A stretch of DNA of 64,000 nucleotides. Origin: Desulforamulus reducens MI-1 (GTDB lineage Bacteria; Bacillota; Desulfotomaculia; Desulfotomaculales; Desulfotomaculaceae). The stretch spans positions 2,204,332 through 2,268,331 of the forward strand of contig NC_009253.1 of assembly GCF_000016165.1 (NCBI RefSeq). The letters run 5' to 3'. Shown one piece after another: positions 1 to 64,000 of this stretch. Under the pieces are notes generated by a model. The model was not told the origin of the DNA and searched no databases. It saw nothing but the letters and a program-made list of their open reading frames with translations. A program made the translations under genes and the position numbers. Every line of letters begins with the position of its first letter. Position 1 is the first letter of the stretch.

Positions 1-822
1 CGTACCCCCGCTTTCCCCTTTGGTAAAGAATTCATCTTCGCTTACTTCTTTGGCTTCGGTATGATGGGCTAGAAAAACAATTTCTACGTTTTGGTATTTA
101 GTACGCAGAAATCTTACCATCCAAAAGAAGAAGCTTCTGGCAATATATTTTTCAAAGGGACCCATAGATCCGGAGGTGTCCATCATCGCTAGTACCACTG
201 CACTGGACTCATATTTTGGTATAACTTCCCATGTTTTATATCTTAAATCATCCGGCGTAATCCCATGAATACCCGGGTTACCCTTTAAGGCATTGCGTTT
301 AAGGACTTCCAAAATAGTCCTTTTCCGATCAACATTGCTTTGGATACCATACTTTCTGACATCGCGAAATTCAATTGATTCTGAGGCCAATTGTTTATTC
401 TTTTTTTCTTTCAGATTGGGCAGTCCCAAATCTTCAAAAACTATTTTTTCTATCTCATCAATGGTTACATCAGCTTCGTAGTAATCATGGCCTGCTTCCT
501 CCCCCGCTCCGGGTCCATTACCCGGAGACTGTTGAGGATCACTCCCCAGTACGTCGCCAACTTTACTTTTACCATCTCCTTGCCCTGCATGTTTTTGCTT
601 CCTGGCATCATAGCGAAATCGATATTGATCCAATGAGCGAATGGGTACTTTAACAACCCTACGCCCATCTGACAAAATAATACTTTCTTCACTAACAATA
701 TCCGCCAGGTTCTTTTTGATTGCTTCGCGTACCTTCTCCCGATGACGGTGTTGGTCAACTTCACCTTTACGGTGAAGCGACCAATCTTCTCTGGTAATAA
801 TAAAATTATAGGTCAAAGCCAT
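1..822 (-). CDS. yhbH: YhbH (DUF444) stress/sporulation protein, partial
   Basis: The reading frame is open from the ATG at 822 to the window edge, so the C-terminus is missing (274 codons visible). The N-terminus contains [17 protein letters not shown] and a basic stretch ([14 protein letters not shown]). A Gly/Pro/Asp-rich linker follows, then a von Willebrand A-like segment with MMDTSGSMG, a metal-site type DxSxS motif, and [17 protein letters not shown]. These are hallmarks of the DUF444/YhbH family, which accompanies PrkA and often SpoVR in stationary-phase and sporulation operons. It starts 5 nt after the prkA stop, so the two are almost certainly co-transcribed. Biochemical function is unknown. 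SpoVR may lie beyond the left edge; that is inference. Confidence 0.92.
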
Positions 823-827
823 CACTC

Positions 828-2723
828 CTAGCGACTTAACAAACTGCCCACATACTTCAAGAGTTCATTGGCACAAACAGGACAATATCCATGCTCAGCA
901 ATTAACCGTGCACTTACTTCATTAATTCTCTTTAACTGTTCGCCATCTGGTGTTTTGCTCGAGGTTGTAATCTTGACAATATCCTTTAAATCTGCAAACA
1001 ATTTTTTCTCAATGGCTTCCCGTAATCTCTCATGGCTGTTGTAGTTAAATTTTTTATTTTTTCTGGCATAACTGGATAGACGGATTAAAATCTCCTCTCG
1101 GAAAGCTTTCTTAGCATTTTCCGAAATACCAATTTGTTCCTCTATGGAGCGCATTAACTTTTCATCGGGGTCCATTTCTTCATCTGTAATTGGGTCCTTG
1201 GTTTTAACACCGTTACAGTATGCCTCTACATTATCCAAATAGTTATTAAACAACACCTTGGCTGATTCTTCAAAGGAATATACAAAAGCCTTTTGCACTT
1301 CTTTTTTTGCCATTTCATCGTACTCTTTTCTGGCTACGGAGATAAAATTAAGCAACCTCTCCTTCTCTTCCTGCGTGATGGACGGATGCTGATCAAGTCC
1401 ATCCTTAATAGCCCTAAGTACATCCAAAGGGTTAATACATTGCGTGTTTGTTCGAATCAGCGCCGAGGACAGGCGGTTTATAACATAGCGCGGATCAACC
1501 CCACTCATACCCTCATCAACGGCCTCATTATGAAGCTCTTTGAGATCCTTTTGTTTGAAGCCTTCTACATCTTCTCCATCATAAAGTTTCATTTTCTTAA
1601 CAATATCCATCCCCTGTTTCTTGGATTCCTTCAACCTGGATAGAACCGAAAAAATGCTTGCCACCCTTAGGGCATGGGGAGCGATATGAATAGAGTTTAA
1701 ATCACTTTGCTTAATAAGCTTTTCATAAATTTTCACTTCATCGGTAACCTTCAAATTATAAGGTATTTTCATGACAATGATCCGGGACTGAAGGGCTTCA
1801 TTTTTCTTATTGCTGATAAATGTCCGATACTCATTTTCATTGGTATGGGCAATGATCATCTCGTCGGCATAGATTAAAGCAAACCGACCGGCTTTAAAAT
1901 TTCCTTCCTGAGAAAGGGATAACAGATTCCATAAAAATTTTTCATCGCATTTTAGCATTTCCTGAAATTCCATTAATCCTCGGTTTGAAATATTTAATTC
2001 ACCATCAAAGCGATAGGCCCTGGGGTCGGATTCTGAACCATACTCTGCAATGGTAGAAAAATCGATACTCCCGGTTAAGTCGGCAATATCTTGGGATTTG
2101 GGATCAGATGGTGTAAATGTACCAATCCCCACCCGTTCATCCTCTGATAAGAATATTCTTTCAACCTGTACATTTTCTATTTTACCGCCGTATTCTGTTT
2201 CCAACATCATTCGACAGGAAGGGCAAAGTTCCCCTTCAATATAAACTCCATATTCCTTAGAAAAGTCATCCCGCAATTCTTTAGGGATTAAATGTAAGGG
2301 TTCTTCATGCATGGGGCAACCTTTAATTCCATAAAGGGCTCCCTTTTCAGTTCTACTAAATTGTTCTAGTCCCTTTTTAAGCATTGCCACCAGTGTGGAT
2401 TTTCCACCGCTGACAGGCCCCATCAATAACAAAATTCTCTTACGGACATCTAGTCTCCGAGCAGCTGGATGGAAATATTCTTCCACTAATTTTTCCAATG
2501 GATTATCCAAACCAAAAATCTCTTTGGAAAAGAATTTATAACCCCGCCCGCTCTCTTTTTCTTCCACACCTACTTCTCTAATCATATTGTATATTCTGGC
2601 ATGAGCCAGTTGGGTTACATAGGGCTTTTTCTTTACAATCCTTATATAATCCTCAAAGGTACCTTCCCAGGCCAGACTATTCTCTAATGAACGGTAATCT
2701 TCTAAACGTTTCAAAAAATCCAA
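828..2723 (-). CDS. prkA: PrkA serine protein kinase / AAA+ ATPase
   Basis: 631 residues, the usual size for PrkA. The N-terminal AAA+ domain has the P-loop GPVSGGKS at residues 102-109, and a C-terminal kinase-like region follows. The segment with [12 protein letters not shown] and CPSCR is typical of the family. PrkA proteins act in stationary phase and sporulation; kinase, ATPase and protease activities have all been reported for homologues, so the exact activity here is open. The start is a TTG at 2723, preceded by AAGGAGTGAT at good spacing; no ATG fits as well. It is the first gene of a prkA-yhbH unit. Upstream lies about 1.2 kb of gene-poor DNA, so the promoter should be just above 2724. 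Confidence 0.95.
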
Positions 2724-3430
2724 TCTTTTATCACTCCTTTGCAGTGGAAATTAGCAGGGCAAAGACTTTCTATATGAATTTATATGCCGGTCCTTATATA
2801 AAAAGACGATTTGTAATAAAATGTAAAATTTGGTTTTAATTTTAGAAATTGTATGTGCCCGACTAATTCCAATCCTTCTATTTTTTAACTTTTGACTATT
2901 CTATTCTTCTAAGCAGAAAAGGTTCCCTGTAAAATTCCCCCTTGTCAGTGTTAATTTAAATATTTGGCTAGCTTGTTTCGGTTTTTTGCGATGGGAATTT
3001 TAGAAACAGGAACATAAAGACTGTACGTGATGTGTTAATTATTATTGCACAGGTGTAGATAAAACAACGGATGACAAGTAGAAAAATATTTAGGAAGCAG
3101 CTAAGTTCAGCAGGTAAGAGCGTTAGACAATATTAATTGATTTGCATATGGAGAGAGTTAACCCTGTCATGTGAGCCAGGGCTTTCTCTATTTTATTTCC
3201 ATTATATAATGTAACTTAAGTTTGCTAGAAAGGGGGGGTTGTGAACTTGCAAATTAAAATAGCATAGCTCTTGCAAAATAAATTGGTACAATTTTAGGCC
3301 TTGAACAGGTGATTTTGCAAATTATCCTAACCTAAGGATTAAAATTTTGCACAATAGCACATTCTTTTGGTTTAACAAAATATGAACATAAAAATAAGTT
3401 CGGCTACTAGATGTAACCGAACTTAAAAAT

Positions 3431-3646
3431 TTACATAGACATTTCTTGGACAGCCAATCGGACAACTTCCTCATCAATCGGTTCCTTTTTCATCTGATAT
3501 CCAGACAATAGACAGTTGGTAGCTAGGTTATTTATCAGGCGTGGCCAACCTCTAGAATGAGAGGTAATGGCCGAAATGGCAGACTCACTAAATATTTGAT
3601 GCCTTGCCCCGGCTAATTCTATGTGATGCTTTAGCGGTTTCTGAAG
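3431..3646 (-). pseudogene. C-terminal remnant of an ExeA/TniB-like transposon ATPase
   Basis: Reading the minus strand up to the TAA at 3431-3433 gives an open stretch containing KHHIELAGARHQIFSES, GWPRLINNLATNCLLSG and PIDEEVVRLAVQEM. This is the C-terminal lid region of the ExeA/TniB-type AAA ATPases that accompany DDE integrases in some Firmicute transposons. The Walker A and B motifs are absent, so only the last third survives. The 5' side runs into an unrelated dispersed repeat. The family call is from memory of conserved motifs. A decayed copy of the same type of element lies at 24273-25027. Confidence 0.6.
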
Positions 3647-3705
3647 GGTAAAAAAAGGACTTCACCCCTGTTCTGGTAGAAGTTACAAGTACCAACAAAT
3701 AACCA
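3630..3705 (-). repeat. Dispersed repeat, copy 1 (about 76 bp)
   Basis: The minus strand here is nearly identical to 22441-22516 on the plus strand, sharing words such as CCAGAACAGGGGTGAAGTCC and CCTTCAGAAACCGCTAAA. Both copies end at the same GCTAAA and then diverge. It probably marks an old recombination or insertion junction. Confidence 0.75.
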
Positions 3706-3927
3706 CAGGAAATAAAGAGGTGAAAGCTTATATAAAATACAGTAGGAAACATATTTCACAGAATTCCGTATCTGGTGAATTACACATAACTGAATCCCAG
3801 TCCAGATTGCGTATGCATTAATAAGGGAGTATCGCTAGCTACTAAAACGTAGTTTTGCAACACTACCCTAGAACAATTTTCATTATGTTTTTCTACAAGC
3901 ATATTAACTTTAAGTAACCATTTAATA

Positions 3928-4083
3928 TCAATGATGATAATTCTTTTCCTGTTCAAGTTTTTCTTCATCAAGTTTTGTAATGATTAAATTTTTGTCATCC
4001 ATCTGTGAGTGGTCGATGTTTAAAGTGGGTACCAAACTGTAACAAACTTCTTCTCCCTCAATCCACGTCAATAAATATTGCAT
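3928..4083 (-). CDS. Small hypothetical protein, 51 aa
   Basis: An open frame of 51 codons begins with MQYLLTWIEGEEVCYSLVP and ends in a charged tail (KLDEEKLEQEKNYHH). A GAGGGGTGG ribosome binding site precedes the ATG at 4083. No known domain is recognised and no transmembrane segment is obvious. It lies downstream of gatD in the same direction, about 100 nt away, but the gap makes operon membership uncertain. The good ribosome binding site is the main reason to accept it; function unknown. Confidence 0.5.
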   Translation of the reverse strand: MQYLLTWIEGEEVCYSLVPTLNIDHSQMDDKNLIITKLDEEKLEQEKNYHH

Positions 4084-4186
4084 GAAACCACCCCTCATGT
4101 TTGTATCTTGTATACAGTATTAATCTTGTGATTATTGTAGCAAATTAGAGGGTGCATGACAATGCTTTTCTTGTTAATTTTAATAT

Positions 4187-4912
4187 TTATTTTTTCAAAT
4201 ATCTGTCTATCATTACTTTGACAGCTGCCTCTTCAAATTCATTCTCAAGTGGTATCAAATCCGTTTTTATCCCCCGCCGTTCAAGAGCGAGCTGTATTAA
4301 CATGTCTGTAAACTTGCTATTCTTCGGTAAGAGAGGTCCATGTAAGTAGGAGCAAAAGACATTTTGATACCTTGCCCCCTCCGAGCCATCTTGTCCATTG
4401 TTACCATGACCAACAAGAACTTTTCCAAGTGGATCAAGATTACCAATAAAGGTTTGCCCTGAATGATTTTCAAATCCTACCACATTGACAGATTGATTTG
4501 CAATCTTCATTTCTAAAACAACATTGCCTATGAGCCTTTGCTGTCCAGCCTTCGTATAAAGGTCCAAAATACCTAAGCCGGGTATCTTCTGACCATCAGA
4601 TGTTAAGTAGTATTGACCCAGCATCTGATACCCTCCACAAATGGCTAAGACCACAAGTCCTTTATCAATGGCTTCTTTTAGAGAATTCTTCCTTTGTAGC
4701 AAATCCGCTGCCATTAAATTCTGCTCTCGATCAGAACCTCCTCCAAGAAACAAGAAATCAATCTCATTAAAATCCACAGGTTCCCCTACATTAACTTCTA
4801 TAAGTTCAACGGGGATTTTTCGCCAACAACAGCGCTGAACAAAGGCAATTACATTTCCCCTGTCACCATATAAATTTAGTAAATCAGGATATAGATGACA
4901 AACCTTTAACAT
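4187..4912 (-). CDS. gatD: GatD, glutaminase subunit of lipid II isoglutaminyl synthase
   Basis: A 241-residue class I glutamine amidotransferase of the CobB/CobQ-like type. The nucleophile is Cys92 in LAICGGYQMLG and the catalytic His is His191 in YLHGPL. It releases ammonia from glutamine for MurT, which amidates the alpha-carboxyl of D-Glu in lipid II at the cytoplasmic face of the membrane. The gene overlaps the 3' end of murT by 29 nt, the usual murT-gatD arrangement, so translational coupling is likely. Length and motifs match the family, and the start ATG at 4912 lies inside murT. Confidence 0.95.
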   Translation of the reverse strand: MLKVCHLYPDLLNLYGDRGNVIAFVQRCCWRKIPVELIEVNVGEPVDFNEIDFLFLGGGSDREQNLMAADLLQRKNSLKEAIDKGLVVLAICGGYQMLGQYYLTSDGQKIPGLGILDLYTKAGQQRLIGNVVLEMKIANQSVNVVGFENHSGQTFIGNLDPLGKVLVGHGNNGQDGSEGARYQNVFCSYLHGPLLPKNSKFTDMLIQLALERRGIKTDLIPLENEFEEAAVKVMIDRYLKK

Positions 4913-6284
4913 TTAGTTCCTCCTTTTCTGCCAACCCCAACAATATTCTCTGGGCAGGCCAGAGGGCTGTATAAGTAGAAAAAAGGTAAATACTTTCTCC
5001 GGGATCTTCTAGTGCTTTTAGAATGGCGGCATCCATTTCTTGAATTACAGTAATTTTCTCCACGGGAACTCCAGCATATTTTAAACGCAGGGCCATTTCT
5101 TCACCCCGTAATCCTGAACAGGTAAAGGTTTCAATACTCTGATGCCCTTGGGCCAAATGTTCAAAATCCACATCCCAGAGCCAAGATATATCCCTACCGT
5201 CTGCATCGTTATCGTTTACTGCCATAAACACATTTTTAGATCCATGCAGACTCATGAGGGTAGTAATCCCCTCATTATAACCCGTGGGATTTTTAACTAG
5301 ATTTAATATGGCACTCTTTCCTTTATAATTAAAAGTTTCCATTCTTCCAATGGCGGGTTTGTATTTAAGAAGTCCTTGTAAAATCTGTTCATTGTCAATT
5401 CCCACCAGATATCCCACTGTAAAAGCAGCCAGTGCATTATAAAGGTTGTAAAACCCTTGTGTATGAATGGCTAATTTTGTTTCACCACCAGGGTAGCGAA
5501 TACGACATTGCAGGGCAATCCCCTGGTTTATTACATCGGATGCCTCAATCTCCGGGTCTTCCCGTTTAAATCCACATTGAGCACAGGCATAGGAACCCAG
5601 TTGGCTATACTGAAAGGAAAGATAGTATAGTTCATTCCCACAATGGGGGCAAAACCTAGATTCTCTGGTTTGCTTTGCTCCGTTTCCCGTACGCTGGTTT
5701 GGTGCTAACCCAAAAAAACTGGCATTATGTCCTGTGGCTTCTTTCATTTGAGCAACTAATGGATCGTCTGTATTTAAAACTAATTGTACATCAAGGAGGC
5801 TTTTTAAAGCTTCCTTGACCATTTTTACAGTTGTATCCAGTTCTCCGTAACGATCTAGCTGGTCTCGAAAGAAATTGTTTACTACAACAATCTGCGGTTT
5901 TACTTCTTTAACTACCTTTGGAAAGGATGCTTCATCCACTTCTAACAAGGCATAGTCACAATCAACCCGTCCCAACCAATCAGCGTATTTAATAAAGGCG
6001 GCCGTTACACCTGTTATTAAATTAGCACCCTCCTGGTTTAGGACCACCTTGTATCCCCCGTTCTGAATAACATTGGCAATCATATTATTAGTTGTGGTCT
6101 TTCCATTTGTGCCAGTAACCATTATAACACCCTTGCGAGCTTGTCCAGCCAAATCTCCTAATGTATCTTTGTAGATTTTCCTTGCCACTACACCGGGCAG
6201 CGAAGATCCTTTCCAACCCAATTTGCGACTAACAAAGCCGGCAAACTTGGCCGCTAAAACTGCCATTACAAGTCTTATGTTCAT
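4884..6284 (-). CDS. murT: MurT, ATP-binding subunit of lipid II isoglutaminyl synthase
   Basis: 466 residues of Mur-ligase type. The P-loop GTNGKTTT is at about residues 58-65, NNFFRDQLDRYGE follows, and a four-cysteine zinc ribbon (CPHCG then CAQCG) sits near residues 208-235, as in MurT of Gram-positive bacteria. A DUF1727-type C-terminal domain carries the glutaminase contact region. With GatD it converts D-Glu in the lipid II stem peptide to D-isoglutamine using ATP. The first residues are hydrophobic (LVMAVLAAKFAGF) and may lie at the membrane. A weak GGTGGG precedes the ATG. murT is the first gene of the two-gene unit. Confidence 0.95.
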   Translation of the reverse strand: MNIRLVMAVLAAKFAGFVSRKLGWKGSSLPGVVARKIYKDTLGDLAGQARKGVIMVTGTNGKTTTNNMIANVIQNGGYKVVLNQEGANLITGVTAAFIKYADWLGRVDCDYALLEVDEASFPKVVKEVKPQIVVVNNFFRDQLDRYGELDTTVKMVKEALKSLLDVQLVLNTDDPLVAQMKEATGHNASFFGLAPNQRTGNGAKQTRESRFCPHCGNELYYLSFQYSQLGSYACAQCGFKREDPEIEASDVINQGIALQCRIRYPGGETKLAIHTQGFYNLYNALAAFTVGYLVGIDNEQILQGLLKYKPAIGRMETFNYKGKSAILNLVKNPTGYNEGITTLMSLHGSKNVFMAVNDNDADGRDISWLWDVDFEHLAQGHQSIETFTCSGLRGEEMALRLKYAGVPVEKITVIQEMDAAILKALEDPGESIYLFSTYTALWPAQRILLGLAEKEELNVKGLSSIS

Positions 6285-6584
6285 ATAAGCAACCCACCGT
6301 TTTTCTAATTTTTATTTTATCCCTTTCCAAGTTAAGGTAAACTCATCTTGTAATCTATTGATTCTTACGATATGTTTACATAGACAAAATAATTTTCTGT
6401 CCCTCTGGTCATGATTGGACCTCTACCATTGCATTCAACCAATTCCTAAAACTTCTTTAGCTTTAGTTTAGTGTCTACCACGTGAATTATATCCCCGCAA
6501 TACTGTGGCGTCAATAAATGAAATACTTTCGTCTAAACAGAAACATTATGGTAAGATATTACATATCATTTTAGGGGTGATACA
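6285..6584. other. Intergenic region between murT and a DUF456 gene
   Basis: 300 bp between divergent genes, so both promoters should lie here. A short minus-strand open stretch around 6420-6530 (FIDATVLRGYNSRGRH) might be the relic of a transposase-like gene, but it is interrupted and I cannot name it. TAAGAT near 6551 is a possible -10 box for the plus-strand gene. Nothing else is recognisable. Confidence 0.35.
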
Positions 6585-7064
6585 ATGTCAACACCAGGGC
6601 TAATTATAGCTAGTATCTTTTTCATTGTGGGAATGGCAGGTATTTTTCTTCCAATTTTACCCGGAGCCCCTTTGCTACTGGCCGGAATGCTTGTTTACGG
6701 TTTTTTTGAGCATTTTACTCACTTAACATGGCAGTTTTTTGCTGGCCAGTCTATTTTAGTTGCCTTTGTATTTGGTATTGATTATTTGGCTAGCATTTGG
6801 GGGGTTAAAAAATACGGGGGCTCAAAATACGCCGTCTGGGGTTCCATTATCGGTACCATTATGGGACTCTTTCTACTGGGCCCCCTTGGCGTCATAATAG
6901 GACCCTTTCTGGGTGCGGTATTTGGCGAATTAATTGTTTGCCGCAATTATAACCAGGCATTTAAAGCTGGTTTAGGTACACTAATTGGTTTTTTAGGAGG
7001 TGCACTTGCCAAACTATTTTTACAAATATTAATGATAATATGGTTCTTTAACGTTATTCAATAG
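6585..7064 (+). CDS. DUF456 family membrane protein
   Basis: 159 residues, almost entirely hydrophobic and glycine-rich. Four or five membrane helices are visible, with the family-like pattern GIFLPILPGAPLLLAGML near the N-terminus and GPLGVIIGPFLGAVFGEL in the middle. DUF456 proteins are widespread integral membrane proteins without a settled function. The gene stands alone: upstream is the divergent murT, and downstream a bidirectional terminator separates it from a convergent gene. An AGGGGTGAT ribosome binding site precedes the ATG at 6585. Confidence 0.85.
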   Translation: MSTPGLIIASIFFIVGMAGIFLPILPGAPLLLAGMLVYGFFEHFTHLTWQFFAGQSILVAFVFGIDYLASIWGVKKYGGSKYAVWGSIIGTIMGLFLLGPLGVIIGPFLGAVFGELIVCRNYNQAFKAGLGTLIGFLGGALAKLFLQILMIIWFFNVIQ

Positions 7065-7067
7065 GAA

Positions 7068-7107
7068 AATACAACAACCCGCCCCGAATATTGGGGCGAG
7101 TTGTATT
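7068..7107. terminator. Bidirectional terminator
   Basis: CGCCCC at 7080-7085 pairs with GGGGCG at 7093-7098, extended by AATACAAC/GTTGTATT outside an internal bulge. It lies between two convergent genes and can serve both strands. Confidence 0.8.
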
Positions 7108-7492
7108 ACTCTGCATCTTCCTCCCGAGGTAATTCTTTATATGGTACAGGTTTACCTATTTCCATCCCACTATCTAAAACCCAAATGCCTTCAATATCCC
7201 TCTCAAAGCCCAACTCATCTTGGGCACAGATCATGCCGTTACTTAAAACCCCTCTTAGTTTACCCTTTTTTATTTTCTTACCTCCGGGAAGTTTAGCACC
7301 ATGTAGTGCCACAGGAACCTTTAGATTGGGTGCAACATTCTTTGCTCCACACACTATTTGTAAAGGCTCTTCCTGCCCCACATTAACGGTACAAATAGTT
7401 AATTTTTCAGCATCTGGGTGTTTTTCAGTAGCGATAATTTCTCCCACAATAATTTTATCACTGGTTAATAATTCATCTATTTCTTGGATCAC
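7106..7492 (-). CDS. Stand-alone tRNA-binding (EMAP-II/YtpR-type) protein
   Basis: 128 residues forming one OB-fold tRNA-binding domain like the N-terminal part of PheT. Diagnostic runs are VGEIIATEKHPDAEKL, QIVCGAKNVAPNLKVPVA and GVLSNGMICAQDELG. Free-standing versions are common in Firmicutes; their role is presumed tRNA binding or support of aminoacylation but is not well defined. The start is a GTG at 7492 behind GGAGGAAG. It lacks the longer N-terminal part of YtpR, so it is nearer to the short form. It converges on the DUF456 gene. Confidence 0.88.
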   Translation of the reverse strand: MIQEIDELLTSDKIIVGEIIATEKHPDAEKLTICTVNVGQEEPLQIVCGAKNVAPNLKVPVALHGAKLPGGKKIKKGKLRGVLSNGMICAQDELGFERDIEGIWVLDSGMEIGKPVPYKELPREEDAE

Positions 7493-7521
7493 TTGGAATA
7501 CTTCCTCCCATTCATCTTGTT

Positions 7522-7782
7522 CTAGATTATTATTATATCTGGAAAAATATTAAATAACAACAAAGCAAAATGACAAAAAGTCCACATTGGTGGACTTTTT
7601 ACAGGTTGTGTGTAGGCAAGAGTTAAACCGCAAATCATGCAGTTAATAACCCCCACCATTATTGTATTCATTATACCGCAAAGCATGTAAAGGTCAATAG
7701 ATTTGAATAATTTTCTAATAGTGCTTTTTTTCACAGGTACATTATCCTTTTCTTCATCTTTCTTAGCTTTATATTTTTTCAA
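7522..7782 (-). CDS. Doubtful small ORF after the DnaI-like gene
   Basis: 86 codons with a lysine-rich start (MKKYKAKKDEEKD) and two possible membrane segments. It overlaps the preceding gene by 14 nt, which suits a coupled gene. However, a strong terminator hairpin at 7575-7600 lies within its last third and would cut the transcript. Either the frame is not real or it is a short relic. No family recognised. Confidence 0.25.
   Translation of the reverse strand: MKKYKAKKDEEKDNVPVKKSTIRKLFKSIDLYMLCGIMNTIMVGVINCMICGLTLAYTQPVKSPPMWTFCHFALLLFNIFPDIIII
7575..7600 (-). terminator. Rho-independent terminator
   Basis: AAAAAGTCCAC and GTGGACTTTTT form a perfect 11-bp stem with a 4-nt loop, ending in a U-run on either strand. 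On the minus strand it ends the DnaI-like gene's transcript. Confidence 0.8.
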
Positions 7783-8620
7783 AAAAACTTGAATGTCTAA
7801 TTTGCCCCGCTTTTTCTTCCCTTAATACCTCCCGGATATCCCTTTCCCGTTCGAGCCATAGAGGACGGCACATTTGTTCAATCCGTGAGACCGTGCGTTC
7901 ACCTATTAAATTTGTTAAATCTCCTGCCAGAATTAGATTGGTGGTTATGATTGTCGGTAATTCATGATTCACCCGATAGTTTATTATGTTATAAAGTTTA
8001 TTTTTGGTCCACTCTGTATAGCTATGTGCACCTAAATCGTCCATAACTAATAAGGGTATTTCACAGGCAGCTTCCACGAGGGTATACTCTGAATAACCAC
8101 CAGCGGCATTACTATAGCTGGCTTTTATTTTTTCTAACAAATCTGGAACAATTACAAACAAAACCTCTTTATCAGAATTACGTAACACTTGATTAACAAT
8201 ACAACAGGCCAAAAATGTTTTGCCCGACCCCACAGGCCCTTGAATCAATAGTCCCTCCGTCACTTTTCCCTTTATAAAATCCCTGGCAAATTCCTGAGCA
8301 AACAGATAGGTTTTTTGTGCTATTTCTAAATAAGTTCTTTTAGATAAAGGTTCTTTTAAAGATGAAGAATAATATCTAAAATCAAAATTGTTAAAGGAAT
8401 GTTTTAGCATGGATTTTGGTATCTGGCAATTCTTGAATTTATTTTCCAGAGACCTTCTTTTAACACATTGGCAAGGGACCGCAAATTCACCCTCCATATA
8501 AATTCCCCTGTCCTGGCATTTATTACACTCAAATTTTGTTATCCTTTTTTCTTTGCTTGGGGTTTCCTTATTCCTTGCTTTTAAATCCTTAATTACCTTC
8601 TCAGGGTTAAAGTAATCCAT
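7769..8620 (-). CDS. DnaI/DnaC-like ATP-binding protein
   Basis: 283 residues. An N-terminal zinc-binding segment (CNKCQDRG then VPCQC) precedes an IstB-like AAA+ domain with Walker A GPVGSGKT, Walker B LLVMDDLGAH and sensor-like PTIITTNL. This matches helicase loaders of the DnaI/DnaC type, and also phage or transposon IstB proteins. The four-cysteine N-terminus and stand-alone location favour a chromosomal DnaI-like loader. No helicase or primosomal gene is adjacent to confirm it. The ATG at 8620 follows GGAGGG. A terminator lies downstream at 7575-7600. Confidence 0.8.
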   Translation of the reverse strand: MDYFNPEKVIKDLKARNKETPSKEKRITKFECNKCQDRGIYMEGEFAVPCQCVKRRSLENKFKNCQIPKSMLKHSFNNFDFRYYSSSLKEPLSKRTYLEIAQKTYLFAQEFARDFIKGKVTEGLLIQGPVGSGKTFLACCIVNQVLRNSDKEVLFVIVPDLLEKIKASYSNAAGGYSEYTLVEAACEIPLLVMDDLGAHSYTEWTKNKLYNIINYRVNHELPTIITTNLILAGDLTNLIGERTVSRIEQMCRPLWLERERDIREVLREEKAGQIRHSSFFEKI

Positions 8621-8818
8621 CTTTCACCCTCCAATTTTGGATCTTATTTCATCAATTATTAAACTAATCAAGAATAATCATTTCATTATATTATTTTACC
8701 CTAACTGACTAGAATCTGGCCAGTTCCATATAAAAAGGAAAAAATTGTTGGTTATGGTTTTCAAACCCTCAAGTTAAGACTATAATAAATTTAGTAACGA
8801 CATAAAGGAGTAACAAAA

Positions 8819-9121
8819 ATGCTTGCACCTTGGGTTTGGAGCCTTGTAACACTGTTTTTCTGCATTGGCATCAGGAAATACCGTCCCCCTAAGAGCACAC
8901 TGCCATCTTTACTGATGGCATGGTCATCAGTGGTATTTTTCGTTTCTTTGGTTCTTTTTATTGATGGTCTTATCATAAAACCTGCCAGTTTTTCTTGGGA
9001 ACCAATGGTTTTATCCTTTGGTATTTTCCTTTTCTGCATACCATTGTATATTAAATATAACCAAGTCAAAAACAAGCAAGTTAAATCATCTAATAAGAAA
9101 TCAAAAGTTCGTGCATGCTAA
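8819..9121 (+). CDS. Small membrane protein, 100 aa
   Basis: Three hydrophobic segments can be seen (WVWSLVTLFFCIGI, MAWSSVVFFVSLVLFI, VLSFGIFLFCIPLYI), followed by a basic cytoplasmic tail. A strong ribosome binding site (AAAGGAGTAAC) precedes the ATG, and a TATAAT sits at about 8780. No family recognised. The next gene, a zinc ribbon, begins 17 nt after its stop, so the two probably share a transcript. Confidence 0.65.
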   Translation: MLAPWVWSLVTLFFCIGIRKYRPPKSTLPSLLMAWSSVVFFVSLVLFIDGLIIKPASFSWEPMVLSFGIFLFCIPLYIKYNQVKNKQVKSSNKKSKVRAC

Positions 9122-9138
9122 ATATTGGAGGTGCTTTT

Positions 9139-9321
9139 TTGACCGATCTAAACATTCAATTTACCTGCCCTGATTGCGATCACTCCTTCTTTCTTGATTC
9201 CGAAGAAATATTAGAAAGTGAATTTCTCAAATGCCCTTCCTGTGGTTGTGCCCTTTCTGAAGAAGAGCTAAGGCATTTAAGAATTGCCATTAATTATATG
9301 AAAGAAAAGAGTACGCATTAA
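9139..9321 (+). CDS. Small zinc-ribbon protein, 60 aa
   Basis: Two CxxC pairs (CPDC and CPSC, then GC) form a compact zinc ribbon; the rest is a short helical tail. The best start is the TTG at 9139, which has GGAGGT 7 nt upstream; the in-frame ATG at 9115 has no ribosome binding site and overlaps the previous gene. Such proteins often act as regulators or adaptors, but function cannot be assigned. It follows the 100-aa membrane protein. Confidence 0.7.
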   Translation: MTDLNIQFTCPDCDHSFFLDSEEILESEFLKCPSCGCALSEEELRHLRIAINYMKEKSTH

Positions 9322-9486
9322 TCTTTAGTACATACAAAAAACTTTATAGATGATATTTTTTTTAGGAGCATTCCTGTAAGGAAATAAAATGGTCTTTGTA
9401 AAAGAAAAGCACCTCCTGTAATATACTGGGTGTCGAGCTATCTAGGCGACCGACCCCTAATTTAATCACACAGGAGGTACTTCAAA

Positions 9487-18581: not shown

Positions 18582-19229
18582 CTCCGACAGTTTGTAGGCA
18601 TACGGTTTCAGGTTCTTTTTCACTCCCCTCCCGGGGTGCTTTTCACCTTTCCCTCACGGTACTGGTTCACTATCGGTCGCTATGGGTATTTAGCCTTGGG
18701 GGGTGGTCCCCCCTGATTCCCACGGGGTTTCTCGTGTCCCGCGGTACTTGGGATTTCCTCTGTAATGTTCAACCTTTCGTCTACAGGTGTTTTACCTTCT
18801 GTGCAGCACCTTTCCAGGTGTCTTCGACTAGGTCTAGTTATCACGTGATGAGGGTCCCGCAACCCCAGATTTCCGAAGAATTCTGGTTTAGGCTCGCCCC
18901 TTTTCGCTCGCCGCTACTTGGGGGTTCGATGTTTCTTTCTCTTCCTCCGGGTACTTAGATGTTTCAGTTCCCCGGGTGCCCTCCTCTATGCCTATGGATT
19001 CAGCATAGGGTGACGGAGGTTTGCTCCGCCGGGTTGCCCCATTCGGGTACCCACGAATCAATGCCTGCTTGCGGCTCCTCGTGGCTTTTCGCAGCTTACC
19101 GCGCCCTTCTTCGGCCCTTAGCGCCTAGGCATCCACCGTATGCCCTTTCTTTCTTGACCAATCTTGCTTTTCGGCTCGGTTACTTTTGGTAACCTACTGA
19201 AATTGTTTTTGTCGACGCTTTACTTGTCG

Positions 19230-19241
19230 CTGTTCAGTTTT
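19230..19241 (-). other. 23S processing stem, 5' arm
   Basis: AAAACTGAACAG on the minus strand here is perfectly complementary to CTGTTCAGTTTT on the minus strand at 15484-15495. The pair brackets the 23S gene and fits an RNase III-type processing stem. Confidence 0.75.
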
Positions 19242-19506
19242 CAAAGAACAAATGCAATGCTCTTAGGCATTTCTTTTGGGTCGGCCTTGGGCTGTGTGCC
19301 TTTTGGCTGTTAGCTCAAGTCAAACCCTTTTGTTTTATCCAATCACTAAGCGACTGGATTTATATCTTACTTCAAGAGAACCATTTTATCAACCGGTATT
19401 TCTTGGTTGATGCTACCAGCCTTTGCCTTACCACTCAGCTTAAAAAGCTCATGGCCCATGGCTCATAGCTAGACCCCAAAGGATTACCTTTGAGGTACGG
19501 TCTCTC

Positions 19507-19533
19507 AAAACTAAACAGGTTGATGATGAATGA
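19507..19533 (-). other. 16S processing stem, 3' arm
   Basis: This segment pairs with 21331-21357: 12 perfect base pairs (AAAACTAAACAG with CTGTTTAGTTTT) extended by ATGATGGATGA with TCATTCATCAT. It brackets the 16S gene. Confidence 0.75.
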
Positions 19534-19562
19534 CCGACCTTAGATAATTAGCTTTCGCTAAT

Positions 19563-21192
<1,630 letters not shown>

Positions 21193-21554
21193 TATTTCGC
21201 AATATTTTAAAGAGTTTTTGGCTCTTTTCTTATCCTTGATTTACTCGCTAGCGTTTTTTAACGCTTGACGAGGATGTTTTTTGTGGTCATTCATAGTTTC
21301 ATCTTTACGATGACTTTTGACTTGACCTTTTTCATCCATCATCTGCTGTTTAGTTTTCAAAGACCAGTTTGTTTTAGCTTGTCCCGGCCTCGCGACCGGA
21401 ATTTTATTTTACCATGCTTCTCACTCAGTTTCAAGTGAAAGTTTTTGGTAGTTTTCTCACTGCCTCAAGCAGCGGCAGGAATCTTATCTTACCACTCCCA
21501 GTTATCTTCTTGCAAGTGGTAATTTTTGATCATCACCTTGCGGCGACATTATTT
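21193..21554 (-). other. rrn leader with boxA-like site
   Basis: About 360 nt of transcribed leader. TCTTTGAAAACT (minus strand, about 21353-21364) is a boxA-like antitermination word of the kind common in Firmicute rrn leaders. 21331-21357 is the 5' arm of the 16S processing stem. No gene is present. Confidence 0.65.
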
Positions 21555-21583
21555 ATCATATCATGACATTTCGTTTAGTGCAA
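21555..21583 (-). promoter_or_regulatory. rrn sigma-A promoter
   Basis: TTGCAC (-35) and TATGAT (-10) on the minus strand with exactly 17 bp between them, followed by AT-rich DNA. It is the only good match upstream of the leader. Confidence 0.75.
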
Positions 21584-21742
21584 GTATATTTTTTATGTAT
21601 TTCAGATATCAGACCAACATGCCGCTTTACGACACCACTGATGAATGAAAATTATACGTACCTTATTTTCAGGGCAGAAGGAATATATCTAAGAGTGTCA
21701 AAAATAAAACTAATAATCCTAATCTTATGAAGGTGATTTCGC

Positions 21743-22117
21743 ATGGATCTTTTTACAATGTTGGCCGAAAATAAAATACGTGAAGCAATGGAAAAAGGAG
21801 AATTAAATAACCTTCCTGGTAGTGGTCAACCATTGGAGCTGGATGATATGTCTCACATACCCGAAGACCTTCGGGCTGGTTACCGATTGCTTAAAAATGC
21901 CGGTGTAATTCCAGAAGAAATGGAACTAAAAAAAGAAATTATATCATTACAAAAACTTATCGATTATTGCTATGATGAAAAGGATAGGACCCATTTAATC
22001 AAAAAACTAAATGAAAAAATACTTCGGTTCAATATACTAATGGAAAAAAGGAAAGTTGTATCGCCTGCTCTGAGTTTCTATAAAGAGAAAATCTATGCAA
22101 GGTTCCAAGGTTACTAA
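21743..22117 (+). CDS. DUF1992 (DnaJ-C28 type) domain protein
   Basis: 124 residues. The start MDLFTMLAENKIREAMEKGELNNLPGSGQP is the signature of DUF1992, found in bacterial proteins related to the conserved region of DnaJ homologue C28. RAGYRLLKNAGVIPEEM continues the family. There is no J domain. Function is unknown. AAGGTGAT precedes the ATG. The gene is monocistronic, divergent from the rrn operon and followed by transposon debris. Confidence 0.85.
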   Translation: MDLFTMLAENKIREAMEKGELNNLPGSGQPLELDDMSHIPEDLRAGYRLLKNAGVIPEEMELKKEIISLQKLIDYCYDEKDRTHLIKKLNEKILRFNILMEKRKVVSPALSFYKEKIYARFQGY

Positions 22118-22305
22118 CACAAAGCATTGCAACACCCTCCCGAGTCTCAATCCCTCTATCTTTAACTTCTTGCACACGCCAAGCCAGATCCTAACTGATT
22201 CTTTTTCACCATCCCTATTTTGTAGTGAATTTTTTAGTTTGTTAATTGAATGAATTGCATAATTGCTAAATCCAGAAAAACGTGAATCCAAGAGTACAAA
22301 ATAGC

Positions 22306-22427
22306 TTAATTTTTTATAGAGCCTCGGGAGTTAATGGGGATAATTGCTTGAGCATTGAAGTCGTTCATTACTACAGAGTAGATGTCTTTACTGTCATAGC
22401 CCATATCCATGGTAGATACAAGTAACT
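22306..22427 (-). pseudogene. DDE transposase C-terminal fragment
   Basis: An open minus-strand stretch reads MDMGYDSKDIYSVV and then FNAQAIIPINSRGS before a TAA at 22306. This is the D-x-GYD...IIPIN region of DDE-type transposases of the IS4/IS5/IS1182 kind. About 40 codons remain and there is no start. The family assignment is from memory of motifs. Confidence 0.65.
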
Positions 22428-22440
22428 TCACCTCTCTGGT

Positions 22441-22516
22441 TGGTTATTTGTTGGTACTTATATCTTTTACCAGAACAGGGGTGAAGTCCTTTTTTTACCC
22501 TTCAGAAACCGCTAAA
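22441..22516 (+). repeat. Dispersed repeat, copy 2 (about 76 bp)
   Basis: Nearly identical to the reverse strand of 3630-3705. Both copies begin around TGGTTATTTGTTGGTACTT and end at GCTAAA, with unrelated flanks. Confidence 0.75.
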
Positions 22517-22720
22517 ATATTGGACTCAGAAATATGCAATTTACTCAATTAAGCAGAAGATTATCAATAGAGGAAACATGGGCTACAGCCCATGGAATAA
22601 CAGATTGGTTCTTCTGATTCAAGATACAATTTATAAAAATATGCTAAATATTGCGTTAATTAAAGGAAACTCATAAAATATGGTGAACTAGATTTAAAAA
22701 AGAACAACGGGGGAAATTAA

Positions 22721-24250
22721 GTGCTGGCTATAATTGATAGTGTGGCTTTACTTGGTTTAGATGGCCAACGAGTTCGAGTAGAGGTAGATGTTTCCAATGG
22801 TCTGCCTTGTCTAGATATCGTCGGATTACCTGATGCTGCCGTTCGGGAGGCAAAGGACCGAGTTCGATCTGCCATAAAAAACTCCGGCATGGATTATCCC
22901 ATTCAAAGAATAACCGTAAACTTAGCACCAGCTGACCTTCGTAAGGAAGGCCCAGTATTTGATCTGCCCATTGCTGTAGGAATTTTAGCAGCTACTGAAC
23001 AAATTAATTCCGAGTTTACGCTGGGGATACTCTTTTTAGGTGAGTTATCCCTAGATGGTTCTTTACGTGGTGTGCACGGGGTATTGCCCTTGGTTATGGC
23101 AGCCAGAGACTTAGGGTTAAAAAGGGTGGTTGTTCCCTTGGCAAATGCAGCAGAAGCAGCTTTAGTACAGGATGTAGAAGTATTTGGAATAAAAAATCTG
23201 GCAGAATTAGCTGTGGCGCTAAAGGGAGAAACAGAATTAAAACCTTACTTAGTTGAAGAGTTACCCACGGGTGTTTTACATGAAGAAGGATTGGATTTTG
23301 CTGATGTACGAGGACAGGCGGTAGCCAAGCGGGCAATGGAGGTGTCCGCTGCAGGGGGCCACAATATTCTTATGCTTGGTAGTCCGGGCTGTGGCAAGAC
23401 AATGTTGGCCAGAAGACTGCCCTCTATTCTACCGGATCTTACCTTTGAGGAATCTTTGGAGGTCACAAAGGTTTATAGTCTGGCTGGACGCCTATCTTCC
23501 GAAAACCCCCTAATAAAAAAACGACCTTTTCGGGCTCCTCATCACACCAGCTCAACTGCCAGCTTGGTTGGCGGTGGGCGAGTCCCCAAACCCGGAGAGA
23601 TTAGTCTTGCTCATTATGGCATACTTTTTATGGATGAACTTCCAGAATTCCACAAGGATAGCTTAGAGGCACTTAGACAACCTTTGGAAGATGGATGTAT
23701 CAGTGTTTCAAGAGTAGCTGCTAGCTTTACGTTCCCTGCTAAAATTATGCTGGTGGGAGCGGCTAACCCTTGTCCCTGTGGATATCAGTTAGATAAAGAG
23801 AAAGAATGCACTTGTACACCACACCAGATTCAAAAATATATCAATAGAATATCTGGGCCTCTATTAGATCGGATTGATATTCACCTGGAAGTACCCAAAG
23901 TTTCTTATGAAGAATTAAACAATGCTCCCCCAGGAGAAGAATCTTACTCTATAAAATTAAGGGTAGAAAATGCCCGAGCCATTCAAAGGGATCGTTTTAA
24001 AAATACATCAATAACTTGTAATGCATCTATGGGGGCAAGGGAAGTGCGACGCTTTTGTAAGCCAGATTTGCCTGGGGCAATGCTGTTACAAGAAGCTTTT
24101 AAAAAACTGGGATTAAGTGCCCGGTCCCATGATCGTATTTTAAAAGTAGCCAGAACCATTGCTGATTTAGCCGGGAGTGAGATTATAGGAACCAAGCATC
24201 TGGCAGAGGCTATACAGTACCGAAGCTTGGATCGTTTATTGAGGGGTTAA
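22721..24250 (+). CDS. comM: YifB/ComM family Mg-chelatase-like AAA+ ATPase
   Basis: 509 residues from a GTG start. The N-terminal part ([36 protein letters not shown]) resembles a Lon-protease-type fold. The AAA+ core has Walker [10 protein letters not shown], Walker [10 protein letters not shown] and a Cys cluster ([16 protein letters not shown]). The C-terminal Mg-chelatase-like domain ends [12 protein letters not shown]. ComM homologues are hexameric helicases that help branch migration in natural transformation. In many Firmicutes it lies next to rnhB, yraN and dprA; here rnhB and yraN are 7-18 kb away, so the cluster is broken. The gene is intact. Confidence 0.93.
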
Positions 24251-24272
24251 AGATAGGTTTTATTACTAACTC

Positions 24273-24520
24273 CTAATATCCGTCCAACCAAGATACCAAT
24301 GCCTCGTTTAGCTGGGCCAGGGTGGCGATATTCCCCTTTTGAATCTGCACATAGGCTTCTGGCTTGAAACTGGTATCAATGAAGCGGAAAAACCGTTCAA
24401 TTTTGCCCCGCCCCGTTATCCACATAAAGTTTTTCAGGCACACCATGCCGCAGGATGGCTTTCTTTAGGGAATCTTCTAACCGGGGCAATTTCTCGTCCC
24501 AGTAGAACTCGGCGTGAACA
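24273..24520 (-). pseudogene. Deleted DDE integrase
   Basis: The minus strand gives VHAEFYWDEKLPRLEDSL and HGVPEKLYVDNG, part of the integrase catalytic core, then jumps through a deletion or frameshift to KIERFFRFIDTSFKPEAY and ends at TAG 24273. The zinc/HTH N-terminus and the catalytic Glu region are lost. The type is a TnsB/IS481-like rve integrase. Confidence 0.7.
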
Positions 24521-24543
24521 CACATACGGCTGTAGTTGCCAAT

Positions 24544-24843
24544 CTATGGACAGGTTTTGTGGGATGAATTTAGCTTACCGCCACCGCAAATGAACGCTTC
24601 CTCCGGTAAAGCCATGAAAGCATAGAGCCTCCAGCTATCTCGGGAAAGGCAGATAAATCGATAGATAGGAATATGAGACTGGCCCTCCGGAGTATAAGCA
24701 TATCTGTAATATGTACCATGCCGATGTAACATTACTTGAATTAAGCAGTGGGGACATACCCTGGGGCGAAATTTTTCGGGGCAGCCATCAGAAAATAACT
24801 GAAGATAGGTCTCGACAGTTAAGTATTCTTCTATTAAAATCAT
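24544..24843 (-). pseudogene. DUF6431-like transposon accessory protein, probably frameshifted
   Basis: About 99 codons from the ATG at 24843. FRPRVCPHCLIQVMLHRHGTY followed by IPIYRFICLS resembles DUF6431, a Cys-containing domain found next to rve integrases. The second Cys pair expected after FIC is missing and the tail (SRDSWRLYAFMALPEE) does not look like the family, so the 3' part is probably out of frame or recombined with the integrase. The family call is from recollection. Confidence 0.5.
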
Positions 24844-24990
24844 TATGTGTTGATTTTGGGAAGAGGGAACTGGCTGGCTGGCCACATAGTTCCCTCTTCT
24901 TATTTATTTCCTCCTGATTGATTGGCATGTGCCATTAGTTTGCACACGATAATCATTATCCAGGATAACCGCCATTCATGGCAAGAAAAA

Positions 24991-25027
24991 AGCGTCACTT
25001 TACCGACATGTAAAGTTAGCGCCGACA
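24991..25027 (-). repeat. Transposon terminal repeat
   Basis: The minus strand begins TGTCGGCGCTAACTTTACA and repeats the motif as TGTCGGTAAAGTGACGC. A TGTCGG-type terminus with iterated integrase sites fits TnsB/rve transposons. The opposite end was not found in the window. Confidence 0.55.
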
Positions 25028-25047
25028 ATATAGACATTCTTTAATAG

Positions 25048-25143
25048 CCCTTTGAGAAGGTCAATGATGTGCCCTTAACTAACTGGAAAGATGGAACATA
25101 TGTAATTCGCATGGGCATGCAGAATGTCCGACATTTTTTATAA
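25048..25143 (+). pseudogene. C-terminal coding scrap next to the transposon end
   Basis: An open stretch of 31 codons reads FEKVNDVPLTNWKDGTYVI and ends NVRHFL before TAA at 25141. It begins 20 nt outside the transposon end. It looks like the end of a disrupted gene; identity unknown. Confidence 0.25.
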
Positions 25144-25470
25144 GACCTAAAAGGGATACAAGTTAGAGAGATGGATAGCATTCCTTTTACTCTTAAAAAA
25201 TTATGGACAATATGTTCAAAAGTTAGAGGTAAAATTATGAAGGACTTGCTTTTCAAAAATGAACTTATTCCCTAGGCCACAATATACCTCCTAAACTTAA
25301 TCTAATGCCTCTGTATATTAAGATATATCAAAATATAAAAGGGGATAGCAGGTCTGAACGAATCAAACGCCTCTCCTACTTCTCAACCATTTTATAAGAT
25401 GTTGTTTTATAAAATGATATAGATTAATATAATTTATTTGTTAATTTTCTTTTGAAAGGGCGGAACAAAT
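25144..25470. other. Intergenic, nothing assignable
   Basis: About 330 nt of AT-rich sequence. A short TTTATAAGATGTTGTTTTATAAAA palindrome-like stretch near 25391-25418 may regulate or terminate. GAAAGGGCGG before 25471 is the next gene's ribosome binding site. Confidence 0.35.
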
Positions 25471-25722
25471 TTGAGGGAAATAATAAAGTTAGATAAAGAA
25501 ACCAGGCAGTATATGATATCAGAAATTAAAACTTATTTTTTAATCGAACGAGACGAAGATTTAGGAGATTTAGCTTCAGGCCTTATTTTAGATTTCTTTA
25601 TAGAAAAATTGGCATCTGAATTTTATAATCAAGGTGTTTATGATTCATACAGCTATATGAGTGACAAAATCGTAGACTTATTAGAAATTCAGAAATCTAA
25701 TAACATATCCCCAAAGCGCTAA
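25471..25722 (+). CDS. DUF2164 family protein
   Basis: 83 residues. The pattern IKLDKETRQYMISEIKTYFLIERDEDLGDLASGLILDFF matches DUF2164, a family of small helical bacterial proteins of unknown function. The TTG start at 25471 has GAAAGGGCGG upstream. It is alone between transposon debris and a chemoreceptor gene. Confidence 0.85.
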   Translation: MREIIKLDKETRQYMISEIKTYFLIERDEDLGDLASGLILDFFIEKLASEFYNQGVYDSYSYMSDKIVDLLEIQKSNNISPKR

Positions 25723-26028
25723 AGATATTTTCTACCTTTATTTTACTTATTCTTCCGTGAATATTCATCCTAATTTGGTAATATACTAAAATTCCCGGGA
25801 CATACCTTATTTCTGGAAACCAGTTAAGTGGGGCCATAACTGGTGGCGGATTTTAGGCCCCATCTTCAAACTCGCCTATGTCATTAACGCCCCAGGAGGT
25901 GGCTTAAAATCCCTATAATGGCACAACACACAATATCCCGATCTGAACCAAAAGACTATTTTAAGAATTTAAAGGAGTCATTTCCGCTTACACCGATCCA
26001 CTCCATAGAGACGATCCCTGTGATAACT
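25723..26028. other. Intergenic with a short coding relic
   Basis: A gene-free stretch of about 300 nt. From 25790 to 25918 an open plus-strand frame without a start reads WKPVKWGHNWWRILGPIFK and ends before TAA. The Trp-rich composition is protein-like, so it may be the end of a lost gene; I cannot name it. Confidence 0.3.
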
Positions 26029-26076
26029 TAAAAATTGTAAAGGGACCGACATATTCAAAATATCTGTCCCTTTACA
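26029..26076 (-). terminator. Terminator of the chemoreceptor gene
   Basis: TGTAAAGGGAC (26036-26046) pairs with GTCCCTTTACA (26066-26076), with a second small stem inside. On the minus strand ATTTTTAAG follows. Confidence 0.8.
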
Positions 26077-26143
26077 TAAGGATCTATTGCTTACCCTTAG
26101 CTACTGTCCACCCATCGGACTATGACCGCATATTGTCCCTAGA

Positions 26144-26971
26144 CTAGTTTGTTAGGTTATCTGCCAATAGTTTTAATTCTTTGGACATCAGCACAACATC
26201 ATGTATAGATGCAGCAATTTCCTCTACGGAAGCAGATTGTTCCTCTGACACTGCCGCTATCTGATGCGTCTGTCCACTTAGTTCCTGAATAGCAGACCTG
26301 ATTAAATTGAGTGTATCGGAAATCTCTTTAACTGACCCGGTTGTACGGCCAGCCAACTTTCTTATTTCCTCCGCAACCACATTAAACCCTCTTCCCTGCT
26401 CCCCAGCCCTGGCAGCCTCAATGGCTGCATTTAAGCCAAGGAGATGGGTTTGAGCTGCAACGTCTTTAATTAGATTCAGAACCACATCTGTTTTTTGTAC
26501 ATTTTCATTGATTGCATCAGCTTGTCCCGATAAATTACTGGCAGTTGCAGCCAATTGCTGAGAGGCAGCCGAAAGATTGGTTGTGGTTTGACTTATTGTA
26601 TCCATGGATGTTTCTAATTTTTTTGCATCTTCAAGTAACGCTTCCTGTGTAGTAGTAGGCTGGCCAACGGAGATAGTACCAACCACTTGGTTATTTCCAT
26701 CAAAGATAGGAGAACCCATGCCGATGTATGGTACACCGTACAGATGGCTACCCACCTTTCTTATAACTCTTCTCTTACTATGTAATATTTGCTCTGTAAT
26801 ACTGCCCTGCCTAATGGGGTCACCTATTTTAATTCCTAAATCTAGTGAAGAACCAGACTCATAGTAGACAAATTTCTCATTGTCACTCACAACAACCACT
26901 ACCTCTGGACCTAAAAGATTTTTGAAGCTCTTTGCTGTATTAATGATTTCTTGCCAATCCTGTCCGTACAT
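26144..26971 (-). CDS. Soluble methyl-accepting chemotaxis protein
   Basis: 275 residues from the ATG at 26971, chosen for AGGGGAGATG just upstream. The N-terminal half ([18 protein letters not shown] ... [22 protein letters not shown]) looks like a Cache/PAS-type sensor. A short helical signalling domain follows, with the conserved hairpin tip region [21 protein letters not shown] and [10 protein letters not shown]. No transmembrane segment is visible, so the receptor is cytoplasmic and should sense an internal signal. It couples through CheW/CheA, which are not in this window. Monocistronic, with its own terminator. Confidence 0.9.
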
Positions 26972-27248
26972 AGCCCCATCTCCCCTGTAAAAAATAAAAC
27001 ATACCCTCACTGCTTGGTGTAATTATGCTGCCTGGCTATCATTGCAAATGCATTAGACCCATGGCTTTGCGTCCCTACCTTTCAAGATTTACCCATTTTT
27101 GAAGTGAAATTCCCAGTAGCATATTCTACAATATTCTACATTTTTCTACAAAATCCTACTATTTGTTTTATGATCTTTATAATATAGTTTTATTTAGAGG
27201 AGCTATCAGAAGTAAATTTAACAAAAACGTGACATTCTTGTGACCAGT

Positions 27249-27277
27249 TTGTAAAAATATATTGGTATATTTATATT
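27249..27277 (+). promoter_or_regulatory. Candidate sigma-A promoter
   Basis: TTGTAA and TATATT separated by 17 bp, 26 nt upstream of the TTG start of the secreted protein gene. Confidence 0.5.
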
Positions 27278-27303
27278 AATAAAGAAACTAGGAGGTGTTA
27301 TGT

Positions 27304-27636
27304 TTGAAAAAAGTATTGGGTATGGTAGTATTACTGGCAATGGTGGCAATGTTTGTGGTACCTGCCTTTGCAGATGAAGCTACCGACAACCAAGCACAGG
27401 CATGGTTTAATCAAATGTTTCAAAACAAAAAAGCCTGGGTAGACCAAGCTGTAAAGGATGGGCGTCTGACCACGGAACAGGGTAAACTTTACAATGAACA
27501 TTTTGATCAAATGTACAAGTTCCACCAAGAAAATGGTTATACCTGTCCCATGGGTGGCCCTGGTGGCGGTATGGGATACGGTAGAGGTTTTGGATCTGGA
27601 ATGGGTAATGGACCCGGTTATAATGCACAACAATAA
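27304..27636 (+). CDS. Secreted DUF2680-type protein
   Basis: 110 residues from the TTG at 27304, behind AGGAGGTG. A clear signal peptide (KKVLGMVVLLAMVAMFVVPAFA) is followed by a helical domain (WFNQMFQNKKAWVDQAVKDGRLTTEQG) of the DUF2680 kind, and then a Gly/Met-rich tail (GGPGGGMGYGRGFGSGMG). Such proteins are exported in clostridia and related bacteria; the function is unknown, with metal or envelope roles suggested for similar Met/Gly-rich tails. It has its own promoter-like sequence and terminator. Confidence 0.82.
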   Translation: MKKVLGMVVLLAMVAMFVVPAFADEATDNQAQAWFNQMFQNKKAWVDQAVKDGRLTTEQGKLYNEHFDQMYKFHQENGYTCPMGGPGGGMGYGRGFGSGMGNGPGYNAQQ

Positions 27637-27682
27637 TTAAGTCAATTAAACCCCAGGGTAACCTGGGGTTTAATTGACTTAA
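27637..27682. terminator. Strong bidirectional terminator
   Basis: A perfect 21-bp stem, 27637-27657 with 27662-27682, and a 4-nt loop. It separates convergent genes. Confidence 0.9.
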
Positions 27683-27697
27683 GGAATACCCGAAAAA

Positions 27698-28060
27698 TTA
27701 ATCTAAAAATTTTAAGGTGGCATTAGTAATATGGTTAATTATTTGTTGATCCTTCAATATTTTTACAAAATCATCTTTTTCAATAACTAAATATGGTTTG
27801 ATGCTTCCTTTATCATGAAGTATTTCTGGTGCCAGAACCCCATTTTTAACATCAACCATCGAGAAACCGGCTAGATGCAGTGTATAATTTTCTACTGCAA
27901 CACCTTTATCTGTGACATGGATCCCCAGCCTATAATTCATCACAGATAGTTGACCTTTTAAAATTCCAAAAATAAACGGGTGCTTTTGTGTAACAGAATC
28001 AATAAGCTTGTTATGAAGGGCTACCAACCTCTCCTTAACAAAAAGATTAAAATCTTCCAA
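27698..28060 (-). CDS. Hypothetical protein, 120 aa
   Basis: Begins with TTG at 28060 behind a GGGGGGG run. The sequence alternates hydrophobic and polar stretches (GQLSVMNYRLGIHVTDKGVAVENYTLHLAG) in a way that suggests a beta-rich fold, perhaps like small SCP2-type lipid-binding domains, but the similarity is too weak to assert. It converges on the secreted protein gene. Upstream on the same strand are three more small genes, all without known function, forming a row of short genes from 27.7 to 29.05 kb. Confidence 0.6.
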   Translation of the reverse strand: MEDFNLFVKERLVALHNKLIDSVTQKHPFIFGILKGQLSVMNYRLGIHVTDKGVAVENYTLHLAGFSMVDVKNGVLAPEILHDKGSIKPYLVIEKDDFVKILKDQQIINHITNATLKFLD

Positions 28061-28150
28061 TGAACCCCCCCCTTACACAATACTGTTCTATTATATTTAA
28101 CTAGAGTAGTTCATATGAAAGACACATGGAAGTAACCCCTCGACAAATTA

Positions 28151-28336
28151 TTATTTTGGAGGCTGCTTTAGTAGACCTCTCAGGGCCTCAATAATAGAAT
28201 TGTCATTTTTATCTATCATTGATTTAACGGTATTCCTAAGCTTTTTGGTTTTGGCCAATTGCTCCGCAGCACTACTTGCTTCCTTCAGCATCCCAACAAT
28301 TTCTTCCGACGTTTTCACCTGTTTTGTTTTCTTCAC
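28151..28336 (-). CDS. Small hypothetical protein, 61 aa
   Basis: 61 residues from a GTG start at 28336, fixed by AAGGAGGGGAGC just upstream; the longer frame has no site. The protein is basic and helical (KKTKQVKTSEEIVGMLKEAS, LRGLLKQPPK). No domain recognised. The next gene upstream ends 93 nt away, so a shared transcript is possible. Confidence 0.6.
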   Translation of the reverse strand: MKKTKQVKTSEEIVGMLKEASSAAEQLAKTKKLRNTVKSMIDKNDNSIIEALRGLLKQPPK

Positions 28337-28429
28337 ATGCTCCCCTCCTTCTACCCATGAATTCGGTATATAAAGGACTAACTTTAGAACTTTAAAATAG
28401 GATGAAAAAAGCCCCAAAGACCCCGTCAG

Positions 28430-28750
28430 TTAATCTAAATCTTGGTCATACAATAACTCCATGCATAGGCTAGACAGAAGAATTAATCCGTTCTTTTTAA
28501 CAAAAAATCTTCGACACTCAAAACCTTCAATGTAACCTGACCAGCTTGCATATAGCCTATTTACCTCTGCCTTATCTATATCATTGATATCATTCAAAGG
28601 TATTTCCCTTTCATACTTAGCAGCCAGATAATGGGCTATATTTTCCTGAGCCATTTCCTTCTCAATTACCCCAATGTCCTCTACATAACCTTTATCAATT
28701 AATCCATTTAGATATATTCCAAAACTCTTTAGTGTTCCTTTTATGTTCAT
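28430..28750 (-). CDS. Hypothetical protein, 106 aa
   Basis: 106 residues from the ATG at 28750, with GAAGGGGTTG upstream. It is helical and contains LKSFGIYLNGLIDKGYVEDI and WSGYIEGFECRRFFVKKNG; the C-terminus ends YDQDLD. No family recognised. It sits between two other small genes, the upstream one a Spo0E-like phosphatase. Confidence 0.6.
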   Translation of the reverse strand: MNIKGTLKSFGIYLNGLIDKGYVEDIGVIEKEMAQENIAHYLAAKYEREIPLNDINDIDKAEVNRLYASWSGYIEGFECRRFFVKKNGLILLSSLCMELLYDQDLD

Positions 28751-28867
28751 ATTTTCAACCCCTTCCACCGCATACTTCGGCAAAAAGGGAAACTTCCCCT
28801 TCACACAAATTACGACATATAGCAAATGATTGTTCTATTTTAAAACAGGTTTTTATGTGTAGCTCCC

Positions 28868-29047
28868 TTACTGAGCATTTTTATTATTAAGGAGCCTATA
28901 GTATTCATTGAGCACTTTATTCAACTCTTGACTGGCTTTAATCACTTCAGGATCTGTTAATGTCTTGCTACCTCCGGTACTATGTAACTTTTGCCTGAGT
29001 TCATTAATTAATTTAAGAATTTCCTCTTTATCCTTTGGCACTTTCAT
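28868..29047 (-). CDS. Spo0E-like aspartyl-phosphate phosphatase, 59 aa
   Basis: 59 residues from the ATG at 29047 behind GGAGGG. KEEILKLINELRQKL, then LTDPEVIKASQELNKVLNEY followed by YRLL gives the two-helix layout of the Spo0E family, including the serine and spacing of the SxxLDxxI motif. The usual Asp is Asn here (SQELNKVL), which may weaken or alter phosphatase activity. Family members remove phosphate from Spo0A and delay sporulation. It is too short for many gene finders. Confidence 0.75.
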   Translation of the reverse strand: MKVPKDKEEILKLINELRQKLHSTGGSKTLTDPEVIKASQELNKVLNEYYRLLNNKNAQ

Positions 29048-29236
29048 CCCTCCAAGCTTTTTCTTAGTTTATCCAAGCTGCTTTTAAAATACAAAAATCT
29101 CTAGTTTCCAATTTTTTAATTTTTTTCAACTAAAGGTTTGATGATTTAGCTTACAGAAATAAAAAACATATTATACTTCATTTTAAAAGAATCAACACCA
29201 TATTGGAGGCTATAAAACAGAAAGGATGTGTTCAAA

Positions 29237-30007
29237 TTGAATTATCAAAATCGACTACAACAATTAACTGAGCTAATAAAAAAAGCAGGAAAAACCATAG
29301 CCTTAACCGGAGCCGGCATCAGTACCGAAAGTGGCATCCCCGATTTTCGAAGTAAAAATACTGGACTTTGGAATCAATATGATCCTCAGGAAGTGGCTAG
29401 CATTCAGGCCCTCAAAAAAAATCCGGAATCATTTTATGCCCTTAACTTTCAATGGTGGGATGTTTGTTTGAAGGCAAAACCTAATAACGCCCATTTCGCC
29501 CTAGCTAGGCTTGAAAAAATGGGGTGGCTTCTGGGTGTTATTACCCAAAATATTGATGGACTGCATCAGCATGCTGGATCAAAGAGGGTTTGGGAAGTGC
29601 ATGGGAATTTAAAGGGATGTTCCTGCCTATCCTGTAAAAAACAATTTGATATGGGTCAACTGCATAAACAGCTTCGATGTCCTTTCTGTGGTGGACTATT
29701 GCGTCCCGATGTAGTTTTATTTGGTGACGCCATGCCCGAGGATTTTTTTATGGCTGAAAAGGTTATGTCCGGTTGTCAGTTACTACTGGTGATTGGTAGC
29801 AGCCTGCAGGTATATCCAGTGGCAAGCCTACCCCAACTATCCAGTAAAACTGTTATCATTAACAAGGAACCCACTACCTGGGACAAACATTCCGACGTGG
29901 TCTTTCATGAACCGGCCAGCCAAGTACTCTGCGATCTTGTAGATTCTTTAAACAATCTACAAGGACCCTTTTATACAGGGGGTGATAAAACTATCCACAA
30001 GATCTAG
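29237..30007 (+). CDS. cobB: NAD-dependent protein deacylase (sirtuin)
   Basis: 256 residues from a TTG at 29237, behind AAAGGATG. NAD-binding GAGISTESGIPDFRS, TQNIDGLHQHAG and the catalytic His in VWEVHGNL are present, as are two zinc CxxC pairs (CLSC, CPFC) and GDAMPEDF. It removes acyl groups from lysines using NAD, probably in the cytoplasm, reversing acetylation of metabolic enzymes. The 3' end overlaps the next gene by 26 nt. The sequence FGDAMPEDFFMAEK is typical of bacterial class U or III sirtuins; the substrate is not deducible. Confidence 0.93.
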   Translation: MNYQNRLQQLTELIKKAGKTIALTGAGISTESGIPDFRSKNTGLWNQYDPQEVASIQALKKNPESFYALNFQWWDVCLKAKPNNAHFALARLEKMGWLLGVITQNIDGLHQHAGSKRVWEVHGNLKGCSCLSCKKQFDMGQLHKQLRCPFCGGLLRPDVVLFGDAMPEDFFMAEKVMSGCQLLLVIGSSLQVYPVASLPQLSSKTVIINKEPTTWDKHSDVVFHEPASQVLCDLVDSLNNLQGPFYTGGDKTIHKI

Positions 30008-30263
30008 TCAACAAATACTAAAAGAATTTCAAATGATACCAGATATTGGTAAATCAATAGCTAAGGATCTTTTTGATATGGGATATCGATCTATCGACGA
30101 GCTTAAAAACAATAATCCAGAAAGAATGTATGACAAACTCTGCTTAGTAAAAAGAACTAAAGTTGATAGGTGTATGCTTTATGTATTCCGCTGTGCTACT
30201 TATTATGCAACCTTTGAAATTCATGCCCCAGAGCTTCTGAAATGGTGGAACTGGAAAGACTGA
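29982..30263 (+). CDS. Helix-hairpin-helix (Cdd1-like) protein
   Basis: 93 residues from a GTG at 29982 inside the sirtuin gene. FQMIPDIGKSIAKDLFDMGYRSIDEL is a helix-hairpin-helix motif, and the rest (YDKLCLVKRTKVDRCMLYVFRCATYYA) matches the Cdd1/pathogenicity-locus family of small DNA-binding-like proteins. Function unknown. The overlap with the sirtuin implies translational coupling. The ribosome binding site GGGG is very close to the GTG, so an internal start remains possible. Confidence 0.8.
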   Translation: MIKLSTRSSQQILKEFQMIPDIGKSIAKDLFDMGYRSIDELKNNNPERMYDKLCLVKRTKVDRCMLYVFRCATYYATFEIHAPELLKWWNWKD

Positions 30264-30342
30264 CAATTTAAGATAATCGGTTGTTATGGTACAAGTAATA
30301 TGTTACCATAGGCAATAAACTTACCAGCAGAGGTGAAAAAAA

Positions 30343-30501
30343 TTGCCAAAAGAGCATCCTAGTATTTCGAAATCACTGAGAACTACAGGTATACTATTTA
30401 TTATTATCAGCTTCTTTGTATACCAAAAGGTAGAATTCGGGTTACTGGGGATTGGTTTCTTTGTCCTAGGTACAATGCAGTTTAAGTGGCCAAAGAAATA
30501 A
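30343..30501 (+). CDS. Small membrane protein, 52 aa
   Basis: 52 residues from TTG 30343 behind AGAGGTG. Two hydrophobic stretches are visible (GILFIIISFFVY and FGLLGIGFFVLGTM), with a Lys-rich end. No family recognised. It lies between the HHH gene and the Cys-rich gene on the same strand with short gaps, so one transcript is likely. Confidence 0.5.
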   Translation: MPKEHPSISKSLRTTGILFIIISFFVYQKVEFGLLGIGFFVLGTMQFKWPKK

Positions 30502-30531
30502 TGAAGAAGAAAGAAAGAAAGGAGGACAATT

Positions 30532-30786
30532 ATGGGTGGCGGACCAAATTTAACCTATCATCGCTCTGATACTCCCCCTGCTTGTTATCAGGAGGTTCGT
30601 TTTGGTACTCGTGGGACTGCCTGCTTACGTTTTGGTTGTACCCCTGCCTGTGTTGCTTGTTCCTACTCCCGTGCCAAAAATACTCCAGCCTGTTATGAAA
30701 GCCTGCCAGGGTTTCCGGAGGATTGTATTTCACCCTACTTTATTCCAGAATGCAAAATTTTTTGTAAATTTGCGCAATCTAATTAG
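30532..30786 (+). CDS. Cysteine-rich small protein, 84 aa
   Basis: 84 residues with a perfect AAAGGAGGAC ribosome binding site before the ATG. Nine cysteines occur, several in a tight group (ACLRFGCTPACVACSYSR), and two more near the end (ECKIFCKF). No signal peptide or known domain is seen. Such spacing could bind metal or form disulfides, for instance in a spore coat. The opposite strand also carries open frames, but none has a ribosome binding site as good. Function unknown. Confidence 0.5.
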   Translation: MGGGPNLTYHRSDTPPACYQEVRFGTRGTACLRFGCTPACVACSYSRAKNTPACYESLPGFPEDCISPYFIPECKIFCKFAQSN

Positions 30787-30797
30787 TTACGGATTTT

Positions 30798-31166
30798 TTA
30801 CAAGGCATTCTTGATATGTTTTATTTCTTGAACACTACCCTCTTTATTAAAATAGACCCCAATTACATCAAAGCGGCAAGAAATCTTGGCAAACTCGGAT
30901 TTGGTCAATAAAAATTGCTGGGCCAGCATTCTGAGTTTGTTTTGTTTTCTGTAATTCACACTCTCTTCAGGGACACCAAAGGCCCTCCCAGAACGGGAAC
31001 GAACTTCTAAGAAAACCAACATACCTACAGGATCCCAAGCAATAATATCCAGTTCCCCAATTTTACAACGATAATTTCTTTCCATTATATTATATCCTAG
31101 ATTTTGAATGTATTTACAGGCTTCTTCCTCTCCCTTATTCCCCAGGGCCTTACGCTGAATACTCAT
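30798..31166 (-). CDS. yraN: YraN/UPF0102 family nuclease-like protein
   Basis: 122 residues. RKALGNKGEEEACKYIQNLGY, NYRCKIGELDIIAWDP and LVFLEVRSRSG form the catalytic-like pattern (E...D...ExK-like, here EVR) of the restriction-endonuclease fold. YraN is conserved in most bacteria next to rnhB; its role is unresolved. In this genome it is separated from rnhB by the whole nuo operon. It converges on the Cys-rich gene. Confidence 0.92.
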   Translation of the reverse strand: MSIQRKALGNKGEEEACKYIQNLGYNIMERNYRCKIGELDIIAWDPVGMLVFLEVRSRSGRAFGVPEESVNYRKQNKLRMLAQQFLLTKSEFAKISCRFDVIGVYFNKEGSVQEIKHIKNAL

Positions 31167-31221
31167 GTTTCACTTCCCCTCTCTCTTTTCTATAGTAAAA
31201 TTTTTATACTTTTCTATATCT

Positions 31222-31265
31222 AAAAAAGCTCTATGTAGACTTATGATTTGAGGTCTACATAGAGC
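31222..31265 (-). terminator. nuo operon terminator
   Basis: A perfect 13-bp stem, GCTCTATGTAGAC (31228-31240) with 31253-31265, followed on the minus strand by a T-run. Confidence 0.92.
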
Positions 31266-31307
31266 AACAACTTAGCTAACAAACAGACAACTTTATTTAC
31301 TAAAAAA

Positions 31308-32738
31308 CTATTTTAACAGGAAGGATTGAGCAGCCATATTAGCAACTTCCGCCAATGGACCCGGGTAAATTCCTAAAATAATGGTAGCTACCATCGTAAT
31401 TACCAGGGTTATGGTTGCAGCACCTCCCACATGAATAGGAGCCGATTCCTTAGGTTCATCCCTAAACATCACTAGGGCAACTCTTAAGTAATAATATACC
31501 GACACCATACTCATAATTAGACCCAAATATACAAGCCACATATGGTTCTCGACCACTGTTTTGAAAAGGTAGAATTTGCCCACAAAGCCAGCCAAGGGTG
31601 GAATCCCAGCCATGGATAGGAGACAGATCAGCATCACACTGGCTGCCAGAGGAGCCCTTTGGATGAGACCTGCATAATCTCTAATTTCATCACTGTTGGT
31701 TTGATTACTAACGATAGCCACTACCGTAAAAGCACCGATGGTCGCAAAAACATAGAGAAAAGCATAAAACATAACACCCTTAATACCTGCTTCCGTGGCA
31801 GATACCAATCCAACCATTATATAGCCTGCCTGAGCAATACTGGAGTAAGCAAGCATCCTTTTAATATTAGTTTGCGGAATGGCCACAAGGTTGCCAATCA
31901 ACATGCTTAGTGCAGCCAGGACTGCCACCAGTAAAGTCCACTGCTCTTGTATACCGCCAAAGCCGCCCGCAAATAACCTTAGTAAAACCGCAAAGGAAGC
32001 TGCCTTAGAACCGACGGCCAGAAAAGAGGTAACCGGGGTGGGAGCGCCTTCATAAACATCCGGCGACCACATATGAAAGGGAACAGCCGATATTTTAAAG
32101 CCCAGTCCGGCCACCAACATAACCACCCCCACAATCAACAGGGGTGTACTTCCTTTGTCAGCAATTTCTCGGGCCACTTCACCAATGAGGATCGTTCCTG
32201 TGGCACCATAGACCAAGCTTAGGCCGTAAAGCAATACCGCCGATGATAGGCCAGCCAACAGAATATACTTCATCCCTGCCTCTAAGGATTTCGCCTCAAA
32301 GGATCGAAAGGCCACCAGAATAACAAATGAAATGGTCATTAATTCAAGTCCAAGATACAGCGTAATAAAGTCACCGGCTGAAGCCATAACCACCATACCA
32401 AGGGTAGTAAAAATAACCGTAGAATAATATTCAAATTGATTCCCAACCTGTTTGTCTATATATCGGAAGGAACCTAAGACAACTAGGATAGCAGAGATTA
32501 GACACAATATTTTAAAAAAGGTAGCATATTGGTCTACCAAATACATACCGTCTAACAGGACTCCTTGGTTGGACCAATTAATGATGGTGATTCCTAGTAC
32601 CAGTAACAGCCCCAGCAGTGCAAAACTTCCTAATCCTCTACGGGAATGGGAGGGAACCAATAGCCCCAATACAAATGTGGCTAAACCAAGTATAAACAAA
32701 GCCAGTTCAGTGGTTATTAAGGCAAAATTAAATTCCAT
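31308..32738 (-). CDS. nuoN: NADH-quinone oxidoreductase subunit N
   Basis: 476 residues, an antiporter-like membrane subunit of complex I with about 14 helices. Conserved segments include LGLELMTISFVILVAFR and KISAVPFHMWSPDVYEGAPTPVTSF, with proton-path lysines. It translocates protons across the cytoplasmic membrane. It is the last gene of nuoABCDHIJKLMN, starting 2 nt after nuoM, and is followed by the operon terminator. Confidence 0.96.
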   Translation of the reverse strand: MEFNFALITTELALFILGLATFVLGLLVPSHSRRGLGSFALLGLLLVLGITIINWSNQGVLLDGMYLVDQYATFFKILCLISAILVVLGSFRYIDKQVGNQFEYYSTVIFTTLGMVVMASAGDFITLYLGLELMTISFVILVAFRSFEAKSLEAGMKYILLAGLSSAVLLYGLSLVYGATGTILIGEVAREIADKGSTPLLIVGVVMLVAGLGFKISAVPFHMWSPDVYEGAPTPVTSFLAVGSKAASFAVLLRLFAGGFGGIQEQWTLLVAVLAALSMLIGNLVAIPQTNIKRMLAYSSIAQAGYIMVGLVSATEAGIKGVMFYAFLYVFATIGAFTVVAIVSNQTNSDEIRDYAGLIQRAPLAASVMLICLLSMAGIPPLAGFVGKFYLFKTVVENHMWLVYLGLIMSMVSVYYYLRVALVMFRDEPKESAPIHVGGAATITLVITMVATIILGIYPGPLAEVANMAAQSFLLK

Positions 32739-32740
32739 TT

Positions 32741-34255
32741 TTATCTCCCCCCTAACTGCAGGGCTTCATTAATATGTGCCAGAATAGGCGCTACCCCGCT
32801 ATTCACCATATCAAACAGCAGTGAGGGAAGTATTCCTCCAATGACCAGAACGCTACCCAGTACAACCAGCGGTACCAGTTCAGCTCCCCGAATGTCTTTA
32901 ATATGGTTGTATTCTTCTCTGGCAGGTCCAAAGAGAGTGTTGGCACCGGCCCGTAGTACATACAACGCTGTTATAATAATTCCGGCAATGGCCACCACTG
33001 CCAGTAAACCAAAGCTCTTGAAGGATTGTACAAAAATTACAAACTCGGGCACGAAACTAATTAACCCCGGTAAACCCAAGGAAGCCAAGGCTGCCATCAT
33101 AAAACCTACGGACAGCCGAGGTGCCTGATGGGATATCCCCCCTAGATCTGGAATCCAACGGGTATGGGTCTTTTCATAAATAAATCCAATCATAGAGAAG
33201 AACAAAGCTGCCATCACACCATGGGCAAACATATTCGCCACAGCCCCGTTAACCCCAATCACTTGTAGGGAAGCTACCCCCAGTAGTACATATCCCATGT
33301 GAGACACAGAGGAATAACCGACCACATATTTAAGATCTTTTTGGGCCAGTGCTCCCATTGCGGCATAGGCAACACCAATCACACCCAAAACTGCAATATA
33401 GGGAGCCCAAAATTTAGCACCCAAGGGCAGTACAAAAACAGCAAACCGAATCAGACCGTATCCCCCAATTTTCTTTAATACCCCTGCGTGAATCATAGAA
33501 ACTGCAGTAGGGGCACCAGCATAGCCATCCGGTGACCAGGAATGGAAGGGCCACATGGAGAGCAGTGATCCAAATCCGATTAGCATTAATGCAAACATAT
33601 AGATTTGGAACTGTTCCGGAAAGGCAACCTGTGCCAGTGCTTCAAAGCTCATATTGGGTACACCGGTTATGGCTACAGACTTTACAAAGGTAGCAATAAC
33701 CCCTACCAGCAGGAAGGCAGATCCAATTAACAAATAAATGGTCAGCTTCATACCGGCATATTCTTTGGTAACTCTTTTTGAGCTCCCCCAGATGATAACC
33801 ATAATGTAAATAGGAATAACCACTACTTCATAGAACAGCAAGAAGATAAACAAGTCTTGGGCTATAAAGGTTCCCATAACACCAGCAATTAAAATAAGTA
33901 AATAAATCATCAGTTCCTTGGCCCTTAGTGTTACATTCCAAGATGCAAACACGGCTGAAAAACCGATTAGATTGGTCAGCAGCAGCATCGGTAAACTCAA
34001 GCCGTCCACTGCCATATAATAGGACACCCCAAGGTCTCGAATCCACGGAATGGGTCCGCCGAAATCTACCCATTGTAGGCCTCCCAAGGTTTGGTCGTAC
34101 CCAAAATAAACGTACAAGCTGAGGAGCAACGCAGTTCCTGTACCAGCGGCAGCTACCCATTTACAAAGCTTTTCTTCTTCCTTTGGGATAAACATAATAA
34201 CAAAGGCAGCCAGCATAGGAGAAAGCAAGGTTATAGTTAGTACCGGGATACTCAT
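32741..34255 (-). CDS. nuoM: NADH-quinone oxidoreductase subunit M
   Basis: 504 residues, the second antiporter-like subunit. LFYEVVVIPIYIMVIIWG carries the key Glu, and FGSLLSMWPFHSWSPDGYAGAPTA and GYSSVSHMGYVLLG are family signatures. It overlaps nuoL by 4 nt (start inside its stop), so the two are coupled. It functions in the membrane arm of complex I. Confidence 0.96.
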   Translation of the reverse strand: MSIPVLTITLLSPMLAAFVIMFIPKEEEKLCKWVAAAGTGTALLLSLYVYFGYDQTLGGLQWVDFGGPIPWIRDLGVSYYMAVDGLSLPMLLLTNLIGFSAVFASWNVTLRAKELMIYLLILIAGVMGTFIAQDLFIFLLFYEVVVIPIYIMVIIWGSSKRVTKEYAGMKLTIYLLIGSAFLLVGVIATFVKSVAITGVPNMSFEALAQVAFPEQFQIYMFALMLIGFGSLLSMWPFHSWSPDGYAGAPTAVSMIHAGVLKKIGGYGLIRFAVFVLPLGAKFWAPYIAVLGVIGVAYAAMGALAQKDLKYVVGYSSVSHMGYVLLGVASLQVIGVNGAVANMFAHGVMAALFFSMIGFIYEKTHTRWIPDLGGISHQAPRLSVGFMMAALASLGLPGLISFVPEFVIFVQSFKSFGLLAVVAIAGIIITALYVLRAGANTLFGPAREEYNHIKDIRGAELVPLVVLGSVLVIGGILPSLLFDMVNSGVAPILAHINEALQLGGR

Positions 34256-36189
34256 GATTTAACACCTCCCATGATACCGGCTGAGGTGGAATCTCCGAAG
34301 GCCAGCACCACAGTTATTACCAGCAACCCGAGGAAGAAAAACAAGGCGTAGGTCTGCATTTTACCAGTTTGAAAATATCTAAAACCCTGCCCGGACACCC
34401 TAGTAAATTTAGCCAGTCCGTTAACAACACCATCCACGAAGTAAATATCAAACCAATACAGCACTTTAGCCCCGGCATCCACAACTTTTCTAGTGAACCA
34501 CTGGTAAAGTTCATCGATATAATATTTATTGTAAGAAAGGTTGTAGATGGCCTGGTACTTCTCTGCCAATTGCTTAGCCCTTTGTTTTTCCTCATCCTTC
34601 AAGTAGAGCATATAAGCCAAACCTATGCCTGCTACAGCAATAACCACTGATAACAGCATTAACCCGTAGGCTGGTTCCCCATGATGGGGCTGTCCAAAAT
34701 GAATCCACTCACCCCAGAGGTTTGCCCATGGTGTACCAACCAGACCTCCTACGGTGGCAAAGCCTGCCAGTACCATCAGCGGAAAAGTCATGTTTAAGGG
34801 AGACTCATGGGGGTGATTTTCCGGTTTTTCTTGACCAAAGAAGGCCAAGAATATCATGCGCCACATATAAAAGGCTGTAAGAAAGGCCGTAAAGGCTGCC
34901 ATAAAGAATAGAACATATCCAAAGCCATGTCCGTGGTTGGCATATTGCAGCGTTACGGCAAGGATTTCGTCTTTGGACCAAAATCCTGCAAAGGGAGGGA
35001 TACCTGCAATGGCTAACCCCCCTATCACAAAGGTCCAACCCGTGATGGGCATCTTTTTAATCAATCCACCCATCTTCCAAACATCAGCCTTATCATGTAA
35101 AGCGTGTAATACTGAACCTGCCGCCAAGAACATCAATGCCTTAAAGAAGGCATGGGTCCAGAGGTGGAACATACTGGCTGAAAGACTCCCGACCCCTAAG
35201 GCCAGCATCATGTAGCCCAACTGGGATACGGTGGAGTAGGCCAGGATACGCTTTATTTCTCTTTGCGTAATGGCGATGGTGGCAGCAAATAGGGCTGTAA
35301 AGGCCCCTGTAAAGGCCACAACCTCCATGGCTCCTGGAACTTCAGCAAAGAGGAAGAGTGTTCTCCCTACCAAATAAACCCCTGCAACCACCATGGTAGC
35401 AGCGTGAATCAAGGCTGATACAGGTGTTGGTCCTTCCATTGCATCCGGCAACCATACGTGCAATGGGAACTGACCGGACTTACCAATGGGACCGATAAAT
35501 ACCAATATTGCAATAAGAGTCAGCAAACCAATGGAGATGCCTAATTGTTCATAGTTGGGAACCCTCTGGGCCAACTCGGTTAAATCCAAGGTGCCAAAGA
35601 GAATCTGTAAAAAAAGCAAACCCAAAAGCATACCAAAGTCACCAATTCGGGTGGTCATAAAGGCCTTTTTGGCTGCCTCCCGGGCAGAAATTTTAAAGGT
35701 ATAAAAACCAATCAGCAGATAAGAACAAAGACCTACCAGTTCCCACATCACAAACATTTGTAACAAATTGCTGGAAATAACTAATCCCAACATAGAGGCT
35801 GCAAAGAGTGACATGTAAGAGAAAAATACTGAGTACTGAGGGTCTCCCTCCATGTAGCCCGTGGAATATATCTGAATCAGAGTTGCCACCAAAGAAACCA
35901 TGAAAAGCATCATGGCAGAGGTGGGATCCAGCATTACCCCAACCTTTACCGTAAACTCTTCCATACCAAACCATCTCAGAGAATAAACCAACGGCTCTTC
36001 AATAAAGTGTGGATTGGTAAATACTCCGTAAGCAATGGCTGCAGCCAAAACAAAAGAAGATGCCATTGCTAAAACAGAAATCGATGAGCTTAGTTTTGGT
36101 AAGGGCCTGGTAAGAAAGACAATAATGGCAAAGGCCATTGCAGGTAACAAAGGTACCAGCCAAGCATGACCCAAAGCAAATTCAACCAT
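34252..36189 (-). CDS. nuoL: NADH-quinone oxidoreductase subunit L
   Basis: 645 residues, the largest antiporter-like subunit with the long lateral helix at the C-terminus. SSNLLQMFVMWELVGLCSYLLIGF and GKSGQFPLHVWLPDAMEGPTP are diagnostic. The length matches NuoL. It starts about 30 nt after nuoK. It is a proton pump unit at the distal end of the membrane arm. Confidence 0.96.
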   Translation of the reverse strand: MVEFALGHAWLVPLLPAMAFAIIVFLTRPLPKLSSSISVLAMASSFVLAAAIAYGVFTNPHFIEEPLVYSLRWFGMEEFTVKVGVMLDPTSAMMLFMVSLVATLIQIYSTGYMEGDPQYSVFFSYMSLFAASMLGLVISSNLLQMFVMWELVGLCSYLLIGFYTFKISAREAAKKAFMTTRIGDFGMLLGLLFLQILFGTLDLTELAQRVPNYEQLGISIGLLTLIAILVFIGPIGKSGQFPLHVWLPDAMEGPTPVSALIHAATMVVAGVYLVGRTLFLFAEVPGAMEVVAFTGAFTALFAATIAITQREIKRILAYSTVSQLGYMMLALGVGSLSASMFHLWTHAFFKALMFLAAGSVLHALHDKADVWKMGGLIKKMPITGWTFVIGGLAIAGIPPFAGFWSKDEILAVTLQYANHGHGFGYVLFFMAAFTAFLTAFYMWRMIFLAFFGQEKPENHPHESPLNMTFPLMVLAGFATVGGLVGTPWANLWGEWIHFGQPHHGEPAYGLMLLSVVIAVAGIGLAYMLYLKDEEKQRAKQLAEKYQAIYNLSYNKYYIDELYQWFTRKVVDAGAKVLYWFDIYFVDGVVNGLAKFTRVSGQGFRYFQTGKMQTYALFFFLGLLVITVVLAFGDSTSAGIMGGVKS

Positions 36190-36218
36190 CTGTTAACACC
36201 TACCTTCCAACCCGTGTC

Positions 36219-36536
36219 CTACCATTTCATCAGATCAAAGTCATCCAAGTTTACCGAATGCCTATTTCTAAAGATGGCAATGACAATTGCTAATCCTAGG
36301 CCCACTTCAGCAGCGGCAACGGTAATGACAAAAATAGCAAATATCTGTCCGATGAAAGCCTCCGGGGTAAGAAATTTATTTATAGCCACCAAGTTAATAT
36401 TAACTGCAGAAAGCATTAATTCTATAGAAATGAGTACAGCAATGGCATTCTTCTTTGAGATGGCACCAAAGGCACCTATGGCAAAAAGTGCTGCACTCAG
36501 TCCAATAAAATATGAGGGATTAAGACCTGTCCCCAT
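36219..36536 (-). CDS. nuoK: NADH-quinone oxidoreductase subunit K
   Basis: 105 residues, MrpC-like with three helices. LISIELMLSAVNINLVAI has the conserved membrane Glu and FVITVAAAEVGLGLAIVIAIFR the second. The length fits the family (about 100). It overlaps nuoJ by 17 nt, an indication of coupled translation. Confidence 0.96.
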   Translation of the reverse strand: MGTGLNPSYFIGLSAALFAIGAFGAISKKNAIAVLISIELMLSAVNINLVAINKFLTPEAFIGQIFAIFVITVAAAEVGLGLAIVIAIFRNRHSVNLDDFDLMKW

Positions 36537-37038
36537 TTGCCTTCACCTCCTTGACCAATACCAGGGCACCTGTAAGGGCAACAGTCAACAGAACAGCCGC
36601 CACTTCAAAGGGAATCACATAATCAGTTAACAGGATCGGTGCCAAGCCTTGCACAGTTTTTTCTGGCACCGCTTCCCCACTGAGGGTCCACCGGGTCCTA
36701 GCCATTAGTAAACCAATAGAAATAAAGAGGCCACCTATCAATGGAAAAGCAATTTTATAACGGCTGTTCATTGGGTTAGAGTTTTCCATATCCTGTCTTT
36801 GGACCAACATAACACCAAAGGCAATCATGATACAAACTGCACCCGCATAAACCAGCACTTGCACCATTGCAACAAAATCTGCATTAAGCAAAAGAAATAT
36901 TCCCGCTACCCCAATAAAAGTAACAATTAACCAAAGAACACTGTGTACCAAGTTTTTTAAGGTTACCACCAGCAGGGCAGAACCCAGGACCAACCCGCTC
37001 AGCAGGACAAAGGCTATCATCACATTGGTATCCTCCAT
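36520..37038 (-). CDS. nuoJ: NADH-quinone oxidoreductase subunit J
   Basis: 172 residues with five hydrophobic helices. LVYAGAVCIMIAFGVMLV is the typical NuoJ pi-bulge region. The start ATG shares bases with the nuoI stop, so they overlap by 1 nt. It forms part of the quinone-proximal membrane arm. Confidence 0.95.
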   Translation of the reverse strand: MEDTNVMIAFVLLSGLVLGSALLVVTLKNLVHSVLWLIVTFIGVAGIFLLLNADFVAMVQVLVYAGAVCIMIAFGVMLVQRQDMENSNPMNSRYKIAFPLIGGLFISIGLLMARTRWTLSGEAVPEKTVQGLAPILLTDYVIPFEVAAVLLTVALTGALVLVKEVKANGDRS

Positions 37039-37547
37039 TACATCCCCTCCTTGCCTGTTCCTTCGGGATTTTCCTTCGCTTCCTCCCTAGCTTTAGCTGC
37101 TTCAGCCGCAGCCTTTTCCGCCGCCGCCCTTCTAAGTTCTTCTTTTTTCTTTTCAACCTGCTCCGGTGAAACAAATTGAATCTTAATATCTGGGCGGTTA
37201 TATTGGGTTAACTCAAAGTCATCCGAAAATTTAATTGCATCCTTCGGACAAGCCTCTTGACACATACCACAAAACATACAGTACTGCTGGTCAAAATCGT
37301 ATCTGGTCACCACTTTCTTTTTATCCACTGTATCTGTTTCCAGTTTTATAACATTATTGGGACAAGCGTTCACACACTGGTTACAGGCAATGCACTTATC
37401 ATAAAAAAACTGTGGCCTGCCGAAAAATCTCTCTGGGATTGGCAATCGCACCTCGGGGTATTGCACCGTTACCTTTGGTTTAAAAAAATGCTTAATCGTC
37501 ACTCCCAGACCCTTTATTAGACCCTTGCCATGCAATGCTATCACCAC
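37038..37547 (-). CDS. nuoI: NADH-quinone oxidoreductase subunit I (2x[4Fe-4S])
   Basis: 169 residues. Two ferredoxin-type motifs are clear: CIACNQCVNACP and CMFCGMCQEACP, which bind clusters N6a and N6b and hand electrons toward NuoB. The N-terminal amphipathic helix is present. The last 35 or so residues form an Ala/Glu/Lys-rich extension (EEKKKEELRR-type, AAAEKAAAEAAKAREEAKE) that typical NuoI lacks. It overlaps nuoH by 7 nt. Confidence 0.95.
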   Translation of the reverse strand: MVIALHGKGLIKGLGVTIKHFFKPKVTVQYPEVRLPIPERFFGRPQFFYDKCIACNQCVNACPNNVIKLETDTVDKKKVVTRYDFDQQYCMFCGMCQEACPKDAIKFSDDFELTQYNRPDIKIQFVSPEQVEKKKEELRRAAAEKAAAEAAKAREEAKENPEGTGKEGM

Positions 37548-38590
37548 CCTAGTGTTTGATACAGATATTTACCAATACCAGTTAAGAAAATATTCGCAAT
37601 AGAAAGAGGAACCAGTACCTTCCAACCAAATTCCATTAACTGATCCACCCTAACCCTTGGATAGGTCCAACGGAACCACATGAAGAGAAAAATCATCACA
37701 TATACTTTAAACAAAAACCAAATCCAGGATGGAATAAAAGTAAGCCCAAAGGGTGCTTGCCAACCTCCTAAAAACAAAGTGGTTGCCATTACGGAAACAA
37801 GCACAACATTGGCATACTCAGCCAGAAAGAACATGGCAAAACCCATGCCACTATATTCAGTAAAGGGTCCGCAGATAATTTCCGATTCTCCTTCTACTAA
37901 GTCAAAGGGGGCCCGGTTTGTTTCGGCAACTCCTGCGATTAAGTAAATTAAAAAACCAAGGGGTTGCAGAAAGATAAACCAAACTCCTTCCTGTGCCTGG
38001 ATAATTTCGCTCATGTTTAAGGTTCCGGTTAAAATGATGACCCCGACAATGGATAAAATTAAAGGCATTTCGTAGCTTACCATTTGAGCCACTACGCGCA
38101 TACCTCCAATTAAGGAGTACTTGTTGTTAGAGGCCCAACCAGACATCCAGACAATTACAGTTGATAAAGAAGCTACAGCCAAGAAGTAGTAAACTCCTAT
38201 GTTCAAATCGATGGCCACCATATCTTTGCCAAAGGGAGCAACAGCAAAGACTGCCAAGGGTGGCATAAAAATCAACATAGGTCCCAGCAAAAACAACTTT
38301 TTATCTACACATCTAGGAATAATAATTTCTTTGCTTATTAATTTCCCGATATCCGCTGTGGTCTGTAACAAACCCAAGGGTCCAACCCGGTTAGGACCTA
38401 TCCGACACTGCATATAGGCCGATACTTTCCTTTCCATGTACACCAGCCAGAGAGCACTGACTAAGATGTATACAAGAATAGCACCTAATTTTAAGAACAT
38501 TACTATGAAATCAGTTGCCGCACCGGGTAGGCCAGCGGACCCCAGCAGGGTCCGAGACCCGCTGGCTAAATTAACAAATAAGTTCTCCAC
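37541..38590 (-). CDS. nuoH: NADH-quinone oxidoreductase subunit H
   Basis: 349 residues with eight membrane helices. ERKVSAYMQCRIGPNRVGP and PFDLVEGESEIICGPFTEYSG are the hallmark loops at the quinone site. It anchors the peripheral arm. The preceding gene nuoD ends 19 nt upstream. Confidence 0.96.
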   Translation of the reverse strand: MENLFVNLASGSRTLLGSAGLPGAATDFIVMFLKLGAILVYILVSALWLVYMERKVSAYMQCRIGPNRVGPLGLLQTTADIGKLISKEIIIPRCVDKKLFLLGPMLIFMPPLAVFAVAPFGKDMVAIDLNIGVYYFLAVASLSTVIVWMSGWASNNKYSLIGGMRVVAQMVSYEMPLILSIVGVIILTGTLNMSEIIQAQEGVWFIFLQPLGFLIYLIAGVAETNRAPFDLVEGESEIICGPFTEYSGMGFAMFFLAEYANVVLVSVMATTLFLGGWQAPFGLTFIPSWIWFLFKVYVMIFLFMWFRWTYPRVRVDQLMEFGWKVLVPLSIANIFLTGIGKYLYQTLGW

Positions 38591-38609
38591 TTTGCCTCAC
38601 TCCTACAAT

Positions 38610-39710
38610 CTAAGCATCAACTTCACCTAACACGATATCAATGCTGCCAAGAATGGCAATAACATCCGCTATCTTCCAGCCCCGTAGCATTTCATTTAAA
38701 TAACCCAAGTTTACAAAGGATGGGCGGCGGAAGTGTACCCGATAAGGTTTGGTACTGCCGTCACTAACAACATAGGTACCCATAATCCCTTTAGAACTTT
38801 CAATCTCTGCATAGGCTTCTCCCACAGGAGGTTTTATCATCTTTGGTATTTTTGCCCTTATGGGTCCTTCGGGTATTTGATCCATGGCCTGTTGAATAAT
38901 CCTCGCTGACTGTTCCATTTCTAATAAGCGAATATAATACCGATCAAAGCAGTCACCCTTAGTACCGAGGGGAACCTCAAACTCAAATCTCTCGTACACA
39001 CTGTAGGGCCTAACCTTCCTAAGATCATAATTAACACCAGTAGCCCTCAGGACCGGACCCGACAGACTCATATCAATGGCCTTTTCCGCCGATAAGATGG
39101 CAACATTCTTTGTCCTGGCTTGAAAGATTTCATTTCCGGTAATTAGGGTGTTATATTCTTTAATGGCCTCAGGCAGGTAATCTACAAACTTTTTGCACCG
39201 CTCCATAAAACCATCAGGAATATCATAGGCTACACCACCTATCCGCATAAAACTTGGAGTTAGCCTGGCACCGGAGATCATTTCAAACAGGTCCATAATT
39301 TCTTCACGATCCCGGAAAGTGTAAATAAAGCCTGTCAGTCCTCCAATATCCGCTGCGTAGGCACCGGTGGCCACCAGGTGGCTGGCAATTCGGGATAATT
39401 CCCCAACAATAACCCGAATATATTCAGCCCTTTCCGGTATTTCAACCTCCATTAGCTTTTCAACAGCATGTACATAGCCCCAGTTCATTAACATACCTGC
39501 CAAGTAATCAAGACGATCTGTATAGGGAATAACTTGAGTATAGGTTCTGGACTCAAGTAATTTTTCAATACCCCTGTGCAGATATCCCGGAACCGGTACA
39601 GCCTTTACTACAGTCTCACCATCCAGGGTTAAAACAATTCTAAAAACACCGTGGGTACTGGGATGCTGCGGACCTAAATTTAATAAAAATTCTTCGGTTT
39701 TAATGGTCAA
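38610..39710 (-). CDS. nuoD: NADH-quinone oxidoreductase subunit D
   Basis: 366 residues, related to the [NiFe] hydrogenase large subunit but without the metal cysteines. [22 protein letters not shown] and [16 protein letters not shown] are typical. It forms the quinone-binding pocket with NuoB. The length is slightly shorter than proteobacterial NuoD, as in other donor-less types. It begins 22 nt after nuoC. Confidence 0.96.
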
Positions 39711-39732
39711 CGTGTATCACCTCTCATAGGGC

Positions 39733-40182
39733 CTATTCTCGGCCACCCTCCCACTGATAATCCCTGCGGAGAGGATGACCTTCCCAATCATCGGCCAGTA
39801 AGATTCTCCTTAAATCAGGATGGTCCGTAAAGACAATGCCCAGCAAGTCAAAAACTTCCCTTTCCTGCCAGATGGCTCCACCCCAGATGGGCACCATTGA
39901 GGGAACCTCTGGGTTATTTCGATCAAGCCTGGTCTTTACATGAAGCATTTCTGGATGTCCTATGATACAAAGGTTATAGACAACCTCAAGATACTCCAAA
40001 TAATCCGCTCCAGTTACATTGGTAAGATAATTAAAACCGTAAATTTCCTTTAAATCACGCATAAATAACATCAGTGACTCTACCGGCACTGTTAAATGTC
40101 CTTTTTCGGATACCTCTAATGAAGGGTATTTATTTGTAAGTTCTTGGATAATTTCTGCCAGTGGTTTACCGTTCATCGCCAC
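39733..40182 (-). CDS. nuoC: NADH-quinone oxidoreductase subunit C
   Basis: 149 residues (30 kDa subunit family). The signature [36 protein letters not shown] (in part) is present near the C-terminus. The GTG start at 40182 overlaps nuoB by 17 nt. NuoC and NuoD are separate genes here, unlike the CD fusion of enterobacteria. Confidence 0.95.
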
Positions 40183-40756
40183 GTTTCACCACCTCAGGAT
40201 TAATAATTTTTTCTTTTAATTTCATAAACCCATGAATAACTGCATCGGGCCGGGGGGCACAACCAGGAATATAGACATCCACCGGGATTAATTTATCCAC
40301 CCCGGGAACAACACTGTATGAATCCACAAAGGGTCCACCGGAAATAGCACAGCTACCCATGGCAATGACATATTTTGGCTCTGCCATTTGCTCGTACAGA
40401 CGAACCACAAAGGGGGCTGCTTTTTTAGTCACCGTGCCGCATACCAGCATCACGTCTGCTTGTCGTGGAGATGCCCGCATTACCTCATAGCCAAATCTGG
40501 CTAAATCAAACCTAGCCATATTAGCTGCCATTAAGCCTTCAATGGCACAACAGGCCAAACCAAAACCCATAGGCCAGAGTGAATTTGCCCTAGCCAGATT
40601 CAAGAGTTTTTCCAAGGGACCAACGGACACGGTTCGAGCAACCTCCCCGATGACAGCCGGTTCAGCCCCTAGCTTTTTTAAACGTTTTACGGTTTCCTCA
40701 TACATCTCATCTTTAGCTACCGGGTTGGCGGCTTTGTCTTGATCCTTTATTTCCAC
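40166..40756 (-). CDS. nuoB: NADH-quinone oxidoreductase subunit B (N2 cluster)
   Basis: 196 residues. The cysteines for cluster N2 are the adjacent pair in GLACCAIEG, one in MLVCGTVT with GSCAISGG, and one in IPGCAPRPD. It passes electrons to quinone at the NuoD interface. The N-terminus has an extra charged stretch ([18 protein letters not shown]). The GTG start at 40756 overlaps nuoA by 10 nt. Confidence 0.96.
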
Positions 40757-41100
40757 TCAAGTGCACCTTCCTTCCAGGCATACCAAAGTCCTAAAACAAG
40801 AATAAAGATGAAAAGAAACATTTTAATAAGTCCTGCCAAACCAAGATCTACAAAACTGACAGCCCAAGGATAAAGATAAATTACTTCCACATCAAAAATG
40901 ACAAACATCAAGGCATAGGTAAAATACTGCGTCTTAAAGCGCACCCATGTGGCGCCTTCTGTTGGCAGCCCACATTCATAGGTTTCCAGCTTAAATTTAT
41001 TTTTGCTGCGAGGATGAATAAGGAAGCTTGTCAACATCCCACCGGCGCCAAAGACAATACCAACCACGATAAACAAAGCCACTCCTATCCAATCTGACAA
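40747..41100 (-). CDS. nuoA: NADH-quinone oxidoreductase subunit A
   Basis: 117 residues with three helices. [45 protein letters not shown] (in part) is the family pattern. The start is the TTG at 41100, behind AAAGGAG; the longer ATG frame to 41142 would absorb that site. It is the first gene of the operon. No NuoE, F or G follows anywhere in the unit. Confidence 0.95.
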
Positions 41101-41673
41101 TTTATACACTCCTTTCTTAAAATTTAAATAGCTGTATTGCAATAGAAATAATCTAAAATTATTTCCACTTATGTAAAATGCAAAATCTTAGCCAACTATT
41201 TCTGAAGCGTACTATCTCTATCAATAGTCACACTTTATCTTGTCCCATTCTGTATCAAAAAAATCTTTCCGTTCCATCTTGTGTCAGTTTGCTGTGCTGG
41301 CCAATGGTAAATTGTATAATTTTGGAACACCTACGGGCATCCCCCTCTGCTCAAAAATAAAGCATTTAATTATTACGTTAAATGATAAGGATTACACACT
41401 ACCTGTGATATTAGTCATAGATAAAAATAAAACAGACTTAAAAATCTGAAAGTCTGCATTTTGTAATTCAGATTATTAGTTGCTCCTTAATATTATTCGC
41501 AATTGAAACAATTTATTTATTATTTTGATAATTTTAAACACTTTTTTTCCTTTTGTTTTATCAAATGCTTTAAACATTAATATAAATATTATTTTCCAAA
41601 TAAGATAAGAATTCCTTCACAAGTTGCAAAAATTATCTAAATTATTTTTCAACTTATGAAGGAATTAGCATAA
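41101..41673. other. nuo upstream region
   Basis: About 570 nt without genes. A terminator at 41420-41456 ends transcription coming from rnhB, so nuo should have its own promoter between 41101 and 41419; I see no convincing sigma-A match. A long-loop inverted repeat (41610-41626 with 41650-41666) lies directly after rnhB. A leader of up to 300 nt could hold regulation, but no known riboswitch is recognised. Confidence 0.55.
41420..41456 (-). terminator. Terminator after rnhB
   Basis: CAGACTT (41433-41439) and AAGTCTG (41450-41456) with a run of T/A on the minus strand (TTTTATTTTTAT). Confidence 0.65.
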
Positions 41674-42270
41674 TCATTCAAACATTTCAATTTGTTCATT
41701 GTCCTTGCCAACTAAAAGTTCACGTATAGGAGCATAAGTTTTTCTATGTATTGGACTGGGTCCATATTTTTTAAGCGCCTCCCTGTGTGCCTTTGTTAGA
41801 TACCCCTTGTGACTGTTAAATCCATATTGAGGGTATTTTTCATGGTACTCAAGCATCGCTCCATCCCGAGCTACTTTAGCCAGTATTGAAGCTGCACTAA
41901 TGGCAGGGATAAGATCATCTCCCTTTACAATGGCTTCAGCCGGAATGTCAACCTCTGGTAAATGAATACCATCCACATAAACCTTATTAGCTCTAATGCT
42001 TAGACCTTCTATGGCCCGCTTCATAGCAAGCAATGTAGCATGATGTACATTTAGCTGTTCAACTTCTTCTAGACTAGCCTGCGCAATGCACCAGCTTAAT
42101 GCGTATTGCTTTATTTCCTCTGCTAAAATCTCCCTCTTACGTGCACTCAGTTTTTTTGAGTCCCTTAACCCCTCAATGGGGTGTGCCGGATCAAGAATGC
42201 AAGCCGAAGCATATATTCCTGAAATACAAGATCCACGACCCGTCTCATCCACACCGCATTCCAAAACCAT
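41674..42270 (-). CDS. rnhB: Ribonuclease HII
   Basis: 198 residues. The catalytic acids can be placed as Asp and Glu of GVDETGRG, Asp of YVDGIHLP and Asp of KVARDGAM. KGDDLIPAISAASILAKV and YGFNSHKGYLTKAH are typical. It removes ribonucleotides and RNA primers from DNA. The N-terminal motif is divergent: TGRGSCISGIYAS where the family usually has AGRGPLAGPVVA. It is the last gene of the ylxM-to-rnhB series before the nuo unit. Confidence 0.92.
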   Translation of the reverse strand: MVLECGVDETGRGSCISGIYASACILDPAHPIEGLRDSKKLSARKREILAEEIKQYALSWCIAQASLEEVEQLNVHHATLLAMKRAIEGLSIRANKVYVDGIHLPEVDIPAEAIVKGDDLIPAISAASILAKVARDGAMLEYHEKYPQYGFNSHKGYLTKAHREALKKYGPSPIHRKTYAPIRELLVGKDNEQIEMFE

Positions 42271-42366
42271 ACTCTATCCTCCTTAGCCCCTGCTTATAAT
42301 CCTATTAGACTTACAAAAATATAATAGCATTCTAGCTAGTCAACATGCATGGATCATTAACATTAT

Positions 42367-42398
42367 ATTTCCCCTGGGTATTCGCTTCCAGGGGAAAT
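42367..42398 (-). terminator. Hairpin after rbgA
   Basis: ATTTCCCCTGG and CCAGGGGAAAT form a perfect 11-bp stem with a 10-nt loop, 26 nt after the rbgA stop. No U-run follows, so termination may be incomplete. Confidence 0.5.
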
Positions 42399-42423
42399 CT
42401 TCCCTGTTTATTACTATGTTATT

Positions 42424-43278
42424 TTACATGGGGGGTAAATCCAGGGTGTAACGTCCCAGGAGTCCTTCCCGGAACTCTTTTAGAATAAGCTGGGCAACCT
42501 TTGATTCGTCCACCAAACCGCCAGATACCAGCAGACCTCTTTTGACTCCAATATCCCATAATAGCTTTGTGGCTTCCGGATTTAGTTCATTCATTCTATA
42601 TCTTTCCTTTAATTTCTCTGGGTTATATTCAGCCAGCCATTGCAAAAGTTTAAGGGACACTTCATAGATATCAAAAACCTGTTCTTTGATAGCGCCAGTT
42701 ACAGCCAACTTGTAGCCGACTTCAGGGTCTTCAAATTTTGGCCACAGAATCCCCGGGGTATCCAATAGTTCTAAGGAACCCTGGGTCCGAATCCATTGCT
42801 GGCCTTTGGTAACACCCGGCGTATCACCGGTCTTGGTTGCTTTTCTGCCCACCAGACGGTTAATAAAGGTTGACTTACCCACGTTAGGTATACCCAGTAC
42901 CATACAACGAATGGCCCTGGGGCGTCTTCCTTTGGCAGCAAGTTTGGCCATCTGCTCGGCCACCAACATAGAAGCCACCCTTGGCACCTCTTTGAGTCCT
43001 TCTCCCTTAATAGTATCCACAGCTATAGCTTTAATATAGGGTCGATCCAAGGCCCGTTGCCATTGCTTGGTAATGCTTGGATCAGCAAGATCACTTTTAT
43101 TTAAAATAATCACCCTTGGTTTTTGCCCCAGTATTTGATCAATCATTGGGTTACTGCTGCTAACAGGAATACGGGCATCCAAAAGTTCAAAGGCTACATC
43201 CACCAATTTTAGAGCATCTTGCACCTGACGTTTGGCTTTGGCCATGTGCCCTGGAAACCACTGAATCTGAATATCCAC
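42424..43278 (-). CDS. rbgA: Ribosome biogenesis GTPase RbgA/YlqF
   Basis: 284 residues, a circularly permuted GTPase: the G4 motif NKSDLAD comes first (about residue 60), then G1 GIPNVGKSTF and G3 LDTPGILWP. The N-terminal IQWFPGHMAKAKRQ is the YlqF signature. It assembles the 50S subunit late. The gene order lepB-rbgA-rnhB is the conserved Firmicute order. Confidence 0.95.
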   Translation of the reverse strand: MDIQIQWFPGHMAKAKRQVQDALKLVDVAFELLDARIPVSSSNPMIDQILGQKPRVIILNKSDLADPSITKQWQRALDRPYIKAIAVDTIKGEGLKEVPRVASMLVAEQMAKLAAKGRRPRAIRCMVLGIPNVGKSTFINRLVGRKATKTGDTPGVTKGQQWIRTQGSLELLDTPGILWPKFEDPEVGYKLAVTGAIKEQVFDIYEVSLKLLQWLAEYNPEKLKERYRMNELNPEATKLLWDIGVKRGLLVSGGLVDESKVAQLILKEFREGLLGRYTLDLPPM

Positions 43279-43290
43279 TTTGGTACCTCC

Positions 43291-43327
43291 ATAAAAATAA
43301 AAGCTTCCGTAAGAGTTTACCCGGAAA
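43291..43327 (-). terminator. Terminator after lepB
   Basis: TTTCCG and CGGAAG pair across a 12-nt loop and are followed on the minus strand by TTTTATTTTTAT. Confidence 0.55.
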
Positions 43328-43359
43328 CAGCCTCTTCGAAAGCTTAAATCTAAAAAATA

Positions 43360-43917
43360 TTATTTAGCTAAACTAATCCTGTTCAGGGGCCAGTAAATGA
43401 CTTCTGCTTTACCAATGATTAGCTCCTTATCCAAGAAGCCCCAAACTCTACTGTCATCACTGTTATTCCGATTATCACCCATCATAAAGTAATGGCCCTC
43501 TGGAACAATCTCAGGACCAAAATCCTTAAATTTAAGTCCCTTTGGCAAATAGTTCTCTTCAATGGGCTGATTGTTTATATATAAAACACTATTCTTGATC
43601 TCTACGGTTTCTCCACCTTTAGCAATCAATCTTTTCACAAAATTTCGACTGGGATCTAAGGGGAACTTAAAGACAATAATATCTCCCCTCTGGGGCTCTT
43701 TTAAATGATAGGTGATCTTACTGACAATAATTCTGTCCCCTATCATTAAATTGGGCTCCATTGAACCAGATGGTATAAAAAATGGTTCTAAAATAAATAG
43801 GCGAATAACAGCAGCCAACAAAACTGCTATAACAACCGATTCCAACATCTCACGAATAACTGATTTTTTGGGTTTGGTTTCTTTTTGTTCATCATTATGT
43901 GGATCCAACCGCTCCAT
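43360..43917 (-). CDS. lepB: Signal peptidase I
   Basis: 185 residues. A single N-terminal membrane helix (ESVVIAVLLAAVIRLFI) precedes the catalytic Ser52 in FIPSGSMEP; the general base is Lys95 in RNFVKRLIA. The GDNRNNSDDSRVWG box completes the S26 family pattern. It cleaves signal peptides on the outer face of the membrane. It lies between rplS and rbgA as in many Firmicutes; a terminator upstream of it suggests partial independence from rplS. Confidence 0.95.
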   Translation of the reverse strand: MERLDPHNDEQKETKPKKSVIREMLESVVIAVLLAAVIRLFILEPFFIPSGSMEPNLMIGDRIIVSKITYHLKEPQRGDIIVFKFPLDPSRNFVKRLIAKGGETVEIKNSVLYINNQPIEENYLPKGLKFKDFGPEIVPEGHYFMMGDNRNNSDDSRVWGFLDKELIIGKAEVIYWPLNRISLAK

Positions 43918-43940
43918 AAGTCATACCCTCCCCAAAAGCC

Positions 43941-43966
43941 AAAAAAGGGACTGGTTGCCAGTCCCC
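43941..43966 (-). terminator. Terminator after rplS
   Basis: GGGACTGG and CCAGTCCC form a perfect 8-bp stem with a TTG loop, followed on the minus strand by TTTTTT. It lies 7 nt after rplS. Confidence 0.88.
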
Positions 43967-43972
43967 TCTAGT

Positions 43973-44320
43973 TTAGCGAGTGCTAAGCTCCTTAATACGA
44001 GCTTTTTTGCCACGCAGAGCGCGCAAGTAGTAAAGTCTGGCTCTACGCACTTTACCGCGACGAACCACTTCAATGCTGTCAATTTTGGGAGCATGCAGAG
44101 GAAATGTTCTCTCTACACCTACGCCATAGGAAATACGGCGTACAGTAAAGGTTTCGCTTAATCCGCCGCCACGACGACGAATAACAACACCTTCGAAGGC
44201 CTGAATACGTTCACGGTTACCTTCAATAACTTTGTAGTTAACCTTAATGGTATCACCAGGTCTGAAAGACGGAAGTTCTTTTTTAATTTGCTCTTGTTCT
44301 AAAGACTGAATGAGGTTCAC
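43973..44320 (-). CDS. rplS: Ribosomal protein L19
   Basis: 115 residues, normal for bL19. [25 protein letters not shown] and [25 protein letters not shown] are the family signatures. GTG start at 44320. It lies at the interface of the two ribosomal subunits. The last gene before a terminator, in the order trmD-rplS. Confidence 0.97.
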
Positions 44321-44435
44321 TTGTTTGACCCCCTTCCTCGCCTAGACGTTCTTACCTTTCCCAGAGGCAGCGGACCGTCCGTAATTAACCAACATTTGAG
44401 ATTATATCATATTCTGCCCTGTTGGGCAAGAATTT

Positions 44436-45200
44436 CTATTTCATCTGCTTTAGGTTTAAAGATAACAGAAGATTTTGCAGTTCCAGTAAAACTTTCTTAT
44501 CTTCCTTTGATAATTCTACATCTTTTAGTAACTCTGGTCGACGTTCTAGGGTTCTTAGAAGGGACTGCCGTCTGCGCCACTTTCGTATATTCCCATGGTG
44601 ACCGGACAGTAGAATTTCAGGCACTTCGTAACCTCTATACTCCCTGGGCTTAGTAAAATGGGGATGCTCCAACAGACCGTTATAAAAGGAGTCTTCTTCA
44701 GCACTGGCAGTCTCACCCAATACGCCAGGAATCATCCTGGCCACAGCATCAACAACCACCATTGCAGGCAGTTCACCACCGGTGAGAACATAGTCACCAA
44801 TGGATATTTCATCCGTTACCAATACTTCTCGAACTCTTTCATCAATTCCCTCATAATGGCCACAGACAATAACCAAATTTTCTTCTCTGGCCAATTCCTT
44901 AGCATATTCTTGGGTAAAGGGCTCCCCCTGGGGACACATCATGATTACCCGGCCAACCTGACCAGCGTTCTTTGCTTTTAGGTGATCAAAGCATTCAAAC
45001 AAAGGCTCCGGACCCATCACCATGCCTGCACCACCGCCATAGGGAGTGTCATCCACTGTATGGTGTTTGTTTTGGGAAAAATCCCGTATATTGATAGTGT
45101 CGATTTGTAGAAGATTGTTTTCCTGGGCCCTCTTGAGAATACTGTGGTTGAACGGTCCTTGAAACATCTCAGGAAAAAGTGTCAGAATATCTATTCTCAT
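44436..45200 (-). CDS. trmD: tRNA (guanine-N1)-methyltransferase
   Basis: 254 residues. The SPOUT knot region carries [15 protein letters not shown] and [18 protein letters not shown], the SAM-binding signature, and [13 protein letters not shown] is present near the N-terminus. It methylates G37 in tRNAs reading CNN codons and prevents frameshifting. It begins 13 nt after rimM, in the conserved order. Confidence 0.97.
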
Positions 45201-45213
45201 GTTTTCACCCTAT

Positions 45214-45723
45214 TTATATTAATCCTTCCAGTAGTTCGACTTTCATTTTTCCTTCGGTAATATTAATTTCCTTAACAACGGATTTAATGGCGGGAATTAA
45301 AATATCTTTTCCTTCACTTCTTTTCACCACATAAACATCGTTGGCTCCGGTTTGTAATACCTGGGCTACGGTTCCCAATTCCTGTTCGTTTTCATCAACA
45401 ACTTTTAATCCAACAATCTGAAAGATATAATAATTGCCTTCGGGCAGCGGAACTAATTCCTCCATAGTAACTTGTAGTAGTCCACCCTTTAGTTTTTCGG
45501 CGGCTGTCATATCTGGAATTTCAGAAAATTTTATAATTATAAATTGTTTGTGTTCCCAAACTCTTTCAATGGTATAATCCCTGCGTTGACCCCGGAGCAG
45601 AACAGATATCTTATCATTTTTTACAAATCGTTCCGGAAAATCCGTGGTAGGAATGATCCTTACCTCCCCCTGGATTCCCTGGGTGTTCACAACTTTTCCA
45701 ACGGTTATGTACTCTTCTGACAA
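45214..45723 (-). CDS. rimM: 16S rRNA processing protein RimM
   Basis: 169 residues. The N-terminal RimM domain contains VGKVVNTQGIQGEVRIIPTTDFPERF, and the C-terminal PRC-barrel contains LIPAIKSVVKEINITEGKMKVELLEGL. It helps maturation of the 30S head with S19. It starts 3 nt after ylqD, so translation is coupled. Confidence 0.96.
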   Translation of the reverse strand: MSEEYITVGKVVNTQGIQGEVRIIPTTDFPERFVKNDKISVLLRGQRRDYTIERVWEHKQFIIIKFSEIPDMTAAEKLKGGLLQVTMEELVPLPEGNYYIFQIVGLKVVDENEQELGTVAQVLQTGANDVYVVKRSEGKDILIPAIKSVVKEINITEGKMKVELLEGLI

Positions 45724-45726
45724 TTG

Positions 45727-46140
45727 TTATCCCTCCGGATGTAAAGCACGAATTTCTACCACTTTTCCGTCTTCAAGAATAATTTCGGCATTCATCAATT
45801 GGTTCCAGTCATCTCCCACTTGTACTTGAACAAAACTCTCGACTTTACCCTGCAGGACTTCGGAACCATTGACTAATTTTCCAACATCTTTTATTTTATC
45901 CAACAGCATAAGCCTGGTATCCAATCGTTTCTGTTTTTCCTGCTCTACCTGGGTCAGGGCGGCCTCTGCTGCACTGGGATTTTTCTTAGCAATTTCCATT
46001 AATTTACCAGTTTGAAACTCCAATTGCTTGAGTTCTAATTCCAGCTTTGTTACCTTTTGTTGAAATTCCACAGCTAACATCCTTTTATATTGATCGGTTA
46101 CACGAACCTTTACCATAACAGGGCGAGTAATGGTTAACAT
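45727..46140 (-). CDS. ylqD: YlqD family protein
   Basis: 137 residues: an N-terminal beta-like strand (ITRPVMVKVRVTDQYK), a long charged coiled coil (about residues 28-85) and a C-terminal stretch with EIILEDGKVVEIRALHPEG. This matches YlqD, conserved between khpA and rimM in Firmicutes. Its role is unknown, probably connected with ribosome assembly by context. Confidence 0.88.
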   Translation of the reverse strand: MLTITRPVMVKVRVTDQYKRMLAVEFQQKVTKLELELKQLEFQTGKLMEIAKKNPSAAEAALTQVEQEKQKRLDTRLMLLDKIKDVGKLVNGSEVLQGKVESFVQVQVGDDWNQLMNAEIILEDGKVVEIRALHPEG

Positions 46141-46161
46141 TGAATTACCCCCTAGATGATA

Positions 46162-46189
46162 GTAAAGGAGGCTTTGCAGCCCCCTTTAC
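46162..46189. other. Hairpin between khpA and ylqD
   Basis: GTAAAGGAGGCT pairs with AGCCCCCTTTAC (one G-U-like mismatch) over a 4-nt loop. No U-run follows on either strand, so it may be a processing or stability element rather than a terminator. Confidence 0.5.
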
Positions 46190-46207
46190 AAACCGGTTAT
46201 CCAACCG

Positions 46208-46435
46208 CTAAACAATTTCAACTACAACTTTTTTGCGCTGCTTTGTTGCCGCAGCCTTAACCACCGAACGAATGGCCCGGGCAATACGCCCTTGTTTACC
46301 AATGACTTTACCCATATCTTCGGGTGCCACCCTAAGCTCAATAACCACGGATCTTTCCTTTTCCACCATGGTTACCTCAACTTTGTCCGGTTGATCTACC
46401 AAGGCTTTGGCAAGTATTTCTACAAGTTCTTTCAC
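46208..46435 (-). CDS. khpA: KH-domain RNA-binding protein KhpA
   Basis: 75 residues, one KH type II domain. [28 protein letters not shown] has the GxxG loop (GKQG). KhpA pairs with KhpB/Jag and affects cell size and small-RNA pathways in Firmicutes. It is in its usual place between rpsP and ylqD, 24 nt after rpsP. Confidence 0.95.
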
Positions 46436-46459
46436 AGTTCTGGACCTCCCCTGGAAACC

Positions 46460-46729
46460 TTAGGCCTCATTGGTCTTGGCCCGACCTGGGATAATACCGG
46501 CTTTTACGAACAGTGACTTGGCAGTATCAGAAAGCTGGGCGCCTTTCTTTAACCAATCTTGAGCCTTTGCCTCGTCAATTTTTACTTCAGCGGGTTTCTT
46601 GATGGGATCATAATAACCAATCTCCTCAATGAAACGGCCGTCACGTGGAGAACGGGAATCGGCAACCACTATACGGTAAAAGGGGTTTTTCTTAGCCCCC
46701 ATACGTCTCAGACGAATTTTAACAGCCAT
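46460..46729 (-). CDS. rpsP: Ribosomal protein S16
   Basis: 89 residues, the usual bS16 size. [40 protein letters not shown] (in part) is unmistakable. It binds 16S rRNA early in assembly. A GGAGGTG ribosome binding site precedes the ATG, 35 nt after ffh. Confidence 0.98.
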
Positions 46730-46764
46730 TGTATTTTCACCTCCTTAAACAGGTATCAAATTAT

Positions 46765-48105
46765 TTATTGAAAGAAAGGTAATTTCATTTTTCCCTTCTT
46801 GCCACCCTTGGTCATATTGGATATCTGTTTCATCATCTTTCTTGTTTGTTCAAACTGCTTTAACAATTGATTTACATCCTGTACCCTTGTGCCACTGCCC
46901 CGGGCAATCCTTTTTTTACGGCTGCCATCGATCTTTTCAGGATGGTGGCGTTCCCAAACAGTCATAGAGTAAATTATGGCTTCCACTTGTGCCAATTCTT
47001 TGCCATCCAGTTGCTGATCTTTAAGCTGCTTGGTTAATTTACCCATACCCGGAATCATACCTAGTACTTGTTCCAGTGGACCTAGCTTTTTTACTTGCTG
47101 CATCTGTTCCAAAAAATCCTCCAGATTAAAATCCGCCTGACGAATTTTCTTGTTTAATTTGGCAGCCTGCTCAGCATCAAAATTTGCCTGGGCCTTCTCG
47201 ATTAGGGTTAGGACATCACCCATGCCCAAAATCCGGTCTGCCATGCGATCCGGGTAAAAGGGTTCCAAAGCATCTAATTTTTCGCCCATGCCGGCAAACT
47301 TAATGGGTGTCCCAGTTACCTTCCTAACGGATAAAGCAGCACCACCCCTGGCATCACCGTCTAGCTTGGTCATAACAATACCATCTAAACCAAGCTTTTG
47401 GTTAAAGGTATCCGCCACATTAACAGCTTCTTGACCTGTCATGGCATCTACAACCAGCAGGATTTCATGGGGCCTAACAGTAGATTTAATATTGGCCAGT
47501 TCATCCATTAATTCTTCATTAATGTGTAGTCGACCCGCTGTATCAATAATCACTAAGTCCCTACCAGTACTGTTGGCTTGTTCCACCGCTGATTGGGCAA
47601 TTTTAACGGGATTTTCTTGTCCCATGGAAAATACCGGAATATTTAGCTGATCACCCAGAACCTGTAATTGCTTAATGGCAGCCGGGCGGTAAATGTCTCC
47701 AGCCACCATTAAAGGCCGACGCCCCTGCTTACTTAATAGCTTTGCTAATTTGCCTGCTGTGGTGGTTTTACCAGCACCCTGCAGACCCACCAGCATAATA
47801 ATGGTGGGGGGCTTAGGTGAAAGATTTATCTTTGCCTGGGTACCGCCCAGTAATTCTGTTAACTCGTCCCTAACAATTTTGATAACTTGCTGGGCCGGGC
47901 TGAGACTTTCCAAAACATCCTGTCCAACAGCCCTTCCCTTTACCTGAGCCACAAATTCTTTAACAACCTTAAAGTTAACGTCTGCCTCCAAGAGAGCCAT
48001 CTTAACTTCCCGCATAGCATGATTAACATCATCTTCGGTAAGGCGTCCTTTACCCTTTAACGATTTGAAAATTTCATCCAGTCGTTCGCCTAAGCCCTTA
48101 AACAT
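46765..48105 (-). CDS. ffh: Signal recognition particle protein Ffh
   Basis: 446 residues. The NG GTPase domain has VGLQGAGKTTTAGKL, VDAMTGQEAVNVA and TKLDGDARGGAAL; the methionine-rich M domain with LGMIPGMGKL and RIARGSGTRVQDVNQLLKQF binds 4.5S RNA and signal peptides. It targets nascent membrane proteins to FtsY. It follows ylxM in the same operon with a 39-nt gap. Confidence 0.97.
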   Translation of the reverse strand: MFKGLGERLDEIFKSLKGKGRLTEDDVNHAMREVKMALLEADVNFKVVKEFVAQVKGRAVGQDVLESLSPAQQVIKIVRDELTELLGGTQAKINLSPKPPTIIMLVGLQGAGKTTTAGKLAKLLSKQGRRPLMVAGDIYRPAAIKQLQVLGDQLNIPVFSMGQENPVKIAQSAVEQANSTGRDLVIIDTAGRLHINEELMDELANIKSTVRPHEILLVVDAMTGQEAVNVADTFNQKLGLDGIVMTKLDGDARGGAALSVRKVTGTPIKFAGMGEKLDALEPFYPDRMADRILGMGDVLTLIEKAQANFDAEQAAKLNKKIRQADFNLEDFLEQMQQVKKLGPLEQVLGMIPGMGKLTKQLKDQQLDGKELAQVEAIIYSMTVWERHHPEKIDGSRKKRIARGSGTRVQDVNQLLKQFEQTRKMMKQISNMTKGGKKGKMKLPFFQ

Positions 48106-48144
48106 TCAGACGCCTCCTTTACATATTATTTATGGATTAACGAT

Positions 48145-48498
48145 TTAAAGATCCTGGCGTTTTTCTAATATTTTTTTTAGTATGCCTTTGGATTTTTCCA
48201 ATCCTTCGGGTGCCTCACCCGATTCGTATCCATCAAGCAGATTTATTACTTCTACCAAGGACTTGGATTCCTGACTAAACTTACTGACCAGTCCCAGTTT
48301 TTCTTCATAGTTTGTTAAGGTCTGCTCGGCTCTCTTTAATGTATCATGAACAGCCTGCCGGGTCACATTGTATTGTTCTGCTATTTCGCCCAGTGATAAA
48401 TCTTCTCCATAATACAATTCAATAAAATTTTGCTGTCTTTCTGTTAAGAGGCTGCCATAATAGTCATTTAGAAGATTAATTTTATGAAACTCTTTCAA
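48145..48498 (-). CDS. ylxM: YlxM HTH protein (SRP-associated)
   Basis: 117 residues. A sigma-factor-like helix-turn-helix (LTERQQNFIELYYGEDLSLGEIAEQYNVTRQAVHDTLKRA, in part) marks the YlxM/UPF0122 family, always next to ffh in Firmicutes. It is thought to modulate SRP. It is the first gene of the operon, behind a strong promoter. Confidence 0.93.
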   Translation of the reverse strand: MKEFHKINLLNDYYGSLLTERQQNFIELYYGEDLSLGEIAEQYNVTRQAVHDTLKRAEQTLTNYEEKLGLVSKFSQESKSLVEVINLLDGYESGEAPEGLEKSKGILKKILEKRQDL

Positions 48499-48553
48499 AG
48501 TTTAGTCCCCCCTTCACCCATTTGAGTATAAAGGACTTTCACTTTACAGATTT

Positions 48554-48582
48554 ATTTTACTGAAGAGACTCCACCCTGTCAA
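48554..48582 (-). promoter_or_regulatory. Sigma-A promoter of the ylxM-ffh operon
   Basis: TTGACA and TAAAAT on the minus strand with a 17-bp spacer, about 56 nt before the ylxM start. It is the best consensus match in the window. Confidence 0.85.
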
Positions 48583-48624
48583 GGGAAAAGATTTTATAGG
48601 TAAACTTTCTTTGTTTTTAATTAA

Positions 48625-48653
48625 TTGTCATTTGTTCAGCCCGTCCACATACT
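48625..48653 (+). promoter_or_regulatory. Possible promoter of the aminotransferase gene
   Basis: TTGTCA and CATACT with a 17-bp spacer, 34 nt before the TTG start. Confidence 0.4.
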
Positions 48654-48687
48654 TTATTGATAAAAGAAATATTAGGAGGTGGTGGAC

Positions 48688-50115
48688 TTGTCCCACCAGC
48701 ACTGTAAATGTGGCTGTATGGCTCCCATCAATCTTGAGCAGGCCCTTGGGTTATCCCAGGGAGAAATTAAAGAAATGCACAGTCAGTATGTAAACGCCAG
48801 TCTGGTTACCCTGTTAAGTCTTATTAATTTTGATACGCCATTTATTTCCGCCCAGGGTGTGTCCGTCTTTGATGATCAGGGCAATGAATATCTGGATTTC
48901 CTGGGTGCCTACGGCGCTTTAAACCTGGGTCACAATCATCCACAAATTCTGGATGCAATCCAAAGGGTTAAAACAATGCCCAACTTGCTGCAATCCTCCA
49001 TCAATGGTATTACAGCTGCTCTAGCCCATAATTTATCCCATTTGACCCCTGGAAATCTCCAGCGCTCCTTTTTTTGTAACAGTGGTGCCGAAGCTGTGGA
49101 AGGTGCTTTAAAGTTAGCAAGGATTGCCACCGGCAGACAAAAATTTGTTCATTGTCATAATTCCTTTCATGGTAAGACCTTTGGTGCTTTATCCGTCACC
49201 GGCAGGGAAAAATACCAACAGCCCTTCCGTCCATTAATTGCACCTTCTATAGGGGTTCCCTTTGGTGATCTGGAAGCTCTTCAGGATCATCTTAGATCAA
49301 GGGATGTGGCTGCCTTCATTGTGGAACCGATCCAAGGGGAAGGGGGTATCCTAGAACCTCCTAAGGGATATTTAGCTAAGGCTAAAAATCTATGTGCCCA
49401 ATATGGTTCTCTCATCATTGCCGATGAAGTTCAAACAGGTTTTGGCCGCACCGGAGCTCTCTTTGCTTGTGAGACTGAAAAACTGGTGCCAGACATTCTC
49501 TGCCTAGCTAAATCATTGGGTGGTGGTGTAATGCCCATCGGGGCCTATATAACCACCGATGAAATATGGCGAAAGGCTTACGGTACAATGGAAAAAGCGC
49601 TGCTCCACACTTCTACCTTTGGAGGAAACACCACTGCTTGTGCTGCAGCATTAAAAACCATTGAGGTTATTATGGAGCAAGATCTGTGTCAACAGGCGCG
49701 CGAAAAAGGTAGTTATTTTTTGACTCATTTAAATAATCTAAAGGAAAAATACCCCTTGTTAAAGGATGTCCGGGGTCGTGGTTTAATGATTGGGTTAGAG
49801 TTCCAGCCGCCCGAAAGAATCTCAGGCAAATATTCTCTTAAATTCACCATGAATGTTATCAACAAACTGGCCCAAGCATACATGGGTAGTCTGGTGGCTG
49901 GAGAATTGCTGAACAAACACCAGATTATTACTGCCTATACCCTAAACAACCCTAACGTTATCCGTTTGGAACCACCTTTGATTGTCACCTATGAACAATT
50001 GGATCGTGTTCTCGACGCTTTGGAAGAAGTGTTATCCAATCACACCGGATTTTTTAGCATGGTCGGTTCCGGTGCTAAAAATATTATCTCGAAACTAACG
50101 CATACTAAATCCTAA
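48688..50115 (+). CDS. Class III aminotransferase (putrescine/ornithine-type)
   Basis: 475 residues from the TTG at 48688, with AGGAGG 8 nt upstream. PLP fold-type I: RSFFCNSGAEAVEGALKLAR, HCHNSFHGKTFGALSVTG, FIVEPIQGEGG, IIADEVQTGFGRTG and LAKSLGGGVMPIGA (the PLP lysine is in the AKSLG segment). The closest families are putrescine aminotransferases and acetylornithine-like enzymes; the N-terminal Cys-rich HCKCGCMAP is unusual. It would transfer an amino group to 2-oxoglutarate in the cytoplasm. It is divergent from ylxM and may be co-transcribed with the next gene. Confidence 0.85.
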   Translation: MSHQHCKCGCMAPINLEQALGLSQGEIKEMHSQYVNASLVTLLSLINFDTPFISAQGVSVFDDQGNEYLDFLGAYGALNLGHNHPQILDAIQRVKTMPNLLQSSINGITAALAHNLSHLTPGNLQRSFFCNSGAEAVEGALKLARIATGRQKFVHCHNSFHGKTFGALSVTGREKYQQPFRPLIAPSIGVPFGDLEALQDHLRSRDVAAFIVEPIQGEGGILEPPKGYLAKAKNLCAQYGSLIIADEVQTGFGRTGALFACETEKLVPDILCLAKSLGGGVMPIGAYITTDEIWRKAYGTMEKALLHTSTFGGNTTACAAALKTIEVIMEQDLCQQAREKGSYFLTHLNNLKEKYPLLKDVRGRGLMIGLEFQPPERISGKYSLKFTMNVINKLAQAYMGSLVAGELLNKHQIITAYTLNNPNVIRLEPPLIVTYEQLDRVLDALEEVLSNHTGFFSMVGSGAKNIISKLTHTKS

Positions 50116-50185
50116 TTACTATTTAGGTTCCATATGGTTATAGTAAAAATTGTGCTAAAATAAATAAAAAACCATGGAGGAACCT

Positions 50186-51358
50186 ATGATTAATCCCTTT
50201 GGTAAACCCATCGAACAGTTAGAAGAAGAGGATCTAGACAAATTAATTGAGGCGGAAACTTCCGAGGGAATTTATGTTGAATATAAAGAGGATTTCCCAA
50301 CCCACCTAGCTAAAATTGTAGCCAGTTTTGCCAACACCTTCGGTGGTTGGATACTAATAGGTGTGGATGCGCGTAACCCCAGGAATGTACCCACCTCATT
50401 TCCTGGGATTGGCATATCCAACGATCCTAAGGATCGTTTTAGAAATATCTGCCGAGATACCATTACTCCGGTCCCTTTATTCGATTCCAAACTGATTTTA
50501 AAATCAGCAGATCCCTCTAGGGGCATCCTGGTTGTTCGTATTCCAGAAAGTTCATACCCGCCTCATATTACGCGGGATGGTCGTATTTATCGTAGAAACA
50601 TGGAAGGGTCCGATCCCGTAGGAGAAACCGACCGCCATATATTGGATCGATTATTCGAAAAATCCAGGCACAATAAAATTGAGGTTAAGGCCTTTATCAA
50701 TCGAAAAATGCAAAAAAACCAACATGAAAAAGTTATGTTTAAAGTCATGTGCTGCCCTATTCCCCTTAATTTAAATTTGATTGAACCTTTTTTTGTACCC
50801 GAACGAATCTCCCGATTTAAAAGGATGGCCCGAAATATTTGGAAGGGTACTCTACCCAAGAACATTCGCTTCGAACCGGAGGGTTTTGCCTTTGAAGACC
50901 ATGAGCAGCGATTAGAGATTCTGCGATCCGGGGTAATTTGCTATTTCACACCCATCCCTACCTCTATAAAAAGCATTGACCGTGACAGTGAACCTAGACA
51001 GTTAGAATTTCTAAAATATCAAACCCTTCAGATAGCCCTGCTACGTACCATTAAATTAGCCCGGGAGGTGTACCGCTTCAGCGGGTATATGGGGTTATTT
51101 GTCCTTAAAGTTGCCCTAGAGAATATTGAAGGAAAAGGTTTGGATGACCCCAAATTTTTTGACTTTTATAAAACTGTTCCAAACCCCCGCTGCAATTATT
51201 CCGATATTATACTCCCCTACGGTTTTAACCCAAAGGAGGCAAAGACCATGGAAAATCCTCGCCAACTGGCTGACCCCCTGCTGGGATACATATACCGCTG
51301 CTTTGGCTTCGAAGCCCTTGATACCCACACCATAGCCAGATCGGATTTGTCAAGATAG
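50186..51358 (+). CDS. Schlafen/AlbA_2-domain protein
   Basis: 390 residues from the ATG at 50186, which has GGAGG upstream; the ATG at 50174 is part of that site. The N-terminal AlbA_2 (Schlafen AAA-4-like) domain contains VEYKEDFPTHLAKIVASFANTFGGWILIGVD, and IPESSYPPHITRDGRIYRRN. The C-terminal 200 residues match no family I recognise. Such proteins occur as regulators and in defence; the function is unknown. It lies 70 nt after the aminotransferase gene. Convergent with the next gene. Confidence 0.75.
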   Translation: MINPFGKPIEQLEEEDLDKLIEAETSEGIYVEYKEDFPTHLAKIVASFANTFGGWILIGVDARNPRNVPTSFPGIGISNDPKDRFRNICRDTITPVPLFDSKLILKSADPSRGILVVRIPESSYPPHITRDGRIYRRNMEGSDPVGETDRHILDRLFEKSRHNKIEVKAFINRKMQKNQHEKVMFKVMCCPIPLNLNLIEPFFVPERISRFKRMARNIWKGTLPKNIRFEPEGFAFEDHEQRLEILRSGVICYFTPIPTSIKSIDRDSEPRQLEFLKYQTLQIALLRTIKLAREVYRFSGYMGLFVLKVALENIEGKGLDDPKFFDFYKTVPNPRCNYSDIILPYGFNPKEAKTMENPRQLADPLLGYIYRCFGFEALDTHTIARSDLSR

Positions 51359-51386
51359 CTGTGGGGTCACGGACCTATTTCTCTGA

Positions 51387-52562
51387 CTACCAGACCTGCA
51401 ATACCACACACTTGAGATAGTGGCTTTCTGGATAACCCAGTAACATTGGATGATCTTTGGCCTGGCGCCTTAGTTCCACCAGCCTTAGCTGCCTTCCGGC
51501 ATCTCTGGCAGCATCTAAAATCACGTCCAGGAACATATCCTCATGCATGTGATAGGAACAGGAACAGGTAATCAAATAACCACCTGGGGGTAATAGTTTC
51601 ATGCCTCGCAGATTAATCTCCTTATATCCCCGTATAGCCCCTTCTATGGCCTTACGGGACTTGGTGAAGGCCGGCGGATCCAATATAACCACATCAAATT
51701 TCTCTTCCGCCCGTTCCATGGCCCTTAGCTCATCAAAGCTATTGCATTCCTTAAAGGTACATCGATCACCGTAACCGTTCAACTGTGCATTGACCCGGGC
51801 CACTTCCAGAGCAGGGGCCGCTATATCTAATCCTAAAACTTCCTTAGCTCCATATTTAGTAGCATACATGGAAAAGGTACCAGTATGACAGAAACAGTCC
51901 AGTACCCTGCTTCCCTTCACCAGCCCCTGCAAAGCCATCCTATTTTCCCTTTGGTCGAGGAAATACCCTGTCTTCTGGCCACCCTCCAAGTCCACAACAA
52001 ATTGAATGCCATTTTCTTTTATCACGACCTTGGGGTCAAAGGGTTCTCCAATAAATCCGGTTATCAGAGGTAATCCCTCAAGTTTTCTCACCGATACATC
52101 GTTTCGTTCATACATCCCCTTAGGTTGCACAATTTCCTGTAAAAGCTTAAAGATGGTTTCCTTATGCACATCTATACCAAGGGCCAATGTTTGTACAGAC
52201 AGATAATCACCAAACTTATCGACAATTAAAGCAGGTAAAAAATCTGCTTCACCAAAGATAACCCGACAGGCGTTGCTCTCCCTTACAACCTTCTGACGAT
52301 ACTCCCAGGCACCTTGAATTCTCTTACGGAAAAACTCTTCGTTAATTTCTTCCTCTGAATTCCTAGTCATGATGCGAACAGTAATTTGCGATGCAGGGTT
52401 GATATAACCGCGCCCCACAAACCGATCACGAAAATCTACGACCTCTACGATATCACCGGGATTAAAATCCCCAATAATTTCTTTTATTTCACCCCAATAG
52501 ACCCAGGGATGCCCCCCAGCAATGCGTTTCTGTTTTCCCTGATGCAATACTACTTTGGTCAT
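51387..52562 (-). CDS. RlmI-like 23S rRNA methyltransferase (PUA + SAM fold)
   Basis: 391 residues from the ATG at 52562. The N-terminal PUA domain (KRIAGGHPWVYWGEI) is followed by a linker domain (KTGYFLDQRENR) and a class I Rossmann methyltransferase with VLDCFCHTGTFSMYA, VILDPPAFTKSRK and LITCSCSYHM. RlmI makes m5C1962 in 23S rRNA of E. coli; the family is broader, so site specificity is inferred. A terminator upstream separates it from the salvage operon. Confidence 0.9.
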   Translation of the reverse strand: MTKVVLHQGKQKRIAGGHPWVYWGEIKEIIGDFNPGDIVEVVDFRDRFVGRGYINPASQITVRIMTRNSEEEINEEFFRKRIQGAWEYRQKVVRESNACRVIFGEADFLPALIVDKFGDYLSVQTLALGIDVHKETIFKLLQEIVQPKGMYERNDVSVRKLEGLPLITGFIGEPFDPKVVIKENGIQFVVDLEGGQKTGYFLDQRENRMALQGLVKGSRVLDCFCHTGTFSMYATKYGAKEVLGLDIAAPALEVARVNAQLNGYGDRCTFKECNSFDELRAMERAEEKFDVVILDPPAFTKSRKAIEGAIRGYKEINLRGMKLLPPGGYLITCSCSYHMHEDMFLDVILDAARDAGRQLRLVELRRQAKDHPMLLGYPESHYLKCVVLQVW

Positions 52563-52620
52563 CAATACAAACCCCCAATTCACCCAATTCTTAATAGTAT
52601 CACCACATGATTTATGCGCT

Positions 52621-52659
52621 AATATAAAAATGGAAGTGAGCATAAAGTATCCCACTTCC
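52621..52659 (-). terminator. Terminator of the MTA/SAH salvage operon
   Basis: GGAAGTG and CACTTCC pair over a 14-nt loop, followed on the minus strand by ATTTTTAT. Confidence 0.7.
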
Positions 52660-52677
52660 TCCTCCGGGCTAACAATT

Positions 52678-53979
52678 CTATTTACCGGCTAAACGTGCTG
52701 CTCGCTCCCTAACTTCGTACATTACCCTTTCCTCATCAATGGTTTTAACAACCCTGTCCAACATGACAACCTTACCATCAATCACAACGGTGCGTACATC
52801 CGAAGAATTGGCGGCATAGGCTATATTTGCCACCAAATTATGACGGGGACACATATGGGGCTGTTGGGTATCCAGCAAAATAACGTCCCCCCGCATGCCT
52901 TCCTTTATCAGGCCCACTCTGTCTCCCAGCCCCATGCACAGGGCACCGTCAATGGTCGCCATCTGTAGGGCACGATAAGCTGGTATCACTTCTGGATTCA
53001 TAGTACTAACCTTTTGCAGAAAAGAGCCTGCCCTTAATTCTTCCAACATATCCAGGTTATTGTTACTGGCTGTTCCATCCGTACCAATACCAACTGTGGC
53101 ACCCAATTCCAGTAACTTGGCTACCGGCGCGATGCCACTGGCTAACTTCATATTACTTTGGGGGTTATAGGCAACACCCATGGCCTTTTGGGCTAAAATA
53201 TCCATATCTTCCTCATCTAAATGGACACAATGGGCAGCTAATACGGGTAATTTAAATAATCCCAATTGGTCTAAATGTTTCACTGGGGTCTTGCCATACT
53301 GCTTTTTAATGTCCTCAAATTCTGTCAATGTTTCCGCCAGATGGATATTGATGCCAAGCTTGTGCTTGGCCGCTAAATTCATAGCCTTGTCCAGGTAATC
53401 CGGTGGGCATGTATAGGGTGCATGGGGAGCTACCATCACCGTAATCCTGCCATCTGCTTTGCCGTTCCAGTTCCTTGCCAGTTCCTCTGCTTCAATCAGG
53501 GCTTTGTCAGCAGTGGGTGCTATACCGATCATTCCCCGGGACAACATTGCCCTCATGCCCGTCTTTTCCACTGCTCTGGCAACATCATGCATACAGTCGT
53601 ACATGTCACCAAAACAGGTGGTTCCGGACTTAATCATTTCCAGACAGGCCAGCATGGTTCCCCAGTAAATATCCTCATTGGTCATTCTACCCTCAAAGGG
53701 CCATATCTTTTCAGATAGCCAGGTCATCAATGGGAGGTCATCGGCATATCCTCTGAGTAGCGTCATGGCAGCATGGGTATGGCAGTTAATAAAGCCCGGC
53801 ATCGCCACCTGACCATCTGCTTCTATGACCTCATCCATATCAAAGGAACCGGATGCAGATCCTGGCAATCCTACGTGAGTAATCCAGCCGTCCTCAATTA
53901 AAAGCTCTCCGGTCTCTATAATGGCTTCTGGACCTTCCATGGTTAGAATTGTTGCCCCGCGGATAAGTAGTCTATTCAA
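52678..53979 (-). CDS. mtaD: MTA/SAH deaminase (amidohydrolase)
   Basis: 433 residues. NCHTHAAMTLLRGYADDLPLMTWL supplies the metal HxH, HLAET and LAAHCVHLD the further His, and GTDGTASNNNLDM the Asp. This is the MtaD family, zinc deaminases acting on methylthioadenosine and S-adenosylhomocysteine to give the inosyl forms. It is the last gene of an operon with SAH hydrolase, MtnA and MtnP, which supports the substrate. Family members can also deaminate other adenosine analogues, such as 5-deoxyadenosine. Confidence 0.92.
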   Translation of the reverse strand: MNRLLIRGATILTMEGPEAIIETGELLIEDGWITHVGLPGSASGSFDMDEVIEADGQVAMPGFINCHTHAAMTLLRGYADDLPLMTWLSEKIWPFEGRMTNEDIYWGTMLACLEMIKSGTTCFGDMYDCMHDVARAVEKTGMRAMLSRGMIGIAPTADKALIEAEELARNWNGKADGRITVMVAPHAPYTCPPDYLDKAMNLAAKHKLGINIHLAETLTEFEDIKKQYGKTPVKHLDQLGLFKLPVLAAHCVHLDEEDMDILAQKAMGVAYNPQSNMKLASGIAPVAKLLELGATVGIGTDGTASNNNLDMLEELRAGSFLQKVSTMNPEVIPAYRALQMATIDGALCMGLGDRVGLIKEGMRGDVILLDTQQPHMCPRHNLVANIAYAANSSDVRTVVIDGKVVMLDRVVKTIDEERVMYEVRERAARLAGK

Positions 53980-54021
53980 AATTCATCTCTCCTAAAACTG
54001 CTCCCCTTTTGGGGGTGCTCT

Positions 54022-54681
54022 CTATTTTTGGGGCTGGCCATAAGAGCTACGGTAAATCCTAGATAGCTCGGACACATCTTGGTCCGGTATAACGACAGGT
54101 TTGCCCAGGGATTTAGCCCAAGCATAGATCCTTGCGCACTTTTCCACCACTTGACACACCGTAAACGCTTCTTCAACCCTTCGGCCAACACCCACTAGCC
54201 CGTGATTCGCCATCAGTACCGCATAGCGTTCACCAAGGGCTTTAACTACATTTTGAGCCAGTTCTTCTGTCCCCGGCAAAGCATACCGGGCCACTTCCAC
54301 AGGACCGCCAACTAGCATTGCTGCATCTTCTACCACGGGTTCTATGGGCTCCCTTAAAACTCCAAAGGCTGTTGCCACTTCACTGTGAGTATGTACAATC
54401 CCCAACACATCTTTTCTGGCTCGATAAATTGCAAGGTGCAGGGGTGCCTCGCTGGATGGCTTTCGGTACCCTTCGATAACCCGACCGTCTAGATCCAGTA
54501 CAACCATATCAGAAGGCTGCAGATTAGCATAATCCATACCACTGGGGGTAATAACCACAACATTCTCTGCCTCTAACCGGCAGGAAATATTTCCCCAGGT
54601 TCCTGCAACCAAACCAGACTCCAACATTTTTCTCCCCAGCCGGGCCACCGTTTCTCTTACTTTTTCAGTTGCCTTTACCAT
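54022..54681 (-). CDS. Class II aldolase/adducin family protein
   Basis: 220 residues from the ATG at 54681 behind GCAGGAGTT; longer starts overlap ahcY. The zinc ligands are in GIVHTHSEVATAFG and MANHGLVGVG, with the Glu in SSEAPLHLAIYR. This fold includes fuculose-phosphate aldolases, MtnB dehydratases and the Ald2 aldolases of the methylthioribulose-1-phosphate cleavage shunt. Next to mtnA and mtnP, the last is most likely: splitting methylthio- or deoxy-ribulose-1-phosphate into DHAP and an aldehyde. The distinction from MtnB cannot be made with certainty by eye. Confidence 0.82.
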   Translation of the reverse strand: MVKATEKVRETVARLGRKMLESGLVAGTWGNISCRLEAENVVVITPSGMDYANLQPSDMVVLDLDGRVIEGYRKPSSEAPLHLAIYRARKDVLGIVHTHSEVATAFGVLREPIEPVVEDAAMLVGGPVEVARYALPGTEELAQNVVKALGERYAVLMANHGLVGVGRRVEEAFTVCQVVEKCARIYAWAKSLGKPVVIPDQDVSELSRIYRSSYGQPQK

Positions 54682-54694
54682 TACTAACTCCTGC

Positions 54695-55951
54695 TTAGGT
54701 ACCATGGTTCCACTCGTTAATATAGGCTTCTTGCTCAGGCGTGAGGGAATCAATATCCACTCCCAAAGATTTTAGTTTTAGATTGGCCACTCGGTCATCA
54801 ATTTCCTTCGGTACCACGTATACTTCATTAGATAACTTTTTAGCATTCTCCAACACATATCTAGCGCTTAGGGCTTGAAGAGCAAAGGACATATCCATGA
54901 TCTCTGCCGGATGTCCGTCACCCGCAGCAAGGTTAACTAGACGCCCCTCTGCTAATAAGTAAATTTTCCGGCCATCTTTCATGGTAAACTCCTCAATGTC
55001 CTTTCTAACAATCCTCCGGGAGGTTGCTAAGGCTAGCAAATCTGGTTTGTTAACCTCCACATCAAAATGTCCAGCATTACAGAGAATAGCCCCGTCTTTC
55101 ATACGTTCATAGTGTACGCCAGTGAACACATCCTTGCATCCAGTAACTGTAATAAAAATATCCCCCAGTTTAGCAGCTTCTAAGCTATTCATGGGATGGA
55201 ATCCATCCATATAAGCTTCGATGGCCTTTACGGGATCGACCTCTGTAACAATCACCTTGGCCCCCATTCCCTTGGCACGCATGGCGATACCTTTACCGCA
55301 CCAGCCGTAACCCGCTACTACTACAGTTTTCCCCGCAGTAATCAGGTTTGTGGTACGCATTATACCGGACCATACCGACTCCCCTGTGCCATAGCGATTA
55401 TCAAAAAGATACTTACAATAGGCATCATTTACGGCAATCATGGGAAATTTCAATTCCCCCTGTTTGGCTAGGGAGCGTAGGCGCAATACCCCGGTGGTGG
55501 TCTCCTCGCAACCTCCCAGCACCCGGGAAGCAGCTTCTGTTCTTTCGGTATGCAACAACTGAACAACATCACCGCCATCATCAATGACAATGTCCGGCTG
55601 GTCATCTATTAAATGCAGTAGATGTTCTTTATACTCTTCATCGGTAGCATTGTACCAGGAATAAACATTCAGTCCTGCCGCTGCCAGAGCTGCGGCAACA
55701 TCATCCTGGGTAGACAACGGATTTGAACCAGCAATGGAAACCTCCGCACCACCGGCCCTCAAAACTTCTGCCAAATAAGCGGTTTTAGCCTCTAAGTGAA
55801 TGCATACCGCCACCCGGTACCCTTTAAAGGGTTGCTCCTTTTCAAACTGTGCACGGATTTCATTCAATACCGGCATATGTTGGCGAACCCAGTCAATCTT
55901 TAAACGACCCGCAGGGGCCAGGTTAATATCTCGTACAATGTAGTCAGGCAT
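54695..55951 (-). CDS. ahcY: Adenosylhomocysteinase
   Basis: 418 residues from the ATG at 55951 behind AGGAGTA. MPVLNEIRAQFEKEQPFKGYRVAVCIHLEAKTA (in part), the NAD-binding GYGWCGKGIAMRAKGMGA and NAGHFDVEV are the hallmarks. It hydrolyses S-adenosylhomocysteine to adenosine and homocysteine and regenerates the methyl cycle. It sits between mtnA and the aldolase. The coexistence with MtaD suggests two routes for SAH. Confidence 0.95.
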   Translation of the reverse strand: MPDYIVRDINLAPAGRLKIDWVRQHMPVLNEIRAQFEKEQPFKGYRVAVCIHLEAKTAYLAEVLRAGGAEVSIAGSNPLSTQDDVAAALAAAGLNVYSWYNATDEEYKEHLLHLIDDQPDIVIDDGGDVVQLLHTERTEAASRVLGGCEETTTGVLRLRSLAKQGELKFPMIAVNDAYCKYLFDNRYGTGESVWSGIMRTTNLITAGKTVVVAGYGWCGKGIAMRAKGMGAKVIVTEVDPVKAIEAYMDGFHPMNSLEAAKLGDIFITVTGCKDVFTGVHYERMKDGAILCNAGHFDVEVNKPDLLALATSRRIVRKDIEEFTMKDGRKIYLLAEGRLVNLAAGDGHPAEIMDMSFALQALSARYVLENAKKLSNEVYVVPKEIDDRVANLKLKSLGVDIDSLTPEQEAYINEWNHGT

Positions 55952-55961
55952 AGTACTCCTC

Positions 55962-57002
55962 CTACTTTTTATTACAGCATATTTTAGCAAGGTTTTCAGC
56001 AAAGGGCGGTAAAACAACACCCCTCTCCGTAATAATCGCTTTTACCAGTGAATTTGGTGTCACATCAAAGGCAGGGTTCCATACCTGAACCCCTTCTGGA
56101 GCCATGGGCTGCCCACCATGATGGGTCACCTCTTGGGGGTCCCTTTCCTCAATGGGAATTTCCTCCCCGGATGAAAGACTCATGTCAATGGTTGACAGAG
56201 GAGCCGCCACATAAAAGGGAATGTTATGATGATTAGCCAGTACCGCCACACCATAAGTACCAATTTTGTTTGCCACATCGCCGTTGGCAGTAATCCGATC
56301 TGCACCAACCACGATACAATCAACCATTTTTTTGGACATTAGATAACCAGCCATATTATCGGTAATGAGGGTCACTGGAATTCCCTCCTGCACCATTTCC
56401 CAGGAAGTTAATCTGGCTCCTTGCAAAAGGGGTCTGGTTTCATCCGCATAAACATGCACCTTCTTACCCTTTTCATGGGCAGCCCGCACAACCCCCAAGG
56501 CTGTTCCATAACCCGCCGTTGCCAGGGCTCCAGCGTTGCAGTGGGTCAGTACACGGGCTTCCTCCGGTAATAACTCCTGTCCATATTCGCCCATCTTTCG
56601 ATTGCTTTCAACATCTTCGTTATAGATGGCATGGGCTTCTTCCAACATGATTTTGCGTAGGTCTTCGACATTCTGCTCTGGGGCAGTACTTAGACGCATC
56701 ATCATCCGATCCAAGGCCCACCGGAGATTGACCGCCGTTGGTCTGGTTGCCCCCAATTCACCAGCAATGGCTTCCAATTTTTCCAGAAAGGTTTTCCGAT
56801 CCGTGGCATCCACTTGTTGCGCTCCCACCACCAGACCATAGGCAGCAGCCGCTCCAATGGCCGGGGCTCCTCGAACAGATAATTTTTTTATTGCCTTACC
56901 AACAGTATGATAATCTGTACACTGGATATATTCAATGGTACGGGGCAGCTTGGTCTGATCCAGCAGCTGCAGTTGGTTATTTTCCCATATAATTGCGTTC
57001 AA
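55962..57002 (-). CDS. mtnA: Methylthioribose-1-phosphate isomerase
   Basis: 346 residues. VRGAPAIGAAAAYGLVVG, LTHCNAGALATAGYGTALGV (active-site Cys) and GADRITANGDVANKIGTYG are the MtnA signatures, related to the eIF2B-like fold. It converts 5-methylthioribose-1-phosphate, or the deoxyribose analogue, to the ribulose form. The start is 6 nt after the mtnP stop. Confidence 0.96.
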   Translation of the reverse strand: MNAIIWENNQLQLLDQTKLPRTIEYIQCTDYHTVGKAIKKLSVRGAPAIGAAAAYGLVVGAQQVDATDRKTFLEKLEAIAGELGATRPTAVNLRWALDRMMMRLSTAPEQNVEDLRKIMLEEAHAIYNEDVESNRKMGEYGQELLPEEARVLTHCNAGALATAGYGTALGVVRAAHEKGKKVHVYADETRPLLQGARLTSWEMVQEGIPVTLITDNMAGYLMSKKMVDCIVVGADRITANGDVANKIGTYGVAVLANHHNIPFYVAAPLSTIDMSLSSGEEIPIEERDPQEVTHHGGQPMAPEGVQVWNPAFDVTPNSLVKAIITERGVVLPPFAENLAKICCNKK

Positions 57003-57008
57003 TTATGA

Positions 57009-57800
57009 TCACTCCTTATTCAGCCTTTCCAATGCCTCCTGACACAGGCAACCCCTTTCGGGGTCAATTAAGCTGATGGCCTTCATGGCAAGCTTCTTTA
57101 AATTCCCAGCATTCTCTGCCATTACATCCAATACTTCCTGATGAGTTAATTTGGTTGGCGAAATACCCGCCGCATAATTCGTAACCATAGAAATATTGGC
57201 ATAACACATTTCTTTTTCACGGGCCAGCACAACCTCTGGCACACTGGTCATACCCACCAGGTCCCCCCCAAGCAATTGATACATTTTAATCTCTGCTGGA
57301 GTTTCAAAGCGGGGTCCCTCACAGGTAACATAGGTTCCGTAGCGGTGATAGGTTAACCCTAAGTCTTCCGCAGCCGAAGTTAACACTTTACGTAGTTCCG
57401 GGCAATAGGGGTCTGTCATATCAATATGTACAACCCCTTGCTCCCCGCCTTCAAAGAAAGTATTCTTTCTTACCTTCGTAAAATCAAGAAATTGATCTGA
57501 AAAAACGAAATGACCCGGGGCCATGTTTCTATTCAAAGAACCCACTGCTGCGGTGGCAAAAATACTCTTGACACCCAATTCCTTCAGAGCTGCAATATTT
57601 GCACGATAATTTACCAGATGCGGCGGCACAGAATGTCCTACCCCGTGACGATTCAAGAAAGCCACCGATTTCCCCTGATAGTCGCCGATTTTCATACCCA
57701 CTTCCCCGTAGGCAGTGCTCACTTTTTCATCCCTTATGTTATCTAAGATATTCGGGTCATAAACTCCGGTTCCACCAATGATCGCTATTCGGACGCTCAC
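57009..57800 (-). CDS. mtnP: S-methyl-5'-thioadenosine phosphorylase
   Basis: 263 residues from a GTG at 57800. IAIIGGTGVYDP, FLNRHGVGHSVPPHLVNYRANI and VTCEGPRFETPAEIK show the PNP/MTAP fold of trimeric nucleoside phosphorylases. It splits methylthioadenosine with phosphate into adenine and methylthioribose-1-phosphate. It is the first gene of the five-gene unit mtnP-mtnA-ahcY-aldolase-mtaD. No S-box riboswitch is visible upstream. No mtnK, mtnW, mtnX or mtnD is present in the window. Confidence 0.95.
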   Translation of the reverse strand: MSVRIAIIGGTGVYDPNILDNIRDEKVSTAYGEVGMKIGDYQGKSVAFLNRHGVGHSVPPHLVNYRANIAALKELGVKSIFATAAVGSLNRNMAPGHFVFSDQFLDFTKVRKNTFFEGGEQGVVHIDMTDPYCPELRKVLTSAAEDLGLTYHRYGTYVTCEGPRFETPAEIKMYQLLGGDLVGMTSVPEVVLAREKEMCYANISMVTNYAAGISPTKLTHQEVLDVMAENAGNLKKLAMKAISLIDPERGCLCQEALERLNKE

Positions 57801-57828
57801 AATGGATCCTTCCTTTCCTCAAAATATA

Positions 57829-57856
57829 AGATTAGCATGGTTTATACAAACTTCAA
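57829..57856 (-). promoter_or_regulatory. Candidate promoter of mtnP
   Basis: TTGAAG and TAATCT on the minus strand with a 16-bp spacer, 28 nt upstream of the GTG start. Confidence 0.45.
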
Positions 57857-57924
57857 ATATTCTCCTTCTTGGTTATGTTTTCCTCTAAAACAGGTTAATT
57901 TTTTAAAAGGACTTTCCGATATAC

Positions 57925-57950
57925 CAAAAAACACCCCATGCCGGGGTGTT
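57925..57950 (-). terminator. Terminator of the DUF1540 gene
   Basis: AACACCCC and GGGGTGTT (8-bp stem, ATGCC loop), followed on the minus strand by TTTTTT. Confidence 0.88.
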
Positions 57951-57956
57951 CCTTGT

Positions 57957-58157
57957 TTAACCATTTGCGTTTTTAAAGGTTTGGCAGCAGGTGTCATCGT
58001 TACTGTTGGCTGGCGTAGCAGCTAAATTACTTAACTGTGCATTGGGTCCAAAACCGCCACCTTGAGCATCATTTTGTACAATGATTTGATCTGCTGTACA
58101 AAAGTTTCCTTGCTTATAATACTTGCAGTTGGAAACTGTGCATGCTACTTCTGGCAT
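57957..58157 (-). CDS. DUF1540 small Cys-containing protein
   Basis: 66 residues with CTVSNCKYYKQGNFCTADQI and DDTCCQTF, the DUF1540 cysteine pattern. Such proteins are common in spore-forming clostridia and probably bind metal; function unknown. AAAGGAGGGAT precedes the ATG. Single gene with its own terminator. Confidence 0.88.
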   Translation of the reverse strand: MPEVACTVSNCKYYKQGNFCTADQIIVQNDAQGGGFGPNAQLSNLAATPANSNDDTCCQTFKNANG

Positions 58158-58260
58158 TGATATCCCTCCTTTTAGTTAAATCCAATCATAGGATTTGATT
58201 TTTATAGGGTATTTATTCTTTGTATCTTAATTTCTTATTCTTCATACTATTCTGGTTCTG

Positions 58261-58307
58261 GAAAAAGAAAAAGAACTTCTGGGCGCCATCACCAAAAGTT
58301 CTTTTCT
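58261..58307 (-). terminator. Terminator of the smc-ftsY transcript
   Basis: AAAAGAACTT and AAGTTCTTTT form a 10-bp stem with a 17-nt loop containing GGCGCC, and a T-rich run follows on the minus strand. Confidence 0.7.
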
Positions 58308-58315
58308 TAGAATGA

Positions 58316-59245
58316 TTATGCATTGTCTTTAGTTTTACCATAAAGGGCATTAATAAAGTCCTTTGGATTAAAGGGACGTAAATCATCCATTCGTTCACCA
58401 ATGCCAATGAGTTTTACGGGAATGGCCATTTCTGTCACAATAGAAGTAACCACACCACCCTTGGCTGTGCCATCTAACTTGGTGAGGGCAATGCCAGTAA
58501 CATTAACAGCCTCACTAAATATTTTTACCTGATTCAGTGCATTTTGTCCTGTGGTGGCATCCAATACGAGCAGTACCTCATGGGGCGCCCCTGGCATTTC
58601 CCGGGCCACAATTTTATGCACCTTTCTCAATTCATCCATTAAGTTGCTTTTATTATGCAAACGGCCAGCGGTGTCAACCAAAAGGATATCTGCTTTACGG
58701 GAACGGGCCGCATGAACAGCATCATAGGCCACAGCCCCGGGATCGGAACCCTCCTGGTGTTTAATAATGTCCACCCCTACCCGATCGGCCCAAATCTCCA
58801 GTTGGTCAATGGCAGCTGCCCGGAAAGTATCTCCGGCTGCCAATAGAACTTTTTTTCCCTGCTCTTTAAAATTATGGGCCATTTTCCCAATGGTGGTGGT
58901 TTTACCCACACCATTCACCCCCACCACCATAATAACGGTGGGTCCCTCGGGATTTAGTTGAATGGGCGTTATCTTTTCACCCATCAGGTATTCCAATTCT
59001 TCCTGGAAAATCTCCTTTAAACGAGAAGCTTCCTGCACATTTCTGGCTTTTACACCTTTGCGCACCCGTTCAACCAATTTCATGGCTGTACTAACTCCCA
59101 CATCAGCCTGTATTAATACTTCTTCCAATTCTTCATAAAGGTCCTCATCAATGCCCGTACGACCTGTGACCACCTGATCAATTTTTTCAATAAAACTTTG
59201 GCGGGTTTTGGTTAAGCTTTCTTTTAATCGGTCAAAAAAGCCCAC
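58316..59245 (-). CDS. ftsY: Signal recognition particle receptor FtsY
   Basis: 309 residues from the GTG at 59245, which has CTGGAGGTT upstream; the longer frame has no site. The NG domain shows [32 protein letters not shown] and [12 protein letters not shown]. The N-terminal acidic region typical of enterobacteria is absent, normal for Gram-positives. It docks ribosome-SRP at the membrane. smc lies 129 nt upstream. Confidence 0.96.
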
Positions 59246-59374
59246 TATCGTAAACCTCCAGTACAGCCTCAATATTTTTGGTAAAAGCCTGTCCCTAATA
59301 TAATGCCATATAATTGGCTATGTCAACCATATCTCTAAATAAGATCACTTTACAATTTGAGTATGTTTTAAGCC

Positions 59375-62300
59375 TTAAGCCAACTGTTTTTTGCCCCGAA
59401 CCGTTTCCATGGACATGGATAGAATCCGCGTTACACCAGCCTCATCCATGGTTGCACCATAAAGGGCCTGCGCTTTTTCCATGGTGCCTTTGCGGTGGCT
59501 AATCACAATAAATTGAACCTCATTGGATGTATTAGATAAATATTCAGCAAATCGGTTCACATTGGCTTCATCCAGAGAGGCTTCAATTTCATCCAGTACA
59601 CAAAAGGGGCTGGGTTTATACTTTAGGATAGCAAATAACAGTGCAATGGCTGTTAAGGCCCTTTCCCCACCAGATAGTAATGATAAGCTTTGGTTTTTCT
59701 TACCCGGTGGACGAGCTGTAATTTCTATGCCACAGGTTAGAGCATCTCCACCAGTTAGATTCATTGAGGCGCCACCCCCTCCAAATAACTGCTCAAACAC
59801 ATGGGAAAAATTTTTGTTAATAATCTTAAAAGCATTCTCAAATTGGCTAGACATTAGCTTGTTCAGTTCATCAATTAATTGCTCTAAGGAGTTTCTACTT
59901 TCCTCCAAATCTGCCCTTTGCTCCTCAAGGAAATGATACCTTTTCATAACTTCCTGGTACTCGTCCTCTGCCCCGGCATTCACTGCTCCCATTTCGGCCA
60001 TACGGGACTTAAGATCTTGTAAATCACTACGGGCTTGTTTTTTATTTGCAGCAGGTTCAACAGCCAATTGAGAAGGATCCTCTATCCCGTTTTCCCTCAG
60101 TCTTGTTTTCAAAAGTTCCAATTCTGTTTGAATACGGGTCTGCTGTAGTTCCATGGCATGTACCTTCTGACTAGTCTGCAACCAGAGCTGCTGCTTCTCC
60201 TGCAATCTTTTCTCAAGATTCCCAAGGTTTTCGCTGACAGCCCCCTGTTTGGCCTGTTCTGCCTTAAGATTTCCCATGGCCATTTGATGTTCCTGTTGCA
60301 AGCGCTTTAAGTCCATACCTACCTGGGATAACTGTTCTTGCAATTCACCTTTTCTCTTGTCCATTTGCTGTAATAGCTCCTGGGATGACGCTAAAGATAT
60401 CTTTCGTTCTTCAATTTCCTTTTCCAGACGGTTAATAATTTTTTGCACGCCAAGCATTTCCTGTCGCAATTCAGCCTGCCGAACTTTTTCTTGATAGAGA
60501 TTATTCTCCATATCAGCCTTTTTCTCCCTGGCCTTTGCAAGCTCTTCCTGGGTGATGCTAATATCCCTTTGCAATTGTTCCAGTTCCTGTTCCAGTAATG
60601 CCAGTTTAGCCGCTGCTTCCTGCTCGGACTGAGACCACTGGGCCATTTCCTGTTCAATATTGTGCATTTGGTATTGGCTTTCCTGCCTGCGCTCATTGGC
60701 TCTGGCCAATGCTTCCTTGGCTTTGGTTAAATCCATTTCCGCCGCCTGAAGCTCCAATCCCAGGGTTACTAATTGCTGCTGCGAAACCTTATATTGTTCA
60801 GTGCATTGCCGTTGATGTTGCTGTTGTTCCCCAAGAATTCCCGTCAGTTTATGTACCTGATTATGCAGATCCTGTACAACTTTAGCCAGTTCATCCCTCT
60901 CCCTGCGGGTATGCAGCATACCTCCGATATTCCGGACAGTACCACCTCCGGATAATGAGCCTCCTGGGTTAAATAATTCGCCTGTCAGGGTTACAATACG
61001 GAGTCTTTGCTGCATTTGTCTGGCAACCTGAATGGCATTATCCAGGGTATCAACCACCACCAGACGTCCCAGTAGCAATTCAACCACCACACGGTATTTA
61101 AGTTCTACCTCAATAAGATTGGCTGCTAGTCCAACAACACCAGGTAGTCCCAGGGCCCTTTTTTCCCAGTCACCAGGAGGAGTTGGTCGTAATGAATCAA
61201 GGGGCAGAAAGGTAGCTCGCCCAAGGTTTTGCCTCTTCAAATAATCAATGGCTTCTTTGGCTTGCTGGGATGTTTCTGTAACGATATTTTGCAGTGCTCC
61301 TCCCAGTGCAGCCTCCATGGCAGTCTCAAAACCCTTGGGAACTTTGATCAGATCCGCCACAGCACCGCATATACCAAGGGCACGGCTATTGTTATTGGTG
61401 ACCGCCCTTAGCAACTCCCTAACTGGTTTTATGAAACCCGTGTGGGAGTTCAGGTTTTCTTCCAAAACCTTGAGTCGGGAATGCTTAGCAACCATTTCTT
61501 CCTTCACGGCCAAGAGCTTAGATTGCACCCGCATCAACTCGTCACGTAACTTCTCCAACTTAACCTCTGACTTCTGCTGTTCCTCCGCCAACTGCAGCTT
61601 TTTCTGATTGAGTTCCTCAACTCTTTTTTGGGCTGCATCTATGTTAGACTGCAAGGATATTCCCTGGTCATGAACTTCCTGGGCCACCCTTTCTATATGC
61701 TCCCGGCGATGACTTAGCTGTTCCTTACGGTCCATAGCTTGGTTTTGAATGTTTCGTTGGTTGGCCACCCTATTCAACTGTTCAATTAAATCAGTGTTAA
61801 GGTTTTGAAACAAATCCTGCTTTTGCAAAACTTCCTGTTCGATACCTTCCAGTATCTGATGGGAATCGGAGGTATTCTCCAACTCAATACTTTCCTTAAT
61901 CTGTCTAATCTTTTCCTTTTCTACAGTTAGCTCCTGGTTAAGTTGCTGCAAAAATACCGTGGAATCCTTTTGATACTGTTCTATTCTTTGATATTCAGAA
62001 ACCTGATGATTAATTTGCTCAATGGTTAAGGCTTGTTTATTTTTTAAACGGTCTATGCCACCGTCCAACTCAAGAATTTGTTCTTTTAAGAGACTGATTG
62101 ACGCTTCTATTTTAAGGAACTCAGACTTAGCTTGAGTGATTTCTTCCTCAAGGGCTGGTCTTTCATCCTTGTATTCTAGTTTTAAACTTTCCAGTTGGCT
62201 TGCCAAATCATTAACTTTAACTGAAAGATCATCCCAATCCCTTTTGTACAAAGATAATTCCAAGTTCCAGGCCTGCTCATATAGCATTTTATATTGCTTC

Positions 62301-62935
62301 GCCTTCTCAGCCTGTTCTGCCAGTGGGTCGATGCGTCCCGACAATTCGTTGATAATATCGGAAACCCTGTTTAAATCCTGCTGCGCGGAAGTTAGTTTCC
62401 GCAGGGCCTCTTCCTTTCGGTGTCGGTATTTTACAATGCCTGCCGCTTCTTCAATGATAGAGCGTCTTTCCTCGGGCCTGCTGCTTAAAATTTCATCGAC
62501 TTTACCTTGCCCAATAAGAGAGTAGGCCCCGCGGCCTAAACCGGTATCCATAAATAGTGCATGGATATCCTTAAGCCTGCAGGGCACCTTGTTAATCAAG
62601 TACTCACTTTCTCCAGAACGGTATAAGCGCCGTGTAACTGATACTTCCTCATAGGGCAGGGAGAACATTTTTGCCGTATTATCTAATGTTAAAGTCACTT
62701 CTGCCAAACCAACAGGTTTTCTTTTAGCACTGCCGGCAAAGATCACATCTTCCATGCGACCGCCCCTTAGAGAAGAAGCCCTCTGTTCACCCAGGCACCA
62801 GCTTATGGCATCCGAAATATTACTTTTCCCACTCCCGTTGGGACCCACAACAACGGACAAGCCAGAATGCAACTCTAACTTAACACGGTCACCAAAGGAC
62901 TTAAAGCCCTGTATATCCATTCTTTTTAAAACCAA
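59375..62935 (-). CDS. smc: Chromosome segregation protein SMC
   Basis: 1,186 residues. The Walker A GPNGSGKS is at residues 31-38; LRGGRMEDVIFAGS follows. Two long coiled coils flank the hinge (about residues 505-665, with RALGICGAVADLIKVPKG and LSGGGTVRNIGGMLHTRRER). The C-terminal signature LSGGERALTAIALLFAI and Walker B FCVLDEIEASLD close the ATPase head. With ScpA and ScpB it compacts and segregates the chromosome. The order rnc-smc-ftsY is conserved. Confidence 0.97.
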   Translation of the reverse strand: MVLKRMDIQGFKSFGDRVKLELHSGLSVVVGPNGSGKSNISDAISWCLGEQRASSLRGGRMEDVIFAGSAKRKPVGLAEVTLTLDNTAKMFSLPYEEVSVTRRLYRSGESEYLINKVPCRLKDIHALFMDTGLGRGAYSLIGQGKVDEILSSRPEERRSIIEEAAGIVKYRHRKEEALRKLTSAQQDLNRVSDIINELSGRIDPLAEQAEKAKQYKMLYEQAWNLELSLYKRDWDDLSVKVNDLASQLESLKLEYKDERPALEEEITQAKSEFLKIEASISLLKEQILELDGGIDRLKNKQALTIEQINHQVSEYQRIEQYQKDSTVFLQQLNQELTVEKEKIRQIKESIELENTSDSHQILEGIEQEVLQKQDLFQNLNTDLIEQLNRVANQRNIQNQAMDRKEQLSHRREHIERVAQEVHDQGISLQSNIDAAQKRVEELNQKKLQLAEEQQKSEVKLEKLRDELMRVQSKLLAVKEEMVAKHSRLKVLEENLNSHTGFIKPVRELLRAVTNNNSRALGICGAVADLIKVPKGFETAMEAALGGALQNIVTETSQQAKEAIDYLKRQNLGRATFLPLDSLRPTPPGDWEKRALGLPGVVGLAANLIEVELKYRVVVELLLGRLVVVDTLDNAIQVARQMQQRLRIVTLTGELFNPGGSLSGGGTVRNIGGMLHTRRERDELAKVVQDLHNQVHKLTGILGEQQQHQRQCTEQYKVSQQQLVTLGLELQAAEMDLTKAKEALARANERRQESQYQMHNIEQEMAQWSQSEQEAAAKLALLEQELEQLQRDISITQEELAKAREKKADMENNLYQEKVRQAELRQEMLGVQKIINRLEKEIEERKISLASSQELLQQMDKRKGELQEQLSQVGMDLKRLQQEHQMAMGNLKAEQAKQGAVSENLGNLEKRLQEKQQLWLQTSQKVHAMELQQTRIQTELELLKTRLRENGIEDPSQLAVEPAANKKQARSDLQDLKSRMAEMGAVNAGAEDEYQEVMKRYHFLEEQRADLEESRNSLEQLIDELNKLMSSQFENAFKIINKNFSHVFEQLFGGGGASMNLTGGDALTCGIEITARPPGKKNQSLSLLSGGERALTAIALLFAILKYKPSPFCVLDEIEASLDEANVNRFAEYLSNTSNEVQFIVISHRKGTMEKAQALYGATMDEAGVTRILSMSMETVRGKKQLA

Positions 62936-62961
62936 TGCTCTGCCCCCTGTAGTCCGTTTCT

Positions 62962-63714
62962 TTATCGGATTGGTCCAGCTGATTTATGGCCGGATTTTCC
63001 CATGCCTTCAAGATGCTGAAAGGCATCCTTTGCTGCCTGTTGTTCAGCTTCTTTTTTAGAGTGACCGCTCCCCTTACCGATGACCTTTCCTTTGTAGATC
63101 ACCCCGGCTGTAAAGGTTTTGTCATGATCGGGGCCGGATTCATCCATGATGGTGTAGGTTAAGGGGTCTGGAGATGATTGTTGCAGTATTTCTTGTAATT
63201 CTGTTTTATAATCCCTATCCAATCTTCCAGCCACAACATCGTCGATAATAGAACTGAGGCAGTTTAAAACAAAATGTCTGGAAATTTCCAACCCCTGATC
63301 CAAATAAATAGCACCCAGTAATGCCTCAAAGGCATCAGCCAAGATGGATGGCCGCTCCCTGCCGCCGGAACGTTCTTCTCCACGCCCCATGCGCAGGCAA
63401 CGGCCCAGGTCCAATCCCCGGGCTACCTTTGCCAAGGAGGGCTCACATACTGAAGATGCCCTCATTTTCGTTAGCTCGCCTTCAGTTCGATCTGGGAACA
63501 TTTTATATAAGTGTTCACTGATAATCAGCTCTAAAACTGCATCCCCTAAAAATTCTAATCTTTGATTATGACACAAACCATGCCCCCTGTTTTCATGAAC
63601 ACAAGAACTATGCGTTAGTGCCTGTATCAGCAGTGTAGGATTATGCCACTTAAAACCCAAACGTGTTTTCAGGCGATTAGCTTGCTCGTCTTGTTTAGAC
63701 AAATGAATCACCAC
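62962..63714 (-). CDS. rnc: Ribonuclease III
   Basis: 250 residues. The catalytic NQRLEFLGDAVLELIISEHLY and DAFEALLGAIYLD are followed by a C-terminal dsRNA-binding domain (DYKTELQEILQQS ... SKKEAEQQAAKDAFQHLE). It processes rRNA precursors and double-stranded RNA; here it would also be the candidate to excise the rRNA insertions. It starts 4 nt after the end of fabF. Confidence 0.97.
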   Translation of the reverse strand: MVIHLSKQDEQANRLKTRLGFKWHNPTLLIQALTHSSCVHENRGHGLCHNQRLEFLGDAVLELIISEHLYKMFPDRTEGELTKMRASSVCEPSLAKVARGLDLGRCLRMGRGEERSGGRERPSILADAFEALLGAIYLDQGLEISRHFVLNCLSSIIDDVVAGRLDRDYKTELQEILQQSSPDPLTYTIMDESGPDHDKTFTAGVIYKGKVIGKGSGHSKKEAEQQAAKDAFQHLEGMGKSGHKSAGPIR

Positions 63715-63718
63715 AGCT

Positions 63719-64000
63719 CTAAAAATTAAACTTTTTAAAGGCCAGTGTTACGTTATGTCCCCCGAAGCCAAAGGAGTTAGAAAGTGCCACATCGACATTC
63801 ATTTCTCTGGCCTCATTGGGTACAAAATCCAAATCACAATCAGGATCAGGGTTTTCATAGTTAATGGTAGGCGGTACCATACTATTTTTAATGGTTAGAA
63901 TGGAGGCCATTCCTTCTATGGCTCCAGCTGCTCCCAGCATGTGCCCGGTCATGGACTTGGTTGAGCTTACCACTAACTTATAGGCATGTTCTCCAAATAC
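63719..64000 (-). CDS. fabF: 3-oxoacyl-ACP synthase II (partial)
   Basis: The last 93 codons are visible; the rest lies beyond the right edge. [18 protein letters not shown] contains the catalytic His, and [36 protein letters not shown] complete the KAS II pattern. It elongates fatty acids with malonyl-ACP. The order fabF-rnc is conserved in Firmicutes. Confidence 0.95.

Follow-up and report, generated by a model that had tools for sequence, protein, structure and literature searches.

Two decayed, probably independent insertions of a DUF6431-integrase-ATPase transposon family in a 64-kb window of the Desulforamulus reducens MI-1 genome

The window, by which we mean the whole stretch of 64,000 nucleotides analysed here (NC_009253.1, positions 2,204,332 to 2,268,331), holds two remnants of mobile DNA, both on the minus strand (Table 1). 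At 24282-25027, a TGTCGG terminus (read as CCGACA at 25022-25027 on the plus strand) is followed by a shortened DUF6431-like gene and then by two pieces of an rve integrase. At 3.2-3.6 kb lie the C-terminal tail of an AAA+ ATPase gene and the right terminus of an element. A first-pass annotation of these letters had proposed a TGTCGG-type end, a DUF6431-like gene and a deleted rve integrase at 24.3-25.0 kb, together with an ExeA/TniB-like ATPase tail at 3431; all of these were located, position 3431 being the 3' end of the ATPase gene. Neither remnant is a chance reading of the letters, since each shares 89-91% DNA identity over ~390 bases with other places in the genome: window 24648-25035 matches C1:604449-604837 at 91% over ~389 bp (E 1.7e-152), and window 3240-3633 matches C1:31447-31841 at 89% over 395 bp. 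A further match, at 88% identity (E 3.5e-59), joins window 24648-24827 to C1:2295306-2295485.

Table 1. Features of the two remnants and of the gene beside the 24-kb remnant. Positions are those of the window; identities are to the loci named.
Feature	Position	Strand	Match or remark
Lineage-B right terminus TGTGAACTTGCAAATTA, from 3240, inward on the plus strand	3240-3299	-	matches the right end of L018
AAA+ ATPase C-terminal tail, lineage B	3434-3634	-	88% over 67 aligned aa, L018 ATPase
comM-like gene (name assumed), uninterrupted	22721-24250	+	509-aa ORF; adjoins the truncated element end
rve integrase piece 2, GKIE motif onward	24282-24413	-	52% over 44 aa, L077
rve integrase piece 1, as far as the second-Asp motif YVDNG	24409-24543	-	78% over 45 aa, L077
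DUF6431 C-terminus scrap in another frame; weak, may be chance	24579-24653	-	36% over 25 residues, L075, E 0.17
DUF6431-like gene, N-terminal part; Cys pair 1 present, pair 2 gone	24649-24885	-	85% to L020
Lineage-C left terminus TGTCGGCGCTAACTTTACATGTCGGTAAAGTGACGC, TGTCGG motif repeated	24985-25027	-	common to the copy L020 at C1:604 kb

The DUF6431-like reading frame of the 24-kb remnant spans 24544-24885. Its recognizable part is 50-54% identical to the relatives L075 and L074 and 36-43% identical to L018, L019, L077 and L089; BLAST against L082 gave no match, and a Pfam search with the fragment assigned no family, so that its membership of DUF6431 follows from its homology to L020 and L021 and to L074 and L075. 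In tblastn alignments with the intact relative L077, the two integrase pieces cover its residues 226-270 and 298-341, and are too short for an rve and Mu-transpos_C assignment of their own. Between them lies an internal deletion of ~80 bp with a GGGGC microhomology at the junction, and an in-frame stop stands immediately ahead of piece 1. Everything beyond the WLD stretch of the integrase is gone, including the ATPase gene and the right end, and the remnant ends 32 bases from the stop codon of a gene that we take to be comM. Lacking the ATPase gene, the right end and parts of the other two genes, this copy cannot move by itself.

The remnant at 3.2-3.6 kb has lost everything upstream of the last 67 ATPase residues and, with only its right end and ATPase tail left, cannot move by itself either. 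As the first-pass annotation held, both loci have decayed, with truncated genes, deletions and lost ends, and this is ordinary decay. The break at 3633 abuts a 76-bp repeat. Full-length copies of this repeat, 95-96% identical, lie at window positions 3630-3706 and 22441-22516 and at C1:577764 and C1:3094903; C1:499686 has a shorter match.

Within the genome, which is a single contig (C1) of 3,608,104 bases, we distinguished three element lineages. Lineage A is present in five copies. Lineage B comprises the window piece at 3.2-3.6 kb and an older copy with a broken integrase (L018, C1:28.8-31.8 kb), and lineage C comprises the window piece at 24-25 kb and the copies L020 (C1:604 kb) and L021 (C1:2295 kb). 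DNA and protein searches of the genome found no intact copy of lineage B or C; the expectation that intact copies would exist elsewhere thus failed for the two lineages of the window, and holds only in the wider sense that the sister lineage A has five copies. L020 and L021 share a 435-bp stretch at 98.6% identity, which in L021 runs from DUF6431 into an AAA domain without an integrase. From this identity and from the AAA_22 start in L021, we take DUF6431 to be fused to the ATPase in both, and we read the pair as a single deleted C derivative that is probably present in at least two places.

Lineage A displays the intact anatomy of the family. It measures 3272 bp, runs from TGTAGATT to AATTGACA as defined by aligning the copies, which are 99.8-100% identical, and carries on one strand, in order, a DUF6431 gene (204 aa), a DDE integrase gene (465 aa) and an AAA+ ATPase gene (266 aa), the last two overlapping by one base. 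One copy occupies C1:1371577-1374848. All three frames are open in four of the five copies, while the fifth, L026, is interrupted by 1.7 kb of inserted DNA that contains a 474-aa frame, presumably an IS1380-type transposase. The ends of the family have the form TGT...ACA, and repeated motifs lie just inside them (ATTCTCAAATTAA and ATTCTCACATTAAA in L087, TTGCAAA in lineage B, TGTCGGTAAA in lineage C), as expected for putative transposase binding sites. The lineage-A copy of locus L025 (C1:1083000-1090000) lies within an apparent CRISPR array, in which GTTTCAATCCACGC...GTGAGGGGCGAC recurs. No direct repeat flanks this copy, as if a portion of the array had been lost.

Direct repeats flank many, and not all, of the copies. 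Across 14 copies they were 6 bp long in eight, 7 matching bases in one and absent in five, and we count these last five (two each among the five lineage-A and the eight G023 copies, and one in G094) against the explanation favoured here. In lineage A, three of the five copies have 6-bp repeats. The 2986-bp element of G023 has eight copies, with 6-bp repeats at five and 7 matching bases at one; its ends were taken from L082 and L083 with an end finder, and the six other copies gave 6 bp at three, 7 at one and none at two. This single-copy end finder rewarded direct repeats of at least 5 bases, so that the repeats at L077 (7), L090 (6), L092 (7) and L093 (6) carry no independent weight. No direct repeat flanked the one G094 copy tested, and the G094 copies L100-L102, whose ends the script did not match, are left out of the count. 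Two G023 copies, L097 and L099, are internally shortened (2451 and 2749 bp versus 2986), with shortened ATPase frames and no direct repeat.

That DUF6431, integrase and ATPase form a recurrent module, as had been stated at the outset, was confirmed in a wider sample. DUF6431 matches were found in 42 of the 113 genomes of the class and in none of 14 control genomes. At 49 of 60 DUF6431 places, an integrase lay downstream on the same strand, no more than 800 bp away; this count includes L111, which qualifies only at E <=1e-3 and had no integrase match at 1e-4, a point against the favoured explanation. An ATPase was also present at 32 of the 37 integrase-bearing places that had 2.9 kb or more of further sequence. 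The 60 places include identical copies (five in G000, eight in G023, four in G094 and two in G055) and consist of 57 of the 92 listed DUF6431 places plus L020, L021 and L076, the other 35 of the 92 falling outside the count; from 64 rows we dropped L035, L043 and L046 (the same as L107, L177 and L178) and L175, whose contig stops at the gene. The 11 of 60 places without a downstream integrase count against the favoured explanation: some appear decayed, but at L074, L113 and L176 the DUF6431 frame is long.

A pattern scan for the lineage-A DUF6431 protein in ~85,000 species genomes returned 22 loci, by their record titles mostly Desulfotomaculum-like, Moorella, Syntrophomonas and other Bacillota, with single metagenome-assembled genomes titled Chloroflexi, Armatimonadetes and Dysgonamonadaceae. 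The same trio occurs on two plasmids (Alicyclobacillus, Planococcus), annotated as DUF6431 protein, DDE-type integrase and AAA family ATPase, so that the parts are named and the element is not. On one of the plasmids a fourth gene, DUF5348, directly follows the ATPase, which we count against the favoured explanation. The lineage-A integrase had no match in 50,697 phage records at E 1e-20, and IMG/VR contained one lineage-A relative.

The integrases share a layout of a helix-turn-helix region, an rve domain with YxDNG and KGK-[IV]E motifs, which we take to be catalytic, and a Mu-transpos_C domain. The rve domain scored above its cut-off in all four full integrases scanned (L019, L077, L082, L089), and Mu-transpos_C did so in L077, L082 and L089 (39.5, 32.5 and 26.1 bits versus 21.7), with the lineage-A integrase (L019) at 19 bits, below the cut-off. 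Against solved structures, the integrase profile matched TnsB best (E 1.6e-6); the lineage-A integrase alone placed retroviral integrases slightly ahead of TnsB in the PDB, a result that we count against the favoured explanation. Near the C-terminus, 12 of 18 integrases carry a motif [PS]-x-[IV]-S-[FYW]-x-x-[LVIF]. The TnsB tail docks on TnsC, and by analogy we infer that this motif may contact the ATPase. An AlphaFold model of the integrase (mean pLDDT 51.3) was too poor for use. At two loci, L088 (5675-7837) and L103 (5178-7460), a single frame encodes both integrase and ATPase, and L103 differs from its 99.97% identical sister L081, with separate frames, by one base in length.

The ATPase matches AAA_22. 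TniB scored just above its cut-off of 22.4 in L077 (23.4) and L082 (22.9). The L018, L019 and L021 ATPases had no TniB listed, which counts against the favoured explanation. At E <=0.01, MuB was the sole solved chain in the PDB matched by the lineage-A ATPase (L019; E 2.9e-4), and IstB_IS21 was not listed for any of the five ATPases scanned (L018, L019, the partial L021, L077 and L082). Neither TniQ nor TnsA was listed among the three genes of the 3272-bp lineage-A element at E <=0.1. Because related integrases carry Mu-transpos_C and two related ATPases narrowly match TniB, we provisionally assign the family to the Mu/Tn7-type transposons, as one without TnsA or TniQ and with a zinc-ribbon protein in the third place.

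This assignment can be set against known systems. With Tn5053/Tn402 (TniA-TniB-TniQ) and Tn7-like elements the family shares an rve transposase with Mu-transpos_C (three of four scanned), a TniB-like AAA+ ATPase (above the cut-off in two of five scanned), a third protein, here a zinc ribbon, TGT/ACA ends and repeated subterminal motifs. It differs from them in that lineage A has no TniQ, no TnsA and no cargo, in that DUF6431 stands first in the unit, and in a target duplication of 6 bp, where Tn5053-like and Tn7-like elements duplicate 5 bp. The use of TniQ and/or TnsA by Tn7-like and Tn5053-like elements is described in a passage of PMC11406308. IS21 (IstA-IstB) likewise pairs a DDE transposase with a partner ATPase in a compact element; here, however, the ATPase is of the AAA_22 kind without an IstB_IS21 match in the five scanned, the DUF6431 gene is extra, and the NCBIfam IS21 score was 49 against a cut-off of 160. 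Phage Mu (MuA-MuB) offers the same transposase-ATPase pairing, with MuB as the structural match noted above, but the present element has a third gene and, at 3272 bp, is not a phage.

In the DUF6431 protein, an alignment of 16 members showed Cys 40, 45 and 77 to be invariant and Cys 80 to be present in at least 90%, with an LPxF..PY stretch conserved alongside the four cysteines. PF20020 (DUF6431) was matched by all 16 members at E <=0.1; at its cut-off of 26.6 bits, lineages A and B score above and the C remnants L020 and L021 just below (24.5 bits). The DUF6431 profile found nothing credible among solved structures (best E 0.1). An AlphaFold model (mean pLDDT 49.9) was too poor for use; at low confidence, the C-terminal half may be helical. 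These low-confidence models lend the adaptor role discussed below no structural support, and we count this against it.

Whether the window holds one insertion or two is decided by the lineages. A single element split by a 20-kb insertion or rearrangement, with the ATPase at 3.4 kb as the tail of the head at 24-25 kb, would agree with the minus-strand orientation of both parts and with their order, which runs as expected from a left end at 25027 to a right end at 3240. However, the ATPase tail shares 88% identity with lineage B versus 32% with the C ATPase retained in L021, which is itself 50% identical to the ATPase of the congener L077 and 37% to that of B; the DUF6431 parts of C and B are 38% identical; the termini are unlike (TGTGAACTTGCAAATTA in B versus TGTCGGCGCTAACTTTAC in C); and the DNA between the two parts includes long open frames, among them the comM-like gene. 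The difference between the ATPase lineages led us to reject a single element split over 21 kb, which we regard as very improbable. The ATPase tail is accordingly not part of the 24-kb element, as the first-pass annotation had supposed. Its family assignment was right; the two remnants part at the level of lineage, as B and C with different termini, and at that level its own refuting condition (remnants from different element families) applies. We conclude, with a probability of about 85%, that the window contains two independent decayed insertions, of lineages C and B, of one three-gene DDE transposon family, and we are highly confident of the identity and lineage assignment of the copies themselves.

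The nature of this family could be read differently. IS481 elements duplicate 6 bp of target and are not known to act with a partner ATPase, and the family might be an IS481-type insertion sequence whose transposase acts alone, with DUF6431 and the ATPase as cargo or regulators. The 6-bp duplication fits such a reading, and IS481 was the best NCBIfam match of the lineage-A integrase (175 bits, below the cut-off of 224), which we count against the favoured explanation; the open part of the lineage-B integrase scored 142 bits against the same cut-off. TGT/ACA ends also occur in IS481, according to a passage of PMC11406308. Against this stand the scores below cut-off, the three genes, a gene order and strand kept across lineages of low identity, the one-base overlap of the lineage-A integrase and ATPase genes, Mu-transpos_C in the transposases of three lineages, the conserved tail in many, and ATPases that match MuB or TniB; we consider an IS481-type element improbable. 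A narrower alternative concerns DUF6431, which might read the element ends as an accessory, much like the ISL3 transposase zinc ribbon, or act as a repressor, and not be a target selector. Zn_ribbon_ISL3 is matched by 3 of the 16 members at E <=0.1 (best E 0.0017), weak DUF6431 matches below the cut-off lie inside a 403-aa protein of G054 that we take to be an ISL3-type transposase, and the DUF6431 gene comes first in the unit. Nothing decisive speaks against an end reader or repressor, and nothing here demands a selector either; we hold it as a tentative possibility that falls somewhat short of an even chance.

Anatomy, lineage assignment, ends, direct repeats and multi-copy spread can be read from the DNA itself. 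From domain homology and the direct repeats, we propose a Mu/Tn7-type reaction with a 6-bp stagger and ATPase-dependent target capture. In this model DUF6431 may serve as a DNA-binding adaptor. We give the mechanism roughly even odds. The transposase would bind the subterminal repeats and join the element ends to target DNA at positions 6 bp apart, which would yield the 6-bp target duplication. The ATPase would pick and present the target DNA, and the conserved C-terminal tail of the transposase would contact the ATPase. For DUF6431 we infer a role as target-site or end adaptor, which would bind DNA and fill the position occupied by TniQ in Tn7-like elements.

The element family appears largely undescribed. 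In the open literature searched, which covers few subscription journals, one paper names DUF6431, as a label in a gene table, and none of the listed titles and abstract openings (for one query, 15 of 1,448 papers) described a DUF6431 transposon family. In CRISPR-associated transposons, the Cas effectors reach the ATPase through a partnership with TniQ, according to a passage of PMC10293859. A compact 3-kb family of this kind would allow one to test which parts of target choice need TniQ, since it combines a TniB/MuB-like ATPase and a Mu-type transposase with a different zinc protein and exists as near-identical copies in complete genomes. What DUF6431 does is the testable question.

Asking why integrases near lineage C are split in other genomes led us to RIT elements, triple tyrosine-recombinase elements named in a passage of PMC3414803. 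All four close relatives with a readable 5' flank (62-100% identity) sit at the exact second-Asp codon (YxD/NG, the slash marking the break) of a DUF6431-element integrase: L075 (G079:C11), L080 (G095:C110), L173 (G147:C3) and L174 (G279:C78). A fifth close relative, L172, had no integrase piece on its 4,680-bp contig. Three more distant RITs (28-35% identity) lie instead within DUF6431-element integrases at the motif of the third catalytic residue, KGK-[IV]E, with both halves seen for L188 (G010:C24) and one half each for L186 (G079:C65) and L187 (G093:C12). We fetched 34 RIT loci, 23 of them distinct and with at least 850 bp upstream in view. Seven of these 23 are in DUF6431-element integrases; four abut group II intron-type reverse-transcriptase genes, three of which are broken at QGG/P (RVT_1 profile 122-123); and one interrupts an IstB gene at its GPPxVG motif, presumably the Walker A motif (reverse-transcriptase and IstB loci L150, L151, L163 (and L154) and L148). 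The other 11 have no catalytic-motif site assigned; ten of 14 RIT-flanking stretches were scanned, and five of those scanned beside these 11 belong to transposases, one of which (an IS3-type frame) appears complete.

On a bold reading, the attachment sites of some RIT lineages would be the best-conserved catalytic codons of other mobile elements. A bolder synthesis, which we regard as unlikely, would set the present family apart as a branch of its own among ATPase-driven transposons. DUF6431, for which no kinship to TniQ was detected, would there have taken over TniQ's job as adaptor between target DNA and AAA+ ATPase, and the catalytic codons would serve as landing sites of parasitic RIT elements. 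In a passage of Van Houdt et al. 2012 (PMC3414803), one RIT lies in a transposase gene and another in radC, and a whole-word search of PMC3414803 for IS21 or istA found neither. No RIT recombinase relative was found in IMG/VR. Among plasmids, six records were read out of 65 with RIT relatives, and beside five of these six proteobacterial plasmid RITs (L180, L181, L182, L183 and L184, on plasmids of Paraburkholderia, Mesorhizobium and Rhizobium, 45-48% identity) we observed the IstA half of an IS21 broken at the CDN-motif Asp (residue 218). The sixth, L185, had no IstA half, and at L182 the IstA half lies ~2.8 kb off, with another IS21 in between.
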